Assembly: GCF_963675585.1 (NCBI RefSeq)
Contig: NZ_OY776414.1
Coordinates: forward strand, 4,195,001-4,259,000
Source of the DNA: an uncultured Draconibacterium sp.
Lineage (GTDB): Bacteria > Bacteroidota > Bacteroidia > Bacteroidales > Prolixibacteraceae
Length of the DNA: 64,000 nucleotides
Reading direction: 5' to 3'
In this document: positions 1 to 64,000 of the stretch, piece by piece
How positions within the stretch are numbered: position 1 is the stretch's first letter
Layout of the letters: every line of letters begins with the position of its first letter
Notes under the pieces: generated by a model
Seen by the model: only the letters and a program-made list of their open reading frames with translations
What the model was told of the DNA's origin: nothing
The model's database searches: none
Translations under genes and position numbers: made by a program

Positions 1-1
1 T

Positions 2-655
2 TTTGTTGGTTCAGAGGTAAAATACGTTCCGCACAATAAAAATACGGCAGGATTCAAACGTTTTGTTGCCCGGGTAAACTCGTTTCACACTGCCAAAGAA
101 ATCGAAAACAAGCGTTTTATTGAAATCCCTGTTGTTAATCCTACCCTGCTTTTTAGGCGCGAATTGTTCGAAAAGTACGGGGCTTGCCTTGATGGCGATT
201 TTCCGGAAGATTACGAAATGCAGCTGCGCTATTTGGATGCCGGTGTTAAAATGGCGAAAATACCCGAACCGCTTTTGGAATGGCACGACTACTCCACCCG
301 GTTAACCCGAACCGACAAACGTTATTCAACCACAGCCTTTTTTAAAACCAAGGCTGCATATTTTAGTAAATGGTCGGAAAAGAACAATCCGTTTCACCCG
401 TTTATCTGGGTATGGGGCGCAGGACGAAAAACGCGGCAAAGAACAGTATTTCTGGAAGAAGAAGGTCTACGAATTGCGGGCTTAATCGACATTAAAAAAT
501 CGAAAACCGACACGCTTTATTATAAAAATATTCCATCGCCGGGGCGACTATTTATTGTATCGATGGTAAACAACACCGGAGCCGGTGAAAAAATCAGGGA
601 GTTTTTAGTGGACAAAAATTATGCTGAAGGCAAAGATTTTGTTTTGATGGGATGA
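2..655 (+). CDS. Family 2 glycosyltransferase, C-terminal part (runs off left edge)
   Basis: The reading frame is open from base 2 to the TGA at 653-655, so the gene begins outside the window; an internal TTG at 164 is not its start. Visible residues include a DxxFPEDYEMQLR stretch of the kind that forms the late acceptor/base region (ED motif) of GT-A family 2 enzymes, followed by WHD and a C-terminal segment with WGAGRKTRQR and GLIDIKK. This tail resembles Bacteroidota GT2 proteins with a small nucleotide-binding-like extension. It probably transfers a sugar from a nucleotide donor to a cell-surface glycan in the cytoplasm. Donor and acceptor cannot be told. Its stop codon abuts the stop of the convergent gene on the other strand, with no intergenic base. 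Confidence 0.75.
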   Translation, partial: FVGSEVKYVPHNKNTAGFKRFVARVNSFHTAKEIENKRFIEIPVVNPTLLFRRELFEKYGACLDGDFPEDYEMQLRYLDAGVKMAKIPEPLLEWHDYSTRLTRTDKRYSTTAFFKTKAAYFSKWSEKNNPFHPFIWVWGAGRKTRQRTVFLEEEGLRIAGLIDIKKSKTDTLYYKNIPSPGRLFIVSMVNNTGAGEKIREFLVDKNYAEGKDFVLMG

Positions 656-1513
656 TTACATGAGCCAACCATGTTCCTGGTAAGTAATTACCTCTCCGGT
701 TTGAGTATCAATGTAAACATGATTAAATGAATCTTCTCCAATTTTAATGTAAGCATACCAACACTCTCTAATTTCAACGTTTGAATTATTCCTATTCACA
801 TACAATTCTCTGGTAATGCTTCTTTCAGTTTCTTTCTTTTTTGCATTAATTCCATGTTCTTCAGAAATCCGATCAAGAGCAATCTGATAAGCTTCTTCCT
901 CCGAATAGATTTCGGAAGATGTAACTAAAGCTTCCGGCCACCAATTACCTCCAACTATCACTTTATTTTCCTCTTCATAAAAAACAAATGACAGGAATGC
1001 CCATTTCAGTTTCCGATCGTTCAATATATTCTGAAACAAACTAACAGAGTGAATGTTAAGCTCGTCAGAAACGTCAACCCATTCCTCATCTCTCAAATCA
1101 TCCAACATTTCAAAATAAGAATATATATCGGTACTTCCTCCTGGTGCTAAAAAAGGAATCGGAGTAATAATCTCATACCCAACATTTATTTGTGTTCCCT
1201 CGGGAATCCCCATATAACCTTTGTATATTTCAATCAAATTCTCAATTGTTTCTATTACGAAGTCTACCGTAACAGAATCATTGGCATCCAACACAACTTC
1301 TCCCTCAACAAATCCAAATGCATTAATACTTAATCCATCATAACTAGTAATTTTCTGAAATTCGGCGTTAACAGCCTCCCATTCGCTTTGCGAAAGAACG
1401 TTATAAGTTGTTGGATAACCGGCTTCAGGCAAGGGTTTTGGTGTTTCCTCCTTTTCGCATGAAACGAGAAGCAGGATGACCAGAAGAAAAAACAGTGAAA
1501 TGTGGGTTTTCAT
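656..1513 (-). CDS. Putative lipoprotein with PepSY-like C-terminus
   Basis: A 285-residue protein with a type II signal peptide: hydrophobic residues 5-18 and lipobox LVSC with Cys19 as the lipidated residue, followed by an acidic EKEE stretch that in Bacteroidota can favour surface export. The rest is acidic and globular. The C-terminus (about 205-285) reads like a PepSY/peptidase-propeptide repeat: EEAYQIALDRI, then an aromatic WYAYI strand and YIDTQTGEVI. Such domains are often inhibitory or chaperone-like. No catalytic motif is visible and the exact role is unknown. It converges on the glycosyltransferase gene. Confidence 0.7.
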   Translation of the reverse strand: MKTHISLFFLLVILLLVSCEKEETPKPLPEAGYPTTYNVLSQSEWEAVNAEFQKITSYDGLSINAFGFVEGEVVLDANDSVTVDFVIETIENLIEIYKGYMGIPEGTQINVGYEIITPIPFLAPGGSTDIYSYFEMLDDLRDEEWVDVSDELNIHSVSLFQNILNDRKLKWAFLSFVFYEEENKVIVGGNWWPEALVTSSEIYSEEEAYQIALDRISEEHGINAKKKETERSITRELYVNRNNSNVEIRECWYAYIKIGEDSFNHVYIDTQTGEVITYQEHGWLM

Positions 1514-1618
1514 AATTTGAAAGTATTTGTGAAGGCCATGTAAAGATAGTCAAAATACGAAACATTTAATTATTAAGAATAATTTCAAATAAGTTCTTTT
1601 TTATTCAAAAAAACCCCT

Positions 1619-1626
1619 TACATTTG
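1619..1626 (+). promoter_or_regulatory. Bacteroidota -7 promoter element of metK
   Basis: TACATTTG matches the Bacteroidota primary-sigma -7 consensus TAnnTTTG. A T-rich stretch (about 1596-1600) lies where the -33 TTTG would be, but is a poor match. Predicted transcription start falls near 1632-1635, at the first pairing strand of the riboswitch below. Confidence 0.65.
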
Positions 1627-1633
1627 TGCCCGC

Positions 1634-1690
1634 TACGTGGAAAGATTTGAGATTGATTGCAACCACATGAAAAAAACGCTAAAACAATCG
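1634..1690 (+). promoter_or_regulatory. SAM-II (SAM_alpha) riboswitch upstream of metK
   Basis: The leader carries the features of the SAM-II H-type pseudoknot. P1 is GTGG at 1637-1640 pairing with CCAC at 1663-1666. The loop holds the conserved GATTTGA (1644-1650) and ATTGCA (1656-1661). After a short A-rich linker comes GCTAAAA at 1678-1684. P2 is GATTG at 1651-1655 pairing with CAATC at 1685-1689, five Watson-Crick pairs. SAM-II aptamers are known from alphaproteobacteria and Bacteroidota in front of methionine and SAM genes, so feedback by the product of metK makes sense. The start codon lies 80 nt further on. There is no clear terminator between aptamer and gene, so control may act on translation or stability. 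Confidence 0.82.
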
Positions 1691-1769
1691 CATTTTTCAA
1701 TATCAATCGAACATCCCGCAGTTTTTTAATGTTTAACGAGCTGAAAATTTCAGCAAAAAAGGGATTATT

Positions 1770-3023
1770 ATGAATTATTTATTTACAAGTGAATCGGTAT
1801 CGGAAGGACACCCTGACAAGGTTTCCGATCAGATTTCGGATGCATTGCTGGATCAGTTTCTGGCATTTGACCCCAACTCGAAAGTAGCAATCGAGACCTT
1901 GGTAACCACAGGACAAGTTGTTGTTGCCGGCGAAGTAAAATCGAATGCTTACGTTGATGTACAGGAAGTAACACGAAGTATTATCAACAAAATTGGCTAC
2001 ACCAAAGCCGAGTACCGTTTCGATGGTGATTCGTGCGGAGTATTAACGGCCATACACGAACAAAGTGCCGACATTAACCGTGGTGTTGACAAGGAAGACA
2101 AAAAAAACCAGGGAGCCGGCGACCAGGGAATGATGTTTGGTTATGCGTGTAAAGACACCGATAACTACATGCCACTTTCACTGGAATTATCGCATGTTAT
2201 TTTGTTGGAATTGGCTGCTATTCGCCGCGAAGGAAAAGAAATGACCTACTTGCGTCCCGACTCAAAATCGCAGGTTACGATTGAATACAACGAGGAAAAC
2301 ATTCCGGTAAAAATTAATACCATTGTTGTTTCTACACAACACGACGAATTTGATGCCGACGAGCCAATGCTTGCCAAAATCAAAGAAGACGTGATCAACA
2401 TTCTTATTCCGCGGGTAAAAGCTTTGCTTCCTGAACGTGTTCAGGCTTTATTTGGCGACGATATTATTTACCATGTAAATCCAACCGGTAAATTTGTAAT
2501 TGGGGGCCCTCACGGCGACACCGGTTTAACAGGTCGCAAAATTATTGTTGACACGTATGGTGGACGCGGAGCACACGGCGGCGGTGCCTTTTCGGGTAAA
2601 GATCCTTCGAAAGTTGACCGCTCAGCAGCTTATGCATCACGCCACATTGCCAAAAACTTGGTTGCAGCAGGTGTTGCCGACGAAATTTTAGTACAGTTGG
2701 CCTATGCAATTGGTGTTGCCGAACCTGTGGGTGTTTTTGTAAATACCTACGGCCGGAAAAATGTTTCCATTTCAGACGGAGAAATTGCCCAAAAAGTTAA
2801 AACTATTTTTGACTTGCGCCCTGCAGCAATTGAAGAACGTTTGAAGTTGCGTAATCCTATTTATGTTGATTCGGCAGCTTACGGACACATGGGAAGAACG
2901 CCGGTAACGATTACCAAAACCTTTGAATCGCCTTACAATGGAAAGGTTACCAAAGAACTGGAATTGTTTACCTGGGAAAAACTCGATTTTGTATCTGAAG
3001 TTAAAGAAGCTTTCGGAATCTGA
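1770..3023 (+). CDS. metK: S-adenosylmethionine synthetase
   Basis: Makes S-adenosylmethionine from methionine and ATP in the cytoplasm. The 417-residue protein has the full family layout: N-terminal [18 protein letters not shown] (residues 11-28) with the catalytic His, the ATP-binding GAGDQG (115-120), and the glycine-rich [13 protein letters not shown] and [15 protein letters not shown] segments that bind triphosphate, magnesium and potassium. A GGG-containing ribosome site lies about 7 bases before the ATG. The gene stands alone, behind a SAM-II aptamer and ahead of a strong terminator, so product-level feedback is the likely control. Length is slightly above the usual 380-400, as in other Bacteroidota. 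Confidence 0.97.
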
Positions 3024-3053
3024 TTCCGGGGGAAGTATTTATAATACGCCATG

Positions 3054-3087
3054 GAACGGTTCTTCGCTGAAGAGCCGTTCTTTTTTT
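3054..3087 (+). terminator. Rho-independent terminator of metK
   Basis: Twelve-pair stem (3054-3065 with 3069-3080, one G-U) with a three-base loop GCT, followed by seven T at 3081-3087. It sits 30 bases after the metK stop. Confidence 0.92.
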
Positions 3088-3105
3088 GCAAAAAAAAACA
3101 TAGTT

Positions 3106-3136
3106 CTTGCAGATTTAAAAAAAGGTATTATATTTG
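3106..3136 (+). promoter_or_regulatory. Promoter of the initiator tRNA gene
   Basis: CTTG at 3106-3109, exactly 19 bases, then TATATTTG at 3129-3136. This is a near-consensus Bacteroidota -33/-7 pair. The tRNA begins 44 bases after the -7 box. Confidence 0.75.
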
Positions 3137-3179
3137 CACCCGCGTTCACAAAGACATTTCATTTGAAATAACAATATAT

Positions 3180-3252
<73 letters not shown>

Positions 3253-3260
3253 CATTGGTT

Positions 3261-3291
3261 AAGAGAGTTTAGAAATAAACTCTCTTTTTTT
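3261..3291 (+). terminator. Terminator of the initiator tRNA
   Basis: Perfect eleven-pair stem AAGAGAGTTTA (3261-3271) with TAAACTCTCTT (3276-3286), GAAA loop, running into a T tract to 3291. Confidence 0.92.
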
Positions 3292-4159
3292 ATGCCTACT
3301 TTTTCGACTAAATCAACAATTTACAGCTTGGTTGAAACTCTATAAACGCGGGCTCACCCGTAAAATTAGGTGGATTTGAATATTTATATATCAAAAGTAC
3401 ATGGGCACACTAAAAGTCAATTTGACCTTTAGTCGATTTTAAAATTGCTGCCTCAGGCCTTCATCCCGATTCAATTGGGACGAAGCAGAAAAATCCAGGC
3501 TGCTTTTGATCCTTACCTTCCGTTATCATAAAGGCCAAAAGAGGCCGATCCTCTGATCTGTGGATGGCAAACCAAAGACCTTATTCGAAGCTTCGGCCTC
3601 GTTCGGTGAGCCGGAAAACAAGTGGTGTCGGCGTTAAAAAATTACTGCTGTTTGAGGAGGTACGACGAGTTTCAGGAATTTTAGCCGGCATCGCGTAGCT
3701 TTTCCGAGTGAAGCGGGCGCAGCCTTGGGTTTTCTGTCTACTCTTTGGGCCAAACCAAAGAGTAGAATCGGCCTGATAAGGCAAAGGCGCATTATAATAT
3801 CTATTGTTGCAGGATTATACAAACTTCGAAAAATTACTCCACCTGAAATTTCATGTGATCCTAAACGCGCATAGTTTAGTATTGTATACAAGTGTGAAAA
3901 TCAAAACACAACACATTGATACGAAATAAAAAGATTGAGATAATTTCAAAGAATAGTATAATTGAATTGGTGCTCCAAGGATAGAGCGGTGCCAACTTGA
4001 TGGGAATATATTTTGTTTTTTTCTCCCAACGCTCAAAGACAAAAGAAACGCCTACACACATTGGCAAAGCCACACAAGCCTATGCAAAACCAAGGCTTTG
4101 CCAAAGAGTGCAATCTTGCTAACACACTTATAATTACTTTTTAATTTAATTCATTAGTG
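3292..4159. other. Gene-poor spacer with repeat-like sequence
   Basis: About 870 bases without a credible gene; the short ORFs on both strands show no start context, codon bias or recognisable protein. The central part (about 3440-3790) is GC-richer than its flanks and holds short inverted repeats, such as CTACTCTTTGG (3738-3748) with CCAAAGAGTAG (3755-3765), and phrases like GAGGAGGTACGACGAGTTTC. From memory, similar sequence recurs between genes in many Bacteroidota genomes, so this is probably a copy of a dispersed non-coding repeat. Its function is unknown. Confidence 0.45.
4061..4104. repeat. 11-bp perfect inverted repeat
   Basis: TTGGCAAAGCC (4061-4071) and GGCTTTGCCAA (4094-4104) are perfect complements separated by 22 bases. 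There is no T tract on either side, so it is not a classical terminator. It lies 56 bases before the left end of the IS4-family element. Origin unknown. Confidence 0.55.
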
Positions 4160-4391
4160 TCCGGTAAAAATTTACCGGGCAGTAAATTTTAGTAAACCAC
4201 CCGGTATGTCTATTTTTAGTTTACCACAACAAAAAGATAGACATGGGTAAAAATACAATTTTTAGCGGACAGCCTATATTTAATCAGCTGTTAACGTTCA
4301 TTGACAAGAGTGAGATTAGAAAAATAGCGAAAAAACACGGCAGCGAGTACTATGTCAAGAAGTTTACTACTTATAATCACGTGAGTTCGAT

Positions 4392-5300
4392 TTAATGCAA
4401 GTTGCAAATTTGGTTATTTTCAATAATTTCATCGAGATTTAAAGTAGGCTTTTTAGGAAAGTGCGAATAAGCAATCAGACCTGCTAGCAAGTTTGTAAGA
4501 AAGTTCCCAAAGCTTCGGTGTCTTGTGTGTTCTATCTGGCACATATTTTTTAATTCGTCGTTAACTGTCTCAATCAAAGCCCTTTTTCGCAACAATATTT
4601 TATCTTGTGTCAGCATCAACGAGTTTTTCATGTTTTTGCGGATTTTGGTAATCAGGTGAATACCGTCGATAAAAAGTTCGTCGAACAATGTTTTTGAGAT
4701 ATAACCTTTATCACCAATAAGTTTCCCGAATATTTTGTCATGGAAATTTTTGTTTTTCAACGGCTCCCTGTCATCAACATTGGCTTGGGTGAAAAGGAAG
4801 TCGAGGATTTCTCCTTTGTCGTTGATGACGATGTGGAGTTTGAACCCAAAAAACCATCCCATCGAACATTGCCCTTTAGTAGCCAGTCCTTTAAAAGTTT
4901 TGTGTTGAAACTCTCGTCTGATATGGCACACTCTAATGGGGGTGGAATCTATAAACGAAACACCAGTACATTTGCCAAGGCAACATAGTTGCAGGAATAC
5001 TGCCATGGGCATCAATGATTTCTGCTGAAGCTCGACAAAACGGTTGTATGATACCGTTTTTGGGAAGTCGGATTGCATGTGTTTTTGCACATAATGCACA
5101 TAAAAATGCTTCAAACACCTGTAATTCTTTAGGTGAAACAACACCATAATGGTAATCACTTCGCTGTCGGACATAACGAATTTACGGTTTCTTCGCTTTT
5201 TAGAAGATTCTTCAACCAGGACATGTCCCTCCTTAACCTTCTCAAATTCTTTGCAAAATTCGTCAATTAAATAGAAAATTTCGGTAATTTTAGAGTTCAT
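4392..5300 (-). CDS. IS982-family transposase
   Basis: Catalyses transposition of the surrounding element. At 302 residues it is full length. The DDE triad is readable: D118 in FIDSTPIRV, D197 in IGDKGYIS, and E244 in RALIETVNDELKN. The signature stretch KTFKGLATKGQCSMGWFFGF (residues 134-153) is typical of IS982/IS1187-type enzymes in Bacteroidota. The stop codon directly adjoins the terminal inverted repeat. The start codon is preceded by a long hairpin (next entry), which may restrain translation of transcripts entering from outside. Confidence 0.95.
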   Translation of the reverse strand: MNSKITEIFYLIDEFCKEFEKVKEGHVLVEESSKKRRNRKFVMSDSEVITIMVLFHLKNYRCLKHFYVHYVQKHMQSDFPKTVSYNRFVELQQKSLMPMAVFLQLCCLGKCTGVSFIDSTPIRVCHIRREFQHKTFKGLATKGQCSMGWFFGFKLHIVINDKGEILDFLFTQANVDDREPLKNKNFHDKIFGKLIGDKGYISKTLFDELFIDGIHLITKIRKNMKNSLMLTQDKILLRKRALIETVNDELKNMCQIEHTRHRSFGNFLTNLLAGLIAYSHFPKKPTLNLDEIIENNQICNLH

Positions 5301-5303
5301 ATT

Positions 5304-5369
5304 AAAACAAGGTTTTGTTTGTTATATATTTAATAGTCAGATAATTAAATATAATCAAAACCTTGTTTT
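5304..5369 (-). repeat. 14-bp hairpin directly before the IS982 transposase start
   Basis: CAAAACCTTGTTTT (5356-5369) and AAAACAAGGTTTTG (5304-5317) are perfect complements, with the inner arm ending three bases before the start codon at 5300. In RNA reading through from upstream, the fold would hide the ribosome-binding region. A transcript starting inside the 38-base loop would escape it. Confidence 0.7.
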
Positions 5370-6647
5370 TTTTAAAATATTTTATTGCATTTTTATATCG
5401 AACTCACGTTATAATCACTTAGTAGTTATGCTCTTCGTAGTTTTCGAAGGATATCATTCCATCAGGGAGGTTATTCTTGGTTTACTTGCTAATGCCCATA
5501 AACTGTCACATTTAGGATTAAGTTATCTGGTACGGCGAAGTACTTTTTCAGAAGCAAATAAACGTCGTAATAGCAAGGTGTTCGAGGATATTTATATGTC
5601 CGTTTATCAAAAGCATTCTCGTTTTTTAGCGGACAGCCGTTTGACAGATAAGGATTTGAAACGGCTTTATATTATGGATTCGTCTACCATATCCTTGTTT
5701 AAGGACATTCTAAAAGGAGTTGGCCGTAATCCTAAAAGTGGCAAAAAGAAGGGCGGTATTAAAGCCCATACAATTATCAAAGCCAGTGAAAACGTTCCTT
5801 GTTTAGTTCGGTACAGTGAAGCTGCAAGGCACGACCATATGTTTTTGCAAGAAGTGGAATCACTGCCATCAGGGTCGATAATAACTTTTGACAAAGGATA
5901 TGTTGACTATGCGCAATATGAAACTTTTTCGGAAAAGTCAATCTGGTATGTAACCCGATTGAAAGACAATGCACTTTATACAGCCGGAAAAGAGCTCGAT
6001 ATCCCAGATGACACAGATTCTGGTGTCCTAAAAGACGAAGAAGTGGTACTTCTATATGGGCAAAATAAAACGAAAGAACACAAGGCTCGTAGAATTGCTT
6101 ATTGGGATAATGAAAACGAACGATTATTTGAGTTTATAACCAATAACTTCGAACTAACTGCCGAAAAGATAGCTTTGATTTACAAAAAACGTTGGCAAAT
6201 AGAACTGCTTTTCAAACAGCTTAAACAGAACTTCCCATTAAAATATTTTCTTGGTGACAATGAAAACGCCATTGAGATACAAATATGGGCGGCTATGCTT
6301 GCCAACTTGCTGATTACTTTGGTAAAAAGCAAACTCAAGAGAAAATGGGCATTTTCGAATATGGTGTCTATTATAAGACAGCAATTAATGAGTTACATTA
6401 ACATTTATGCATTCCTGGAAAACCCTGAGAAAAGCTGGCTCAAATTGATAAAGCAAGACAAGTACAAATATCAACATTCGCTATTCCCCGAATCACCGGG
6501 GGCTTACTTTTGAAATGTAAAAATACCCGATTTGAATATCAGGAAGTTATAGATAATGATTTAAACTAAATCCGGTTTACCGGACAACAATGAATTTAAT
6601 TATTAAATAATTTGCACATGTTCGAAATTATATTTTAATTTGCATGC

Positions 6648-6661
6648 TAATAGTGCTATTA
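6648..6661. promoter_or_regulatory. Candidate TetR operator
   Basis: TAATAGTGCTATTA is a palindrome (6-bp arms, 2-bp centre) 22 bases before the tetR start and just downstream of a near-consensus -7 box TTAATTTG at 6635-6642. Position and symmetry suit autorepression by the adjacent TetR protein. No second copy was seen before the efflux operon. Confidence 0.45.
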
Positions 6662-6683
6662 AATACATGCATTAAATAATACA

Positions 6684-7298
6684 ATGGAGAAAGATAATAA
6701 CAACGAACATTTGATTTTGGAAACAGCAGAAAGGCTGTTTTTAGAAAAAGGATTTGCAATGACATCGACCACCGAAATTGCTAAAGAGGTAGGTTGTAAC
6801 CAGGCAATGGTACACTATTATTACCGGACCAAAGAAAAGCTGTTTGAGGCCATTTTTGAGAAAAAGATTAAAAAATTCATGAGCCCGTTTTTGCAGGACT
6901 TTAATGCGGATATTCCTTTCGAAGACCGTTTAAAACAACTAATAGAAGGCCATTTCGACATAATCAATGAGAACCCTAAAATTCCTTTTCTGTTTTTTAA
7001 TGAACTCTTAACCAATCCTGCCCGATTAGAATCATTAAAAAGTAAAATTTCGGAATTACCTCAGGCCATTCTTTTTAAAATAGGTAACGATTTACAGGCT
7101 GAAATTGAAAAAGGGAATATTCGCACTATGAACCCTCTTGATTTATTAATTTCCATCGTGTCCTTAAATGTTACCATATTTTTAATGGCACCTATTTTAA
7201 AGAACATTGCCAATTTGTCGGATACTGAGTTTAAGAAAATTATAGCGAACAGAAAAAAAGAAAGTGTACTTATTATTTTGAGAAGCTTAGAACCTTAA
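6684..7298 (+). CDS. TetR/AcrR-family transcriptional regulator
   Basis: A 204-residue DNA-binding repressor. Residues 9-58 form the TetR helix-turn-helix domain (ILETAERLFLEKGF, then TSTTEIAKEVGCNQAMVHYY and RTKEKLFEAIF). The C-terminal two thirds are helical and would bind an effector and dimerise. The gene lies 65 bases before the efflux operon in the same direction. It probably represses that operon and itself, with release by an efflux substrate. A palindrome before its start is a candidate operator. The ligand cannot be predicted. Confidence 0.9.
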   Translation: MEKDNNNEHLILETAERLFLEKGFAMTSTTEIAKEVGCNQAMVHYYYRTKEKLFEAIFEKKIKKFMSPFLQDFNADIPFEDRLKQLIEGHFDIINENPKIPFLFFNELLTNPARLESLKSKISELPQAILFKIGNDLQAEIEKGNIRTMNPLDLLISIVSLNVTIFLMAPILKNIANLSDTEFKKIIANRKKESVLIILRSLEP

Positions 7299-7363
7299 AT
7301 TTTTTTACACCGCAATTAATAGAGTTATTAAACAGATGAATTAACAACAAAACAATTTACGAT

Positions 7364-8611
7364 ATGAACAAGTACTTAATATTAATGATTCTCGGACTAA
7401 GTATTCAAGGTTATACTGCCTTTGGGCAACTAACTATTGAAACGTGTCAGGAGAAAGCCAAAAACAATTATCCGCAGATAAAACAATATGGATTAATTGA
7501 GCAAACAGAGGCATACAATTTATCAAACGCCAATAAAGGGTATTTACCACAAGTGGCAATTAACGCAAAAGCAACATACCAATCTGATGTTACTGAGCTT
7601 AACGGAACAAAAGTCGTGAACAACGACCAGTATCAAGCCTATGCAGAGCTTAATCAAACAGTATGGGACGGTGGCGTAATTCGTTCTCAGAAAGGCAATA
7701 TAAAAGCATCCGGAGAGATGGAAAAACAATCGCTGGAAGTTGAATTATACACAATAAAAGACAGGGTGAACCAGCTCTTTTTTGGCATTCTGGCTGTGAA
7801 TGAATTAATTACTCAAAACGATTTGTTGCAAAAAGAGCTGCAAACCAATTACGATAAAGTACAAGCATATATACAAAATGGAGTTGCTAACCAATCGGAT
7901 GCAGATATCATCAAAGTTGAACAACTTAAAACAAACCAGCGAAAAGCTGATCTTCTGGCTAATCAAAAGTCATACAAAGAAATGTTATCTGCTATGATTG
8001 GTGATGCAATAGGGATGGAAGATTCGTTGGTTAAACCAGATTACATTACTAACCACAACAATGAAACATTAAATAACCGACCCGAATTAAACCTTTTCGA
8101 AGCACAATCAGACTTTTACACCAGTCAGGAAAGTATTATAAAATCCGGGAATAGGCCTAAAGTAGGTCTCTTCGCGCAAGGTGCTTACGGAAATCCGGGA
8201 TTAAATATGTTCGAAAAAGGATTTACCCCCTACTACATTGTAGGTGCTCGACTTACATGGAATCTTGGAGGCTTTTATACGCAAAAGAATAATCTAAGTA
8301 AAATTTCTATTAACAAACAATCCGTTGATGTTCAGCGAGAAACATATTTATACAATACCAACCTAAAGATTTCACAACAGGCTAACGAACTTGAAAAAAT
8401 AAAAGAACAAATAAGGAACGATGACGAGATCATTGAACTTCGTACCAGAATTAAGGAAACTGCCGAAGTAAAAGTTTACAATGGAACGTTGACTGTCACC
8501 GATTTGATTCGTGAAATAAATGCCGAAAATACAGCCATTGCAGAAAAAGTCTTACATGAGATTGACCTGTTGTTAGCTCTTTACAATCTTAAAAACACTA
8601 CAAACAATTAA
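7364..8611 (+). CDS. TolC-family outer membrane efflux protein
   Basis: Forms the trimeric outer membrane exit duct of a tripartite exporter. At 415 residues it has a signal peptide (residues 1-21, ending AFGQ) and two long coiled-coil-rich repeats typical of the OEP fold. It shows the usual LTIETCQEKAKNNYPQIK opening and a late strand region around YIVGARLTWNLGGF. It is the first gene of a tight run with HlyD-like, ABC ATPase and permease genes, so it should pair with that transporter. Confidence 0.88.
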   Translation: MNKYLILMILGLSIQGYTAFGQLTIETCQEKAKNNYPQIKQYGLIEQTEAYNLSNANKGYLPQVAINAKATYQSDVTELNGTKVVNNDQYQAYAELNQTVWDGGVIRSQKGNIKASGEMEKQSLEVELYTIKDRVNQLFFGILAVNELITQNDLLQKELQTNYDKVQAYIQNGVANQSDADIIKVEQLKTNQRKADLLANQKSYKEMLSAMIGDAIGMEDSLVKPDYITNHNNETLNNRPELNLFEAQSDFYTSQESIIKSGNRPKVGLFAQGAYGNPGLNMFEKGFTPYYIVGARLTWNLGGFYTQKNNLSKISINKQSVDVQRETYLYNTNLKISQQANELEKIKEQIRNDDEIIELRTRIKETAEVKVYNGTLTVTDLIREINAENTAIAEKVLHEIDLLLALYNLKNTTNN

Positions 8612-8636
8612 TTAGAAACAAATAAAAAACAATAAT

Positions 8637-9542
8637 ATGAAAGTTTTAAAATTCATTCTCATTAGTGCTGTTACCATATTCTTAAGCTCTTGCAATAATA
8701 AAAATGGTGTTTACGATGCATCAGGTACTTTTGAAGCCACTGAGATTGTGGTTTCATCGGAGGGTAATGGTAGAATTCTATCATTTGATGTAATAGAAGG
8801 TGAAACTCTAAAAAAGAATCAACAAGTAGGTTATGTTGACAGTGTTCAACTTTATTTAAGTAAAAAGCAACTGCAGAAAAGCATCAATGCTATTAAGAGC
8901 CGTCATCCTGAGATTCAGAAACAAATTGCTGTAATTGAACAACAAATTGCTACTCAAAAGATAGAGAAACAGCGTGTTGAAAATCTGCTAAAAGCCAATG
9001 CGGCAAACCGGAAACAATTGGATGATATAGATGCACACATCGCCTTACTTGAAAAACAATTGGAAGCACAAAAATCATCATTGATAATTACTACAAAGGG
9101 ATTGAATGAGGATGTTTCAACCATTGAAGTGCAAATTGAACAGTTAAACGACCAGCTGGAAAAATGCCGCATTATTAACCCTATTGACGGGACAGTTTTG
9201 GTAAAATATACTGAGGAGAATGAACTGGCTGTACCTGGCAAATCACTTTACAAAGTTGCCGATATAGAAAACATGATTTTTCGGGCATATTTAACATCCG
9301 ACCAGCTTACCAAAATACAGATGGGACAAAAAGTTAAAGTATTTGCTGATTTTGGCCAGGAAACACGAGACTATGATGGAAAAATAGAATGGATTTCCAG
9401 CAAATCGGAATTCACCCCAAAAACAATACAAACCCAGGATGAGAGAGCCAATTTGGTTTATGCGATCAAGATTGGTGTAAAAAACGATGGTTACCTTAAA
9501 ATTGGAATGTATGGTCAGTTAAAACTTCAAATCGAAGAATAA
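8637..9542 (+). CDS. HlyD/YbhG-like periplasmic adaptor lipoprotein
   Basis: Membrane-fusion protein linking the inner membrane ABC exporter to the TolC-like duct. The 301-residue protein has a lipobox LSSC (Cys19), a first biotinyl-lipoyl half (ILSFDVIEGETLKKNQQVGYVD), a long coiled coil from about 75 to 180, the second lipoyl half (IINPIDGTVLVKYTEENELAVPGK), and a beta-barrel tail. The layout is that of YbhG-type adaptors, which serve ABC-2 drug exporters. It lies 25 bases after tolC and 1 base before the ATPase gene. Confidence 0.88.
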   Translation: MKVLKFILISAVTIFLSSCNNKNGVYDASGTFEATEIVVSSEGNGRILSFDVIEGETLKKNQQVGYVDSVQLYLSKKQLQKSINAIKSRHPEIQKQIAVIEQQIATQKIEKQRVENLLKANAANRKQLDDIDAHIALLEKQLEAQKSSLIITTKGLNEDVSTIEVQIEQLNDQLEKCRIINPIDGTVLVKYTEENELAVPGKSLYKVADIENMIFRAYLTSDQLTKIQMGQKVKVFADFGQETRDYDGKIEWISSKSEFTPKTIQTQDERANLVYAIKIGVKNDGYLKIGMYGQLKLQIEE

Positions 9543-9543
9543 G

Positions 9544-10512
9544 ATGGAATATTCTCAGAATTCAAACAGGACTAAATATTCTGTTAGTTGTCAAAACATT
9601 ACCAAGCGCTATAAAAAAAGTGCTACACCTGAAAAGGATAATGCGGCAGCTTTGAATGATATCAGCTTCAATGTGAATCACGGAGAATTATTTGGAATAA
9701 TTGGCCCCGATGGTGCAGGAAAAACAACTTTATTTCGAATTCTTACCACATTAATATTGGCAGATTCGGGAACGGTATCGATTGAAGGAAACGACGTTGT
9801 CAAAGATTTCAAATCTATTCGCAAAGAAGTGGGCTATATGCCCGGCCGTTTTTCACTGTATCAGGATTTGACCATAGAAGAAAACCTGAATGTATTTGCG
9901 AAGGTTTTTAAAACTTCAATCGAAGAAAATTATTATTTGATTGAAGATATATACAAACAGATAGAGCCTTTTAAAGAACGTAGAGCCGGAAAACTATCCG
10001 GTGGAATGAAACAAAAACTGGCACTTTGCTGTGCCCTTATCCATAAACCCAAGGTGCTTTTCCTTGATGAACCAACAACCGGTGTTGATCCTGTATCGAG
10101 AAAAGAATTTTGGGAAATGCTTAAAAGGCTTAAAGAGCAAAATATAACCATACTGGTTTCTACGCCTTACATGGACGAAGCCGGTATGTGCGACCGTATT
10201 GCCTTAATTCAAGAGGGCAGTTTCCTGAAAATCGATACACCTCAAAATATTGTCAATCAATTTCCACACGAGCTTTGGGCGGTGAGCAGCGATAATATGT
10301 CGAAACTATTAAGCGATATACGTGAAATTCCAACGGTTAGGTCCTGTTTTGCTTTTGGCGAATCGCACCATATAACCCTTACCAATAATGGATTGAATAC
10401 TGAGGAATTGAAAAGTATTTTAGCAGAAAATGGTCATACTTCAATTGAAATAGCTAAAACAGAAGCCTCTATCGAAGATTGCTTTATGGATTTAACCCTT
10501 AACGCAGAATAA
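9544..10512 (+). CDS. ABC transporter ATP-binding protein (first of two)
   Basis: Hydrolyses ATP to drive the ABC-2 exporter. In 322 residues I see Walker A GPDGAGKTT (54-62), signature LSGGMKQ (151-157) and Walker B VLFLDEP (171-177) with the D-loop GVDP. The extra C-terminal stretch (about 245-322) is an accessory domain of the YbhF/drug-export class. In Escherichia coli ybhF and rbbA two such domains are fused in one protein. Here they are separate genes, with stop and next start two bases apart. Confidence 0.92.
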   Translation: MEYSQNSNRTKYSVSCQNITKRYKKSATPEKDNAAALNDISFNVNHGELFGIIGPDGAGKTTLFRILTTLILADSGTVSIEGNDVVKDFKSIRKEVGYMPGRFSLYQDLTIEENLNVFAKVFKTSIEENYYLIEDIYKQIEPFKERRAGKLSGGMKQKLALCCALIHKPKVLFLDEPTTGVDPVSRKEFWEMLKRLKEQNITILVSTPYMDEAGMCDRIALIQEGSFLKIDTPQNIVNQFPHELWAVSSDNMSKLLSDIREIPTVRSCFAFGESHHITLTNNGLNTEELKSILAENGHTSIEIAKTEASIEDCFMDLTLNAE

Positions 10513-10513
10513 C

Positions 10514-11290
10514 ATGTCAGAGAACAATAAAACAATACAAAATCAGGCTTCAGAGATTGTTATTTCAGCGGAAAATCTAACCAAACGATTTGGCTCTTTT
10601 ACAGCAGTCGATAGCATTTCATTTGAAGTAACGAAAGGTGAGATATTTGGTTTTCTTGGTGCTAACGGTGCCGGAAAAACCACTGCCATGCGTATGCTTT
10701 CCGGCTTGAGTTTTGCTACATCGGGTAAAGCCACAGTTGCGGGATTTGACATCAATAAACAGTCGGAAAAGATAAAGAAAACCATTGGATACATGAGTCA
10801 GAAATTTGCACTGTATGAAGATTTAAAAGTATGGGAAAATATCAGGCTGTATGCAGGTATTTATGGTGTACCTGAGAAAGAAATTGCTCCACGCACCGAT
10901 GCGCTTTTAAAACAATTGGGATTTGAAAAAGAACGAGATACGTTAGTGAAATCATTACCTCTGGGCTGGAAGCAAAAACTGGCATTTTCAGTGGCTATCT
11001 TTCATGAACCAACCATCGTCTTTTTAGATGAACCTACCGGAGGGGTTGACCCAGCCGCACGCAGAAATTTCTGGGAGATGATTTACCAGGCCTCAGACCG
11101 TGGAATTACTGTTTTTGTGACAACACACTATATGGACGAAGCCGAATATTGTAACCGGGTGTCAATTATGGTAGATGGTAAAATAGAAGCTCTTGACAGT
11201 CCTAAAAACCTAAAAATGCAATTTAATGCCAAAAGTATGGATGAAGTTTTCCATAAACTGGCTCGTAAATCAACACGTAACTCAGACTAG
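10514..11290 (+). CDS. ABC transporter ATP-binding protein (second of two)
   Basis: Partner ATPase of the exporter, 258 residues. Walker A is GANGAGKTT (49-57) and Walker B VFLDEPTGGVDP. The signature is LPLGWKQ instead of LSGGxxQ. This is the form normally found in the second nucleotide-binding domain of YbhF/RbbA-type exporters, so it indicates a heterodimer with one non-standard ATP site rather than decay. Coupled to the preceding ATPase gene and one base from the permease start. Confidence 0.92.
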   Translation: MSENNKTIQNQASEIVISAENLTKRFGSFTAVDSISFEVTKGEIFGFLGANGAGKTTAMRMLSGLSFATSGKATVAGFDINKQSEKIKKTIGYMSQKFALYEDLKVWENIRLYAGIYGVPEKEIAPRTDALLKQLGFEKERDTLVKSLPLGWKQKLAFSVAIFHEPTIVFLDEPTGGVDPAARRNFWEMIYQASDRGITVFVTTHYMDEAEYCNRVSIMVDGKIEALDSPKNLKMQFNAKSMDEVFHKLARKSTRNSD

Positions 11291-11291
11291 T

Positions 11292-12398
11292 ATGGAACAG
11301 TTTCTAACATTTGTAAAAAAAGAGTTCTATCATATTTTCCGTGATACCTGGACCATGATAATTCTATTGGTATTGCCTATTGTGATGCTTATACTTTTCG
11401 GCTTTATGATGACCACCGAAGTAAAAAATACTCACTTTGCCATTTACGACCCATCTCACGATGTGGCAACACAGGGAATTGTAAACAAAATTTCGTTGAG
11501 CGAATACTTTATTTTCGACGGGTATTTGGATAGTCCTGAACAGATTGAAACAATTTTCAGAAAAGGGAAAATTGGTTTGGTAGTGGTTTTTGGGGAACGG
11601 TTTTACGAAAATATGATGCACACTGGTGATGCACAGGTTCAACTGATAGCCGATGGTTCCGACCCCAATACAGCATCTACTCTAACCATGTATGCCACTA
11701 GTATGATTGCATCTTATCAACAGGATATAACAGGTGATATTAGTATTCCGTATCAAATAACACCTGAAGTAAAGTTGTTATATAATCCCACCTTAAAAGG
11801 TTCGTACAACTTTGTGCCCGGGGTTATGGGTATGATTCTTATGCTGATATGCGCCATGATGACCTCAGTTTCCATTGCACGCGAAAAGGAATTGGGAACC
11901 ATGGAGATACTACTGGTTTCGCCCATGCAGTCTATCCAGATTATTATATCGAAGGTTGTACCTTATTTCTTTTTGTCGGTGATAAACCTTACCACCATAC
12001 TGCTGCTTTCGGTTTTCGTACTGGATGTACCCATTAACGGTAGTTTGAGTTTATTAATACTCATCTCGTTCATTTTTATATTTGTTTCACTGGCACTCGG
12101 TCTTTTAATTTCATCGGCGGTTGATAAACAAATGGTAGCCTTGCTTATATCTGCCATGGTTCTCATGATGCCTGTAATGATGCTTTCGGGAATGATGTTT
12201 CCCCTTGAAAATATGCCTGTGGCACTACAATGGTTATCGCATGTAATTCCTGCCAAATGGTTTATGATTGCAGTGAAGAAAATCATGATTCAAGGTCTTG
12301 GTTTCTCCTCAATATATAAGGAATTTGCGATTTTAAGTATCATGGCAGTATCACTGATTGCCATAAGTATTAAACGTTTTAAATACAGATTGGAGTAG
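11292..12398 (+). CDS. ABC-2 type transporter permease (first of two)
   Basis: Inner membrane subunit of the efflux system, 368 residues from the ATG at 11292. An earlier ATG in the same frame (11226) would overlap the ATPase gene by 65 bases and add a non-hydrophobic leader, so I reject it. One membrane segment near residues 20-38 is followed by a large periplasmic domain and five C-terminal segments, the ABC2_membrane_3 (YbhS/YbhR) layout. Contains REKELGTMEILLVSP, the coupling-helix motif of this family. Pairs with the next gene. Confidence 0.9.
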   Translation: MEQFLTFVKKEFYHIFRDTWTMIILLVLPIVMLILFGFMMTTEVKNTHFAIYDPSHDVATQGIVNKISLSEYFIFDGYLDSPEQIETIFRKGKIGLVVVFGERFYENMMHTGDAQVQLIADGSDPNTASTLTMYATSMIASYQQDITGDISIPYQITPEVKLLYNPTLKGSYNFVPGVMGMILMLICAMMTSVSIAREKELGTMEILLVSPMQSIQIIISKVVPYFFLSVINLTTILLLSVFVLDVPINGSLSLLILISFIFIFVSLALGLLISSAVDKQMVALLISAMVLMMPVMMLSGMMFPLENMPVALQWLSHVIPAKWFMIAVKKIMIQGLGFSSIYKEFAILSIMAVSLIAISIKRFKYRLE

Positions 12399-12400
12399 TC

Positions 12401-13513
12401 ATGCTAAAATATTTAATAGAAAAGGAGTTCAAGCAATTCTTCAGGAATTCGTTTCTCCCACGAATAGTTATCGCCATGCCATTTGTGGCAACTGTCATCT
12501 TTCCAATGGTGGCCAATTACGATGTCAATAATATTAATCTTAGTATAGTTGATAGCGATAAAAGTTCGTACTCAAGCCAATTGGTTCGCAAAGTTGAGTC
12601 TTCGGGTTATTTTCGCATAACCGATGTTTCATCAACATATGATGAGGCACTAAGAAGTATTGAGCTAAACGAATCGGATGTTATTCTGGAAATACCCAAT
12701 GGGTTTGAGGTTGATTTAGTAAAGGAAAAAGAAACCGAAGTGCTTATTTCCGCCAATACGGTAAATGGTACGAAAGGTGGATTGGGAAGTGCCTACCTGA
12801 GTTCCATTGTAGCTGATTTTAATTCACAGATTCGAAGTGAACTCATGCAGGTTACAAATGGTACAGTAGTTCCGTCCTTTGAAATAGTGCCCCTGTACAA
12901 ATTCAATCCACGACTTATTTATAAGTTATTTATGATTCCGGCCATTATGATAATGATTCTGGCTCTTGTGGGTGGATTTTTGCCTGCACTGAATATTGTT
13001 GGGGAAAAAGAAAGCGGAACCATTGAACAAATGAACGTAACGCCGGTACGAAAAATACATTTTATTCTGGCCAAATTAATTCCTTATTGGGTAGCCGGTT
13101 TTGTTGTACTTACCATTGCATTTTTGGCTGCATGGGCATTTTACGGGTTTTTACCGGTAGGTAGTTTCCTTACTTTGTACTTATTTACATCGTTGTTTAT
13201 TTTGGCAATTTCAGGGTTCGGGTTGGTAATATCAAACTATGCCAACACCATTCAACAAGCCATTTTTATGATATTTTTCTTTGTGATGACTTTCATTTTT
13301 ATGAGCGGTTTGTATACTCCGGTTGCCAGCATGCCCGATTGGGCGCAGTGGTTAAGTACCATCAGTCCGTTAAAGTACATTATTCAAGTGTTCCGTTTGG
13401 TTTACCTAAAAGGAAGTGCTGTAAGTGACCTGATAATACCTTTTTTCGCACTTACTGGTTTTGCGATATTTTTTAACGGATGGGCAATATTAAGTTATAG
13501 TAAGAAGAATTAA
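12401..13513 (+). CDS. ABC-2 type transporter permease (second of two)
   Basis: Second membrane subunit of the exporter, 370 residues, with the same topology as its neighbour: one N-terminal segment, an external domain, then five membrane spans. GEKESGTIEQMNVTPVRK is the counterpart of the coupling motif. With the tolC, adaptor and ATPase genes it completes a YbhFSR/RbbA-like tripartite exporter, a type associated with drug, cholate or cation resistance. The substrate is unknown. Confidence 0.9.
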   Translation: MLKYLIEKEFKQFFRNSFLPRIVIAMPFVATVIFPMVANYDVNNINLSIVDSDKSSYSSQLVRKVESSGYFRITDVSSTYDEALRSIELNESDVILEIPNGFEVDLVKEKETEVLISANTVNGTKGGLGSAYLSSIVADFNSQIRSELMQVTNGTVVPSFEIVPLYKFNPRLIYKLFMIPAIMIMILALVGGFLPALNIVGEKESGTIEQMNVTPVRKIHFILAKLIPYWVAGFVVLTIAFLAAWAFYGFLPVGSFLTLYLFTSLFILAISGFGLVISNYANTIQQAIFMIFFFVMTFIFMSGLYTPVASMPDWAQWLSTISPLKYIIQVFRLVYLKGSAVSDLIIPFFALTGFAIFFNGWAILSYSKKN

Positions 13514-13537
13514 ACAGAATTTAAAATTATATATACT

Positions 13538-14479
13538 ATGAAAGCAATAAGATATCATGAATTTGGGGAACCTGATGTTCTTCAGTTTGAAGATGCACCT
13601 ATTCCCTCACTAGCATCAGACGAAGTGTTAATTAAAGTAGCAGCAACCACTTTTAACCCGGCTGACGCATATATCCGAATGGGATATTTTAAAAACCTTT
13701 TACCTGTGGAGTTTCCTTTTATACCTGGTATGGATGTATCTGGTGTTATCGAAAAAAAAGGCGACTTGGTAAAAGGCTTAAAAGTGGGAGATGAGGTGTT
13801 TTCGTTGCTTGAAATGAACAGAAATGGCGGTGCTGCTGAATATGTGGCTGCGAAAGCTGTCAATGTAGTTATAGCACCACAATCGATATGCTTACCAGAT
13901 GCTGCGTCAATTCCAAGTGGAGGTTTGACGGCCTGGCAAGGATTATTTGAACATGGGGATCTTCAACAAGGTCAACGTGTTCTGATTACAGCAGCAGCTG
14001 GAGGTGTAGGGTCAATAGCCACGCAGCTTGCTAAATGGAAAGGGGCTTATGTAATAGGTACGTCCTCTGAAAGAAGTTTTTCAAAACTGAAAGAACTAGG
14101 CGCAGATCAGATTATTAATTACAAAAGTGAAAAGATACCTTATAAATTAGATGAGAAAGTTGATCTAATTTTTAACCTGTCCCCACTGTCATCTGATGAT
14201 GTTACGAGTTTATTAGGGTTACTAAAGGAAGGAGGCACACTCGTTTCAGCTTTGAATCCGGCAGACGAAAATAAAGCAAAGGAAATGGGTGTAAATGCAA
14301 TAAGAATGGGGGTGAAACGAAACGCCGGGCAACTATCTCAAATTGCTGAGCTGGTAAATAATTATGACATAAAACCTTATATCACTGAAAGAGTAACATT
14401 GAACCAGCTTGCATCCGTTCATAAAAAGGCAGGACAAACACACGGAAAGGTATTGATTTTGGTTAATGACAAAATATAA
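13538..14479 (+). CDS. Zinc-type alcohol dehydrogenase-like / NADPH:quinone reductase
   Basis: A 313-residue medium-chain reductase of the quinone oxidoreductase class. The N-terminal GroES-like domain (1-120) contains NPADAYIRMGYF and FIPGMDVSGVI; the Rossmann domain contains ITAAAGGVGSIATQLAKWKG and an NADPH-type GTSSERS turn. Zinc ligands of true alcohol dehydrogenases are absent. It probably reduces quinones or enals in the cytoplasm. It starts 24 bases after the last permease gene and may be co-transcribed, which would fit a stress or detoxification cassette, but a separate start is possible. Confidence 0.85.
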   Translation: MKAIRYHEFGEPDVLQFEDAPIPSLASDEVLIKVAATTFNPADAYIRMGYFKNLLPVEFPFIPGMDVSGVIEKKGDLVKGLKVGDEVFSLLEMNRNGGAAEYVAAKAVNVVIAPQSICLPDAASIPSGGLTAWQGLFEHGDLQQGQRVLITAAAGGVGSIATQLAKWKGAYVIGTSSERSFSKLKELGADQIINYKSEKIPYKLDEKVDLIFNLSPLSSDDVTSLLGLLKEGGTLVSALNPADENKAKEMGVNAIRMGVKRNAGQLSQIAELVNNYDIKPYITERVTLNQLASVHKKAGQTHGKVLILVNDKI

Positions 14480-14545
14480 AGTGGTTTTTAACCGAAAAAT
14501 AAGCTAGGATTTATGTCGAATTCATTTTAAATGGAGTTATATTCT

Positions 14546-14898
14546 ATGAACAAAATTGCCATACTGTTATTTATTCTTTTTATAGCCGTTAACGTGTTTT
14601 CTCAAACCCCCTTAAAAAAGATACGGTAGAGAATATAATTGGTGAAAGTCCGGCCTTTACCATTTTTAAGGATAATTATTTTGTTACAGGTACTACATTA
14701 AATGATGAACCTAAAAAATATAATTCGGATGCCAAATTTCAAATAAGTATAAAATATCGTATCATGAATAAGCCTTTTTTGTATGGCTTTTACCCGTATT
14801 TGACTTATACACAAAAATCTTTTTGGGATATATATCTAAATTCCAGTCCTTTTGCCGAGTCAAATTATAATCCTGGGTTATGGGAAATGGTGGTTTAA
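14546..14898 (+). pseudogene. pldA: Outer membrane phospholipase A (OMPLA) remnant
   Basis: A signal peptide frame begins at ATG 14546 and hits TAG at 14627-14629 because of a shift in the CCCCCTTAAAAAAG stretch. The next frame continues without interruption and clearly matches OMPLA: DNYFVTG, SDAKFQISIKYRI, then YTQKSFWDIYLNSSPFAESN and YNPGL. The family continues with the GLG strand and the catalytic His and Ser regions. Here the frame ends at a TAA supplied by the left end of the IS3 element. The C-terminal half was not found beyond that element. A non-functional fragment of about one third of the gene. Confidence 0.82.
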
Positions 14899-15016
14899 GC
14901 TTCCCCTTTTTAGGACTACTTAAAAATAGATTATTTTCTTTTTCATAACCAAATTCTGAAAGCTTTATTAAGGTGATTTTGGGTTCTGTCAAGGGCGACT
15001 GAGTTAGCGAAGTCGT

Positions 15017-15808
15017 TTATATACCCTTGACAGGTTCATAAATCACATTTTCTTTGCTTTTCAGCTTTTGGTTTTTCATTTTATTGGCATAACCTATCGG
15101 AGTCATTCCTCCCAATGAATCATGCGGTCTTCTATTGTTGTAATCAAATATCCATCTTTCAGTTTCATCCCTGGCTTCATCCAATGACTGAAACAGGTAA
15201 GCATCCAGTACTGCCCTGCGGTAGGTTCCGTTTAAACGCTCTACAAAAGCATTTTGTGTTGGTTTTCCTGGCTGGGTATATAAAAGTTCAATTCCTTGAA
15301 ATTTGCTCCATTCTTTTAACAACTCAGCAATAAACTCGGGGCCGTTATCCATCCTTATTTGTGATGGTTTGCCCCTGCGTTTTATCAAGTGATTCAGAAC
15401 ATAAACTACTTTATTGCTTCGGATGGAATGGTCAAGTTCAACATGGAGCGCTTCTCGGTTAAAGTCATCCATAATATTGAAACTTTTTATCTTCCGTCCA
15501 TTCTCCAGAGCATCGTGCATAAAATCAATTGACCAGCAATTATTGATGTTTTCGGGGATTACCAAAGGAACTTTTACCCTGGCAGGGAGCCTTTTCTTTA
15601 CTTTCCTTCGCATATTCAGTTTCATCATGCAATAAACCCGATACACCCGCTTGTGGTTCCACTCATTGCCTTCCAGGCGCAATCGGCCATATGCCTTCCA
15701 AAAACCTTCTGTAGGGTGGTCTTTCGCTTTTATGGTAAGTGCATCAATTACCTCAGCATCGTCTTTTATCGACTCGTAGTAGTAAACGGAACGACTCATA
15801 TTTAACAC
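15017..15808 (-). CDS. IS3-family transposase OrfB (integrase core)
   Basis: Catalytic half of the IS3 transposase. The rve-type core shows D95 (WSIDFMHD), D154 (IRMDNGPEF) and E190 (NAFVERLNG), giving the D-D(35)E spacing. The 15808 start is a GTG chosen only by frame; the frame is open further upstream to about 15890 and reads through [18 protein letters not shown] and [13 protein letters not shown], the normal OrfB N-terminus. The active product is therefore probably an OrfAB fusion made by -1 frameshifting at the A7G run at 15889-15896. Confidence 0.93.
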
Positions 15809-15882
15809 ACGGCACGCCCTGCGGATGCCAACTGTTGGATTGATGCAAACTTCTTCTGCAATCTCTCTTTTCTCACAAGGCT

Positions 15883-16149
15883 TTAAAGCTTTTTTTCGAT
15901 AATCTCTTTGGCAAGTTTTAAATCAAGAGCTTGTTCGGCATACATCATTTTTAACTTGCGATTCTCCTCTTCGAGTTCCTTGAGCCTTTTCAACTCTGAG
16001 GCTTCCATGCCGCCATATCGTTGCCGCCATTTGTAAAATGTAGCTCGGCTAACGCTATGGTCACGAACAATTTCTTCTACGCTTTTGCCGTTTTCGTACT
16101 CCTTCAAAATCGAGGAGATTTGCTGTGGTGTAAATCTTTTCTTCTTCAT
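15883..16149 (-). CDS. IS3-family transposase OrfA
   Basis: An 88-residue DNA-binding protein. It has a helix-turn-helix ([20 protein letters not shown], then [14 protein letters not shown]) and a leucine-zipper-like helix rich in E, L and K. Its stop codon lies just after the A7G slippery run that would shift ribosomes by -1 into the orfB frame. Complete at the usual length for this group. Confidence 0.92.
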
Positions 16150-16414
16150 CTTCTAACAGTTCAAAATTAACGTTTATTTGTCTACTTTTAAACTGTCCTG
16201 TTTTTGGGGAAGCTTACAGTGGTTTAATAGGCTCCAGTAAGGATTTACACTCAAACTTCAAATTAACAGAACAAAGCATGCTTACGGACAATATTGTGCA
16301 AGCTCATTTAGAACGAGTTTAATTTATTCGGTTGAAGTATTAGAATGGCAGATTAAAGCCTTAGATGCATTCATTTTGGCTCCATGATTTTTATAATTTT
16401 AAACATAAACGCAA

Positions 16415-17077
16415 ATGAAATTTTATCGTCAAAACTGGTACTTTGTTGGAGGCATCCTTTTTGTTGCCCTGGCATTTTTTATGGGCTTTTGGGGCAACCT
16501 ATTTAGCCACATTCAGCAAATTCTAATTTATAGTTTTATGGCTGTGCTGGTGCATCAATTTGAAGAGTATGTTTACCCTGGTGGGTTTCCGGCAATATTC
16601 AATATAGCTGCGAATGGGGAGAAAAATGTATCTGATCGATATCCCCTAAATGCCAACTTATCTTGCATTATAAATGTGTTTTTAGCATATACATTTTATA
16701 TTGTACCTATATTTTTACCAAATAATATTTGGCTTGGTCTTGCTCAAGTTATGTTCGGTATGTTTCAGATTTTTATACACGGCATTCAAATCAATTCAAA
16801 GCTAAAAAGCATATACAATCCAGGGCTTGGCGCAGTGGTGTTTCTTCATTGGCCTATTGGAGTATACTACATTTGGTATGTTATAACAAACAACTTAGCA
16901 AGCATGGGAGACTTTGCTATTGGAATTATCGCCACACTTATAGGTGTGGTATTAATGATTAAATTACCGTTTATATTATTTAAAAGTAAAGAATCAAAGT
17001 TTCCGTTTTCAGAAGATAGAATGTATGGATATGCTAAAGAAAAGGTTTTAATAATCAAGAATTCAGAAACCTGCTAA
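16415..17077 (+). CDS. HXXEE domain-containing membrane protein
   Basis: A 220-residue integral membrane protein with about six hydrophobic segments. The motif HQFEEY (H47, E50, E51) within a membrane helix, followed by GGFP, and a later FIHGIQIN and LHWPIGVYY, fit the HXXEE family, whose conserved His and Glu suggest a metal-binding or enzymatic site in the membrane. The family's function is unknown. It stands between the IS3 element and a truncated tetR, so it may be part of acquired or degrading DNA, but the frame is intact. Confidence 0.8.
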   Translation: MKFYRQNWYFVGGILFVALAFFMGFWGNLFSHIQQILIYSFMAVLVHQFEEYVYPGGFPAIFNIAANGEKNVSDRYPLNANLSCIINVFLAYTFYIVPIFLPNNIWLGLAQVMFGMFQIFIHGIQINSKLKSIYNPGLGAVVFLHWPIGVYYIWYVITNNLASMGDFAIGIIATLIGVVLMIKLPFILFKSKESKFPFSEDRMYGYAKEKVLIIKNSETC

Positions 17078-17259
17078 ATTGTTAAATACAAAAAGAGAAT
17101 GATGTTCTTACTTTAAAAAGTTGTTTTAGGGAACTACTATTGACTGAATAATAAGTCTCCAATTTTATTTATATAAAACAAATACCTAAAAACAATATGA
17201 GAAGTGTTAGAGTCATCATGTACTAAGTTTTAGACTGTTTAGATGCAAATTGGAAAGAA

Positions 17260-17433
17260 ATGGAAAATAAAATATTAAATGCCGCATATAATATTTTTAC
17301 CCATAAGGGTTATCATGCAACAACTATGGATGAAATTGCTCACTTAGCTGGTGTGAATAAAGCCTCATTGTTTTATTATTTCAGATCAAAGAATAAATTA
17401 TACACTATTGTATTTGAAGAAGTAACTCCATAA
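17260..17433 (+). pseudogene. Truncated TetR-family regulator (HTH domain only)
   Basis: Fifty-seven codons encode a complete TetR DNA-binding domain (ILNAAYNIFTHKGYHATTMD, then GVNKASLFYYFRSKNKLY) and then stop at TAA 17431. The ligand-binding domain is gone. The sequence after the break belongs to an unrelated gene in the opposite direction. The fragment could still bind DNA weakly, but without a dimerisation domain it is probably non-functional. Confidence 0.75.
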
Positions 17434-17745
17434 CATTTTCTGATCGTCCGAAATAAGCGTAATTCCACGTTGATGCGCAAACAAAACACTTCCGTTGCTC
17501 ATTAATACGGCATCGCTGATTTCTCCTTTGTCTTTTGGTCCTTTATGTTCTCAGGCAACACTACCGTTTTTAACTATGTACATATCTTGTACTTTCGATT
17601 CTCCGGCATAAAAGAAATCGAACTGATCCAGTATGTTGCCAGGCAAAGCTGTTTTGGTGTTTTGAGCAAGTAGTTTTGAATTTTGCCCCCAAATCAGGAG
17701 TAGACCCACCACAATGGCCTTGATAATTGTTGTACTTTTTTTCAC
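17434..17745 (-). pseudogene. N-terminal fragment of a secreted PQQ-like beta-propeller protein
   Basis: Read from 17745 the frame gives a signal peptide, then a propeller-type segment with DMYIVKNGSVA, a TGA where WEHKGPKDKG would be expected (a TGG codon lost), and continues as KGEISDAVLMSNGSVLFAHQ and GITLISDDQKML until the junction with the tetR fragment near 17430. The rest of the gene is missing. The family assignment rests on the blade-like repeats and is tentative; that the gene is broken is clear. Confidence 0.65.
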
Positions 17746-18086
17746 TTGATTTAGTTCGTTTAGTTTAGTTTGTAAATGAGTGAATTCGTGTCTGAATATG
17801 GTATACTATTTTTTAGTTTTACTGCCAAAAACAGATTGATCATTACCCATGAAACAAGTCCGGAGCGACGTTCTCAACCGGAACTACAATCCACTTAAAA
17901 AACGCTGTTTAACTTGTTTTGGCAACTATCAGTTCTTCCATCTTTGGCAGTAATTTAATTGAGCAACGAAGGACTCAAATAAATTAGCTTTGAGCGGATC
18001 TTAACTTGACGTAGATAAAACAATTCGTTCTGTTTCGCTTTGTTCATCAGCCGGCTAACTTATTTTATTGCCTCTATAGCTACAAA
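17746..18086. other. Spacer with no recognised feature
   Basis: About 340 bases between the broken propeller gene and the GH125 gene. I see no protein with family resemblance, no T-tract hairpin after the GH125 stop, and no RNA motif. A 31-codon frame starting MNKAKQNE (minus strand, near 18045) is not recognisable. Confidence 0.5.
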
Positions 18087-19517
18087 TTATAATAAATCCT
18101 CTTTTCCTTCCTTAACCAGTTTCAAAATAAGTTCGCCAAACAAAGTATTTGCCCAGGCAAACCACGAACGGGTAAAGTTTTTTGGATCGTCTTTGTGAAA
18201 AGTTTCGTGCATAAAACCAGTGTCAGCATCGGTATTTCGCAGCGTTTTAATACACCAGGCAATTTCTTTATCGTCCGAACTTGTCATAGCTCGCATAATA
18301 ATACTCATTGGCCAAACCATATCGTAGCCAACGTGCGGACCGCCAATACCTTCTGCCGCTGTTCCTTTAAAGAAATAAGGATTGTCTTCGCTCCAAACCA
18401 GGCTGCGTGTATTCTGGTAAATTTTATCCTTTTTATCCACACAGCCCAGGTATGGCAAAGCAAGTAAACTCGGTACGTTGGCATCGTCCATAAAAGTAGT
18501 GTTGCCAAAACCATCTGCTTCAAAAGCATACACTTTACCGTATTTCGGATGTTCAACAATGGCATATTTTTTAATGGCAGCATCTACTTCATTTGCCAAA
18601 TCGCTACATTCCTTCGCAAAGGTTTTGTCGCCGGTAACTTTTGTACTGATTTCGGCCAGTTGATTCAGCGAGCTCACTGCAAATAAGTTCGAAGGAATCA
18701 GAAATCCATAAGTTGCGGCATCATCCGATGGACGGAAAGACGAGTTAATTAAACCTACTGGTTTTAAAGGGCGACCGTAACCATGATTTGATACCGTGTC
18801 CAACTGCTGCGGAGTTTCCCGTTGAAATTTATAGGGTCCCAATCCGTCTTTGCGCTGTTGCTCTTTAAACGTTTTTACAATTAAAGCAGCTGCCTGTTTC
18901 CAGTCTGCATCAAAAATGCTCTCATCTCCTGTTGTAAGCCAGTAATTGTATGCCAGACGAACGGTATAACACAACGAGTCTATTTCCCATTTGCGTTCGT
19001 GCAAACCGGGTTTCATATCCGTCAGGTCGCTCATCCAGTGCACTTCCTCTTCTTTTGTTTTATTAAAAGCATTGGCGTAGCGATCGAGTAAAACACATTG
19101 TGTTTGACGATGTACAACTCCTGCAATTACCGTTTGCAATTCTTTATCCTGATTTACCAGAGGTAAATATGGCCAAACCTGCGCTGTAGAATCGCGCAAC
19201 CACATGGCGTGAATATCGCCGGTAATTACAAAAGTGTCTGGTTTCCCATTTTTGGTACCCACTTCAACCGTGGTATCCAAAGTATTCGGGAAACAATTTT
19301 CAAACATCCACGAAAGTTTAGGATCTTTCAATTTTGCTTTAGTTGCAACAATGGTTTTTTCAACTGCCGTTGATGTAAAGTTCCTGGCTCCTGCAGCTGG
19401 TCGGTTGCTTACATACGCTTTACTACCTGAAGACGCAAAAACCCCACTGGTTCCTGCAAGTGTTAATCCTCCAACGGCTAGTGTTCCCCGTTTTATAAAA
19501 TCTCTTCTGTTTGTCAT
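18087..19517 (-). CDS. GH125 exo-alpha-1,6-mannosidase
   Basis: Removes single mannose units from alpha-1,6-linked mannan chains, probably in the periplasm. The 476-residue protein has a Tat-like leader (NRRDFIKRG, then a hydrophobic stretch). The (alpha/alpha)6 GH125 domain shows GDIHAMWLRDSTAQ (100-113), SFRPSDDA (260-267) with the likely acid Asp, MDDANVPSLL, and GFMHETFHKDD with the likely base Glu438. The C-terminal SWFAWANTLFGELI is characteristic. It is the last gene of the alpha-mannan operon, where it would finish oligosaccharides released by GH76 and de-branched by GH92. Confidence 0.93.
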   Translation of the reverse strand: MTNRRDFIKRGTLAVGGLTLAGTSGVFASSGSKAYVSNRPAAGARNFTSTAVEKTIVATKAKLKDPKLSWMFENCFPNTLDTTVEVGTKNGKPDTFVITGDIHAMWLRDSTAQVWPYLPLVNQDKELQTVIAGVVHRQTQCVLLDRYANAFNKTKEEEVHWMSDLTDMKPGLHERKWEIDSLCYTVRLAYNYWLTTGDESIFDADWKQAAALIVKTFKEQQRKDGLGPYKFQRETPQQLDTVSNHGYGRPLKPVGLINSSFRPSDDAATYGFLIPSNLFAVSSLNQLAEISTKVTGDKTFAKECSDLANEVDAAIKKYAIVEHPKYGKVYAFEADGFGNTTFMDDANVPSLLALPYLGCVDKKDKIYQNTRSLVWSEDNPYFFKGTAAEGIGGPHVGYDMVWPMSIIMRAMTSSDDKEIAWCIKTLRNTDADTGFMHETFHKDDPKNFTRSWFAWANTLFGELILKLVKEGKEDLL

Positions 19518-19602
19518 TTTTATTATTTGTATTGATTTATTTCTCTTTTCCTTTAGTTCATTTCTTCATTGAAACCCGAATCAATTCATTCTTCTTTGCT
19601 GA

Positions 19603-21333
19603 TTAATTACCGGCAACCAAATGCATTTGTATGGAATTGTTTTTCGCTGAAATTCGAAAATCAGTGGTTTTATCCGGTTTCGAAAACTCCCCGTTATTCA
19701 GTTGAATGAAGTAAGGCACTCCTTCAAATTCACATTCCATTTTTTGGGGATTTATGCTTTTAAAAGGCAACATTTTGTTTGGCGCTGTACTCAAATCAAG
19801 AAACCAGTTTAAAGCCGCGTTGCCTTTTAATTGAATTTCAATGTTTTCTTCATCCATTTCCAGTACTACTGTTCCGGTAACATTTTTTAGCGGCCATTTA
19901 ACCGTCAGTTTCCCTTTCTCTTCGCTTTTAATTACCGGATCGTTTCCTTCCAGCAGAATTTCTTCGCCGTTTACAAGCGCTTTAAAACGCAATCCCGCCA
20001 TTTTATCCGCTGTGCTCCACAAATAACCATCAACAACCGGCAGCGTAAAAAACCTGCATTCATTCGATTCAACTCTTTTGGTTAAGTAGGCCGAAGGAAT
20101 CGACTCGTTAAACAGATGAATGTCGCGAAAGCGCAAGGTTCCGTCTTCCCACAATAAATTGATTCGGTAAAACCGACTGTTGAACCACACCGTTTTTAGA
20201 TTACTATTCCCCAAATCGTTGTTTACCGTGCACGATGTTGCCGGAGTTATTTTATAGTTTTCGCGAAACCACTGCCCCGATTCTGCCAGTGTTTCCACTT
20301 TTATTTTGTTCTGATCTCGTAATTCAGCAAGCAAAGGAAGCTGAATTTCAAAACCTTTTTTCATAGCATCCCAGGTAAAAGAGTTCTCCTGCCCGGCCTG
20401 CACATACGCAAATTCCATCGCCTCTCCTTCAACAAACTCTTTTAAATACCAATTTACCCAATAAGCGTCGCCACCGGCATCTTTGTACACAGGCTCCAAA
20501 CTAATTACTCCCTGCCGTGCCGAACCAAGTCCCTGATCGTACTGGCGAACCGGATCGCTTCCCAACATTCTGAAAATAGGTACCGGAATCTGATTTTCTT
20601 TGTTCTGCGCCGGCATGTACGAATTAATTTTGCTCGGGTAATAGGCCTGATTCCAGTAGCCACCCCACATGGTATAACCATCGGTACCGTATTGATCTTT
20701 GCAGTTTGCGGAGGCAACAATGTGGTACTTTTCGTACAGATAATTTAAAGTGTGAGCATCGATAAACCACGAGGCAACCGATTTTGGATAATAGCCAAAA
20801 ATCTTCTTAAAATCATTCATGTAAACATCCACCAGCTTTTCCCTCTCTTCCGGAAGATATCCGGTTGAGAAACCAACATCGGCATGCCAGTCCCACGGAA
20901 ATCTGCCGCGCCATTTCATCCCTGCATTTTCAACCAACGGCTGCGGAATCTCCCACCAGGCACCAATTTCAAAGGAATTTTCGGGAAGGCTTTTTAAGAG
21001 CTTTTGATAACGCGAATCGAGCAAAGCATCGTACTGCAATAAAAATGTTCCGCCCAGCTTGTATATGTTCATCAGTTCCACCTGCTTCACCACCGTTTGA
21101 TAAAGCACATCTTCGGTAATGTCCTCGTCGCGGGGTTCAAGCAGACGGATAAAATTTATGATGTTGACAATTTTAGGATGTTCAGTGTTGTTATCAACCA
21201 CCAACTTAGCCGATGAATCAGAATTTTTCGGATTTAAATACGCAAACTCCTGTGCAAACATGGTACTTGTCAGAAACAGTACCAGCATTCCACATAAAAA
21301 ACCTTTTTTATAAAAACCGCTTCCCTTTTTCAT
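19603..21333 (-). CDS. Secreted protein of unknown family, possible glycosidase/deacetylase-like barrel
   Basis: A 576-residue exported protein (signal peptide 1-28) that I cannot assign with confidence. Residues about 45-360 look like a (beta/alpha) barrel: GGTFLLQYD (94-102), IGAWWEIPQPL (123-133), FPWDWHADVGF, SWFIDAHTLNYLYEKY (188-203) and a Cys-Lys-Asp-Gln-Tyr turn near 211. Strand-end clusters of Trp, Asp, His and Glu suggest an active site, and the pattern recalls the glycoside hydrolase/deacetylase superfamily. Residues about 380-576 are beta-rich, like a carbohydrate-binding or accessory sandwich. Placement between GH92 and GH125 in the mannan operon argues for a role in mannan breakdown or de-esterification. 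Confidence 0.55.
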   Translation of the reverse strand: MKKGSGFYKKGFLCGMLVLFLTSTMFAQEFAYLNPKNSDSSAKLVVDNNTEHPKIVNIINFIRLLEPRDEDITEDVLYQTVVKQVELMNIYKLGGTFLLQYDALLDSRYQKLLKSLPENSFEIGAWWEIPQPLVENAGMKWRGRFPWDWHADVGFSTGYLPEEREKLVDVYMNDFKKIFGYYPKSVASWFIDAHTLNYLYEKYHIVASANCKDQYGTDGYTMWGGYWNQAYYPSKINSYMPAQNKENQIPVPIFRMLGSDPVRQYDQGLGSARQGVISLEPVYKDAGGDAYWVNWYLKEFVEGEAMEFAYVQAGQENSFTWDAMKKGFEIQLPLLAELRDQNKIKVETLAESGQWFRENYKITPATSCTVNNDLGNSNLKTVWFNSRFYRINLLWEDGTLRFRDIHLFNESIPSAYLTKRVESNECRFFTLPVVDGYLWSTADKMAGLRFKALVNGEEILLEGNDPVIKSEEKGKLTVKWPLKNVTGTVVLEMDEENIEIQLKGNAALNWFLDLSTAPNKMLPFKSINPQKMECEFEGVPYFIQLNNGEFSKPDKTTDFRISAKNNSIQMHLVAGN

Positions 21334-21387
21334 TTCTCAGTTGGTTTAGTTGATGATAGTTAGATCGACAAAATCAACCTCCTCTTT

Positions 21388-23553
21388 TTATTCGGTTGAT
21401 ATCACAATGTTACCTGATTGTTCAAGCATTTTGTGCGAAACAAAATATCCTTCCAGCTTTTTATTGTCAGATGAGATAGTTTTGATTTTTCTGCCTGAGT
21501 TTTCTTTCCGAATTGTGCAATTTTTTTCGTCGGTTAAATTTAATTCAACTTTTTCGAAAACAGGAACCGAAACAATATATTCTGCATCGGCAGGAGAGTA
21601 AGGATAAATACCCATTGCAGTAAATACGTACCATGCCGACATTTCGCCTGCATCATCCATTCCGCAAAGTGCCAAACCATATTCTCCCATTCCGTAAAAA
21701 CGAGTCATAATGCTGTCAAGAATTACCTGCGATTTCTCCGGCTTTCCTACAAAATGGTAGAGAAACGGCACACTGTGGTCGGGTTGGTTTCCGTGGCAAT
21801 ACTGCCCGATAAACGACGAAACATTTCGTGCAATATAATTGGGATTCCAGGGAATTGAATACAAGGAATCGAGCTTATTTTCAAACTCCTGCTCGTTGTT
21901 GTAAAGGGCAATCAAACCTTTCGTGTCGTGAGGAACAAAAAAGGTTGATTGCCATGCATTAGCTTCACGATACATGTATTCGTAATAAGGATATTCGGGA
22001 TTAAAATTTTCCACCCAATCCCCATTTTCCATACGTCCGCACATTAAGCCAGTTGGTTGGTTAAAAAGGTTCTTGTAATTGGAGGTTCTGTTCATTAACA
22101 TTTTATAGTTCTCCCCGTCGTTCAGCTCTTTTGCCAGCAAAGCCACGGCATAATCGTCGTATGCGTACTCCAGTGTTTTGGTAACGCCTGCTTTGGCTTT
22201 GGTTTCAACATGCGGTTTTTCAATATCCGGTGTTGAAATGTATCCCTTCTCAATGTATTCTGAAATGTAAGGCCGTGTTCCGCCCTCTTTTGTCGCATTG
22301 TTTAACAGCAGCTGATAGGCACTTTGTACATCATAATTCCTGATTCCGCGCAGGTAAGAACCCGAAATAAAAGGGGCAGCGTGGTCGCCATGAAAAAAGG
22401 TGGGCATAAAACCTGTTTTTTCCCCTTTATCGATTAACGATTGAATAACATCGCTGCAAACATCGGGAGATAACATACCCAGTAAAACCAATTTGTTTCG
22501 GTAGGTGTCCCACAAGGAAGGATTGGTGTAGTAGCGAAAATCCTTTTTCACCACTTCCCCATTTTCGTCGGTAAATTCGCCGTTTACATCGCTGCGTAAA
22601 GCAGGCCATAAAAAAGAACGGTACAGCGACGAATAAAAAAGTTCTGTTTCGCGTTCTGTTCCTCCCGACACCTTGATTTTTGACAGCAAATTCTCCCAGG
22701 GTTGGTTTGCTTCATTTTTTATTTCAGCAAAACTTTTGCCTGCAATTTCTGCTTCCAGATTCTCCTTTGCATTTTCGGTGCTCACAAACGAAAGACCTAT
22801 TTTTATTTCAAGTACATCGTCCGAATTGGCAAAATCCACCAACGAAATTTCAGTACTTAAGGATTTTAAGGTTTCTATTTTATTGATTTTGTGGTTTGCC
22901 CGGGCATAAAAATAAACCACACTTCCGGTGTTCTGAAAGCCTTTAAAAACAAAGTCGCCATCCTGCTGGAGTTTCCAGTCGCGAACCCGTTCATTCGACT
23001 GACTTAAATTCACCACCAGCTTTTGATCATCTCCTTTTTTAAAAGTGTACTTGTGATAACCGCAACGCAAAGTTGAAGTTAGTTCGGCATTTACATTGTA
23101 GCGTTCCAATAAAACCTGGTAATAACCTGGCGTTGCCGATTCGTTTTCGTGACTGAATTTTGAGGCAAAATCGTCTGGATTTACATCGCCGGATACCGGC
23201 AAAAACGGAATGTGGCACAAATTCCAATGTCCTTTGTTTGTGTGCGTAAATCCAAGAATTTCGGTATCCTCGTATTCGTAACCAGCGCCACTGTGCCATT
23301 CGGTAATCGGACTTAACTGCACCATTGCATTGGGTAGCGACGAACCGGGATAAGTTAATCCTGCCCAAACACGCCAGTCTTTCGGAGGAGTATAGCCACA
23401 GTCAATGCTATCCTGCAAAGGAGCTGTTCCTAAAAAGGTATTTACATAGCCGGTCAGATTGTTTTGCGTATCGCCGGTTGTTTTTTGGCTTGTTGTATTA
23501 CAAGCTGTAATAAAAAAAAGAAAGGCTAGTATTGTTAAAAGTTGTTGTTTCAT
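21388..23553 (-). CDS. GH92 alpha-mannosidase, lipoprotein
   Basis: A 721-residue calcium-dependent exo-alpha-mannosidase, lipidated at Cys18 (ITACNTTS). GH92 marks are NTFLGTAPLQDS near the start, LPNAMVQLSPIT, FTHTNKGH, the late REANAWQSTFFVPHD with the catalytic Glu, and DDAGEMSAWYVFTAMGIYP near the end. The opening differs from the two other GH92 proteins here, with GYTPPKDWRVWAGLTYPGS where they have NTYPTTALPF, so linkage preference probably differs, perhaps alpha-1,2 or alpha-1,3 side chains. Lies downstream of GH76 in the susC operon. Confidence 0.93.
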   Translation of the reverse strand: MKQQLLTILAFLFFITACNTTSQKTTGDTQNNLTGYVNTFLGTAPLQDSIDCGYTPPKDWRVWAGLTYPGSSLPNAMVQLSPITEWHSGAGYEYEDTEILGFTHTNKGHWNLCHIPFLPVSGDVNPDDFASKFSHENESATPGYYQVLLERYNVNAELTSTLRCGYHKYTFKKGDDQKLVVNLSQSNERVRDWKLQQDGDFVFKGFQNTGSVVYFYARANHKINKIETLKSLSTEISLVDFANSDDVLEIKIGLSFVSTENAKENLEAEIAGKSFAEIKNEANQPWENLLSKIKVSGGTERETELFYSSLYRSFLWPALRSDVNGEFTDENGEVVKKDFRYYTNPSLWDTYRNKLVLLGMLSPDVCSDVIQSLIDKGEKTGFMPTFFHGDHAAPFISGSYLRGIRNYDVQSAYQLLLNNATKEGGTRPYISEYIEKGYISTPDIEKPHVETKAKAGVTKTLEYAYDDYAVALLAKELNDGENYKMLMNRTSNYKNLFNQPTGLMCGRMENGDWVENFNPEYPYYEYMYREANAWQSTFFVPHDTKGLIALYNNEQEFENKLDSLYSIPWNPNYIARNVSSFIGQYCHGNQPDHSVPFLYHFVGKPEKSQVILDSIMTRFYGMGEYGLALCGMDDAGEMSAWYVFTAMGIYPYSPADAEYIVSVPVFEKVELNLTDEKNCTIRKENSGRKIKTISSDNKKLEGYFVSHKMLEQSGNIVISTE

Positions 23554-23664
23554 TTTGGTTTAATTCTTTGGTTTCAGACCTCACTCAATCTATACGAACA
23601 ACTCTGGGCAATTACCCATTTGGCAATCAATTAAAATGAAGAATGAGAACCATTGTGTCCTTTT

Positions 23665-23901
23665 TTAGTTTACAAGTACTTTAGTCTGGTATTGATTCTT
23701 ATTTGTTTGCACCCGAATAAAATAAATTCCGGGTGTTGTTATTTTTGGGCGAACCATTATTTGTCCAGCAGCTAAAAATAATGATGCAGCAGTGGTCTGC
23801 TCTAACTATTCGGGTTTTGATGGATTAAATTTGCACCCTCGACTGACCAAATGCTATCATAGCATTACAGTAATAAGTCCGAATTTCAAGTTTTGTTTCA
23901 T
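23665..23901 (-). pseudogene. Relic of a secreted protein with a T9SS C-terminal sorting domain
   Basis: In one frame from ATG 23901 the sequence opens like a signal peptide (MKQNLKFGLITVML), meets stops, then runs 46 codons from 23805 to TAA 23665-23667 as SLFLAAGQIMVRPKI, TTPGIYFIRVQTNKNQ and YQTKVLVN. That ending matches the type A sorting domain (GQ..., PGIYFVRV, KVLV) used by the type IX secretion system. It looks like a gene whose middle has been deleted and whose ends stayed in phase. It occupies most of the 394-base gap between GH92 and GH76. Confidence 0.6.
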
Positions 23902-23947
23902 TGTATTGATTTAGGTTAATAATTGGAAAAGAAAACAAAAGGTGATT

Positions 23948-25078
23948 CTATTCTTCCGGCAGCAAAGTCATTGCTTCCATCAGCATTGCACCACTTACCT
24001 GTGTATTTAAATCATTTGTATAACCGGGTTTGGTTTTCCAGTAGGGACCAAATAAAAGCAATGACTTGTCGGTTCCTTCCAGCCAAAGTGTTTCGGCATT
24101 GTGAGTCAGAAAAGTCAGGTATCTTTTTTTAACCGATTCCGACAGATCGGGATGTAAAATCAGCTGAGTATAATACCGAATAAAAATTCCCTTAAACAGT
24201 GCTCCGTCACCGGTTCCTTCGTTTTTAAGAATTCTGTCGTTACTGTCAACAAGATTGTTCAGTGTGTGGTCTGCCGCTTTTATGGCATCGTTTAAATATC
24301 CCTTTTCACCCGTAATTTTATAGAGTTCGAGAGCTGCACCTAAAAATGTTCCCTGGTTATAGGTAAAAATCCATGAAGTATTGGTTTCACCGGTTCTGCT
24401 GTTAATGTTATCGTAAACTGCACCACTGGCCGGATTAAATAAATATTCCTTTTCCCAATCGTAAATTTTCAGTGCCCATTCTTTATCTGCCTCGTCGCCA
24501 AACTGCTGGTACAAACGTGCTGCTAAAATTGCTGCCGGACCGTTTGAGCAGGCATTTTTAGAGTAGGGTTGATCTTTTTTCCACGAAATTCCACCACCGG
24601 CATTGGTATTCCATCCGGTTTGAATGTCTTCCCACACCTCAATTGCCGCTGTTTTAAACTTTGTTTCCTGGGTGGCATTGTAGGCACGTAACATAGCCAG
24701 GGCGTTCCATTCCATGTCGTCGTAATACACATTCAAAAAAGTGTTGCCATTGTGCGCCTTCACCCCATCGTACCATTCATTAATTGTTGTTAGATAAAGG
24801 TTATCGTGTGTTCTTTCATAGGCATCAATTGTTACATCGAGGGCATGCGCCTGCGGCCAGTACTGGAAATTTTTTTCGCCCGTATTTGTAAAATTAAAAC
24901 ATTTGTCGGCTGCATTCCAATAGGTAATTATCAGCTTTTCGCTGCTACTATCGGCAACTGCACTCCAGTCTATTGTATATTCTTCCTCTTCAACAATCGG
25001 ATTGTCACCTTCGCTACAAGCCTGAAAAAACAAAAGAGTTGCAGCCAGAAAAAAACAGTATTTTTTAATCATTTTCAT
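23948..25078 (-). CDS. GH76 endo-alpha-1,6-mannanase, lipoprotein
   Basis: Cuts the alpha-1,6-mannose backbone internally. The 376-residue protein has a lipobox FQAC (Cys21) followed by acidic residues, which suits display on the outer surface. The GH76 (alpha/alpha)6 barrel shows the catalytic pair DD at 120-121 in VYYDDMEWNALAM, plus YSKNACSNGPAAILAARLYQ and YNQGTFLGAALEL. Expected to make oligosaccharides for SusC/SusD import. Follows the SusE-like gene in the operon. Confidence 0.93.
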   Translation of the reverse strand: MKMIKKYCFFLAATLLFFQACSEGDNPIVEEEEYTIDWSAVADSSSEKLIITYWNAADKCFNFTNTGEKNFQYWPQAHALDVTIDAYERTHDNLYLTTINEWYDGVKAHNGNTFLNVYYDDMEWNALAMLRAYNATQETKFKTAAIEVWEDIQTGWNTNAGGGISWKKDQPYSKNACSNGPAAILAARLYQQFGDEADKEWALKIYDWEKEYLFNPASGAVYDNINSRTGETNTSWIFTYNQGTFLGAALELYKITGEKGYLNDAIKAADHTLNNLVDSNDRILKNEGTGDGALFKGIFIRYYTQLILHPDLSESVKKRYLTFLTHNAETLWLEGTDKSLLLFGPYWKTKPGYTNDLNTQVSGAMLMEAMTLLPEE

Positions 25079-25136
25079 ACGGTCTAAAAAAGAGTTGAGG
25101 CAGGAAAATCCTGCCCCAATTCATTTAAAAATCTAT

Positions 25137-26282
25137 CTATTGATCACCAACTTTAACTACATTGTGTGTATAAGGGCCTTCTGCCTGGAAGTATGCAAAT
25201 ACATCAACCAAAGCCAAATCCATTATACCATCAAATTTCCACTTATCGTCCCACTGCGATTCAGGAACCTTTGTCATGTAGAAATACTCGTCGTTACCGG
25301 TAGGACGACCATCGGTTGAATTTAAGGTTCCCCACCATTCTACACTCTCGTTTCCTTCACTGTCCTTTATATCCATGGTAAACTTGTAACGCTCGTCGCG
25401 TCCCCAACCTTCTTGTTTGAAAGTTATAGGTTGGCTACTTGCTTTAAAAACTCCATCACCAATGTAATCAAGTGAGAATATGTTCTCACCAAGTGGGCTA
25501 AAATACAAATGCAAATCAAGAATTTCGGTAAATACAGTTGCACCGGTATTAAAGTCGATGTTGATTCGGTATACACCTGTTGTGGCAACCGTGCTGCTTG
25601 ATTCTCCTTCTTTAATTACGTTGCTGTCAACATAAAACTGTCTTGGAGTTCCCGAAGTTGCATCGGTAAAATAGTAAGGCTCGCCTGCAAGCAGTTTGGT
25701 ATAAATTTCAAATTCGCCCGGTGCAATTGCTTTCATAACACTTCCATCAGCAATATTTGAACCACCTTCAGAACCGGCTCCTGTTACAAACACATCAACA
25801 GGAATGTCAGCAAAACCGGCCAAACGGGTAATTGTCATTGTTCTGGTTTCGGCACCTTTTAACTCGTTAACACCTTTCGACGAAAACACGGTCCAGATTA
25901 ATTTACCTGTTTCAGCAGAACCAATACCTGCCATTGCACCAATTTTGTTCAATTGTTTGTGTGTTACGGTTGCATGATTATAACCCCCGTTGTTATCAGA
26001 AGCCATTTTATAAACTGGTGCTGAAAAATCGCCACCTTCAACATCGAAGGCTACTTCGTATAAAACCATACCACTGTCTTCAGCCTTTGCAGGCTCCCAC
26101 TCGAAATAAACCGAAGCGGAGGCCGAGCTCTGAAGTATGATAGATTTTGCGTCGGCAGGTTCGTAAAGCATATTTACTGCTGTAACACGGGTATCTCTCA
26201 ATTCTTCGTCATCGCATGAACTGAATGCTAAAACAATTGAAAATAATATGGTGAATTTTATCAATAATGTTTTCATAATCAA
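25137..26282 (-). CDS. SusE-like surface glycan-binding lipoprotein
   Basis: A 381-residue lipoprotein (lipobox FSSC, Cys23; acidic DDEE after it, typical of surface export). The first domain resembles the SusE N-terminal immunoglobulin-like fold (SASVYFEWEPAKAED, then KLIWTVFSSKGV). It is followed by two beta domains with aromatic patches (QEGWGRDERYKF, VEWWGTLN, WDDKWKF) suited to sugar stacking. It sits directly after susD, the usual place for such proteins, and would capture mannan at the cell surface. Confidence 0.82.
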   Translation of the reverse strand: MIMKTLLIKFTILFSIVLAFSSCDDEELRDTRVTAVNMLYEPADAKSIILQSSASASVYFEWEPAKAEDSGMVLYEVAFDVEGGDFSAPVYKMASDNNGGYNHATVTHKQLNKIGAMAGIGSAETGKLIWTVFSSKGVNELKGAETRTMTITRLAGFADIPVDVFVTGAGSEGGSNIADGSVMKAIAPGEFEIYTKLLAGEPYYFTDATSGTPRQFYVDSNVIKEGESSSTVATTGVYRINIDFNTGATVFTEILDLHLYFSPLGENIFSLDYIGDGVFKASSQPITFKQEGWGRDERYKFTMDIKDSEGNESVEWWGTLNSTDGRPTGNDEYFYMTKVPESQWDDKWKFDGIMDLALVDVFAYFQAEGPYTHNVVKVGDQ

Positions 26283-26325
26283 TGTATTTTATATAAGTTT
26301 TTTTCTTTAAAGTTTATTTGAATTT

Positions 26326-27966
26326 TTAATAGCCGGTGTTTTGGCCAAGGTTTGGATTAATGTCTTTTTGTGATTGTGGTATCGCCCACAAATAATCTCT
26401 TTCGCCGTTGAATTTGCGCTCGTCCAAACGAATGTACCCATTGTCGATAGCAGGGTCGCCGTATTGTGCACCATGCGGATATCCGTTTAGCACATCTTCA
26501 GCGGTTCTCCAGCGACGAATATCAAAAATGCGCAAGCCTTCCAACGCCAATTCCGAACGACGTTCTCTGCGAATGATGTTCCGAAGATCAGAATTGCTCC
26601 ATTCTGAATTATACGCCAGTGCATTTGTATCGGTAAAACCGGCACGCTCGCGCAAGGGACGAATGGTGCTGTTCCAAACGCTTTCATTCATCTGATTCAG
26701 TTCATTTTTAGCCTCGGCGTACATTAACAGTACATCGGCGTAACGAATTAAAATAAGATTTAAGCCCGAAGAGAAACTAGCCAGCGATTGCGGATCGTAG
26801 TATTTACGCATGTAATAACCGGTAGCGGTTGAGTTTGTACCCTGCCCTTTGTATTCATCAACGGCAGCCGACTCGTCGGGAGCTGTGCCCGGTTTAATGT
26901 AAATTGTTTGGGTAGAACCATCGGGTTTTTTCCATTCAAACTCATGATAAACCACGGTTCCCGAAAGCCTTGGATCCCTGTTTTTGTATGGATCTGTTTC
27001 GGTGTAGCCTGAATTTTCAGCGTCAATGGTTCTTCCGTTTAACATGATGTAATCATCAACCAGTTCCTGCGTAGGTGCCAAAGCATTTACCCTTGCTCCC
27101 ACCGAAAGCGGTGCATAGTCGTAATATTCGCCCCAGGTTCTTAACGAAGGAACATATCCTAAATCAAGAATTACTTCATCGTTGTATTCGTTCTCGGGCA
27201 AGAATATTCCTTCGTACGATGGGAACAATTCATATTCGCCGTACGAAGTTGAGTTGATAAGTTTCTCGCAGTTTGCAATAACGTTATCCCAATCGTTGCT
27301 GTACAAATAAGTACGTGCTTTTAAGGCAATTGCCGCACCCGAGGTGATTCGTCCTTTATCGTCATCGGCATATTCATCTTTTGTAGGAAGCATGGTAACA
27401 ATTGCATCCAGCTCGCTGCGAATAAAGGCCAAAACATCGGCTTGTGGGGTGCGTGCAATTTCTTTTGATTCGGACAAAGTTAAATCCGTTTCAAACAAGG
27501 GCACATCGCCAAACCACGTTGTTAATCGGAAAAACAAAAATGCCCTGATAAACCGTGCCTCAGCAGTCATTCTCATTTTCAGTGTTTCATCCATATCCGG
27601 AATTCGGTCAACATTCTCAAGAAAAGTATGGCAGGTTTTAATGCCTCCAAAGCAACTTTGCCATTCGCCTGAAAAACGTCCGTTTGAAGCATCGGCTTGT
27701 CCTGAAGAAATTGCTTTTTCGGAACTTGAACCACGACCTTCGTAGATATTATCGGACAAAGCTTCGTTACTAAAGAAGTTGCCGCTGTTAAGCATCTGAC
27801 TGTAAGCCATACTTAAAACCATGTTGGCTTTTTCGGGACTGGTCCAATAATTATCTTCTGTAAATTTGTTTGTTGGCGCCAGATCTAAGTCGTTACACGA
27901 TGTAAACAAGAGTAAAAACAAACCTGTAACGAGCGCACTATATTTTAAGAATTTCTTTTTCATCAT
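26326..27966 (-). CDS. SusD/RagB-family glycan-binding lipoprotein (alpha-mannan locus)
   Basis: Lid of the SusC transporter, 546 residues, lipidated at the Cys of FTSCNDLD. The family opening APTNKFTEDNYWTSPEKAN, TPR-like helices (EARFIRAFLFFRLTTWFGDV), and the C-terminal RRERRSELALEGLRIFDIRR with WAIPQSQKDINPNLGQN are all present. Binds oligosaccharide at the surface and closes over SusC. Nine bases separate it from the susC stop. Confidence 0.95.
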   Translation of the reverse strand: MMKKKFLKYSALVTGLFLLLFTSCNDLDLAPTNKFTEDNYWTSPEKANMVLSMAYSQMLNSGNFFSNEALSDNIYEGRGSSSEKAISSGQADASNGRFSGEWQSCFGGIKTCHTFLENVDRIPDMDETLKMRMTAEARFIRAFLFFRLTTWFGDVPLFETDLTLSESKEIARTPQADVLAFIRSELDAIVTMLPTKDEYADDDKGRITSGAAIALKARTYLYSNDWDNVIANCEKLINSTSYGEYELFPSYEGIFLPENEYNDEVILDLGYVPSLRTWGEYYDYAPLSVGARVNALAPTQELVDDYIMLNGRTIDAENSGYTETDPYKNRDPRLSGTVVYHEFEWKKPDGSTQTIYIKPGTAPDESAAVDEYKGQGTNSTATGYYMRKYYDPQSLASFSSGLNLILIRYADVLLMYAEAKNELNQMNESVWNSTIRPLRERAGFTDTNALAYNSEWSNSDLRNIIRRERRSELALEGLRIFDIRRWRTAEDVLNGYPHGAQYGDPAIDNGYIRLDERKFNGERDYLWAIPQSQKDINPNLGQNTGY

Positions 27967-27975
27967 CTTCCTTTT

Positions 27976-30900
27976 TTAAAATTCTAATTCTATTCCAAAT
28001 CCATAGTACCTAAGTGTTGGGTAGTTTCTACCACTGTTCGCTCCGGTACCGCCTGCACCGCCCATGTTATTGCCAAACTCTGTCGATTCAGGATCGATAA
28101 ATGACACATTAGAGAGCGTTAGTAAGTTTTGCGCGTTTACGCTAAGTCGCAGTTTCTGAATGCCTGCTTTTGCTGTCAGTTCTTTTGGTAAAGTGTAACC
28201 CAACTGAATATTTTTTAAACGCAGGTAGGCTGCATTAAACAAATAGATGTCGGAACTTTTCTGGTAGTTGTTGGTGTTCGATGCCGAGCCTGGTGACGAT
28301 AAACGCGGCCACTCAGCATTGGGATTTACCGGAGTCCAGAAGTCGAGCTGGTGTGTATAAGTTACATACGAATAGTTGGAGTGAAAAGGCTCAACCAATT
28401 CTCCGCGTAAAAACATATCACGTTTTCCAACTCCCTGTACCAAAGCACTGAAATCAAATCCTTTCCAGGTTAAATCGTAGGTAAAACCAATGGTATAACG
28501 TGGAAAAGCATTTCCTAAAACCTGACGGTCTTTGTCATCGATTACACCGTCGTTATTTGAATCCAGGTATTTTACATCGCCGGGCTGAACGGTTGCTCCA
28601 ATTGGCAGAGCACTGTTTTCAATCTCTTCGTAACTTTGAAACAAACCATCGGTTTTGTATCCAAAATAAGAACCAAGTGCTTCTCCTTCGCGGATAATTT
28701 TTTGCATCTGGTCGCTCGAGTTGATTTGTTCGTTTCCACCAAAATCGGTCACTTCGTTTTTCGAATCAGCCAAAACCAATTTAAAATCGTGACGTACTTT
28801 TCCGGTGGTTGCATGGTATCCAATGGTTGCTTCCCATCCCTGATTTTTCATTTTACCGGCATTTTCTTTGGCAACCGCACCTCCAAATACCGTTGGAACA
28901 ACTGGTGTAAGAAGAATATTTGAAGTAATCTTATTGAAATAATCCAAGGAAACATAAAGTTTGTTGTCCAAGAAGGTTCCGTCTAAACCAACGTTAAAGT
29001 TGGCCGATTCTTCCCAGCGCAGTTCGCTGTTACCAAAATCGAATCCGGTTCCCGAAACGGCATTGTTGTTAAAACCGTACGAGTTGGTATATACCGAGTA
29101 AGTAGTGAAATAAGAATAATCATCAACATTTTGGTTACCCAAAATACCATACGATCCCCGTAGTTTTAAATCACCTACTTTTTCTTTGTAAGTGGTCATA
29201 AAGTTTTCTTCCGACAAACGCCAGCCACCGGTTACCGATGGGAAAAATCCCCAACGAAAATCTTCGGCAAATTTTGATGAACCATCGTAACGGAAACTCA
29301 CTTCACCGTAGTATTTGTCTTTAAAACTGTAGCCTGCGCGACCAAACAACGAATAAATACTGCGCTCCTGCGTTTGTGCCGGTGTATTGTAACTGGTCGG
29401 ATCAATTTCAGTTTCCGATTCGGGCAGACCTAAATCACGGTCGGTGTACCGCATCTTAATTTCGTTGGCCTTCCTGGTGTACGATTCATTCGATACGCCA
29501 ATAAAACCATTTACGTTATGGTCTTCGCTAAATGTACGTTTGTAGTCTAAAATGAACTGAGAATTCAGCACGTACTTTTTCTCGTTGTAATCTTCGGTGT
29601 TGCGTGTTTTATTGGCATACGAACTTGGAATAGTTGCTGTTTCGCTGGCATAAAAAGGCACTTCCAATCCTCTTATGTACCTGTGGTTTGCACTCAAATC
29701 CAAACCAACCAAACCTTTTACCGAAAAACCTTTTGCCAGTTCAAGCTCCATGTTTAAACTTCCCAAAAAGTTGTCGTTATCGTGTTTCTGAAAACCACCG
29801 GCTTCGAGTACTCCCAGCGGATTAAATTCCGAAAGCACATCGTTAATCAGGTAATTTCCGTTTTCGGCCTGCATTTTATAGTTGTAGTAATTCGGAATAC
29901 GTCCGCCATCCACAATTAAAGTTCCGGCACTTGAGTTCGGCGCATTTTGCAAACTTCGGTTGTACGCCATCAAGGCACTTAACTTTAGCTTTCCGTATTC
30001 GTTTACCAGGTTGGTTCTGAAGTTGTATCGTTCGGCACCGTAACCTCCCACAAAGTTACTTTCCTGGTCGTAATAACCGGCCGAAATCATGTAGGTAGAA
30101 TTCTCGCTTCCGCCCGATACACTGGCACTGTAATTTTGTTGCAATGCACTTTGCAGAATGCCGTCCAAAAACCACTCTCCATCGCCATTTTCCTGTAAAT
30201 CCCTAATTTCCGCAGGAGAATAAACCGGAGAAGAACCGCCATTGATCCAGGCCTGGTTTTTCAATATTGCATTTTCGTATCCTTTTACCGGCGAGTACAA
30301 TACATTTGGATCTTGCATACCCGCCATCATATTAAAACGTACCACCGGACGACCTGATTTTGTACCTTTTTTGGTTGTAATCAGAATAACTCCGTTTGAC
30401 GAGCGCGAACCGTAAATGGCAGCACTACCGGCATCTTTAAGTATCGATACATTTTCAATATCCGCAGGATTCAGTTCGTTTAAACTTTCCATTTCGGTAA
30501 TTAATCCGTCGATAACAAGCAAAGGATCGTTGTTATTCATGGTACTAATACCACGGATATTAATGTTCATGCTATTGTCGTTCGGATTCATGCTTCGTTG
30601 CTGAATGGTAAGGTTTGCCGAAGCTCCCTGTAAAGCCTGCGAAGCATTACTTACCGGTCGGTTTTCGATAATTCCAGAATTGATCTGATCAACAGCACCA
30701 ATCAGATTCTTTTTCTGACGGGTACCATAACCAACCACAACAACCTCTTCAACCCCAATTACATCTTCCTGCAATACAATATCGATGTTGGTTCTTCCTC
30801 CAACAACAACATCCTGAGAAATCATCCCTATAAATGAAAAACCAATTGTAGCATCTTCGGGTATGTCTTTCAGAATATAATTTCCATCAATATCGGAAAT

Positions 30901-31383
30901 TGTACCACTGGTTGATCCTTTAATAAAAATGGTTACACCCGGTAAAGGCTGTCCATTCTTATCCGTAATTTTACCACGTACCGCATTTTGTTGCTGCGCC
31001 TTAAACGTTTCGTTTGCATCGCGTTTTAATATAATGACTGCGTTATCTATAATTTTATAGCTAACCTCATCAGTATTTAAAATTTGGTCTAAAACATCTT
31101 CAATCGATGCATCATTTACCTTCAGGTTTACCTTTCGGGTAACATCGAAATCATCATTGCTAAAGAAAAAATTTAAATCGCTTTTCGATTTAATTTCATC
31201 CAGTACCTCCTGAATTGTAACATTCTTATACTTCAGGTCAAAGCGGCTTTCCTGCGAAAATGAATTCGCAGTAGCGGCAAAAATACCCAGCATAAAAAGA
31301 AAAGTTGTTAGTTTCATACGTAACAATAGTTTAGGTGAAAAATACCTTAACCTCCCTCTCGGGTTAAAATGATTTTTTTTCAT
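27976..31383 (-). CDS. SusC/RagA-family TonB-dependent transporter with STN domain (alpha-mannan locus)
   Basis: Imports oligosaccharides across the outer membrane. I take the ATG at 31383 (1135 residues); a longer frame from 31431 would translate through a hairpin region and adds no signal sequence. Order of parts: signal peptide ending NSFSQ, an STN secretin/TonB N-terminal domain (YKNVTIQEVLDEIKSKSDLN) which talks to the FecR anti-sigma factor, a CarboxypepD_reg-like beta sandwich (GKITDKNGQPLPGVTIFIKG), the plug beginning EEVVVVGYGTRQKKNL, and a 22-strand barrel ending YYGFGIELEF. The STN domain ties its expression to the adjacent sigma/FecR pair. Confidence 0.96.
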   Translation of the reverse strand: MKKNHFNPRGRLRYFSPKLLLRMKLTTFLFMLGIFAATANSFSQESRFDLKYKNVTIQEVLDEIKSKSDLNFFFSNDDFDVTRKVNLKVNDASIEDVLDQILNTDEVSYKIIDNAVIILKRDANETFKAQQQNAVRGKITDKNGQPLPGVTIFIKGSTSGTISDIDGNYILKDIPEDATIGFSFIGMISQDVVVGGRTNIDIVLQEDVIGVEEVVVVGYGTRQKKNLIGAVDQINSGIIENRPVSNASQALQGASANLTIQQRSMNPNDNSMNINIRGISTMNNNDPLLVIDGLITEMESLNELNPADIENVSILKDAGSAAIYGSRSSNGVILITTKKGTKSGRPVVRFNMMAGMQDPNVLYSPVKGYENAILKNQAWINGGSSPVYSPAEIRDLQENGDGEWFLDGILQSALQQNYSASVSGGSENSTYMISAGYYDQESNFVGGYGAERYNFRTNLVNEYGKLKLSALMAYNRSLQNAPNSSAGTLIVDGGRIPNYYNYKMQAENGNYLINDVLSEFNPLGVLEAGGFQKHDNDNFLGSLNMELELAKGFSVKGLVGLDLSANHRYIRGLEVPFYASETATIPSSYANKTRNTEDYNEKKYVLNSQFILDYKRTFSEDHNVNGFIGVSNESYTRKANEIKMRYTDRDLGLPESETEIDPTSYNTPAQTQERSIYSLFGRAGYSFKDKYYGEVSFRYDGSSKFAEDFRWGFFPSVTGGWRLSEENFMTTYKEKVGDLKLRGSYGILGNQNVDDYSYFTTYSVYTNSYGFNNNAVSGTGFDFGNSELRWEESANFNVGLDGTFLDNKLYVSLDYFNKITSNILLTPVVPTVFGGAVAKENAGKMKNQGWEATIGYHATTGKVRHDFKLVLADSKNEVTDFGGNEQINSSDQMQKIIREGEALGSYFGYKTDGLFQSYEEIENSALPIGATVQPGDVKYLDSNNDGVIDDKDRQVLGNAFPRYTIGFTYDLTWKGFDFSALVQGVGKRDMFLRGELVEPFHSNYSYVTYTHQLDFWTPVNPNAEWPRLSSPGSASNTNNYQKSSDIYLFNAAYLRLKNIQLGYTLPKELTAKAGIQKLRLSVNAQNLLTLSNVSFIDPESTEFGNNMGGAGGTGANSGRNYPTLRYYGFGIELEF

Positions 31384-31390
31384 AAATTTG
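31383..31390 (+). promoter_or_regulatory. Plus-strand -7 box for a predicted antisense RNA
   Basis: TAAATTTG fits TAnnTTTG exactly, on the strand opposite to susC and overlapping the susC start codon. No clear -33 TTTG lies 19 bases upstream (the sequence there is GGGTTAAA). It gains weight only together with the terminator 60 bases downstream. Confidence 0.45.
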
Positions 31391-31396
31391 TATTGA

Positions 31397-31485
31397 GTTT
31401 TATACTTTCTAATACTCGTTGTGAAGGACAAGTATTAGGTTTAATTAATGACCGGAATTTGTTGCAAGCATATTCCGGTTTTTTT
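31397..31485 (+). ncRNA. Predicted antisense sRNA over the susC leader
   Basis: Between fecR and susC, on the strand without genes, lie in order: a -7 box (31383-31390), a hairpin with an eight-pair stem CTAATACT (31409-31416) and AGTATTAG (31431-31438), and a terminator hairpin ending in seven T. A transcript of about 90 nt from about 31397 would be fully antisense to the susC 5' leader. In Bacteroides fragilis, DonS and related cis-antisense sRNAs lie in this arrangement in PULs controlled by sigma/anti-sigma pairs and repress the transporter genes. The RNA here is predicted from sequence only; its 5' end is uncertain by several bases. Confidence 0.6.
31451..31485 (+). terminator. Plus-strand terminator between susC and fecR
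   Basis: ACCGGAAT (31451-31458) pairs with ATTCCGGT (31472-31479), followed directly by seven T (31479-31485) on the plus strand. On the minus strand the hairpin is followed by CATTAATT, so it does not look like a terminator for fecR. No plus-strand protein gene ends here. Confidence 0.8.
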
Positions 31486-32446
31486 ATTTTTTATCCACTA
31501 TTTTTATTTGTTCGTTATTAAATTCAAAATCTACTTTATTTATCGCTTCTATGATTTTCAAGGTATAATCAAGCGTTTTATCGGTGTTGATAACACCTGT
31601 AAACCTGTACTTTTTAATGTGTTCCCCGGTAAATTGAAATTTAACTTCGTACCATCTTTCGAGCTGCAAAGTAAGTTCCAGTAAACTTTCGTTGTTGAAA
31701 TAGATTTTTCCCCCTTTCCAGGCGGTGTAATCGGCAGTGTTTACCTCTTTTTTAACTATCCGGTTGCTGTTTTCGGTATACAAAATATGCTCTCCCGGAT
31801 CAACAAGAATTGATTTGCCTCCTGCCGAAAACTCAATCTTTCCTTCAACAAGCACTGTTTCAACCTTGGGTTCGTTCTGATACGCCTTTACATTAAATAC
31901 TGTTCCCAGCACTTTTATTTGCGATTTCCCGGCATTTACCACAAAAGGGCGTTCTTTATCTTTAGTTACGTCGAAGTAGGCTTCACCTTCGAGAAACACT
32001 TCGCGGGTAGCGGTATTAAAATTTTGAGTGTACTTTAGCGTCGATCCGGCATTTAACCAAATATTTGTTCCATCGAACAAGGTTACGTTCGAAATTTGCC
32101 CGTTGGGTGCAGTAATACTGGCAAACACGGGTACCGGCTCATTAAACGTTGTATACGTCCAAAAGGCCGAACCACCAACCAGTAACGAAACAACCACAAT
32201 GGCAGCATATTTTAAAAATTCCTGCCAAAACCTTTGCGGAACAAGTTGTTTTTTTAGCTCTGCCCAGGCCTTGTCTTCAGCTTTTAAACGCCTGGCCTTG
32301 CTTACATTTCCCCTCAGCTCAAAAATGCTTTCAACCGCTTTTTTATCGCTCGCTTCATCCGAGCTCAGGTTTGTGTCAGCAGCATCACTTTCTCCATGGA
32401 GGTTCGATGCCCATTCCTCCCATTTATTTTGGATGTTTTCTTTCAT
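31484..32446 (-). CDS. FecR-family anti-sigma factor
   Basis: Membrane-anchored regulator of 320 residues that holds the ECF sigma factor until the SusC STN domain signals that substrate is present. A cytoplasmic N-terminal part (1-80) with a sigma-binding helix region precedes one membrane span (about 82-102, YAAIVVVSLLVGGSAFWTY). The periplasmic FecR domain follows (TLFDGTNIWLNAGSTLKY, then REVFLEGEAYFDVTKDKERP), and a C-terminal DUF4974-like domain (YFNNESLLELTLQLERWYEV). Lies directly downstream of the sigma gene and 100 bases upstream of susC. Confidence 0.94.
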   Translation of the reverse strand: MKENIQNKWEEWASNLHGESDAADTNLSSDEASDKKAVESIFELRGNVSKARRLKAEDKAWAELKKQLVPQRFWQEFLKYAAIVVVSLLVGGSAFWTYTTFNEPVPVFASITAPNGQISNVTLFDGTNIWLNAGSTLKYTQNFNTATREVFLEGEAYFDVTKDKERPFVVNAGKSQIKVLGTVFNVKAYQNEPKVETVLVEGKIEFSAGGKSILVDPGEHILYTENSNRIVKKEVNTADYTAWKGGKIYFNNESLLELTLQLERWYEVKFQFTGEHIKKYRFTGVINTDKTLDYTLKIIEAINKVDFEFNNEQIKIVDKK

Positions 32447-32551
32447 TCTATTGTTTAGTCACAAAACCCTCAAAAGAGGGTGAAGTTATTTTCAACTTTT
32501 TTCAAAAAAAAACTGAATACGTAATAAAATTTGATGTAATCAACTGTGAGA

Positions 32552-33118
32552 TTAGCGCAAAATTCGTTTTAAAGGATATACAAACAGAAGCAAAAAATAC
32601 GACTTTAAGTGTTCTCTTAATTGTTTGTATGCGATACCCATTTGGGTTTTTATTGTGTTTTTTGAAAGCCCCAGCGATTCGGCTATCTGGTTGTAAGTGA
32701 GGTTATCAACGTAGGCCATTAAAAATATTCGTTTACACTGAGACGGCAATTTATCGATCGATTTTGAGACTAAAACGGCCAACTCTTCCTTCGAGAAATT
32801 TTCATCGGAATCGGAACTCAGAGTCATATCCAGTTCCTCATTAATAACTTCATGAAATTTTCTTTCACGATTTACAAAATTGATGCTCTTGTTTTTAACT
32901 GCCTGTAAAAAATATTGCTTTAAACTTTGCCTGATCTCAAGTTGATTTCGTTTTTCCCACAAATACAGAAAAGTTTCCTGTACAACGTCCTCAGCTTCCT
33001 GCTGGTTTTTTATGTAACGCAAGGCAACCAAACAAGCTGTGTGATAGTTTTCTTTGAAAAACATTTCAAAGGAGGATAAACTATTCAACTTTAAACTTGT
33101 CTGCTTTTGCTCTTTCAT
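32552..33118 (-). CDS. ECF sigma factor (FecI-like) of the alpha-mannan locus
   Basis: A 188-residue RNA polymerase sigma-70 factor. I use the ATG at 33118. A longer frame to 33229 would place coding sequence inside the terminator of the preceding GH92 gene and adds no conserved residues. Region 2 is FFKENYHTACLVALRYI, then QEAEDVVQETFLYLWEKRNQ. Region 4 is IDKLPSQCKRIFLMAYVDN with TYNQIAESLGLSKNTIKTQM. It would direct transcription of the susC operon once FecR releases it. Confidence 0.94.
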   Translation of the reverse strand: MKEQKQTSLKLNSLSSFEMFFKENYHTACLVALRYIKNQQEAEDVVQETFLYLWEKRNQLEIRQSLKQYFLQAVKNKSINFVNRERKFHEVINEELDMTLSSDSDENFSKEELAVLVSKSIDKLPSQCKRIFLMAYVDNLTYNQIAESLGLSKNTIKTQMGIAYKQLREHLKSYFLLLFVYPLKRILR

Positions 33119-33181
33119 TAGATCGTGCTCAAAGCCAACAATGTTATTAAAATTAAACGATTTAAAAAACACTGCCCCATC

Positions 33182-33226
33182 AAAATTAAAAAAGTCTGCC
33201 ATCAGTTTTTTGCCGATGGCAGACTT
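33182..33226 (-). terminator. Terminator of the upstream GH92 gene
   Basis: Perfect 12-pair stem AAGTCTGCCATC (33192-33203) with GATGGCAGACTT (33215-33226). On the minus strand it is followed by a T-rich stretch (33182-33193). It separates GH92 from the sigma factor gene. Confidence 0.9.
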
Positions 33227-33237
33227 CAAAAGAGGCT

Positions 33238-35508
33238 CTAATCGTTTGAAAAAGAATACGGAAAGTCCGATTCTTTCGTACCCCGGTTTAAGTTGGGACT
33301 CTTTCCCATTTGCAGCTTTAACTCACCTCCTGCAACAATATCACTAAAATAGATAAAGTTTTTTGAATAGACTTCACCGTTCAATTTAGCCGACTGAATG
33401 TAAACATTTTCCGGGTTGTTATTTTCAGCCCGGATCACAAACTTCTTTCCGTCTTCCAAAGTAATGGTTACTTTTTCGAAAACCGGACTTCCCAAAACAT
33501 ATTCTGTAGTACCCGGACAAACACTGTAAAATCCCATCGCACTTAACACATACCACGACGAAGTTTGTCCCTGATCCTCATCGCCGGGGTAACCATTTTC
33601 GGTGGCGTTATACAATTTGCTCATTACCGTTCGTACCCATTTCTGCGCCTTCCAGGGTTGCCCGGCATAATTGTACAAATATACCATGTGTTGAATGGGC
33701 TGATTTCCGTGTGCGTATTGACCCATGTTTGCCATTTGCATTTCTGTCATTTCGTGTATTTTTCCTCCGTAAGTCCCCACATTTACAGTATTCGGAACCG
33801 AAAAAACTGAATCTAACTTTGTTACAAATTGCTCGTTCCCTCCCAATAAATCTACAAGTCCCATCACATCGTGAAAAACAGACCAGAGGTAATGCCAGGC
33901 ATTTCCTTCGGTGAATGGTCCTCCCCATTCGTAAGGATCAAAATTTGCTTTCCAGTCTCCGGATTCATCGCGGCCGCACATAAATCCAACCGAAGGATCG
34001 AACACATTTTTGTAGTTCAAAATTTGCCGTGAAAAGATGTTTGCATAAAACGTATTACCCGTCATTTGCGCCAAAGCGGTTCCACAAAAATCATCGTAGG
34101 CATATTCGAGCGTTTTTGCCGTTGCTTCACGGTATTTTGGATACGGCACATAACCAAGTGTATAATATTCTTTCCAGCCGTGACGTCCGTTTGCCGGTCC
34201 CCACGGCCCTTTGTTGGTAGCTTCGTGATAGTAGGCCTCCAGTGCTTTCTTCGGATCAAAAGTATGAATTCCCTTTGCCCAGGCATCGGCAAACAACGAA
34301 ATAGCATGATTTCCAATCATACTGCCGGCTTCGCCCGGAAACGACCAGGAAGGCAACCAGCCACATTGATCGTAAGCATCGAGCAAACCTGCTACATACC
34401 TGCCGTGCATGGTAGGATACATTAGTGCATTTAGTGGAAATTGTGCACGAAAAGTATCCCAAAAACCTGTGTCGGTGTAAATATATCCCGAGTGAATTTG
34501 TCCATCGTAAGGACTAAAATAATACGGTTTACCGTCCTTGTCCAATTCAAAAAAAGCACGCGAAAACAAACTTGCACGAAAATAGCACGAATAAAAAGTA
34601 GCCTTCTCCGCTTCTGTTCCACCTTCCACTAAAATGCGGTTTAGGTGTTTGTTCCAAATCTCCCCCGCTGCATTTTTTGTTTCTTCCAGCGTTTTAAAAT
34701 TACCAAGTTCCCGTTCCAGGTTAAGGTCTGCCTGCTCCGGACTAATGTAAGATGATGCAACCTTGGCTTGCACTTTTACTCCGTCATCAAAACGAAACCA
34801 TGCACCAACTCCTTTGCCTTCTCTTTGAGTTTCGCCAGCCCATTTGTTCGTATTTTGATTTTCCCAGGTACCAAATTCACGAATGGGAGTATCAAACTGA
34901 ATAACAAAGTAGTTTTTAAAATTATCAGTTAATCCACGACCATTGTGCACATACCCAACAACCCGGTTTTTCTCCGGTTCTATTTTCACCTGGCTCATTC
35001 CGGTATATCCATCCAAAACAAGATACGATCCCCCTTTTTTGGGATAGGAAAAGCGTAAATGCACACCGCGTTCGGTGGGCGACATTTCGGCTGTAATCCG
35101 GTTATCAAGTTCTACCTTGTAGTAATTTGGTTTGGCAATTTCGTTATCGTGACTAAAAGCAGCAGCCCTTTTAAATTGATCGAGCGCCAATTCGCCGCTA
35201 ACCGGCATCAATGAAAACACACAGTAATCATTGGTCCACGAACTGCATTGATGTGCCTGTTGAAATCCACGGATGGAGTCTTTCTGGTATTGGTATTTCC
35301 AGCCGTCGCCATTAACTCCGGTTTGGGGTGTCCAGGTATGCATTGCAAACGGCAAGGCCGTTGTTGGGTAGGTATTTCCGCGGGTTAATTCAAAGCTTGA
35401 ATTCGTTCCCTGCAATGTATTCACATATTTTACAAGGTCGGCAGGGCCTTTGGCGAATGAATGAAGGGAAAATACCAGTAATATTATAAGTATCAGGTTG
35501 GTTTTCAT
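33238..35508 (-). CDS. GH92 alpha-mannosidase
   Basis: A 756-residue exo-alpha-mannosidase with a type I signal peptide (1-19, ending SFAKG). GH92 features are YVNTLQGTNSSFELTRGNTY, LPFAMHTWTPQTG, WEWGGPFTEGNAWHYLWSVF with the catalytic Glu (the protein reads PYEWGGPFTEGNAWHYLW), and YPGDEDQGQTSSWYVLSAMG near the end. Very similar throughout to the next GH92 gene upstream, so a tandem duplicate. It has its own terminators on both sides and is probably a single-gene unit. Confidence 0.94.
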   Translation of the reverse strand: MKTNLILIILLVFSLHSFAKGPADLVKYVNTLQGTNSSFELTRGNTYPTTALPFAMHTWTPQTGVNGDGWKYQYQKDSIRGFQQAHQCSSWTNDYCVFSLMPVSGELALDQFKRAAAFSHDNEIAKPNYYKVELDNRITAEMSPTERGVHLRFSYPKKGGSYLVLDGYTGMSQVKIEPEKNRVVGYVHNGRGLTDNFKNYFVIQFDTPIREFGTWENQNTNKWAGETQREGKGVGAWFRFDDGVKVQAKVASSYISPEQADLNLERELGNFKTLEETKNAAGEIWNKHLNRILVEGGTEAEKATFYSCYFRASLFSRAFFELDKDGKPYYFSPYDGQIHSGYIYTDTGFWDTFRAQFPLNALMYPTMHGRYVAGLLDAYDQCGWLPSWSFPGEAGSMIGNHAISLFADAWAKGIHTFDPKKALEAYYHEATNKGPWGPANGRHGWKEYYTLGYVPYPKYREATAKTLEYAYDDFCGTALAQMTGNTFYANIFSRQILNYKNVFDPSVGFMCGRDESGDWKANFDPYEWGGPFTEGNAWHYLWSVFHDVMGLVDLLGGNEQFVTKLDSVFSVPNTVNVGTYGGKIHEMTEMQMANMGQYAHGNQPIQHMVYLYNYAGQPWKAQKWVRTVMSKLYNATENGYPGDEDQGQTSSWYVLSAMGFYSVCPGTTEYVLGSPVFEKVTITLEDGKKFVIRAENNNPENVYIQSAKLNGEVYSKNFIYFSDIVAGGELKLQMGKSPNLNRGTKESDFPYSFSND

Positions 35509-35547
35509 GGAATAGGTTTAATTTAAAAAGTACGAATTAGATTCCGT

Positions 35548-35586
35548 AAAAAAATATCGGGGGAGCGCTTTAAACACTCCCCCGAT
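35548..35586 (-). terminator. Terminator between the two tandem GH92 genes
   Basis: Perfect ten-pair stem ATCGGGGGAG (35556-35565) with CTCCCCCGAT (35577-35586). On the minus strand it runs into seven T (35548-35554). Confidence 0.9.
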
Positions 35587-35598
35587 AAACTTGTAAAC

Positions 35599-37881
35599 TT
35601 ATTTTTCGGTTGAAAATGAATACGGAAAATCCGATTCGTTTGTACCTCGTTTTTTATTTGGCTGGTCACCCATTTCAAAATTAATGCTTGCTCCTTTTTG
35701 CAAGTCATCGTATTTAAAATAGTTTTTACCATACGCTTTGCCATTAAAATCGATGTTTTGAATGTAGCGGTTATCTGCGCTGTTTTTGGGTGCGTTAATT
35801 TCAATGGTTTTGCCATTTTCAAGACTTACGGTAATTTTTTTGAACAATGGAGCTCCCAACACATATTCGTCAACAGCCGGAGTAACCGGATAAAATCCCA
35901 TCGAGCTAAATACATACCATGCCGAAGTTTGACCATTGTCTTCGTCGCCACAATAACCATCGGCTTGCGGAGTGTACAAACGGTTCATAACTTCGCGCAC
36001 CCATTTCTGAGTTTTCCAGGGTTCGCCGGCATAGTTGTACAAATAAATCATGTGCTGAATGGGCTGGTTGCCGTGCGCATAGTTTCCCATATTCATAATC
36101 TGCATTTCACGAATTTCGTGAATGGTTCCGCCGTAATAACTGTCGTCGAAAATTGGAGGAACCACAAACACTGAATCCAGCATACTTACAAATTCCTTTT
36201 TGCCACCCATTAATCCGATTAAACCTTCAATGTCGTGAAAAACCGACCAGGTGTAGTGCCAGCTGTTTCCTTCTGTAAATGCGTCGCCCCATTTAAACGG
36301 GCTAAATGGTGCCTGAAAATTACCATCTTCGTTTTTGCCACGCATTAAACTGCTTTCATTGTCGAATACATTTTTATAGTTCTGACTGCGCTCCGCAAAA
36401 ATTTCAATCTCTTTCTCTGGTTTTCCAAGCTCTTTTCCAAGTTTGTAAATACAAAAATCGGCAAAAGCATATTCCAGTGTTCGGGCTACGTTTTCGTTAA
36501 TACCAACGTTGTATGGCACATATCCTAACTTGTTGTAATAGTCAACACCATAACGACCCACCGAACTCATCGGCCCTTCGTTTTCCGTGTTTTTAATCAA
36601 TGCATCCCAAAGTGTTTCAATGTCGTAACCGCGGCCTCCTTTTAAGTAGGCATCTGCAATTAAAGTTGCCGAGTTTGAGCCAATCATACAATCGCGGTGG
36701 CCCGGACTTGCCCACTCGGGTAAAAAGCCACTTTCTTTGTATGCGTTTGCCAAACCTTCCTGAATTTTTTCGTTTAACGAAGGATACATCAGGTTAAAGA
36801 ATGGGAACACCGCACGGAAAGTATCCCAGAAACCATTGTCGGTAAACATATAACCCGGAAGCACTTTGCCGTTGTACGGACTGTAATGAACCACATCGCC
36901 GTTTGCATCGAACTCGTAAAATTTACGCGGGAAAAGCAATACACGGTACAAACACGAGTAGAATGTTTTTATCTGGTCGTCGGTACCGCCTTCTACGGCG
37001 ATTCTCGAAAGTTCTTTGTTCCAGATTGCCTCGCCTTTGGCTTTTACTTCATCAAACGTATCGTTACCCAATTCTTTCATGTTTCGTTCGGCCTGCTCGT
37101 AACTGATGAATGATGAAGCCACGCGTGCATGAATTTTTTCTCCTTTGCGGGTTTTAAACTGAATGGCAGCACCAACATGGTCGTCTTGTAATTCGCTCAC
37201 ATTTTCAAGCACTGCATCTTTGCTCCATACTTTTGCTTCAACAAACGGTTTATCGAAAACCACCACAAAATAATTTTTGAAATTGTCGGGAACACCGCCA
37301 CTGTTGCGGGTTGTGTAACCAATAATTTTATTTTCGCCTGGAATAATTTTTACGTACGAACCACGGTCAAATGCGTCAATTAAAACGCGCGACTCATTGT
37401 TTTCGGGGAAGGTAAAACGAAACATGGCAGCACGCTCGGTTGGCGTAATTTCGGTTACCACATCGTAATCGGCCAAATATACACTGTAGTAATGTGGTTT
37501 TGCTGTTTCGGCTTTGTGCGAAAACCAGCTGGCTCTTTTATTTCCTTCAATTTTTAATTCGCCGGTTAAAGGGAAAAGCGAAAACTGACCGTAATCGTTT
37601 ATCCACGGACTTGGCTGGTGGGTTTGTTTAAAACCCTGAATTTTATCGGCATCGTAACCGTACACCCAACCGTTGCCCATTTCGTTGGTTTGGGGAGTCC
37701 AGAAATTCATCCCCCATGGCAATGCAATGGCTGGATATGTATTCCCATTTGAAAGTTTAAACTCTGAATCTGTTCCCATTAATGTATTCACATAATCCAC
37801 GGGTTGCATGTTTTGAGCCTGTACCAACGATACAAAAAGGCTAAAAAACAGTACCATCGAAATAAATCTTACTTTTCTCAT
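35599..37881 (-). CDS. GH92 alpha-mannosidase
   Basis: A GH92 enzyme of 760 residues from the ATG at 37881 (a longer frame to 37929 reaches back into a terminator and lacks a signal sequence at its start). Signal peptide MRKVRFISMVLFFSLFVSLV, then YVNTLMGTDSEFKLSNGNTY, LPWGMNFWTPQTNEMGNGW, FKWGDAFTEGNSWHYTWSVF (catalytic Glu) and YCGDEDNGQTSAWYVFSSMG. Paralog of the GH92 downstream. Three GH92 enzymes in one locus imply stepwise removal of different alpha-linkages from side chains. Confidence 0.94.
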   Translation of the reverse strand: MRKVRFISMVLFFSLFVSLVQAQNMQPVDYVNTLMGTDSEFKLSNGNTYPAIALPWGMNFWTPQTNEMGNGWVYGYDADKIQGFKQTHQPSPWINDYGQFSLFPLTGELKIEGNKRASWFSHKAETAKPHYYSVYLADYDVVTEITPTERAAMFRFTFPENNESRVLIDAFDRGSYVKIIPGENKIIGYTTRNSGGVPDNFKNYFVVVFDKPFVEAKVWSKDAVLENVSELQDDHVGAAIQFKTRKGEKIHARVASSFISYEQAERNMKELGNDTFDEVKAKGEAIWNKELSRIAVEGGTDDQIKTFYSCLYRVLLFPRKFYEFDANGDVVHYSPYNGKVLPGYMFTDNGFWDTFRAVFPFFNLMYPSLNEKIQEGLANAYKESGFLPEWASPGHRDCMIGSNSATLIADAYLKGGRGYDIETLWDALIKNTENEGPMSSVGRYGVDYYNKLGYVPYNVGINENVARTLEYAFADFCIYKLGKELGKPEKEIEIFAERSQNYKNVFDNESSLMRGKNEDGNFQAPFSPFKWGDAFTEGNSWHYTWSVFHDIEGLIGLMGGKKEFVSMLDSVFVVPPIFDDSYYGGTIHEIREMQIMNMGNYAHGNQPIQHMIYLYNYAGEPWKTQKWVREVMNRLYTPQADGYCGDEDNGQTSAWYVFSSMGFYPVTPAVDEYVLGAPLFKKITVSLENGKTIEINAPKNSADNRYIQNIDFNGKAYGKNYFKYDDLQKGASINFEMGDQPNKKRGTNESDFPYSFSTEK

Positions 37882-37900
37882 AACTTTTAGTGATTTTAAA

Positions 37901-37938
37901 AAAGGGAAATCCCCGCAAATATAATTCACGGAGATTTC
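37901..37938 (-). terminator. Terminator of the GH2 gene, with a promoter-like box in its loop
   Basis: On the minus strand GAAATCTCCG (37938-37929) pairs with CGGGGATTTC (37915-37906; one wobble) and is followed by six T. The loop contains TATATTTG (plus 37916-37923 reversed), a perfect TAnnTTTG box pointing at the GH92 gene, whose start is 35 bases on. A TTTG lies 23 bases upstream of it, somewhat farther than the usual 19. Confidence 0.65.
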
Positions 37939-37974
37939 TTTCCTTACAAAAAAACTATTAAATAAATCTAAACT

Positions 37975-39786
37975 CTACTCATTTAAAGCGTTCACAATCT
38001 TCTGATTCATTTTACGAAGGCGGTCTTCTTCCAGTTTTATCACCTTTCTGTCGTAGGTCATCAAACCATTTATTTCGCCTTCAACATCAGTAGTCTGTGT
38101 GTAAACACCGGCTGAAAATCCGGCTTTTATCATTTTATAAAGCTCCTCGCCATACTTCACATATTCGTCGGTAACTTCTTTCGAATTCTTAAACTGAACA
38201 TAGCCCCAGTTGCGGTCGGTGGCCCAAAGGTGTCCTTGAAGCGCCAAACCAATTCCGCCGTATTCGCCCAAAACAGTTGCGCGCTGTGCATCGTACAAAT
38301 ACATTCCCGGTCCAGGATAATTGTGCAAATCGAGCATATCGCCGGTGGTGTAGAAATTACCGCCACTGGCAGGGTTTACCAAACGACTTGGGTCGTAAGC
38401 TTTTGTCCACTCTGCAATTTCTTCGGTTTTAAACTGTCCCCAGGCTTCGTTAAACGGTACCCAGCAAACAATCGATGGATTTGAATACAGGTAATCCATA
38501 ATTCCTTTCCACTCGGCGCGGTAATTGGCTTCCGATTCGGCACTTCTAATCAACTCGGTTCCTGTAAAATACTCGTGGTTTTGCCAACGTGGCGAACGGT
38601 CACCGCTTGGCATGTCCTGCCAAACCAGCATTCCCATTTTATCGCAATGTGTGTACCAGCGTGCCGGCTCCACTTTTACGTGTTTGCGAATCATGTTAAA
38701 TCCGAAATCTTTGGTTTTCTGAATGTCGTATTTTAAAGCTTCATCGCTTGGCGCAGTGTACAATCCATCGGGCCACCAGCCCTGATCGAGCGGGCCAAAC
38801 TGAAACTGGTCCTTGTTGTTCAACTGCAGACGAACAATGCCGTTTTCGTCTCTTTTTGTTGAAATTTTACGCATGGCAAAATAGCTGTCTACCGCATCAA
38901 CTACTTTCCCGTTACTCATCAGTTTAATTTTCAGATCGTACAAAAACGGATTTTCGGTGTCCCATAATTTTGCTTCCGGAACAGGAATTTCAAGTGCCTG
39001 GCAAGTAGATGCTTTTGCACTTGCAACCTGCTTGTTACCATCCATTACAAGCACTTCGTACACATCGGCGTAAGCCGTATTTTTTGTGATCAACTCAACC
39101 GTAACGCGCTGATTGTCGATGTCGGGAGTAGTGCGAACGGTTTCGATGTATTTTTCGGCAACCGGCTCCAACCAAACGGTTTGCCAGATACCGCTAACAG
39201 GAGTGTACCAGATTCCTTCGGGCTTACTCACCTGTTTTCCGCGTGGCTGATATCCTTTATCCGACGGGTCCCAAACTTTTACTACCACTTCCTGCTCGCC
39301 CGATTTATTCAAAAAGGGAGTTACATTAAACGAAAATGGCGTATATCCGCCTTTGTGCGTTCCCACTTTTATTCCGTTAATCCAGATGTCTGATTTCCAG
39401 TCTACAGCTCCAAAGTGCAGCAAAATGGTTTTGCCTTTCCAGGTTGAAGGAACAGTAAACGAACGTTTGTACCACAATTCATTTTCGGCACCAAGTGTTT
39501 TCTGCACTCCCGAAAGACTTGATTCAACAGCAAAAGGAACTAAAATTTCACCATCGAAGTTTTCAGGTTGTGCTGCTCCGGTTTTGGTAATGGCATACTC
39601 CCAAAGTCCGTTCATGTTTTGCCAGTCGCCACGTTCCATAATTGGACGAGGGTATTCGGGAAGAACATTGTTTGCATCTATTTTTTCGGCCCAGGCCGTT
39701 TTAATTTTTTCGCCTGCCGGCTTCCACTGTGCAAAAGCAGTTATACACAGCAATCCTAAAACAAGGAATGTTAAAGTCCTTTTCAT
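37975..39786 (-). CDS. GH2 family glycoside hydrolase
   Basis: A 603-residue secreted GH2 enzyme (signal peptide to Ala19). The jelly-roll domain (45-210) contains RPIMERGDWQNMNGLWEYAI and the middle Ig domain ends near 310. The TIM barrel carries acid/base E447 (VPFNEAWGQF) and nucleophile E508 (TVLGEYGGIG). GH2 includes beta-galactosidases, beta-mannosidases, glucuronidases and alpha-L-arabinopyranosidases. The compact form without extra C-terminal domains and the arabinan-type neighbours leave an arabinose- or galactose-type exo-activity likely. Last gene of block B, 42 bases after the GH127-like gene. Confidence 0.9.
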   Translation of the reverse strand: MKRTLTFLVLGLLCITAFAQWKPAGEKIKTAWAEKIDANNVLPEYPRPIMERGDWQNMNGLWEYAITKTGAAQPENFDGEILVPFAVESSLSGVQKTLGAENELWYKRSFTVPSTWKGKTILLHFGAVDWKSDIWINGIKVGTHKGGYTPFSFNVTPFLNKSGEQEVVVKVWDPSDKGYQPRGKQVSKPEGIWYTPVSGIWQTVWLEPVAEKYIETVRTTPDIDNQRVTVELITKNTAYADVYEVLVMDGNKQVASAKASTCQALEIPVPEAKLWDTENPFLYDLKIKLMSNGKVVDAVDSYFAMRKISTKRDENGIVRLQLNNKDQFQFGPLDQGWWPDGLYTAPSDEALKYDIQKTKDFGFNMIRKHVKVEPARWYTHCDKMGMLVWQDMPSGDRSPRWQNHEYFTGTELIRSAESEANYRAEWKGIMDYLYSNPSIVCWVPFNEAWGQFKTEEIAEWTKAYDPSRLVNPASGGNFYTTGDMLDLHNYPGPGMYLYDAQRATVLGEYGGIGLALQGHLWATDRNWGYVQFKNSKEVTDEYVKYGEELYKMIKAGFSAGVYTQTTDVEGEINGLMTYDRKVIKLEEDRLRKMNQKIVNALNE

Positions 39787-39828
39787 TACTTTTCTATTTT
39801 ATTTAGTTGATTGATTATTTCTATTTCT

Positions 39829-41835
39829 TTACTGATTATATACCGGAAATTGTGAGATCCTTAAAGTTGTGCAACCATAAGGAATCAACTGAATTTCCTC
39901 TTCTGTTTTTTCCACCAAACGATATGGCCACGCAGGTGAAGGTGTTTTTCCAGCCATGTTTCTTTCCTCTTTCCAAAGGGGCAAACGACGGGCTTTTGTT
40001 GTAAGCGTAATCGGAGCATTTTCCAGGTTCCACGGATTGGCTTCCACTTTATCGGCTACTTCAATTTTAAAATCTGAATTACGAACCGTTTGTTCCCAAA
40101 TGGCATAATTCCAGGGCGATTTTGGAAGAACTTCCCAAAAAGTATCGTCGTAATTTTCCTTTGTTACTTCGCGCCACTCTTCTTTAATTTTTAAGGCATA
40201 CACCAGCGGCCCGCGCTCAATTCCCAGCGACATTTCGTGCCAGTACGAAAACCTGAAATCCATGCTCAGATTCAATTCCACTTTATCACCCGATTTCCAT
40301 TTACGGTTTAAAACCACAATGCCATTTTCAGGCACTACTTCCTGAACCGTTCCGTTAACGGCTATTTTTGCCGATTTGCACCATTCAGGAATTCGCAAAT
40401 GAAACGGAAAGTTTACTTCTGTGGCCGTTTCAATTTTAAAGTTGATATTTTCTTTGAATGGATAATCAGTTGTTTCGGTAATTGTAACCTGCTGCCCGCC
40501 GGCTACTTTTGCAGTAACTTTAGTGGGTCCGTAAACGAGTGCTGCAATGCCGTTGTCGGCAGTTGCATACCAGGTGTTTTGTACAAATTTTGGCCAGCCC
40601 TGGTGCATATTTGTTAAACAGCAAGGGTAACCTGTAGTTGTTCCAAATACGTTTCTTCCTTCACGATCGTTAAAGAAATTACGTTCATCGTCGCTAACTT
40701 TTATCTGATTTGCCTGCTGAAAATACTGTTTGCGCATGTAATCGTCGGTGCTTTGCGTTGGCAACACGTTGTAAGCGATTTTCTCCAGGTAATCGGCGTA
40801 ATACACATCGCCGGTAATTGGGATACTGTTTTCGAAACAAAACATCATTTCTACAGCCGAACACAACTCGGAGCCCTGCGTTGGATCGTTCCCGTGCAAA
40901 CGTTCGTCGCCGCCGTACATTCCGTTTACAAATCCATGGCAATCTTTTAACGCCAAAAGACCTTTTTTTACCGACTCCAGGTATTTTTCTTCAGGATGTT
41001 GCTGGTAATAAATAATGGGCTCCTTTAATCCCTGCGCCACATTTACACAATGCAATTCGGGCAGCGGATTTAGCGTACGAATTACATTTCCCGAATAAAC
41101 ACCGGTCCAGTCATAGGTTTGCTGATGAATAATTTCGGCCAGATCGAGCAAATATTTTTCTTTGGTGATGTTGTACAACCAGTAAACAACCGCCAGGTTA
41201 TCGCCACCGCGACGGTTTGCCCAAAATGTTACATAGCCAAGTTCGTTTACAGGTAACATTTTTAACTGGTACCTGAAATACTTATCCATTAAAGTGAGTA
41301 CTCTTTCGTCTTGCGTGGCCATGTAATATTGCTGCAATACTTTCAACATCACCATTTTTGGCCACCAGTCGTTTCGCATTCCCTGCTGTGTTCCCGGAAT
41401 TTCTTCGTAATTTTCCGGCAATGGGCGCGGACCAAAATAACCGTCTTCCTGCTGGTTATTAATGCTCCATTCAATCCATTTTTGAGCTTTGGCTTTAAGG
41501 GCATCATCATTTAAAAGATAAGCCAACGGCACTAAACCGTCGAGCCAGTAAGGGCCACGTTCCCAGCCATCGCCGGTTCCGCCCAGCCAGCCATTGTTAT
41601 CGCCACAAACCAATTCGTAAACACTGTCCAGCGTTCCGGTTAAACCCTCTGCCTGAATTTTAAGCATTTCGTGCAAAAATCCTTCGGCCTGAATAGCACC
41701 AATGGGTAAAGCGGTGTATGGTTGTGCGCTTAATGGAGCCTGGTTGGTTATGTAGTATTGATTTCTTTTTTCTTTTCCGAACGAAACAAAAAAGAGCAAA
41801 ATAAATGCAAACGTAAGGATACAAATATGTTTCAT
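39829..41835 (-). CDS. GH127-superfamily (DUF1680) glycoside hydrolase, divergent
   Basis: A 668-residue exported protein (signal 1-20) with the (alpha/alpha)6 barrel of beta-L-arabinofuranosidases. Seen: GWERGPYWLDGLVPLAY (90-106), ELC at 323-325 for the zinc-binding E-x-C motif, and GYPCCLTNMHQGW (402-414) with the Cys-Cys pair whose first member is the nucleophile in GH127. A C-terminal beta domain starts around 440 (LRIPEWC, ERGPLVYALKI). It differs strongly from the other GH127 here, so it may belong to a sister family (GH146 or unclassified) with a different sugar. Confidence 0.82.
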   Translation of the reverse strand: MKHICILTFAFILLFFVSFGKEKRNQYYITNQAPLSAQPYTALPIGAIQAEGFLHEMLKIQAEGLTGTLDSVYELVCGDNNGWLGGTGDGWERGPYWLDGLVPLAYLLNDDALKAKAQKWIEWSINNQQEDGYFGPRPLPENYEEIPGTQQGMRNDWWPKMVMLKVLQQYYMATQDERVLTLMDKYFRYQLKMLPVNELGYVTFWANRRGGDNLAVVYWLYNITKEKYLLDLAEIIHQQTYDWTGVYSGNVIRTLNPLPELHCVNVAQGLKEPIIYYQQHPEEKYLESVKKGLLALKDCHGFVNGMYGGDERLHGNDPTQGSELCSAVEMMFCFENSIPITGDVYYADYLEKIAYNVLPTQSTDDYMRKQYFQQANQIKVSDDERNFFNDREGRNVFGTTTGYPCCLTNMHQGWPKFVQNTWYATADNGIAALVYGPTKVTAKVAGGQQVTITETTDYPFKENINFKIETATEVNFPFHLRIPEWCKSAKIAVNGTVQEVVPENGIVVLNRKWKSGDKVELNLSMDFRFSYWHEMSLGIERGPLVYALKIKEEWREVTKENYDDTFWEVLPKSPWNYAIWEQTVRNSDFKIEVADKVEANPWNLENAPITLTTKARRLPLWKEERNMAGKTPSPAWPYRLVEKTEEEIQLIPYGCTTLRISQFPVYNQ

Positions 41836-41863
41836 TGGTTTAAGTTATTGTACGTTCCGAATT

Positions 41864-42856
41864 CTATTTTACAGTTTTCGCTTTTACTCCTTCGAAAGTA
41901 ATTTTTACCGGTTTTATCGTCCCGTCATCGTCGAAGTACATTCGATCGATACAGGTTTCGCGGTGATTACCATCGGTTTCTCCTAAAGGTCTACGATGAT
42001 ATACGATATAATACTCATCGCTACCCGGAATATTTATTACAGAATGATGCCCAGCACCAGTTGCCACATTCGGATCCTGTTTAAGAATTTTCCCGATACG
42101 TTTGAAAGGGCCAAACGGCGAATCGGCGATGGCGTAAGCCACACTGTAATCAGGACCGGTCCAGCCGCCTTCGCTCCACATAAAATAATATTTACCGTTG
42201 CGGATAAACATAAACGGCCCTTCAACATAACCTTCGGGTGTAATTTCCTTAAATACAGTACCGTCTTCAAAAGGCACAAATCCGGTAAAATCATCTTTTA
42301 ACTTTACAATGTTACAATGTCTCCACCCTCCGTAAATCATATAATACTGTCCGTCTTTGTCATGAAAAACAAACTGATCTATGGGTTGCGCACCGTTGTG
42401 AAATTTGTCGAGAAGCGGTTTTCCCAGGTAATCGCGGTACGGGCCGCCGGGCTTGTCTGAAATACCGATTCCAATTCCACCTTCTTCATCGTCGCTTTGA
42501 ATATCGTTGGCAGCAAAAAACAAAAAGTAATTCTCGCCCTTTTTGATAATTGCCGGTGCCCACATTGCTTTGTTGGCCCATTTTACTTCGTCAGTATCAA
42601 TTATCGAAGCATGTTTTTTCCAGGTCACCAAATCTTTTGAAGAAAAGGCATCCATAAAAATCTGTTCTTCGTATGGAGCTGAATAGGTTGGGAAAATCCA
42701 GTATTCATCGTCAAAAACAATCCCTTCGGGATCGGCATACCAACCTTCAAAAACAGGATTGTGGTTGTTGCCTGTGCGTTTTTGAGCAAAACTGTTCGAA
42801 AACAAACACACGAAAACGAGTGCCAGCGTTAGTGTTGTAATTTTTTTGATCGTCAT
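41864..42856 (-). CDS. GH43-family glycoside hydrolase
   Basis: A 330-residue secreted five-bladed propeller (signal peptide to Ala24). The three GH43 acids are visible: base Asp in GWYADPEGIVF, pKa modulator Asp in QPIDQFVFHDKDGQYY, and acid Glu in GYVEGPFMFIRNGKYY. GAGHHSVINI near the end carries the His that helps bind the metal in many GH43. Single domain, so probably an exo-acting arabinofuranosidase or xylosidase on short chains. Part of a tight run of arabinan-type genes. Confidence 0.9.
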   Translation of the reverse strand: MTIKKITTLTLALVFVCLFSNSFAQKRTGNNHNPVFEGWYADPEGIVFDDEYWIFPTYSAPYEEQIFMDAFSSKDLVTWKKHASIIDTDEVKWANKAMWAPAIIKKGENYFLFFAANDIQSDDEEGGIGIGISDKPGGPYRDYLGKPLLDKFHNGAQPIDQFVFHDKDGQYYMIYGGWRHCNIVKLKDDFTGFVPFEDGTVFKEITPEGYVEGPFMFIRNGKYYFMWSEGGWTGPDYSVAYAIADSPFGPFKRIGKILKQDPNVATGAGHHSVINIPGSDEYYIVYHRRPLGETDGNHRETCIDRMYFDDDGTIKPVKITFEGVKAKTVK

Positions 42857-42875
42857 ATTTTTTAGGTTTAATGTT

Positions 42876-44447
42876 TTAGTAGTTGTAGTTTATTTTTAGC
42901 TCTGAATAACGAAACGAATGATCTTCTTTCCCCTGAACAATAAAGCCAACACGTGGCGAATAGCCCCACTGAGCAATGTAAGTTCCGTCAACCTGGTAGT
43001 CGTTTCCTGCTTTTACCGGAATCCAGTCTTCGCCATTTTCCGACCAGAAAAACTGGAAATAACGCCCGGCAACAGCTTCGTATTTTAAAAATACCGATCC
43101 TGCCTTGTTGATTTGTTCCTCGGCCAAAATTTGTTTTTCACCGTTCTTTAATTGACAAAGCACAAGTTTTGATTCATTTACAGCTAAAGTCAGGAAATTT
43201 GTTTCGTTGCTGTAAATACCAATACCGCTCCATTCATCGCCCGGAATCACTTCTGCCGACAAATCATAATTTCCGGTATTTGGTCGCAGGCCCAGAAAAC
43301 TAACTCCATTTCGTTTTGGATTTATGGTTAGTTCGCCATTGGCCACTTTTATTTTTGGTTCCTGATAATTGATGTCCCAGGCCCAGAAAAACAGATTTTT
43401 ATCGGTGGAAAAGTCATCTTCGAAAACCGAATCTATTTTTTGTGTGGTATTTGGAAAAGGCACCGGAGCACTAACCGAAGCTGTACCATTTTTAAAATAC
43501 GGCCAGCCGGTTTCCTCGTTCCAGAACATTTCGTCGATCATCCCTTGCCGCCCAATGTATTCAAAATCGGTAGCATTGTAAGAATGATACATGTAAAAAT
43601 AGCGTTTGTCGACAGTGCTAACCAGCGTTCCGTGACCGGTACAACGCCACACTTCACCACCCTGCAGAATAGGTTCCGGATATTGCTCCCAGCCCGTTCT
43701 TAAATTTTTAGACCGGGAAACTCTAACGCGGTAATCACAACGATTGTCGCAACAACCTCCAACCGAATAAAACATATAGTAATATCCATTGCGTTTTATC
43801 AAACACTGCCCTTCGTCGCCGGCACCGTGCCAGCCTTTTTCAAAATCGGTAAGCGTAAAATGTTCGCCAATCAAATGCATTCCGTCGTCACTCAGTTCCG
43901 AAGCCAGAATTTCTATGTCGCGGCCCTGTGTTAAACCATAAGCTTTCCAGGTAATGTAGAGTTTTTTATCGTCATCCTGAAAAACAAAGGCATCAATGGC
44001 CTCTTCGCCCCATTCGATAATAATTCCGTGATCGGTAAACCCTTTGCGAATGTCTTTTGTAGTTGCCACACCTATGCAGGCAATTCGGTTGTCTTTTCGT
44101 TTGGTGGTGTAATACACGAAAAATGTTCCGTCTTTGAAATACAGCTCGGGTGCCCAAAAATCATCCGACGACCATGCCGGCGGAATGTTAAAAACCGATC
44201 CTATTCTTTCCCAGTTGATGAGGTCTTTTGATTCGTAAATTGGATAATTGGGCGCAAAATCGCAACTGGTGCCGGCCGCATAATAGGTATCGCCCACCCT
44301 GATTATCGACGGATCGGGGAAATCGCCCCGAATGACCGGATTTGTGTATGTACTAACGGCCTCCTTTTTTGTTTGAGGAGCACACGAAACAAGTGCAATC
44401 CCTGCCACAAAGACCAAAGCAAAAATCTGCAGGGCAAAACGTTTCAT
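42876..44447 (-). CDS. GH43 with C-terminal concanavalin-like domain, lipoprotein
   Basis: Read from the ATG at 44447 (523 residues), which gives a proper lipoprotein signal (lipobox LVSC); the frame extends to 44525 without a signal sequence. The propeller has RGDFPDPSIIRVGDTYY, AIDAFVFQDDDKKLY and GDEGQCLIKRNGYYY, the three catalytic acids. A beta-sandwich from about 325 (SVFEDDFSTDKNLFFWAW to the end) resembles the GH43 C-terminal domain found in beta-xylosidases and exo-arabinofuranosidases. A CGW-free Cys-rich stretch GGCCDNRCDYR inside the propeller is notable. Confidence 0.9.
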   Translation of the reverse strand: MKRFALQIFALVFVAGIALVSCAPQTKKEAVSTYTNPVIRGDFPDPSIIRVGDTYYAAGTSCDFAPNYPIYESKDLINWERIGSVFNIPPAWSSDDFWAPELYFKDGTFFVYYTTKRKDNRIACIGVATTKDIRKGFTDHGIIIEWGEEAIDAFVFQDDDKKLYITWKAYGLTQGRDIEILASELSDDGMHLIGEHFTLTDFEKGWHGAGDEGQCLIKRNGYYYMFYSVGGCCDNRCDYRVRVSRSKNLRTGWEQYPEPILQGGEVWRCTGHGTLVSTVDKRYFYMYHSYNATDFEYIGRQGMIDEMFWNEETGWPYFKNGTASVSAPVPFPNTTQKIDSVFEDDFSTDKNLFFWAWDINYQEPKIKVANGELTINPKRNGVSFLGLRPNTGNYDLSAEVIPGDEWSGIGIYSNETNFLTLAVNESKLVLCQLKNGEKQILAEEQINKAGSVFLKYEAVAGRYFQFFWSENGEDWIPVKAGNDYQVDGTYIAQWGYSPRVGFIVQGKEDHSFRYSELKINYNY

Positions 44448-44530
44448 CTTTCCGACAAATTCGCCTGCTTTAACAAATGTGTTAAACACAGCAACCTGAG
44501 CCAAATAATATGAAGGTATTTTCATAATTT

Positions 44531-45181
44531 CTAATTTCCGTTTTTGAAATGTTGAATAACTTGAACCACATCCTGAATTTGTTGCATATCAATTTTTTCA
44601 GCTTTTATGTATTTCGTTAATTCTTTGACATCAAAATCATATGCTTTCCCGATTTGTTTTGCCGAAATCAAAGCTTTGAAACTGTTACCTGTTTTCGCAT
44701 AAAACAAATTATCCGGCGTCAATTCAAATTCCTCATCAATCGTCAAATCCTTTGCTTGCGCTTCGGCCCCATGTGGCAACCGCGACACAGTGCTAACTGC
44801 AGCGTTACTCGACACCCCGCCATAAGGCATACCTTTTCCTTTCGACATCAATTGGTTTCGGTTTCGGCGGTACATTACAAAACCAGCTGTATCTATTTTT
44901 TCAAGAAAAACATCGCCTTCCAGCCATTCAAAAGTTTTGCCTTGTATCATAATCTTTGCCACGTTTTGGGGCGTTGCCACTGCCATAAATTCTCCGTTGT
45001 TATTAAAAATCATTTCTTCTTCATATGTATCGTAATTTAACGGAGCCAAAGCTGCAGTACCATCTTTAAAGAATACTTTCCCCTGCACAAAATCAGGAAA
45101 TATCATTCTGTTTTTATAATCGGATTGACCAAATACGACAAAATGCATCAGAAACATACTTGCAAAAATTGTGGTTTTCAT
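44531..45181 (-). CDS. Small secreted protein of unknown function
   Basis: A 216-residue protein with a signal peptide (1-18, ending FGQ). The first half is beta-rich and repetitive in pattern (GKVFFKDGTAALAPLNYD, EEEMIFNNNGEFMAV, AKIMIQGKTFEWLEGDVF). The second half is helical, ending in a lysine-rich helix (DVKELTKYIKAEKIDM). I do not recognise a family beyond a general likeness to Bacteroidota periplasmic proteins of unknown role. It lies between two arabinan-type hydrolase genes in the same direction, 6 and 64 bases from them, so co-expression is likely. Confidence 0.6.
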   Translation of the reverse strand: MKTTIFASMFLMHFVVFGQSDYKNRMIFPDFVQGKVFFKDGTAALAPLNYDTYEEEMIFNNNGEFMAVATPQNVAKIMIQGKTFEWLEGDVFLEKIDTAGFVMYRRNRNQLMSKGKGMPYGGVSSNAAVSTVSRLPHGAEAQAKDLTIDEEFELTPDNLFYAKTGNSFKALISAKQIGKAYDFDVKELTKYIKAEKIDMQQIQDVVQVIQHFKNGN

Positions 45182-45245
45182 GGGTACATGATTTAGGATG
45201 TTATGATTGTATTCCTTTTCTTATTTCCATTGAATTCCGATCGTA

Positions 45246-47102
45246 TTATTCGTTGTAATTTACCCAGACTTTCATCTTTCCGGGTTCGCGGTTATTCCAT
45301 GAGAAATAAGGCGAGAAGATCAATTTTTCTGTTCCGCTAGTGCTTTCAATCTGAGTCATTCCTTTTAATTTTCCGGAGGCCTTTTTTGTTTTGAAAGTGG
45401 AATCAGAATTGATGGCAACAGCATCAAAATCGATGTTTTTCTGATCGGTTTGTTCAAGACAAAAAACAACCGGGCCGCGTTGAACAGCTCTCTTTCCAGT
45501 ATTTTCAGTAACTTTTGGATGCGCTGCAACAACTTCAACCGGCATATCAAGATTCAGGGAAATTTTGTCTCCCTTTTTCCATTTACGATTTACGGCTACA
45601 TAACCTTTGTCGGATTGTTTGGCCGTCATTTCACTGCCATTTACAGAAAGACCGAAGGTTTTACACCAACCCGGAATTCTCATATTCACTGCAAATTCGG
45701 CAGGAGTTTCAGGATCGATATTCAGCACAATTTCTCCGTCCCAGGGATATGCTGTTTTTTGGCTTACTTCCAGTTTTGTTGCTCCCACTTCAATTTCTGC
45801 GGTGTTACCGATGTACAGGTTTACAAACAGTTCGTTTTCTCCCGCCAGGTAAATGTAATTGCCAACCGATGGTACAAAACGCGAGATATTACTTGGGCAA
45901 CAAGCACAGCCAAACCAACGCTGACGATGGTGGTCGCCATCCGATTCAAGCGGATTGACGTAATAAAATAAATCGCCATCCAACGAAACACCGGACAAAA
46001 CACCATTGTACATGGCACGCTCCATCACATCAACGTATTTTGCATCATTCGAGAACAGATTCATCCGGTTGTTCCAAAGTACCATACCAATTGATGCACA
46101 GGTTTCGCAATACGCTGTTTTGTTTGGCAGATCGTAATCTTCCGAAAATCCTTCGTTCGATCCCGAACTACCGATTCCTCCGGTAATGTACATGTTTCGG
46201 TTCACCACATCGTCCCAAACGCGTTCGAGAGCAGCTACATAACCCGGCAAATCCTTTTCAGCGGCAACATCTGCCATTCCGGTAAACAAGTACATGGCAC
46301 GCACCGCGTGTCCTTTTATTTCCGATATTTCAGAAACCGGCACATCGTCCTGGCAATACGCAGCACCCCAGTGTTGTTTGTCCCAAATTTCGCCACGGCC
46401 ATGTCCGTGACCGCGTTCTTCCAGAATCCAGTAACTTAAATCGAGGTAGTTTTTATTGCCGGTTTCGTGGTATAATTTTACCAGCGCCAGCTCAATTTCT
46501 TCGTGACCGGCCACCCAGTGTTTTTTACCGGGGCCAAATTCAGTTCCAAGGTAATCGGCAAACTTTACAGCCACATCCAAAAACGATGTTTTACCTGTTG
46601 CTTTATGATGTGCCACTGCCGCTTCAATCATGTGTCCGCCACAATACATCTCGTGTTTTTCCATGTCGGTCCATCGTTCTGTTGGATGATTCAGCGTATA
46701 AAATGTATTCAAATAACCATCGGGTTGTTGAGCTTTGGCAATTAAACCGATCCACTTGTCGAGCAAATCCTCGTTCTTTTTATTCGGATTATTTATGAGC
46801 GAATACGCAATTCCTTCCATGGCTTTGTACACGTCCGAATCGTCAAAATAAATTCCTTCGTGTTTGCCTTCCATTACGCCGGCCGCCTTTGCAAAATTGT
46901 TAATGCGCTCGGTTGAATCCTGCGTTTGTGTAATACACGTCTCCAAAGTAGTGTGCGCGTGCGCTTCCAAACGTGGAGCCCAAAAGTTGTCGTTAATTTT
47001 TACCTTGTTAAAAGGTACAGGTTTTACTGTATATTTTTGTGCCTGCAGGGCATAAGTCCCCGCAATAAAAACCAATATAAGTAGTAGCGTACGAAATTTC
47101 AT
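45246..47102 (-). CDS. GH127 beta-L-arabinofuranosidase
   Basis: Releases terminal beta-L-arabinofuranose. A 618-residue secreted protein (signal to about 22). All GH127 marks are in place: E317 in GGIGSSGSNEGF as candidate acid, the zinc-binding pair E333 and C335 in AYCETCASIGMVLWNNRM, and C401-C402 in FGCACCPSNISRF, one the nucleophile. The 16-residue spacing E317-E333 equals that of the characterised Bifidobacterium enzyme HypBA1. The C-terminal beta domain contains NMRIPGWCKTF and VQRGPVVFCLE. Six bases from galM. Confidence 0.92.
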   Translation of the reverse strand: MKFRTLLLILVFIAGTYALQAQKYTVKPVPFNKVKINDNFWAPRLEAHAHTTLETCITQTQDSTERINNFAKAAGVMEGKHEGIYFDDSDVYKAMEGIAYSLINNPNKKNEDLLDKWIGLIAKAQQPDGYLNTFYTLNHPTERWTDMEKHEMYCGGHMIEAAVAHHKATGKTSFLDVAVKFADYLGTEFGPGKKHWVAGHEEIELALVKLYHETGNKNYLDLSYWILEERGHGHGRGEIWDKQHWGAAYCQDDVPVSEISEIKGHAVRAMYLFTGMADVAAEKDLPGYVAALERVWDDVVNRNMYITGGIGSSGSNEGFSEDYDLPNKTAYCETCASIGMVLWNNRMNLFSNDAKYVDVMERAMYNGVLSGVSLDGDLFYYVNPLESDGDHHRQRWFGCACCPSNISRFVPSVGNYIYLAGENELFVNLYIGNTAEIEVGATKLEVSQKTAYPWDGEIVLNIDPETPAEFAVNMRIPGWCKTFGLSVNGSEMTAKQSDKGYVAVNRKWKKGDKISLNLDMPVEVVAAHPKVTENTGKRAVQRGPVVFCLEQTDQKNIDFDAVAINSDSTFKTKKASGKLKGMTQIESTSGTEKLIFSPYFSWNNREPGKMKVWVNYNE

Positions 47103-47108
47103 AATCGC

Positions 47109-48260
47109 TTATTTTTGAGTGCTGAATTTGTAAATCGACATTGTTTTGTACTCCTGACCCGGATTTAAAATAATGCCGGGGAACTGTGGCTGATTCGGAG
47201 AATCGGGCAGGTGTTGTGTTTCCAGCGCAAATGATTCGCGGAAATCGAATGTTTCTCCGTATTTGCCTGTATCCGATCCGTCCATAAAATTGCCACCGTA
47301 AAACTGAAGCGCAGGTTCCTCGGTAAAAACTTCCATTTTTCGTCCGCTAACTGGTTCTACAACGGTTGCTGCCAGTGTCATTTCGTCTGCCTTTTCTTTG
47401 TTCAACACAAAATCATGATCGTAGCCCAGGCCATTTATTAATTGCTGGTTTTCTTTTTCATAAACTAAATCTTTGCCAATGGCTTTTGCTGTTCTGAAGT
47501 CGAAAGGAGTTCCATCAACCGGAACATTTTCGCCCAGTGGAATTAAGGTAGAATCAACAGCAGTAAGTAAGTCGGCATTTATGGTGAGCAGGTGCTCGTT
47601 TATGCTTCCTTTTTCTGCTCCGCGCAGGTTAAAAAATGCGTGGTTGGTCAGATTTACAGGCGTACTTTTATCGGTAGTTGCCAAATAATTGATTAGCAAT
47701 TCGTTTTTTGAATTCAATGTATATTTTACTTCAACACTTAAATTTCCGGGATAACCCATTTCTCCGTCCTTCGACAAATAACTTAAAACAATTGAGGTAT
47801 CGTTTGCCGATTTTACGTCCCAAACCTGGTTGTGAAAACCTTTGGGACCACCATGTAAATGATTGGGATCGTTGTTAATTGGAAGTGTATATTCAACGCC
47901 ATCAAGCGTAAATTTACCTTTGGCAATGCGGTTTCCAACACGGCCAATTAATGCACCATGAAAAACTTCGTTGGCACTTAAATAATCACCGATGCTTTTA
48001 AAACCCAAAACAACATCGCCAGGTTTTCCATTTTTATCGGGTGCGAGCAAACTTACTATGCGGCCTCCGTAATTTGTAATTGCCGTTGTAATATCGCCGT
48101 TTTGCAACACATACAAATTTGTTGCTTTTCCATTAACAGTAGATTGAAAATCTTCCGCTTTTAAGTTGCCACAAGTAAGTGGTTCAGCCGGTTTTTGACT
48201 ACACGAGAAAATTAAAAAACTAAAAGATATCAGTAAAATAGAAAGTTTTATACGTTTCAT
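47109..48260 (-). CDS. galM: Aldose 1-epimerase (mutarotase), lipoprotein
   Basis: Interconverts alpha and beta anomers of free sugars. A 383-residue GalM fold with a lipobox FSC (Cys20), so it works outside the cytoplasm. Active-site segments are NRIAKGKFTLDGVEY, NNDPNHLHGGPKGFHNQ (acid His), NLTNHAFFNLRGA (second His) and PALQFYGGNF (base region). In a locus of arabinosidases it would equilibrate released L-arabinose or galactose before uptake. Close spacing on both sides indicates one operon. Confidence 0.92.
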   Translation of the reverse strand: MKRIKLSILLISFSFLIFSCSQKPAEPLTCGNLKAEDFQSTVNGKATNLYVLQNGDITTAITNYGGRIVSLLAPDKNGKPGDVVLGFKSIGDYLSANEVFHGALIGRVGNRIAKGKFTLDGVEYTLPINNDPNHLHGGPKGFHNQVWDVKSANDTSIVLSYLSKDGEMGYPGNLSVEVKYTLNSKNELLINYLATTDKSTPVNLTNHAFFNLRGAEKGSINEHLLTINADLLTAVDSTLIPLGENVPVDGTPFDFRTAKAIGKDLVYEKENQQLINGLGYDHDFVLNKEKADEMTLAATVVEPVSGRKMEVFTEEPALQFYGGNFMDGSDTGKYGETFDFRESFALETQHLPDSPNQPQFPGIILNPGQEYKTMSIYKFSTQK

Positions 48261-48284
48261 TATTTCAGTTTAATTGGTTTAAAT

Positions 48285-49373
48285 TTAATTCTTTGTTGTT
48301 GGTCCGTAAACCACTAGTTTTCCATCCTTGGTTACCTCCATTTTATCTATAAAAACGACCCGCTGATCGCCACTCTCCAGCGTTCGTCCATGATATACGC
48401 AAAGTCTGTTTTTGCCATCAGGAGACATGGTAACCGAGTTATGACCGGTTCCGGTAACTGTACCGCCTTGCTCGCTATTTTTTTGTAATACCGGATTATT
48501 AGCTGCCTTTTGAAAAGGGCCGAGCGGCGATGTGGATGTGGCATAACCCACCGCATAGTTTTTCCCGCCAAAAAAGTTAGCAGAATACATGATGTAATAC
48601 AAATCGTTGTTTTTAAAAATATAAGAGCCTTCCGTCCAGCGACGGTTTACTTCACCCGAAGTAACTGAGCGACTTTCCCATTCTGCTTGTTTATCATCCA
48701 TTGTTAGTGGCGGCCGAAGAAGCAAGTCTGGCTCACCTATAATCCCTGAAAAATCTGCCGCCATTTCAACACCGTACACCCAGCTTTCTTCAATTTCTTC
48801 AAATAATCCTTCTGCACGCGCCCAGGTGGAAACTTCACTTTCTACCGGATTTTTGTAACAGCAGCGCGAATAGTAGAGGTAAACTTTATCATTTTCAAAT
48901 AAAAGGTTTCCATCAATTACCGGATACCTGGGATCAAATATAGGGCGGTCGTACAAATCGTTATACATACCTGTAGGTGAGTCGGAAACAGCTACTCCAA
49001 TGCGGAAATTTTCCAATTCGCCGGTTGGGTTTACGCGCCAGTCGGCACTAAATAATAAATAAAATTTTCCTTTGTATTCGTAAAGCTCCGGTGCCCAGAA
49101 ATTAGCGATACCCCACGATTCTTTTGTATTTCCCTGATAGATTCGACCTTCGTCTTTCCAGTTTATTAAATCGGTAGATGAGTACATTTTAAAACCATCA
49201 GTTACACCTCCGGTTCCAACCATGTAGTATATTCCATCCGAAGCTTTTAAGATATACGGGTCACCAAACTCTACCGGTAATGGATTTTCAATTTTTAATC
49301 CTTCACTTTTAGGCTGACAAGCACCCAAAAACACAATCAGAAATCCCAAAAAGAGGTTTACTTTCAGTTTCAT
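48285..49373 (-). CDS. GH43-family glycoside hydrolase, lipoprotein
   Basis: A 362-residue propeller enzyme lipidated at Cys19 (LGACQPK). Catalytic acids: Asp in EFGDPYILKASDGIYY, Asp in VIDGNLLFENDKVYLYY, Glu in WTEGSYIFKNNDLYY. GTGHNSVTMSP carries the family His. Inserted loops (YSRCCYKNPVESEVSTWARA) distinguish it from the other GH43 proteins here. First gene after an intergenic terminator, so it probably leads the lower half of block B. Confidence 0.9.
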   Translation of the reverse strand: MKLKVNLFLGFLIVFLGACQPKSEGLKIENPLPVEFGDPYILKASDGIYYMVGTGGVTDGFKMYSSTDLINWKDEGRIYQGNTKESWGIANFWAPELYEYKGKFYLLFSADWRVNPTGELENFRIGVAVSDSPTGMYNDLYDRPIFDPRYPVIDGNLLFENDKVYLYYSRCCYKNPVESEVSTWARAEGLFEEIEESWVYGVEMAADFSGIIGEPDLLLRPPLTMDDKQAEWESRSVTSGEVNRRWTEGSYIFKNNDLYYIMYSANFFGGKNYAVGYATSTSPLGPFQKAANNPVLQKNSEQGGTVTGTGHNSVTMSPDGKNRLCVYHGRTLESGDQRVVFIDKMEVTKDGKLVVYGPTTKN

Positions 49374-49458
49374 TTTAGTTGGTATAAATTATTCTGTTAA
49401 AGTTAAGCTTTTATCAGGCAAGCTTCCTCCTGTTTTTGTTCCATTTAACTGGTTTTGA

Positions 49459-49494
49459 AAAACTGATGCGAGTGTTTTTGCTCACACCAGTTTT
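49459..49494. terminator. Bidirectional terminator-like hairpin
   Basis: A 14-pair stem (49459-49472 with 49481-49494, two G-U wobbles on the minus strand) with T-rich sequence on both strands, in a 262-base gap between two minus-strand genes. It would end the upper unit that finishes with the GH-A clan enzyme. The remaining gap holds no recognised promoter. Confidence 0.7.
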
Positions 49495-49635
49495 CTTTTT
49501 ATTTATATATAATTCGTATCGGATTGAGCTCTATTTTATATTGGCACAAAAACCAACAAAAAGGGTGAAAAGAGAAGCTGTTTATTCACAATTTCTTCTC
49601 CCCGATGCTTTTCCGAAGAATCTTTTATGCCGAAA

Positions 49636-50733
49636 CTACTCGCCCAGCGTTAAACTTTTAATTAAGTCCACTTCTTCCTGTTTGTAAGGAGTTCCGTCAT
49701 TTCTGAAGATCTCGTGAAACCAAAGTGGTGGCTCCGATCCATCGGCGATTGGCTCGTCCCAGGCGTATTTTGTATTCGATTTTCCATCAACCAAACCCCA
49801 GTTAATAGCACCTACATTTTCCTTTTTCAGAATAGGCATAATGTTCGTAAATAAACTGTTGTTGCGGCGTGCCATGTATTCGGTGCAAACCATCGGAAGT
49901 TCGTACTTTTTCAACGAATCAATTGCTGCCTGATGTGGCGCAGGTCCTTCATAGTTGTGGTAGGTTACAATATCTGAGTTTTTTAACTGAAATGTATTCA
50001 GGTCTGTTAAACTTGCATTCCAAACACCGGCCGACATTGGCTGGCTTGGCCGAACTTCCCAACCCCAGTCGAACACTTTTTTCAGCAAACGCATTGATTT
50101 GTTCCCGTAACCCGAATTACCCGGTTCGTTGTACAAATCCCACAATACAATTCGTTCGTCGTCTTTAAATGTTGTTAGAATGTCTTTCACATACACTTCA
50201 AGCGTATCAACCAAATACGGATCGCTGTAAAACAATTCACCCGGATCGCGCACCCAGCCCGAGTTATGAACACCCGGTTTTGGATCGGGTTGTTTTCCGG
50301 CCTCGTAAGTTGGATTCCAACAATCATCAAAAATCACAAAAATTGTTTTTATACCGTGCGAATCGGCAATGGTCAGATACTGATCCATGCGGTTTTTAAA
50401 TCCGTCTTTATCCACCTGCCATGCTACATGGTGCAGGTATACGCGCATACAATTCATGCCAATACCTTCGGCCCAGCCCAATTCGCGATCGATGGTTTCC
50501 GGATCGAAAGATTCAGCCTGCCAGGTTTCCAGCTGGTTAATGGCCGTGCTCGGATTAAAATTACATCCGCGCAACCATCCATTTTCAGCTCCCCAGGCGT
50601 TGGCCTGTTCCTGTGTCCATTTTGTAGCAGCCTTTTCGCTAACTACTGTTTGTTCATCCTTCGTTTCTTTTTTCGACTGGCAGGCTACTCCAAATACAAG
50701 CAATGCCACCAACAAATAGATACTTTGTTTCAT
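49636..50733 (-). CDS. GH-A clan (GH5-like) glycoside hydrolase, lipoprotein
   Basis: A 365-residue TIM-barrel hydrolase lipidated at Cys18 (GVACQSK). Retaining-enzyme pair: acid/base E203 in WDLYNEPGNSG and nucleophile E285 in MVCTEYMARR, both at barrel strand ends. Other landmarks are WLRGCNFNPSTAINQLETW, NCMRVYLHHVAW and FVIFDDCWNP. The family is common in Bacteroidota PULs and usually annotated as cellulase or xylanase by similarity. The real substrate is not known, and here an arabinose- or mannose-containing glycan is more likely. Confidence 0.82.
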   Translation of the reverse strand: MKQSIYLLVALLVFGVACQSKKETKDEQTVVSEKAATKWTQEQANAWGAENGWLRGCNFNPSTAINQLETWQAESFDPETIDRELGWAEGIGMNCMRVYLHHVAWQVDKDGFKNRMDQYLTIADSHGIKTIFVIFDDCWNPTYEAGKQPDPKPGVHNSGWVRDPGELFYSDPYLVDTLEVYVKDILTTFKDDERIVLWDLYNEPGNSGYGNKSMRLLKKVFDWGWEVRPSQPMSAGVWNASLTDLNTFQLKNSDIVTYHNYEGPAPHQAAIDSLKKYELPMVCTEYMARRNNSLFTNIMPILKKENVGAINWGLVDGKSNTKYAWDEPIADGSEPPLWFHEIFRNDGTPYKQEEVDLIKSLTLGE

Positions 50734-50742
50734 TTCTAATTT

Positions 50743-51816
50743 TTATTGATTTGTTTGATTTTCTTCTATTTCTACTTCACCCGAAGGCCTGTCCAGTGCT
50801 TTCCCGGCAGGAATTGCCCGTCCAAAATCAGGCGTTCCATCCGGATTCCATCCAAAAGGCTGCATTCTAACGTTGCGATCCCAACCCGGCTCGGTTGTTT
50901 TTTTCGAGTGATAAATAATCCAGTCTTCGGTATTATCGGGCGATTTTACAAACGAGCAGTGCCCCACTCCAAAAACGGTTGAATTACCCTCAAACACGGG
51001 GCCTTTTTTTGTCCAGCTGGCCGGATTTAAAGGATCGGCATCCGGGCTGTTTAATTGCAACATTCCCTGGCGATATTCTTTTAACCACGATTCGCGGCAG
51101 GAATAAACCACAAAAACATCATCACCGTTTTGCAAAACTTCAGGTCCTTCGTTCAAATCAAGCGGGCCACCGGTTTCCCAGCTTTGCTCAGGCGATGAAA
51201 GCAACACACGGGTTCCTTTCAAAGTATACGGATTTTCCATTTCCTGAATGTATAAATGCTGCGATGTGGCATCGGTATCTTTTTGTTCGATCCACCCCGA
51301 CCAAACAGCGTACAATTTTCCCTTGAGCTGAAATACGGTCATATCGATGGCCCAGATATTTTTTGAAAGGTCATCCGGAAAATCACCTGTATTCAGAATT
51401 CCCATGTCTTCATAGTCGCTAAAAACACCATCTGATTTTGAACGTAAAACGCCTGTTCGCTGATGAATAAAAGGAGGACCCGACACACCGGCGGCATAAT
51501 AAACGTACCAGTGTCCGTCTATAAAATGAATTTCGGGCGCCCATACACAGGCACGGTTCCAACCGCTTTCCGGTGCACGCCAAATCTGTTTTAACTCGCC
51601 TTTTTGGGTCATGAATTTAGAGCGAGAAAGGGCAATGCCGTTGTTGGCCGAATAACAATAAACGTATTCGTTGTTGTGTTTTACAAGCCACGGATCGGCT
51701 CCATCCCACACCGGATTTTGAAAAGTTGTTTTCACTGTATCTTCCGGCAAAGCCTCTGATTTGCTGCATCCCGAAAGGGAAAGTATTGCGAGTAGTGTTA
51801 ATAGTGTTTTTAGCAT
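50743..51816 (-). CDS. GH43-family glycoside hydrolase, lipoprotein
   Basis: A 357-residue five-bladed propeller lipidated at Cys17 (LSGCSKS). The three acids are Asp in WDGADPWLVKHNNEYVY, Asp in WAIDMTVFQLKGKLY and Glu in LNEGPEVLQNGDDVFV. GVGHCSFVKSPD gives the late His. The CYSANNGIALSRS strand and IYHSKKTTEPGWDRNVRMQP ending are typical of alpha-L-arabinofuranosidase-type GH43 proteins. Nine bases from the GH-A clan gene, in the same unit. Confidence 0.9.
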   Translation of the reverse strand: MLKTLLTLLAILSLSGCSKSEALPEDTVKTTFQNPVWDGADPWLVKHNNEYVYCYSANNGIALSRSKFMTQKGELKQIWRAPESGWNRACVWAPEIHFIDGHWYVYYAAGVSGPPFIHQRTGVLRSKSDGVFSDYEDMGILNTGDFPDDLSKNIWAIDMTVFQLKGKLYAVWSGWIEQKDTDATSQHLYIQEMENPYTLKGTRVLLSSPEQSWETGGPLDLNEGPEVLQNGDDVFVVYSCRESWLKEYRQGMLQLNSPDADPLNPASWTKKGPVFEGNSTVFGVGHCSFVKSPDNTEDWIIYHSKKTTEPGWDRNVRMQPFGWNPDGTPDFGRAIPAGKALDRPSGEVEIEENQTNQ

Positions 51817-51838
51817 TCTGTATTATTTTTTCCCTTTT

Positions 51839-51968
51839 ACACCGTGCTTCAGCCCGGTGATAAAATAATTGAATTTCAATCAGCTTTAGCCTCTAATTGT
51901 CTTTAAGAATAACAGCTAAAGCCTTTTTCTCCTCATAATCCTTATCGCCAAGCTAAAGCATGGCGTAA
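51839..51968. repeat. Inverted pair of REP-like hairpins
   Basis: Hairpin one reads CACCGTGCTTCAGCCCGGTG on the plus strand (about 51841-51860). Hairpin two reads CGCCATGCTTTAGCTTGGCG on the minus strand (about 51948-51967). They align in 14 of 20 positions and several differences are compensatory, so both still fold. Between them AGCTTTAGCC and AGCTAAAGCC form a further inverted pair. This head-to-head arrangement resembles REP/BIME-type elements mobilised by RAYT (REP-associated tyrosine) transposases. It fills most of the 165-base gap between two GH43 genes. Confidence 0.6.
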
Positions 51969-51981
51969 CACTTACATTTTT

Positions 51982-52938
51982 TTACTTCAAAACGGGTGTT
52001 ATAAAATCATCGTCAATTGTCATTATTTCTTTTCCATCTTCCATTTCGAAACCAACCGTTCCAATGTGCATACAACGCGGATGAATTTCGGAATTACTTT
52101 GATGGGCGTGAAAAACAATTCTTAGCTGGCCATCCTTGTCTTTAAACATGGCACTGTGCCCCACTCCAACAAGTCCGGCCGGTTTCTGCAGAATTGGATT
52201 TCCCTCAAATTTCTCCCAGGGTCCCATTATATTTTTCGCGCTTGCAAAACCTACTCCGTAAAGCGGGCTTTTAAAATGATTCGCTGAATAACTCATGTAA
52301 TAAACTCCGTTTTGCTTTACAATAAAAGAACCTTCGTTTACCCTTGCCCATTCTTCTTCCCAGGCCTGAGAAACATGAATACAAGGCCGAAGTGTTTCCA
52401 TTTTTAAAGTCATCAAATCGTTTTCCAGTTCAGCTATCCAAATGTTATTGCCATCGGTAAAGCGTACAAATGTGAGGTAAGGCGTTCCGTCATCGTCAAT
52501 AAAAAGCGAATTGTCGATACACTTTTCATCCTGAATCATAGCCTGCTTTTTGTTCTGAACAAAGGGCCCCAAAGGACTATCGGAAGTAGCCACACAAATG
52601 TGCTCGTTGGCCGAATAATACATGTAAAATTTATCATTTACGCGATACACTTCCGGGGCCCAAAACCATTGGTCTGCCCACACGTCGTTTTTATGCAATG
52701 CATATCCGTTATGCGCTCCAACCGGACCTTCCCACGTTTGTAAATCATCAGAAGTATATACCTCTATTCCATCACTCCCGTGCGTTCCGTAGGCGTAATA
52801 CTGTCCCTCGGAATAAAGAATAAACGGATCACCAAGCGGTACTTTCTGACTTCCGCTTTGCTGAGCAGAAACCATAAATCCAAATATCGAAAGGAGGAAA
52901 ATTCCGAACACTTTATATCTTGTATTATCTCTCTTCAT
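51982..52938 (-). CDS. GH43-family glycoside hydrolase
   Basis: A 318-residue single-domain propeller with a type I signal peptide (ending VSAQQ). Acids: Asp in PLGDPFILYSEGQYY, Asp in CIDNSLFIDDDGTPYLTF, Glu in VNEGSFIVKQNGVYY. GVGHSAMFKDKDGQ carries the His. Fifth GH43 of the block; each has different loops around the same core, which suggests different linkages or positions in a branched arabinan. A repeat element separates it from the next gene. Confidence 0.9.
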   Translation of the reverse strand: MKRDNTRYKVFGIFLLSIFGFMVSAQQSGSQKVPLGDPFILYSEGQYYAYGTHGSDGIEVYTSDDLQTWEGPVGAHNGYALHKNDVWADQWFWAPEVYRVNDKFYMYYSANEHICVATSDSPLGPFVQNKKQAMIQDEKCIDNSLFIDDDGTPYLTFVRFTDGNNIWIAELENDLMTLKMETLRPCIHVSQAWEEEWARVNEGSFIVKQNGVYYMSYSANHFKSPLYGVGFASAKNIMGPWEKFEGNPILQKPAGLVGVGHSAMFKDKDGQLRIVFHAHQSNSEIHPRCMHIGTVGFEMEDGKEIMTIDDDFITPVLK

Positions 52939-52971
52939 ACAGCAGTTTTGCCAATCGATTGTTACGAAAAT

Positions 52972-55476
52972 TTATTTTTCCAGAAGTTTGATAAAATAGC
53001 CACCAACTACCGAACGTGCCTGAAAACCAACCTGAGTTGCATCGGGTGTTTCGTACCAGTCGGTCATTGGAACGCGATCAGGAGTTTCGGTAACAAACTT
53101 ATGTACCGGATCAATAAACTTCTGGAAAGTAGCTTTATCGTCGGCCAAAGTTGCAGTCCAAACAATCCAGTCCGACTTGGTATACGTGCGGCGGTTGTCC
53201 AATGGCAATCCGTAAGTATTTTGTTTGGTCAGGTAATAAGCGATTTCTTTCTGCGCCACCTCTTTCGGGAAAATTCCCAGGTTTAAAAGCTTATCCCAAA
53301 CCAGGTTGTACTTTTGGCTCCAGGTTCCGGGCTGATCAAAAGTCAAGCGGTAATGATCGCCGTCATCGGCCATTTTCATCCACTCCTGAGCCATTTTTTT
53401 CGCTTCTGCAGTGTATTTTTCAGCCACATCCGTTTTTCCCAACATTGCGGCCAGGCGCCCATAACTGGCAATTCCCATAATCGCTTTTGCCGAAAGGTTT
53501 ATGTTGTGTGCAAAGTGACCGGCAAAATCGTCGGTACAAAGTTGGTTTTCGGGATCAAGGCCGTTCTCCATCAGGTAGTTCGACCAGGTAGTTAATACGT
53601 CCCAGTGTTTGGCTGCATAATCAGCATTTCCCTCCATTGCGGCAATGGCAGCCGTTAATATTACCATGTTTCCGCATTCTTCAACCGGCATATCGCCACC
53701 ATACGTTTGCCCGTTGGCTTTTGGGTAAGTACCCACATCGTGCGCAGCAAAAGGTTTGGCCCATTTACCACTTTCAGAATAATAGAAAATTGGATTTAGC
53801 ATGCCCTTTAACAAATCGGGATTGTATTTTAAATACATCGGTGCCGACGGATAGGTAACATCAACCGTACCAATCGATCCGTTGCTGAAATTCTCTTTTG
53901 AAAGAAACAAAATGTTTCCCTGTTTATCTTTTACAAGCTTGTGTGCCGCAACCGACTGTCGGAAAGCCAACACACACAAATCGGCATAATTTTTACCTCC
54001 GGCTTCCATTGTCTCATCCCACAGGTTTTTGTCGAATTCGGCACATTTATTCATGATGGAAGTGTACTCCGAAACTGCCATTTTTAAAGCATCATCAATG
54101 TTCAGGGTACCATCCTGTGTCCACCATGCTTTTAAATTGTCGCCAAAATACTGAATGGATTCAATATCATCATAAGCCAACATAAGGTAGTTGTTTACCG
54201 GTTTAGAAGACACCGAACCAACATTATCAATAGTTACCATAACCGGCATTGCCTGTGTCATTACTGCCTTACTTTCGTTTTCTCCTGCCGGAATACTTCC
54301 CTCTTTCAGAAAATTTTCCTTGGCTTTAAAATAATCGCCAATGGCCATTATTGTTTGGTCAGCTTCTTTGGCAGCCAGGTAAACATATCCCCAGTCAATT
54401 CGAATATTGTCTCCCTTTTTCTCCAAAACAGCTTGTTCGGTTGTTCCGGCTTTTAAATAGTTGATACCATTTTTTGTGCCTTTTGAAATTTCCACTTCCT
54501 GAAAAGTTTCGTTTACAGCCCACTCGGGTGTGGCTTCAAAATAAATTTGTACCTCATGGCTGTTGCCGTCGTTTGCATGCACATCGTAGTTGATGTAATT
54601 AACGGGGCGCGATAACAAATCCAAATCGTTGGGTAGCAAAGGCGAAATAAATTGCAGATTTAAATCAACCGGGCCACACTGGAAACTGTAATGTGTTTGC
54701 GTTGCCGAAAGTGAAACACTTTTTTGAACTACTGTATTTGCAAATACTTCTTTGCGGTCGTTTTCCCTGAAAATACCAAAATCGACATAAGCCAGACCTC
54801 CCCGATCGAGGCAATGAGCAGCAATTACGTTTGTCCCTTTTTTGTTGAATAATTCTTCGTCAACTTTAAGAACAACCATACTTCGTGCACTTGCACCGGT
54901 ATCAACCAGCTTTTTACCATTCAGGTAAAGCACAAAATCGTCGTCGTGAGAATACACAATGTACAGTTGATTTCCTGCACTCAATTCGGGCAAAACAAAC
55001 TCACGTCGCACCCAAATTTCTTTTGTATCCCAAACAGTACCGGCATCTTCCATTCCTTCAGTACCAAAACCGGCTTTACCCGATTTCCATGATTTATCGT
55101 TAAAATCTACTTTTTCCCATCCTGTTTTTGGTTCAGAAAAAGTATAAGATCCTTCCCATTTTTCTTGTTTTGCCATTGGCACCAAAGGTTGAAGCGGAAT
55201 ATCTTCTTTTCCTAAAAAACGATAAACCTTCCCATCAACACGAATTGCTCCAATAAGCGATTGAGTTTTTCCGGTCCAGTGTTTCACAGGCACATCAAAC
55301 AGCTGATCGGCCATTGACCAGGCAGATGTATATGGATCGATTGTGATAAGTGGATATGCAGGTGCTTTAATTTCTGTGGTTGGCGACTTTCTCACCATTT
55401 CCTGATTTGGACTGCACGAAACAGCCAGCCCGGCTAAAATAATCAGTACTACTTGTTTAAAACTCAATCTTCGCAT
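52972..55476 (-). CDS. DUF4965-family (glutaminase A-like) hydrolase with inserted jelly-roll, lipoprotein
   Basis: An 834-residue lipoprotein (lipobox AVSC, Cys21). Order: DUF4964-like start (KAPAYPLITIDPYTSAWSMA), an inserted galactose-binding-like domain (about 110-250, GWEKVDFNDKSWKSGKAGFG, VRREFVLPEL, YSHDDDFVLYLNGKKL), DUF5127, DUF4965 (LAFRQSVAAHKLVKDKQGNI, GTVDVTYPSAPMYLKYNPD) and DUF1793 at the end. The fungal glutaminase name comes from an old assignment; the helical barrel looks like a glycosidase. Function in PULs is not established. A close paralog lies at 57631-60132. Confidence 0.85.
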   Translation of the reverse strand: MRRLSFKQVVLIILAGLAVSCSPNQEMVRKSPTTEIKAPAYPLITIDPYTSAWSMADQLFDVPVKHWTGKTQSLIGAIRVDGKVYRFLGKEDIPLQPLVPMAKQEKWEGSYTFSEPKTGWEKVDFNDKSWKSGKAGFGTEGMEDAGTVWDTKEIWVRREFVLPELSAGNQLYIVYSHDDDFVLYLNGKKLVDTGASARSMVVLKVDEELFNKKGTNVIAAHCLDRGGLAYVDFGIFRENDRKEVFANTVVQKSVSLSATQTHYSFQCGPVDLNLQFISPLLPNDLDLLSRPVNYINYDVHANDGNSHEVQIYFEATPEWAVNETFQEVEISKGTKNGINYLKAGTTEQAVLEKKGDNIRIDWGYVYLAAKEADQTIMAIGDYFKAKENFLKEGSIPAGENESKAVMTQAMPVMVTIDNVGSVSSKPVNNYLMLAYDDIESIQYFGDNLKAWWTQDGTLNIDDALKMAVSEYTSIMNKCAEFDKNLWDETMEAGGKNYADLCVLAFRQSVAAHKLVKDKQGNILFLSKENFSNGSIGTVDVTYPSAPMYLKYNPDLLKGMLNPIFYYSESGKWAKPFAAHDVGTYPKANGQTYGGDMPVEECGNMVILTAAIAAMEGNADYAAKHWDVLTTWSNYLMENGLDPENQLCTDDFAGHFAHNINLSAKAIMGIASYGRLAAMLGKTDVAEKYTAEAKKMAQEWMKMADDGDHYRLTFDQPGTWSQKYNLVWDKLLNLGIFPKEVAQKEIAYYLTKQNTYGLPLDNRRTYTKSDWIVWTATLADDKATFQKFIDPVHKFVTETPDRVPMTDWYETPDATQVGFQARSVVGGYFIKLLEK

Positions 55477-55526
55477 TCAATTTTCTTTTATAGGTTTTAA
55501 AATGTTTTCGTGCCCCGACACGAAAA

Positions 55527-55598
55527 TTAGTTGTTGGATTCGGTTTTAATGCCTACTTGTTCAGCCCATTCTTTCCAGGCTTTATTCAGTATCTCTAT
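55527..55598 (-). pseudogene. Short relic resembling an arylsulfatase C-terminus
   Basis: Twenty-three codons ending at TAA read IEILNKAWKEWAEQVGIKTE then SNN. This matches the W..WA..VG ending common in arylsulfatases. A perfect 8-pair hairpin (TTTTCGTG with CACGAAAA, 55507-55526) follows the stop, as after a real gene. In-frame stop upstream and no further similarity, so only the tail of a deleted gene survives. It lies in the 359-base gap before the DUF4965 gene; the rest of that gap shows nothing else. Confidence 0.4.
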
Positions 55599-55835
55599 TT
55601 AACATTGTTTAAAACGGTATGCAAGTAATGCATCGCGTGACACATTTCACTGCTTGTTACTTACATGATGCTTTTTATACCAAAAACCCTGTATTTACAG
55701 GCAAAAAATATTACTTATCTACTTCTGCCCAAAAAAACTGACTTTTAATCAGAGTACGAAATGCAGAATTCATAACTGCTTTCTGCGGCATTGAGTGATT
55801 TAATTCCAAACCGTTGAAGCAAATTCCAATTGAAA

Positions 55836-57416
55836 CTACTCGAATCCGTGGTATAGATACACTGCTCCATAAGTCCAGTTGGGGCCTTTTAATTCCGGAT
55901 AATTAAATCGGTCCATCATTAAAGCAAGGTAGCGAAATGGGTAGCCTTCGGGCAACTGAACCACATTGGGCCACACTCGTGTTCCCGATGTTTCATCCCA
56001 GGGTGGTAAATCCATGTTTAGAGTGCCTGATTCTATTAAATCGGGATACGAATAGATGTAAATTTTACGATCCTGACTCCCCGAAAAACAATAGCGTTTG
56101 TCGCCAATTTTCTGAATGGAAGTCCCGGTTGAATTGTATTTTACTGGGCCGGCAATTCGTTGGTAATTCTTGTCCCATTCATCCGACTCGAGCAGAATGG
56201 CTTTATACCCGTTGTTGTTCTCGCAGGTGAGCATTCTCCATTTCTGAGCTTCTGTGTCAAACAAAATATGCGGATCTTCAATATCGCCAACCATTCCAAA
56301 CGGAGAAGCATGCATTACCGAAAAACCAAAACGAGGATCATTTTTGCTCTCAATGGCAAGCAACTGCTTTTTTTCGTTTGGGTTTGCATAGGCACTAAAT
56401 CCGGTGGTTAATCCCCTCCAAGTGTTCGCGTTCCGATCGTAAAATATATGCGAAGCTATTTCATTTCGAAGTAAACCATCCTCGCGATCAAACAAAATAA
56501 CTCCCTCGAAACGAAGATCAAAAACGGTAGGATTTAAACTAAAAACTCCCTGAATATGCTGGGGCAAAGCGCGTCCCCTGATACTCATGGTGTACCACAA
56601 GCGTCCCTGATCAAAAATTGGTTCGCCATCTTCGTAGGTAATTGCACGAATGTCGGCCAGCCCCATTCCGGAGCTTAACGCCGACTCGACTCTATTAATA
56701 GAAAGTCCTCCTTCAGCAATACCCAGGTACAAATTTGACTGAAATGACTGCATGTATTTCTTTTGGCGCAAATCAACGAACTGAGCAAAATCAGATTGTG
56801 CAATGGCCACAGGCAAACCATTGTTTTGCATAAATAAGTTAAAACCGCTTCCCAGCATTTGCAGTATGATTTTTCCTTCGATGTTATTCAAATCCTTGTT
56901 ATTAGTAAGAATCGACTCGCTTACAAGCTCTTTGGAATCCTTAATATACTTTTGCCTCACATCCAGAATTTGTTTTTCGTTATACTGAAGAGTGACAAAA
57001 TACTGTTCCGTTTTTGTTGGATCGGAAAATTCGAAACCAATTTCGCCCTGTCCTTCACACGATGCCAGATCGATGGTATACGTAGCAAAGGGATTGAATC
57101 CTCCAAACCAAACCGCCAGCTTTGATTCTTCGTCTGAACTAAACTGCAACTGTTTATTCTCAAGTCGTATATCAGCCTGAACATCTGAATAACAAGTGCT
57201 TGGATACATGGCTGACATTCCTATAATTTCTGAGGGATACAAACCCGCCAGAGGTATTTTCTGACTTTCATCGAAAATGAACCTGCGAACTCCCTGCCTT
57301 ACAAATTTAATCTGGTCGGGCGACAGGTTTGTTTGTGCTTCTGAATGTCCGTTGAAAAACATAACAGCACAAAATAGAAGCAAAATCCGAATGTGTGATC
57401 CAATTATTGTTTTCAT
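55836..57416 (-). CDS. Secreted protein of unknown family, beta-sandwich plus propeller-like domain
   Basis: A 526-residue exported protein (signal 1-27) that I cannot place in a named family. Residues about 75-245 are beta-rich and resemble a concanavalin-type sandwich (VWFGGFNPFATYTIDLAS). From 250 the repeats look like blades of a GH43/GH32-type propeller: ADIRAITYEDGEPIFDQGRL, LWYTMSIRGRALPQ, GDIEDPHILFDTEAQKWRML (377-396), GTSIQKIGDKRYCFSG. Asp and Glu in DIEDPH and YEDGEP could be catalytic. It sits between two DUF4965 paralogs beside arabinan enzymes, so a glycosidase role is plausible but unproven. Confidence 0.55.
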   Translation of the reverse strand: MKTIIGSHIRILLLFCAVMFFNGHSEAQTNLSPDQIKFVRQGVRRFIFDESQKIPLAGLYPSEIIGMSAMYPSTCYSDVQADIRLENKQLQFSSDEESKLAVWFGGFNPFATYTIDLASCEGQGEIGFEFSDPTKTEQYFVTLQYNEKQILDVRQKYIKDSKELVSESILTNNKDLNNIEGKIILQMLGSGFNLFMQNNGLPVAIAQSDFAQFVDLRQKKYMQSFQSNLYLGIAEGGLSINRVESALSSGMGLADIRAITYEDGEPIFDQGRLWYTMSIRGRALPQHIQGVFSLNPTVFDLRFEGVILFDREDGLLRNEIASHIFYDRNANTWRGLTTGFSAYANPNEKKQLLAIESKNDPRFGFSVMHASPFGMVGDIEDPHILFDTEAQKWRMLTCENNNGYKAILLESDEWDKNYQRIAGPVKYNSTGTSIQKIGDKRYCFSGSQDRKIYIYSYPDLIESGTLNMDLPPWDETSGTRVWPNVVQLPEGYPFRYLALMMDRFNYPELKGPNWTYGAVYLYHGFE

Positions 57417-57548
57417 CTGGTATTTCTTTCAAGTACTCATTGCGTTTCAAAATTCCTTCGTGTTGACACTTTAAACTTGTTCTAATTTACATGGAATTTA
57501 TAAGATCTGAAACCAATTCCCCTTTTAGGTTTTTGCTAAAGATTAGCT

Positions 57549-57603
57549 AAAAAAAACAGCAGGAAAACTATTTTGATTTATTATCTCCATGTCTTCCTGC
57601 TGT
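57549..57603 (-). terminator. Terminator of the SusC/D-DUF4965 unit (block C)
   Basis: ACAGCAGGAA (57556-57565) pairs perfectly with TTCCTGCTGT (57594-57603). On the minus strand the hairpin runs into eight T (57549-57556). The loop is long at 28 bases. Located 27 bases after the DUF4965 stop. Confidence 0.75.
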
Positions 57604-57630
57604 ATATTTTATTTGGCTATTATGAAACTT

Positions 57631-60132
57631 TTACTTTTCCAGTAACTTTATAAAGTACCCACCAACAACCGAACGTGCCTGAAATCCAACCTGAGTTGCA
57701 TCAGTGGTTTGATACCAGTCGGACATGGGAACGCGGTCGGGAGTTTCGCTAACAAACTTATGTACAGGGTCGATAAACTTTTCGAAGGTAGCTTTGTCGT
57801 CGGCCAGCGTTGCAGTCCAAACAATCCAGTCTGATTTGGTGTACTCTTTGCGGTTGTCCAGTGGCAAACCGTAGGTATTTTGTTTGGTTAGGTAATAAGC
57901 CACTTCTTTTTGTGCCACATCGGCAGGGAAGATTTCCAGCCCAAGTAGTTTATCCCAAACCAGGTTGTACTTTTGGCTCCAGGTGCCCGGTTTATCAAAG
58001 GTTAAACGATAATGATCGCTGTCGTCGGCCATTTTTATCCACTCCTGCGCCATGTATTTTGCCTTTGTGGTATATTCCTCAGCAACCTTTGTTTTTCCCA
58101 ACATTTCTGCCAGCTTTCCGTATCCGGCAATTCCCATTATCGCTTTTACCGAAAGGTTGGTGTTGTGTGCAAAGTGTCCTGCAAAATCGTCGGTGCACAA
58201 CTGGTTTTCAGGATCGAGACCATTTTCCATCAGGTAATTGGCCCAAACCGTTAATACATCCCAGTGCTGCTCGGCGTAATCAGCATTTCCTTCTGCATCT
58301 GCAATTGCTGTGGTTAAAATCAGCATATTCCCGCATTCTTCAACCGGCATGTCGCCACCATAGGTTTGACCGTTGGCCCTTGGATAAGTTCCCACGTCGT
58401 GCGCTGCAAATGGTTTTTTCCATTTTCCGCTTTCCGAATAATAGAAAATCGGATTCAACATTCCCTTTAACAAATCGGGATTGTATTTCAAATACAAAGG
58501 AGCAGAAGGATAAGTAACATCAACCGTTCCGATAGAACCATTGCTAAAATTTTCTTTTGAAAGAAACAGAATATTTCCCTGCGTATCTTTTACCAATTTA
58601 TGGGCGGCAATACTCTGGCGGAATGCTAAAACACACAGGTCGGCATACTTTTTACCACCGGCCTGTACAGTTTCGTCCCACAATTTTTTATCAAATGAAT
58701 TGCACTGATTCAGAATTTCGGGATATTCCACAACTGCTTTATGCAAAACATTTTCGATGCTTACCTGTCCGTTTTTTGTCCACCAGCCTTTTAAATTCTG
58801 CTCAAAATACTGAATGGACTCAATGTCGTCGTAAGCGATCATTACATAGCCTTTTTTTGCCGTGCTTGTAATTTCACCCAGTTGATCGACAAAACTCATT
58901 ACCGGCATTGTTTTCGACATTTGCGAAACATACTCGTCAACACCTGCCGATATATTTCCTTCTGCGGCAAATTGTAATTTTGTGCTGTTGTAACCGCCAA
59001 TTTCAACCGACGATTCAGGCGTGCCGTTTGCGGCTAAATAAAAGTACCCCCAATCAATCCGAACATTATCGCCTTTCTTTTGAAGTATGGGCTGCTCGGT
59101 TGTTCCTGCTTTTACGTAATTAATTCCATTGGTTTTACCTTTGTTTACCGTTACTTCCTGGCTAAAATCGTTTACTGCCCACTCGGGTGTAGCTTCAAAA
59201 TATATCTGTACATCGTGTTTTTTCTTGTCGTTTGCCACAACTTTATAATTGATGTAATTAACTGGTCGCGACAACAAATCAAGGTTTTCGGGTAACAACG
59301 GCGATACAAATTCGATTTGCAGATCAACCGGGCCGCACATAAAATTGTATTGTGTTTGAGTAGCGCTTAGTGCCACTTTTGTTTGCACTGCCATTTGGTC
59401 GAAAACTTCGGTTTGTTCATTGTCCTGAATAATGCCAAAATCGACATAACCTCCGCCAATGCGATTATTACAATGTGCTGCAATTACATTTTTTTGGCCC
59501 GGGCGTAATAAATTGCGATCTATTTTTAACTCCACATTGTTGTGCCACTCGTATTCAGTTTTTACCAGTTGTACACCATTTAGGTACAATTCGAAAATAT
59601 CGTCGTGCGAGTAAATCAGCGAAATGTCGCCTTCATCCAGTAGTTCGGGCAAGGTAAATTCGCGGCGAACCCAAATGTCTTCAGTATCCCAAAGTGTATT
59701 GCAAACGGGCATTCCTTCGGTACCAAAAGCTCCCCGGCCCACATTCCACGAGTCGGCATTGTAATCAATTTGTTCCCATCCTTTTGATGGTTTCTCATTT
59801 ACATAATTTCCTTCCCAGGGGCCGCCACCTGCCATTTGCAACAAATAGGTTTTTGGTATCACTTCTTTGCCCAAAAAGCGGTATACCGTTCCGTCCACTC
59901 GTAAGGCACCAATTATTGGATGCGCTCTACCTGTCCAATGAGTTACGGGAGCATCGAATAATTGATCGGTACAAGACCATGCGCTGGTGTATGGATCGAT
60001 TGTAATTAACGGATAAGCGGGTGCACGTAGTTCGCTTTTAGTATCCGGTGTTAAAGGTTCTTTGGTTGTTTCTGTGCATGAAAATGCCATACATACTGCC
60101 AATAGCAGAATGGTAAAATAATTTTTAATCAT
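57631..60132 (-). CDS. DUF4965-family (glutaminase A-like) hydrolase, second paralog, lipoprotein
   Basis: From the ATG at 60132 this is 833 residues with lipobox FSC (Cys19); an in-frame ATG at 60165 adds 11 residues before the signal peptide and is less likely. Domain order is that of the 52972-55476 protein, including the inserted jelly-roll (GWEQIDYNADSWNVGRGAFG, VRREFTLPEL, YSHDDIFELYLNG). The C-terminal 400 residues are nearly identical in long stretches (GGDMPVEECGNM, DRVPMSDWYQTTDATQVGF). Follows the DUF3823-type gene across a terminator, so it is attached to the second SusC/D pair. Confidence 0.85.
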   Translation of the reverse strand: MIKNYFTILLLAVCMAFSCTETTKEPLTPDTKSELRAPAYPLITIDPYTSAWSCTDQLFDAPVTHWTGRAHPIIGALRVDGTVYRFLGKEVIPKTYLLQMAGGGPWEGNYVNEKPSKGWEQIDYNADSWNVGRGAFGTEGMPVCNTLWDTEDIWVRREFTLPELLDEGDISLIYSHDDIFELYLNGVQLVKTEYEWHNNVELKIDRNLLRPGQKNVIAAHCNNRIGGGYVDFGIIQDNEQTEVFDQMAVQTKVALSATQTQYNFMCGPVDLQIEFVSPLLPENLDLLSRPVNYINYKVVANDKKKHDVQIYFEATPEWAVNDFSQEVTVNKGKTNGINYVKAGTTEQPILQKKGDNVRIDWGYFYLAANGTPESSVEIGGYNSTKLQFAAEGNISAGVDEYVSQMSKTMPVMSFVDQLGEITSTAKKGYVMIAYDDIESIQYFEQNLKGWWTKNGQVSIENVLHKAVVEYPEILNQCNSFDKKLWDETVQAGGKKYADLCVLAFRQSIAAHKLVKDTQGNILFLSKENFSNGSIGTVDVTYPSAPLYLKYNPDLLKGMLNPIFYYSESGKWKKPFAAHDVGTYPRANGQTYGGDMPVEECGNMLILTTAIADAEGNADYAEQHWDVLTVWANYLMENGLDPENQLCTDDFAGHFAHNTNLSVKAIMGIAGYGKLAEMLGKTKVAEEYTTKAKYMAQEWIKMADDSDHYRLTFDKPGTWSQKYNLVWDKLLGLEIFPADVAQKEVAYYLTKQNTYGLPLDNRKEYTKSDWIVWTATLADDKATFEKFIDPVHKFVSETPDRVPMSDWYQTTDATQVGFQARSVVGGYFIKLLEK

Positions 60133-60174
60133 GGTTTTTGAATTAAGGTTCAGGTTAAAGTACACATCAGAATG

Positions 60175-60223
60175 AAAAAAAAAGGGCTACCCGCAATTAT
60201 ATATACCTATCCGGGGTAGCCCT
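60175..60223 (-). terminator. Intra-locus terminator before the DUF4965 gene
   Basis: Perfect ten-pair stem AGGGCTACCC (60183-60192) with GGGTAGCCCT (60214-60223), followed on the minus strand by nine T (60175-60183). It lies after susC-susD-DUF3823 and 43 bases before the DUF4965 start. It would reduce expression of the enzyme relative to the transporter. Confidence 0.88.
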
Positions 60224-60249
60224 CAATCTATTCAAATCCTAAAAAAACA

Positions 60250-60960
60250 TTATAAATCTATCTTTTGAACAGGGCTGAAAATCATATCTTCAACTCCCTG
60301 AATTTTAATTCCTACACGACCATAAACATAGCCTTGAGCCGGTACCAGCTCAGGAACGGTTAAAGTCATACTTATCGATGCAGGATTGGTAATGTCGCCA
60401 CCACCTATTTCGGCACTTGCCACGTTAGATGATGAACGGAAATCAACAAACTGCGTTTTATTGATGTAGAAGTTTACACGTTCGATGTTTTTTGCTCCGG
60501 CATCTGTGATAATTTTCTCGGCCTGAAATGTGGCAGTAGCAGTACTTCCGCTGGCAGAAAACTGTGCATTACGAATCATAAAGTAGGGTTCCACTTCAAT
60601 ATCCATTGTTTTGTTTCCATTCAGATTTACGTAAATGGTATCCGATCCCGATTCAGCATTGAGTTTTGTTCTCCATGGTCCCTGATTCGAAGGAATTACC
60701 AATTTGTACTGAGCATCGAAAAGCAACGAAGAATACGATCCGTCTTGCGCTACCTCAACATTTATTGGGTAACTTTTTTGCCATCCCGGTTCCCACAACT
60801 GAAAAGAAACATCTTTTGAGCTTACATTAATGGCTTCGCCGTTGTAAACAATATTTCCCTCAAGAAATGAGCCCGGTTCATCGTAGTTGTCGTAATCGCA
60901 TGAAGCAAATAATCCTGCCATTGCTACGACTAATATTATCAGTTTAAATTTTGTCTTCAT
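60250..60960 (-). CDS. DUF3823-type surface lipoprotein
   Basis: A 236-residue lipoprotein (lipobox FASC, Cys21, then acidic DYDNYDEPG). A carboxypeptidase-regulatory-like first domain (FLEGNIVYNGEAINV, then FQLWEPGWQKSYPINVEVAQ) and a second Ig-like domain (ERVNFYINKTQFVDF) match the DUF3823 pattern. Such proteins follow susD in many PULs and take the place of SusE as glycan binders. Two bases from susD. Confidence 0.83.
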   Translation of the reverse strand: MKTKFKLIILVVAMAGLFASCDYDNYDEPGSFLEGNIVYNGEAINVSSKDVSFQLWEPGWQKSYPINVEVAQDGSYSSLLFDAQYKLVIPSNQGPWRTKLNAESGSDTIYVNLNGNKTMDIEVEPYFMIRNAQFSASGSTATATFQAEKIITDAGAKNIERVNFYINKTQFVDFRSSSNVASAEIGGGDITNPASISMTLTVPELVPAQGYVYGRVGIKIQGVEDMIFSPVQKIDL

Positions 60961-60962
60961 TT

Positions 60963-62855
60963 TTAGTTTTGATTAGGATTCTTAATAATAAGATTGTTGT
61001 TGTTCACCGTTTCATCGTTAATCTCCGAATAGTAATTTCCTAAACGGAAGCGGTCGGCATTTGTCACCACTCTTGGCAATACTTCTTTAAAAATGTATTT
61101 ACCATGATTTGGACTTTCGGGCGCATAGTATTTGTATGGCCACAATGCAAATACACGATTACTTACCTCATCGGCTTTCTCCGGATTGTTTGTTAAATCA
61201 ACTGATTCACCATTCCAAACGATGTGCGCCAAACGCCAGCGTTTCATGTCCCAAAGAATGTGACCTTCGAAAGCCAACTCTACTTTACGTTCGTGAACAA
61301 TACGATCGAATGACATATCGGCCGAAGTTAAATCGGTAGTAAAACCGGCACGACGACGAACCACATTCAAATAATCGGCAGCTTTTGTAGTGTTACCCAA
61401 TTCGAAAGCAGCTTCGGCAGCATTTAAATACACTTCGGCCAAACGGTAACGTACCCACCACACTTCGCTGTTTAAACCACGCTGACCTGAACCGGTTGCT
61501 GTGTCCATAAATTTGCGGCAGTAAAAACCGGTTTGAGCTGAAAACTCCAGTTCATCAATTGGGCCATCGTAACCCACAACAGGAATCTCAGGATCGGCTT
61601 CGGTTGGGAAATGTTTACGCTGACCATAAGTAGAACCGGTTGTAATGTTGCCTTCGGCATCGATGTAACCAGCCCAGATATCCAGCTCTTTTCCTTTAAA
61701 TTTCGAACCGGGAATAATGATAGTTCCTTCCAAACGTGCATCACGACCGGCAAATATATCTTTTGGACTATCGTAATAAACATAGTCGCCTTCGGTAGTG
61801 TTGGTTTCAAAGGTTGAAAAGCTATTGTCTAAAAGTTCGAACGACTGAACCAGGTTTAATGAAGGATTTAAACGTCCTCCTTCTAAATCTTCGGCACTCG
61901 ACCAGGGCTGATTTTGAACGGTAAACGGCTGTACTTTTCCACTTTGTAATTTGTAATCTTTTACAAAAATAACTTCGGTGTTTCCGCTTTTGTCTAAAAA
62001 CAGGTTGGTAAAGTTTTCAGCCAGATTTTCCTTTTTGTTGTACAAAGCATACGTTCCGCTGTTGATTAACTCTTCGGCAGCACTTAAAGCTTTTGTATAA
62101 TATGCGTTTGCCATACTTGCCGGAATTCCAACTTCGCCACCCGGTAACGAAACGTTAGGAGTTGTAGCACCATATTTTGCAATAGAACCGGCATAAATAG
62201 CTGCACGTGCCTGCATGGCCAAAACCAAACCTTTTGTTGCACGTCCTTTTACGTTTACATCGTTTGGAAGATCGTTTTTAATGGCTTCCAACTCGTTGAT
62301 TACAAAATCATATATTTCTGATTCTTTTGAACGAGGATATTCCAAATAAGAAGGATCGCCGCTAAAATCGTAAGTTAATGGCTCAAGAATAAGTGGAACT
62401 CCCCCCATACGTTTTACCATTTCGAAATAAATACTGGCACGAATGAAACGTCCTTCAGCAATAAAACGCGCTTTATCAGCAGCCTGCAAATCATCGGTTA
62501 ATTCCGAATCGGCTTTCTGGATAAAAAGATTCACCTCGCGCATTAATTTATAGTAGTCTTTCCAATTGATTGACCATTCGCCATAACCCCAGTCGGAGTT
62601 TTTATGACGCCAGTAATCGCCAAAAGCCGAACCAAAACCTTCATCAAAGTCGGCATAATTCCACCAATTGCTAATGGTTTGAAATTCAGGAATTCGATCG
62701 TACAAATCGGCAACCACAGATAAAATCAAACTGTTATCGCTCCAAATCTGGTCGTCAATTAAAATATTGGTTGGCTCCCTGTCAAGGAAATCGGCGTCGT
62801 TACACCCCCAACTCAGGGAAAATAATATTATGAAGATATATACAAATTTTTTCAT
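60963..62855 (-). CDS. SusD/RagB-family glycan-binding lipoprotein (block C)
   Basis: A 630-residue SusD homologue, longer than the one in block A. Lipobox SWGC (Cys18), then NDADFLDREPTNILIDDQIW, the TPR region (FIAEGRFIRASIYFEMVKRM), and the C-terminal IVHERKVELAFEGHILWDMKRW. Pairs with the adjacent SusC to bind and import an unknown glycan. Only weakly similar to the block A SusD, so a different substrate is likely. Confidence 0.94.
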   Translation of the reverse strand: MKKFVYIFIILFSLSWGCNDADFLDREPTNILIDDQIWSDNSLILSVVADLYDRIPEFQTISNWWNYADFDEGFGSAFGDYWRHKNSDWGYGEWSINWKDYYKLMREVNLFIQKADSELTDDLQAADKARFIAEGRFIRASIYFEMVKRMGGVPLILEPLTYDFSGDPSYLEYPRSKESEIYDFVINELEAIKNDLPNDVNVKGRATKGLVLAMQARAAIYAGSIAKYGATTPNVSLPGGEVGIPASMANAYYTKALSAAEELINSGTYALYNKKENLAENFTNLFLDKSGNTEVIFVKDYKLQSGKVQPFTVQNQPWSSAEDLEGGRLNPSLNLVQSFELLDNSFSTFETNTTEGDYVYYDSPKDIFAGRDARLEGTIIIPGSKFKGKELDIWAGYIDAEGNITTGSTYGQRKHFPTEADPEIPVVGYDGPIDELEFSAQTGFYCRKFMDTATGSGQRGLNSEVWWVRYRLAEVYLNAAEAAFELGNTTKAADYLNVVRRRAGFTTDLTSADMSFDRIVHERKVELAFEGHILWDMKRWRLAHIVWNGESVDLTNNPEKADEVSNRVFALWPYKYYAPESPNHGKYIFKEVLPRVVTNADRFRLGNYYSEINDETVNNNNLIIKNPNQN

Positions 62856-62874
62856 CTTTTTAAAGTTTTAAAGG

Positions 62875-63999
62875 TTAGAAAGAAAGGTTTACACCAATAT
62901 TCACCATACTGTTTTGTGGATATTGCAAACCGTTTTGATCCATAATTTCAGGTTCAACACCTAAACTCTTTAAGTTGTCGAAAGAAAATAAGTTATATGT
63001 ATTTAAATACACACGGCATCTTTGCATTCCAACTTTTGCAATCAAATCAGTTGGTAAAGTGTATCCAACTTCAAAAGTTCTCATTCGTAAGTATCTAACA
63101 TTTGTTAGCCAGAATGTTGAGTTCTTATTGTAGTTATTGTGCCATCCGGTGTTGTAACGCAATGCAGGATATTTTCCGGCAACCCATTCGCTGTTTAAAT
63201 CAAACGGATCAACACGGTGCCATCTGTCATCGTAGAATTGTTTTAACAGGTTACCAGTGTTCTGATATGGCCAACGCATTTCCCAACCCTGGTTGTACGA
63301 ATACATTGATCCACCCGAGAAATCGGCCTTTAAATCAAATCCTTTGTACTCAGCAGAAATGTTAATACCGAAGTTTAAGATCGGGTTTTTATCGCGTGCA
63401 TAACCAATCGGACGTTCATCCAAACCATTAATTACTCCATCGCCGTTTACATCTTTGTAAATTAAATCACCCGGAATCATGTCTTTGTTGCTATTCCCGT
63501 CGTTATTCACTTCCCAGCTGTTAATCTGGTCGAAAGATTCAAACTGACCAACTACTTCGTATCCCCAGAAAGTACCATCCCAACGTTCTTCTCTTGAGTT
63601 GCGGTAGTGATCCCACGAGTTACCCCATGTTGGTTTGTACGATTCGATAAATTTATTTCGTGCATACGAAATGTTACCGCCAATCGAATAATTAAAATCG
63701 CCAATGTTATCGATGTAGTTAATGGCAGTTTCGGCTCCCATAGTAGCATCGCTGTTTACGTTTTCATCGGGTAAATCGTAACCCAGTTCGCTTGGTACCA
63801 ATACATCGTATTTGCGTCCGCGAAGACCTTCGCGTTTACGATGGAAGTAATCAACCGAACCGCTAAGTTTTCCGCCCAACAATGAATAGTCGGCACCAAT
63901 ATCGGTGATTGCTGCAGTAAACCAGCTGATTGATGTAACAGGTACACCACGGTCGCGTGATCCTTTTACAATCTGACCATCCATAATTACGGTTGAAGA
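62875..63999 (-). CDS. SusC/RagA-family TonB-dependent transporter, C-terminal part (runs off right edge)
   Basis: The frame is open to the window edge, so only the last 370 or so residues of the barrel are present (an internal ATG at 63984 is not the start). Barrel strands and turns are typical: GDLIYKDVNGDGVINGLDER, FGINISAEYKGFDLKADFSG, YLRMRTFEVGYTLPTDLIAK, and the terminal aromatic NIGVNLSF. First visible gene of block C; whether a regulator precedes it cannot be seen. Confidence 0.95.
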   Translation of the reverse strand, partial: SSTVIMDGQIVKGSRDRGVPVTSISWFTAAITDIGADYSLLGGKLSGSVDYFHRKREGLRGRKYDVLVPSELGYDLPDENVNSDATMGAETAINYIDNIGDFNYSIGGNISYARNKFIESYKPTWGNSWDHYRNSREERWDGTFWGYEVVGQFESFDQINSWEVNNDGNSNKDMIPGDLIYKDVNGDGVINGLDERPIGYARDKNPILNFGINISAEYKGFDLKADFSGGSMYSYNQGWEMRWPYQNTGNLLKQFYDDRWHRVDPFDLNSEWVAGKYPALRYNTGWHNNYNKNSTFWLTNVRYLRMRTFEVGYTLPTDLIAKVGMQRCRVYLNTYNLFSFDNLKSLGVEPEIMDQNGLQYPQNSMVNIGVNLSF

Positions 64000-64000
64000 A

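Follow-up and report, generated by a model that had tools for sequence, protein, structure and literature searches.

Repressing RNAs of the DonS type are known from Bacteroides fragilis, where they belong to PULs with a sigma/anti-sigma pair, and the founding work on DonS in Bacteroides is reportedly that of Cao et al. in 2016. In the accessible part of one source, PUL antisense RNAs of the DonS type lie opposite susC in Bacteroides and are 78-128 nt long (PMC7366714). In B. thetaiotaomicron, 32 PUL cis-antisense RNAs showed mixed correlations, and some of them correlated positively with their own PUL, according to the accessible text (PMC10994844); therefore, repression is not to be assumed for each antisense RNA. 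FopS RNAs, of which 4 among 14 were classed as antisense RNAs, act close to the start codon and repress the translation of SusC; SusC-type repression at the start region by FopS/GibS in B. thetaiotaomicron includes a high-mannose N-glycan PUL (both from the accessible part of PMC11697453). In plasmid antisense systems, a YUNR motif occupies the recognition loop of the sense or antisense RNA and pairing begins loop to loop, although the kissing step is dispensable for one plasmid antisense RNA, as described in the accessible part of PMC4485353.

We analyzed a window, that is, the whole stretch of 64,000 nt of DNA from an uncultured Draconibacterium sp., the host being a member of the Prolixibacteraceae in contrast to the Bacteroides hosts of the DonS RNAs. 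Pfam searches assigned ECF sigma, FecR, SusC, SusD, SusE, GH76 and GH92 genes, all on the minus strand, and the locus is an alpha-mannan PUL. The ECF sigma and FecR genes lie directly 5' of susC, and a short antisense RNA is predicted from the sequence opposite the 5' region of this susC homologue, as in DonS-type systems. The features of the site are as follows.

32552..33229, minus strand: gene of the ECF sigma factor (Pfam Sigma70_r2, r4, r4_2).
31484..32446, minus strand: fecR, gene of the anti-sigma factor (Pfam FecR, FecR_C).
27976..31383, minus strand: susC, the presumed target, encoding an STN-containing TonB-dependent transporter (Pfam).
31373..31380, plus strand: T-tract directly 5' of the -7 box, opposite susC codons 2-4 (sequence).
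31383..31390, plus strand: putative -7 promoter box TAAATTTG (TAnnTTTG), overlapping the susC start codon (sequence, family logo, enrichment against controls).
31395, plus strand: predicted transcription start, a G, 5 nt past the box (family offset and F. psychrophilum spacing).
31395..31487, plus strand: predicted antisense RNA of ~93 nt (span from box to terminator, and fold).
31409-31416 and 31431-31438, plus strand: hairpin 1, with 8-bp perfect arms CTAATACT and AGTATTAG (sequence, fold, compensatory changes in orthologues).
31451..31487, plus strand: predicted intrinsic terminator with the apex UG(UUGCAAG)CA and a U-tract (RNAfold, covariance model).

The original prediction had placed a TAnnTTTG box at 31383-31390 over the susC start codon, a hairpin at 31409-31438 and a terminator at 31451-31485, together giving an RNA of about 90 nt in a stretch where the plus strand has no protein gene. 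The sequence agrees with the box, of which base 1 in TAAATTTG faces the A of the susC ATG (31383-31381, minus strand), and the inverted repeat is present as claimed. The terminator consists of a G+C-rich hairpin, ACCGGAAT and ATTCCGGT at 31451-31458 and 31472-31479, followed by TTTTTTATTTTTT, and the fecR stop codon sits inside the U-tract of the predicted RNA. For the predicted 93-nt RNA, 31395-31487, the computed structure has two main hairpins and a free energy of -25.7 kcal/mol (shuffled mean -13.8, z -4.2), and none of 200 dinucleotide shuffles equaled this value. Two plus-strand ORFs of at least 20 aa touch 31380-31490 and neither lies inside the predicted RNA; the one of 50 aa begins at 31369, ahead of it, and the one of 78 aa begins at 31448 and extends beyond the terminator to 31684. 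The proposed kinship with the DonS type is supported by where and on which strand the RNA is encoded, by the -7 box and by the sigma/anti-sigma pair, and the predicted length would agree as well, as far as the accessible descriptions in papers citing the founding work go. The likely reading is that 31395-31487 (+) encodes, in cis, a DonS-type antisense RNA that would lower susC expression.

The window's terminator was missed by a generic terminator scan because the top of its hairpin is irregular. The strict terminator detector used for the gap counts below also failed on it, so that it is scored there as a miss, although both RNAfold and a covariance model recovered it. At 32466-32481 (+), antisense in the gap between the sigma gene and fecR, the generic scan did list a hairpin that resembles a terminator and has a weak T tail, which could be a stop for antisense transcription ahead of the sigma gene. 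A sigma-70 scan gave two 9-of-12 matches at the site, extending from 31377 or 31379 to 31406. This promoter type is not one that this phylum uses, and the number of matches is near that expected by chance (12 found against 7.4); these matches were therefore given no weight. Rfam showed nothing at or above the gathering score at 31383-31485 in a copy that may not include FopS, and at E values up to 10 it returned only an Ssr1 fragment on the opposite strand (15.5 bits against a cut-off of 820).

Beyond what the original prediction had noticed, most sister loci of the genome carry the feature as well. The 6.03-Mb genome contains 28 FecR matches, and the 28 regions 3' of fecR repeat many times one plan on the sense strand: an A-run, a hairpin, and CAAAnnTATG at the start codon, which reads as TAnnTTTG, a hairpin and a U-run on the antisense strand. 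Of the 27 fecR-linked susC genes of this genome, 16 have the box placed exactly on their start codon, whereas this holds for only 3 of 250 control genes drawn from twenty 20-kb stretches (Fisher, 3e-16). None of 16 fecR-less susC genes has it (6e-5 against the fecR-linked genes), a count that rests on the best 30 of 56 susC matches, among which 9 of 14 fecR-type genes have the box; a weak antisense hairpin was seen in 2 of the 16 fecR-less genes. Since the same arrangement is found at so many sister loci, a recurring off-switch of carbohydrate uptake is likelier than chance.

For comparison beyond this genome, fecR-susC gaps were collected from the family, from other families of the order and from named records. 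After removal of loci whose downstream genes were not SusC-like (11 from the order, 1 from the own genome), of copies sharing identical ends and of 10 SusC-type gaps shorter than 50 nt (144 to 134), there were 134 gaps, of which 106 are non-redundant. The family loci are the best matches to the FecR of the window and are not independent of one another. Start codons were taken from the longest ORF and refined at two loci. One fragment without a fecR end (L113) stands outside all analyses, and L110 and L111 contain L030 and L032, the latter two lying within the Gaoshiqia and M. marinum records.

A logo of 84 non-redundant gaps (own genome and family) reads CAAA-nn-TA(TG), with C at 0.83, AAA at 0.88-0.94, two loose positions, T at 0.95 and then ATG; both loose positions coincide with the nn of TAnnTTTG. 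Across the 106 non-redundant gaps, 73 boxes coincide with the start codon, 13 lie elsewhere in 14252 gap bases, and 7 more fall within the first 60 nt of susC. The sense strand has a conserved A-run opposite the T-tract: the frequency of A at +4 to +11 is 0.63-0.93, compared with 0.34-0.65 for the control genes. A mere translation-initiation context was ruled out as the origin of the box: control starts have T at 0.32 at -1 and show no CAAA block. The MKK start of many fecR-type SusC proteins coincides with the T-tract of the putative antisense promoter, and selection at the DNA level may therefore shape the start of the SusC protein. The family signature also suggests promoter selection on the start context and first codons of fecR-type susC genes, which matters for annotation and heterologous expression.

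The box at the window locus has the canonical sigma-ABfr -7 form, TAnnTTTG. A sigma-A box of F. psychrophilum is located at -12 to -5, according to the accessible part of PMC9723704, and the base at the corresponding predicted start offset is G (0.42) or T (0.38) in 64 family promoters. The main doubt of the original prediction was a weak -33 element. TTTG near -33, as in canonical sigma-ABfr promoters, was found in none of the 64 family promoters, and TTG was rarer there (3/64) than at other boxes (about 17%), so that the weakness is shared family-wide; judged from these sequences, the absent -33 element is a trait of the whole family. The -33 search is equally uninformative for ordinary promoters, since TTG was no commoner at 64 boxes upstream of genes than at 276 boxes inside ORFs. 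A -33 TTTG was not identified in F. johnsoniae either, in the accessible part of PMC7366714.

Loss of the stem pairing in close relatives would have spoken against the RNA, and the orthologues examined did not show such a loss. Orthologous FecR proteins of Gaoshiqia sediminis, Sunxiuqinia and Mangrovibacterium (the last also of the Prolixibacteraceae) are 54-55% identical over nearly the full length, and that of one Sunxiuqinia MAG fragment is 71% identical over its end. Alignment of their gaps, which had been proposed as a check, revealed that the box, hairpin 1 and the terminator are retained in the same places with altered sequence. Over 8 aligned orthologues, the 9 scored pairs of hairpin 1 keep their pairing in 98.6% of cases, and 4 of these pairs are changed on both sides, indicating compensatory changes; two flanking or inner pairs, each paired in 4 of the 8, were left out of the scoring. 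When the partner was slid by one to three columns, the pairing fell to 29-49%. Two weak shuffle measures gave values as high in 31 (both-side changes) and 116 (further pair types) of 500 shuffles. Covariation was scored for hairpin 1 and not for the terminator because the register of the terminator shifts between lineages.

The apical loops of the terminators have a common form. The innermost G-C pair leaving a loop of at least 5 nt is oriented 5'G-C3' in 73 of 76 antisense terminators against 25 of 47 controls (p 1e-8). When the loop is 5-8 nt long, the form G(UU...G)C accounts for 26 of 55 cases, and for 1 of 26 in the controls (p 9e-5); its complementary form G(C...AA)C accounts for 8 of 55 and 1 of 26, respectively. 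An apex common to all terminators was rejected by comparison with the 47 control terminators, a modest set. A YUNR U-turn was present in the loop or its complement in 32 of 54 cases (letter-shuffled mean 16.3, none of 2000 as high), and when it had to lie near the 5' end of the loop, 32 of 55 cases had it, compared with 6 of the 26 controls (p 0.003). On the antisense strand alone, YUNR was not significantly enriched over control terminators (20/55 against 5/26, p 0.09); counted anywhere in the antisense-strand loop, it was significantly more frequent than in shuffled loops (22 against 11.8). At the family level the loops of one strand or the other thus carry the motif of the ColE1 RNAI-type way of working, a statement about function and not about ancestry. 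By eye, the window's loop UUGCAAG is without YUNR and its complement CUUGCAA has CUUG. The sequence G(UUGGUAG)C occurs twice in ColE1 RNAI, and an identical apex was found in 3 of the 76 antisense terminators. The likeness to ColE1 RNAI and to U-turn plasmid antisense RNAs, in apex and in YUNR loops, is read as convergence of form, and no homology is claimed; unlike ColE1 RNAI, the predicted RNAs are directed at another kind of target, a single mRNA leader in cis at each locus. UUnnnG loops were also seen by eye in 5 of 30 listed upstream hairpins (L137, L140, L160, L165 and L056), and their presence there and not only in terminators hints at a loop function over termination. No description of the signature G(UUnnnG)C in PUL antisense RNAs was found in the accessible literature.

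The promoter box, the structured strand, the terminator and their conservation are supported by comparison of sequences, and we infer transcription, repression and a loop-first pairing. The -7 box inside the susC start codon would fire and start the ~93-nt RNA, which would run back through the susC leader and end over the fecR stop codon, where the intrinsic terminator lies. The predicted RNA would have two hairpins and full complementarity to the fecR-susC leader, from about -12 to the fecR stop. Most likely, the apical loops and the single-stranded 5' end would contact the complementary leader first, and a duplex would then form from about -12 upstream, adjoining the susC start region. To our knowledge, messages in this phylum lack a Shine-Dalgarno sequence. 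The output of susC would drop while the glycan has not engaged the sigma/anti-sigma switch, and with the ECF factor released by glycan, sense transcripts would come to exceed the antisense RNA in number.

The main rival, which we consider unlikely, is transcriptional interference, in which antisense polymerase would collide with or block sense polymerase and the terminator would shield fecR from read-through. It is consistent with boxes over start codons and terminators on the fecR side being found again and again, but interference would not need hairpin 1 to be kept through compensatory changes, nor a common form of the apical loop. Still less probable is a FopS-like action in trans on several susC messages, with the cis position being secondary. 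In its favor stand the FopS RNAs, described above as acting close to the start codon and as antisense in part (PMC11697453), and the identity of some loops of the own genome (L008 and L016). In contrast to FopS/GibS, where a shared seed addresses several messages, the hairpin sequences here differ between loci, that is, in most paralogues, and complementarity to the own leader follows from position; moreover, the site has no Rfam family match, with the reservation on FopS in that copy given above.

The strand on which the hairpins act was addressed with the direction of the terminators. Strict antisense terminators were found in 101 of 134 gaps (own genome 17/25, family 71/84, other families of the order 7/14, named records 6/11), whereas strict sense terminators were found in 4 (1, 1, 2 and 0, respectively); dinucleotide shuffles gave a mean of 1.5 antisense terminators per 134. 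A relaxed RNAfold-based detector gave the same direction with fewer terminators, 62 of 134 antisense (12/25, 41/84, 5/14 and 4/11) and 4 sense (1, 3, 0 and 0), with shuffled means of 5.0 and 0.2. The smaller number is attributed to its coarse window steps, and at the window's locus it chose hairpin 1 and not the terminator; the strict detector was relied on. Where the box and a strict terminator are both present (n=57), the predicted lengths have a median of 83 nt and range from 53 to 128 nt, compared with 93 nt at the window locus and with the 78-128 nt of the DonS RNAs (PMC7366714, accessible part).

A G.U wobble on one strand is an A.C mismatch on the other, and both were allowed alike in a second comparison of the strands. 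The stems of antisense terminators (79 of 106 gaps) contained 92 G.U and 6 A.C (G.U share expected from composition 0.665, p 8e-11), and the upstream hairpins (30 of 106 gaps) contained 18 G.U and 1 A.C (expected share 0.665, p 0.0045), these p-values being optimistic because the loci are related by descent. The bias toward G.U on the antisense strand indicates that the hairpins evolve as antisense RNA structures. That they serve instead the sense mRNA leader, in processing, stability or fecR termination, with the antisense features as by-products, is very unlikely: a somewhat longer segment folds well in the sense direction too (z -5.65), but the U-tract is antisense in most gaps, the wobble bias favors the antisense strand, and the start-codon box is of no evident use to a sense RNA.

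A covariance model was built from 29 hand-picked terminators out of 36 listed of 53 eligible, with the orthologue group of the window excluded; the 7 omitted had mostly longer or less regular upper stems. Because of this hand selection, pair counts within the training set are inflated and carry no evidential weight here. This held-out model ranked the window's terminator first of 10 hits in the 64 kb (27 bits, E 7.5e-5). Genome-wide, the model gave 22 hits at E<=1; 18 of them fall on the antisense strand of fecR-susC gaps (15 belong to the training set, and 3, the window's locus included, were held out) and 4 lie elsewhere, and its best hit in the twenty control stretches (400 kb) reached 22.8 bits. 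A chance or neutral pattern of AT-rich DNA has a negligible probability: the gap is AT-rich and TAnnTTTG is loose as a motif, which would favor it, but the box, terminator, logo, wobble, orthologue and covariance-model statistics all disfavor it. The runner-up of the model in the window (23.7 bits, 35549-35585, minus strand) is a terminator-like hairpin in the sense direction with a similar apex, between two GH92 genes.

Regarding the spread of the cis-antisense arrangement beyond the family, two Parabacteroides genomes showed the box at 8, an antisense terminator at 5 and a sense terminator at none of 12 loci, which are the best 12 of 91 FecR matches. In other families of the order the box was present in 6 of 19 SusC-type gaps, and in a phylum-wide sample of 25 the box, antisense terminator and sense terminator were found in 6, 9 and 4, respectively. 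One Ferruginibacter (Chitinophagaceae) has an antisense terminator with the same apex and no perfect box, and one genome (G131) has neither box nor antisense terminator in 5 loci. Thus, beyond the family the layout is by no means general.

The RNA kind is already known from Bacteroides, and the description for this family may be new; among the matches listed, no title or beginning of an abstract described such RNAs in Prolixibacteraceae, a promoter at the start codon, or the loops. Set beside DonS, the present locus would add the box over the start codon family-wide and the form of the apical loop, and would extend the class to a mannan-degrading PUL of the Prolixibacteraceae with a concrete proposal for recognition. 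We tentatively propose, as a possibility short of a likely one, that the sigma/anti-sigma PULs in a large part of Bacteroidota share a common design, with a start-codon promoter and with kissing loops similar to those of RNAI, either G(UUnnnG)C or the complementary form, in which a fixed frame holds a variable centre addressing the own leader. If so, many glycan uptake systems per cell would be silenced by parallel, insulated plasmid-style antisense switches. The start-codon box, antisense terminator and loop apex together make a sequence rule searchable in any Bacteroidota genome.

Two other structured elements were noted outside the fecR-susC gaps. L287 and L290 (own genome, C4:3489861-3489905) are hits of the covariance model on both strands of a near-symmetric hairpin, and a SAM-II riboswitch scored over the Rfam gathering score at 1631-1692 (+) of the window.
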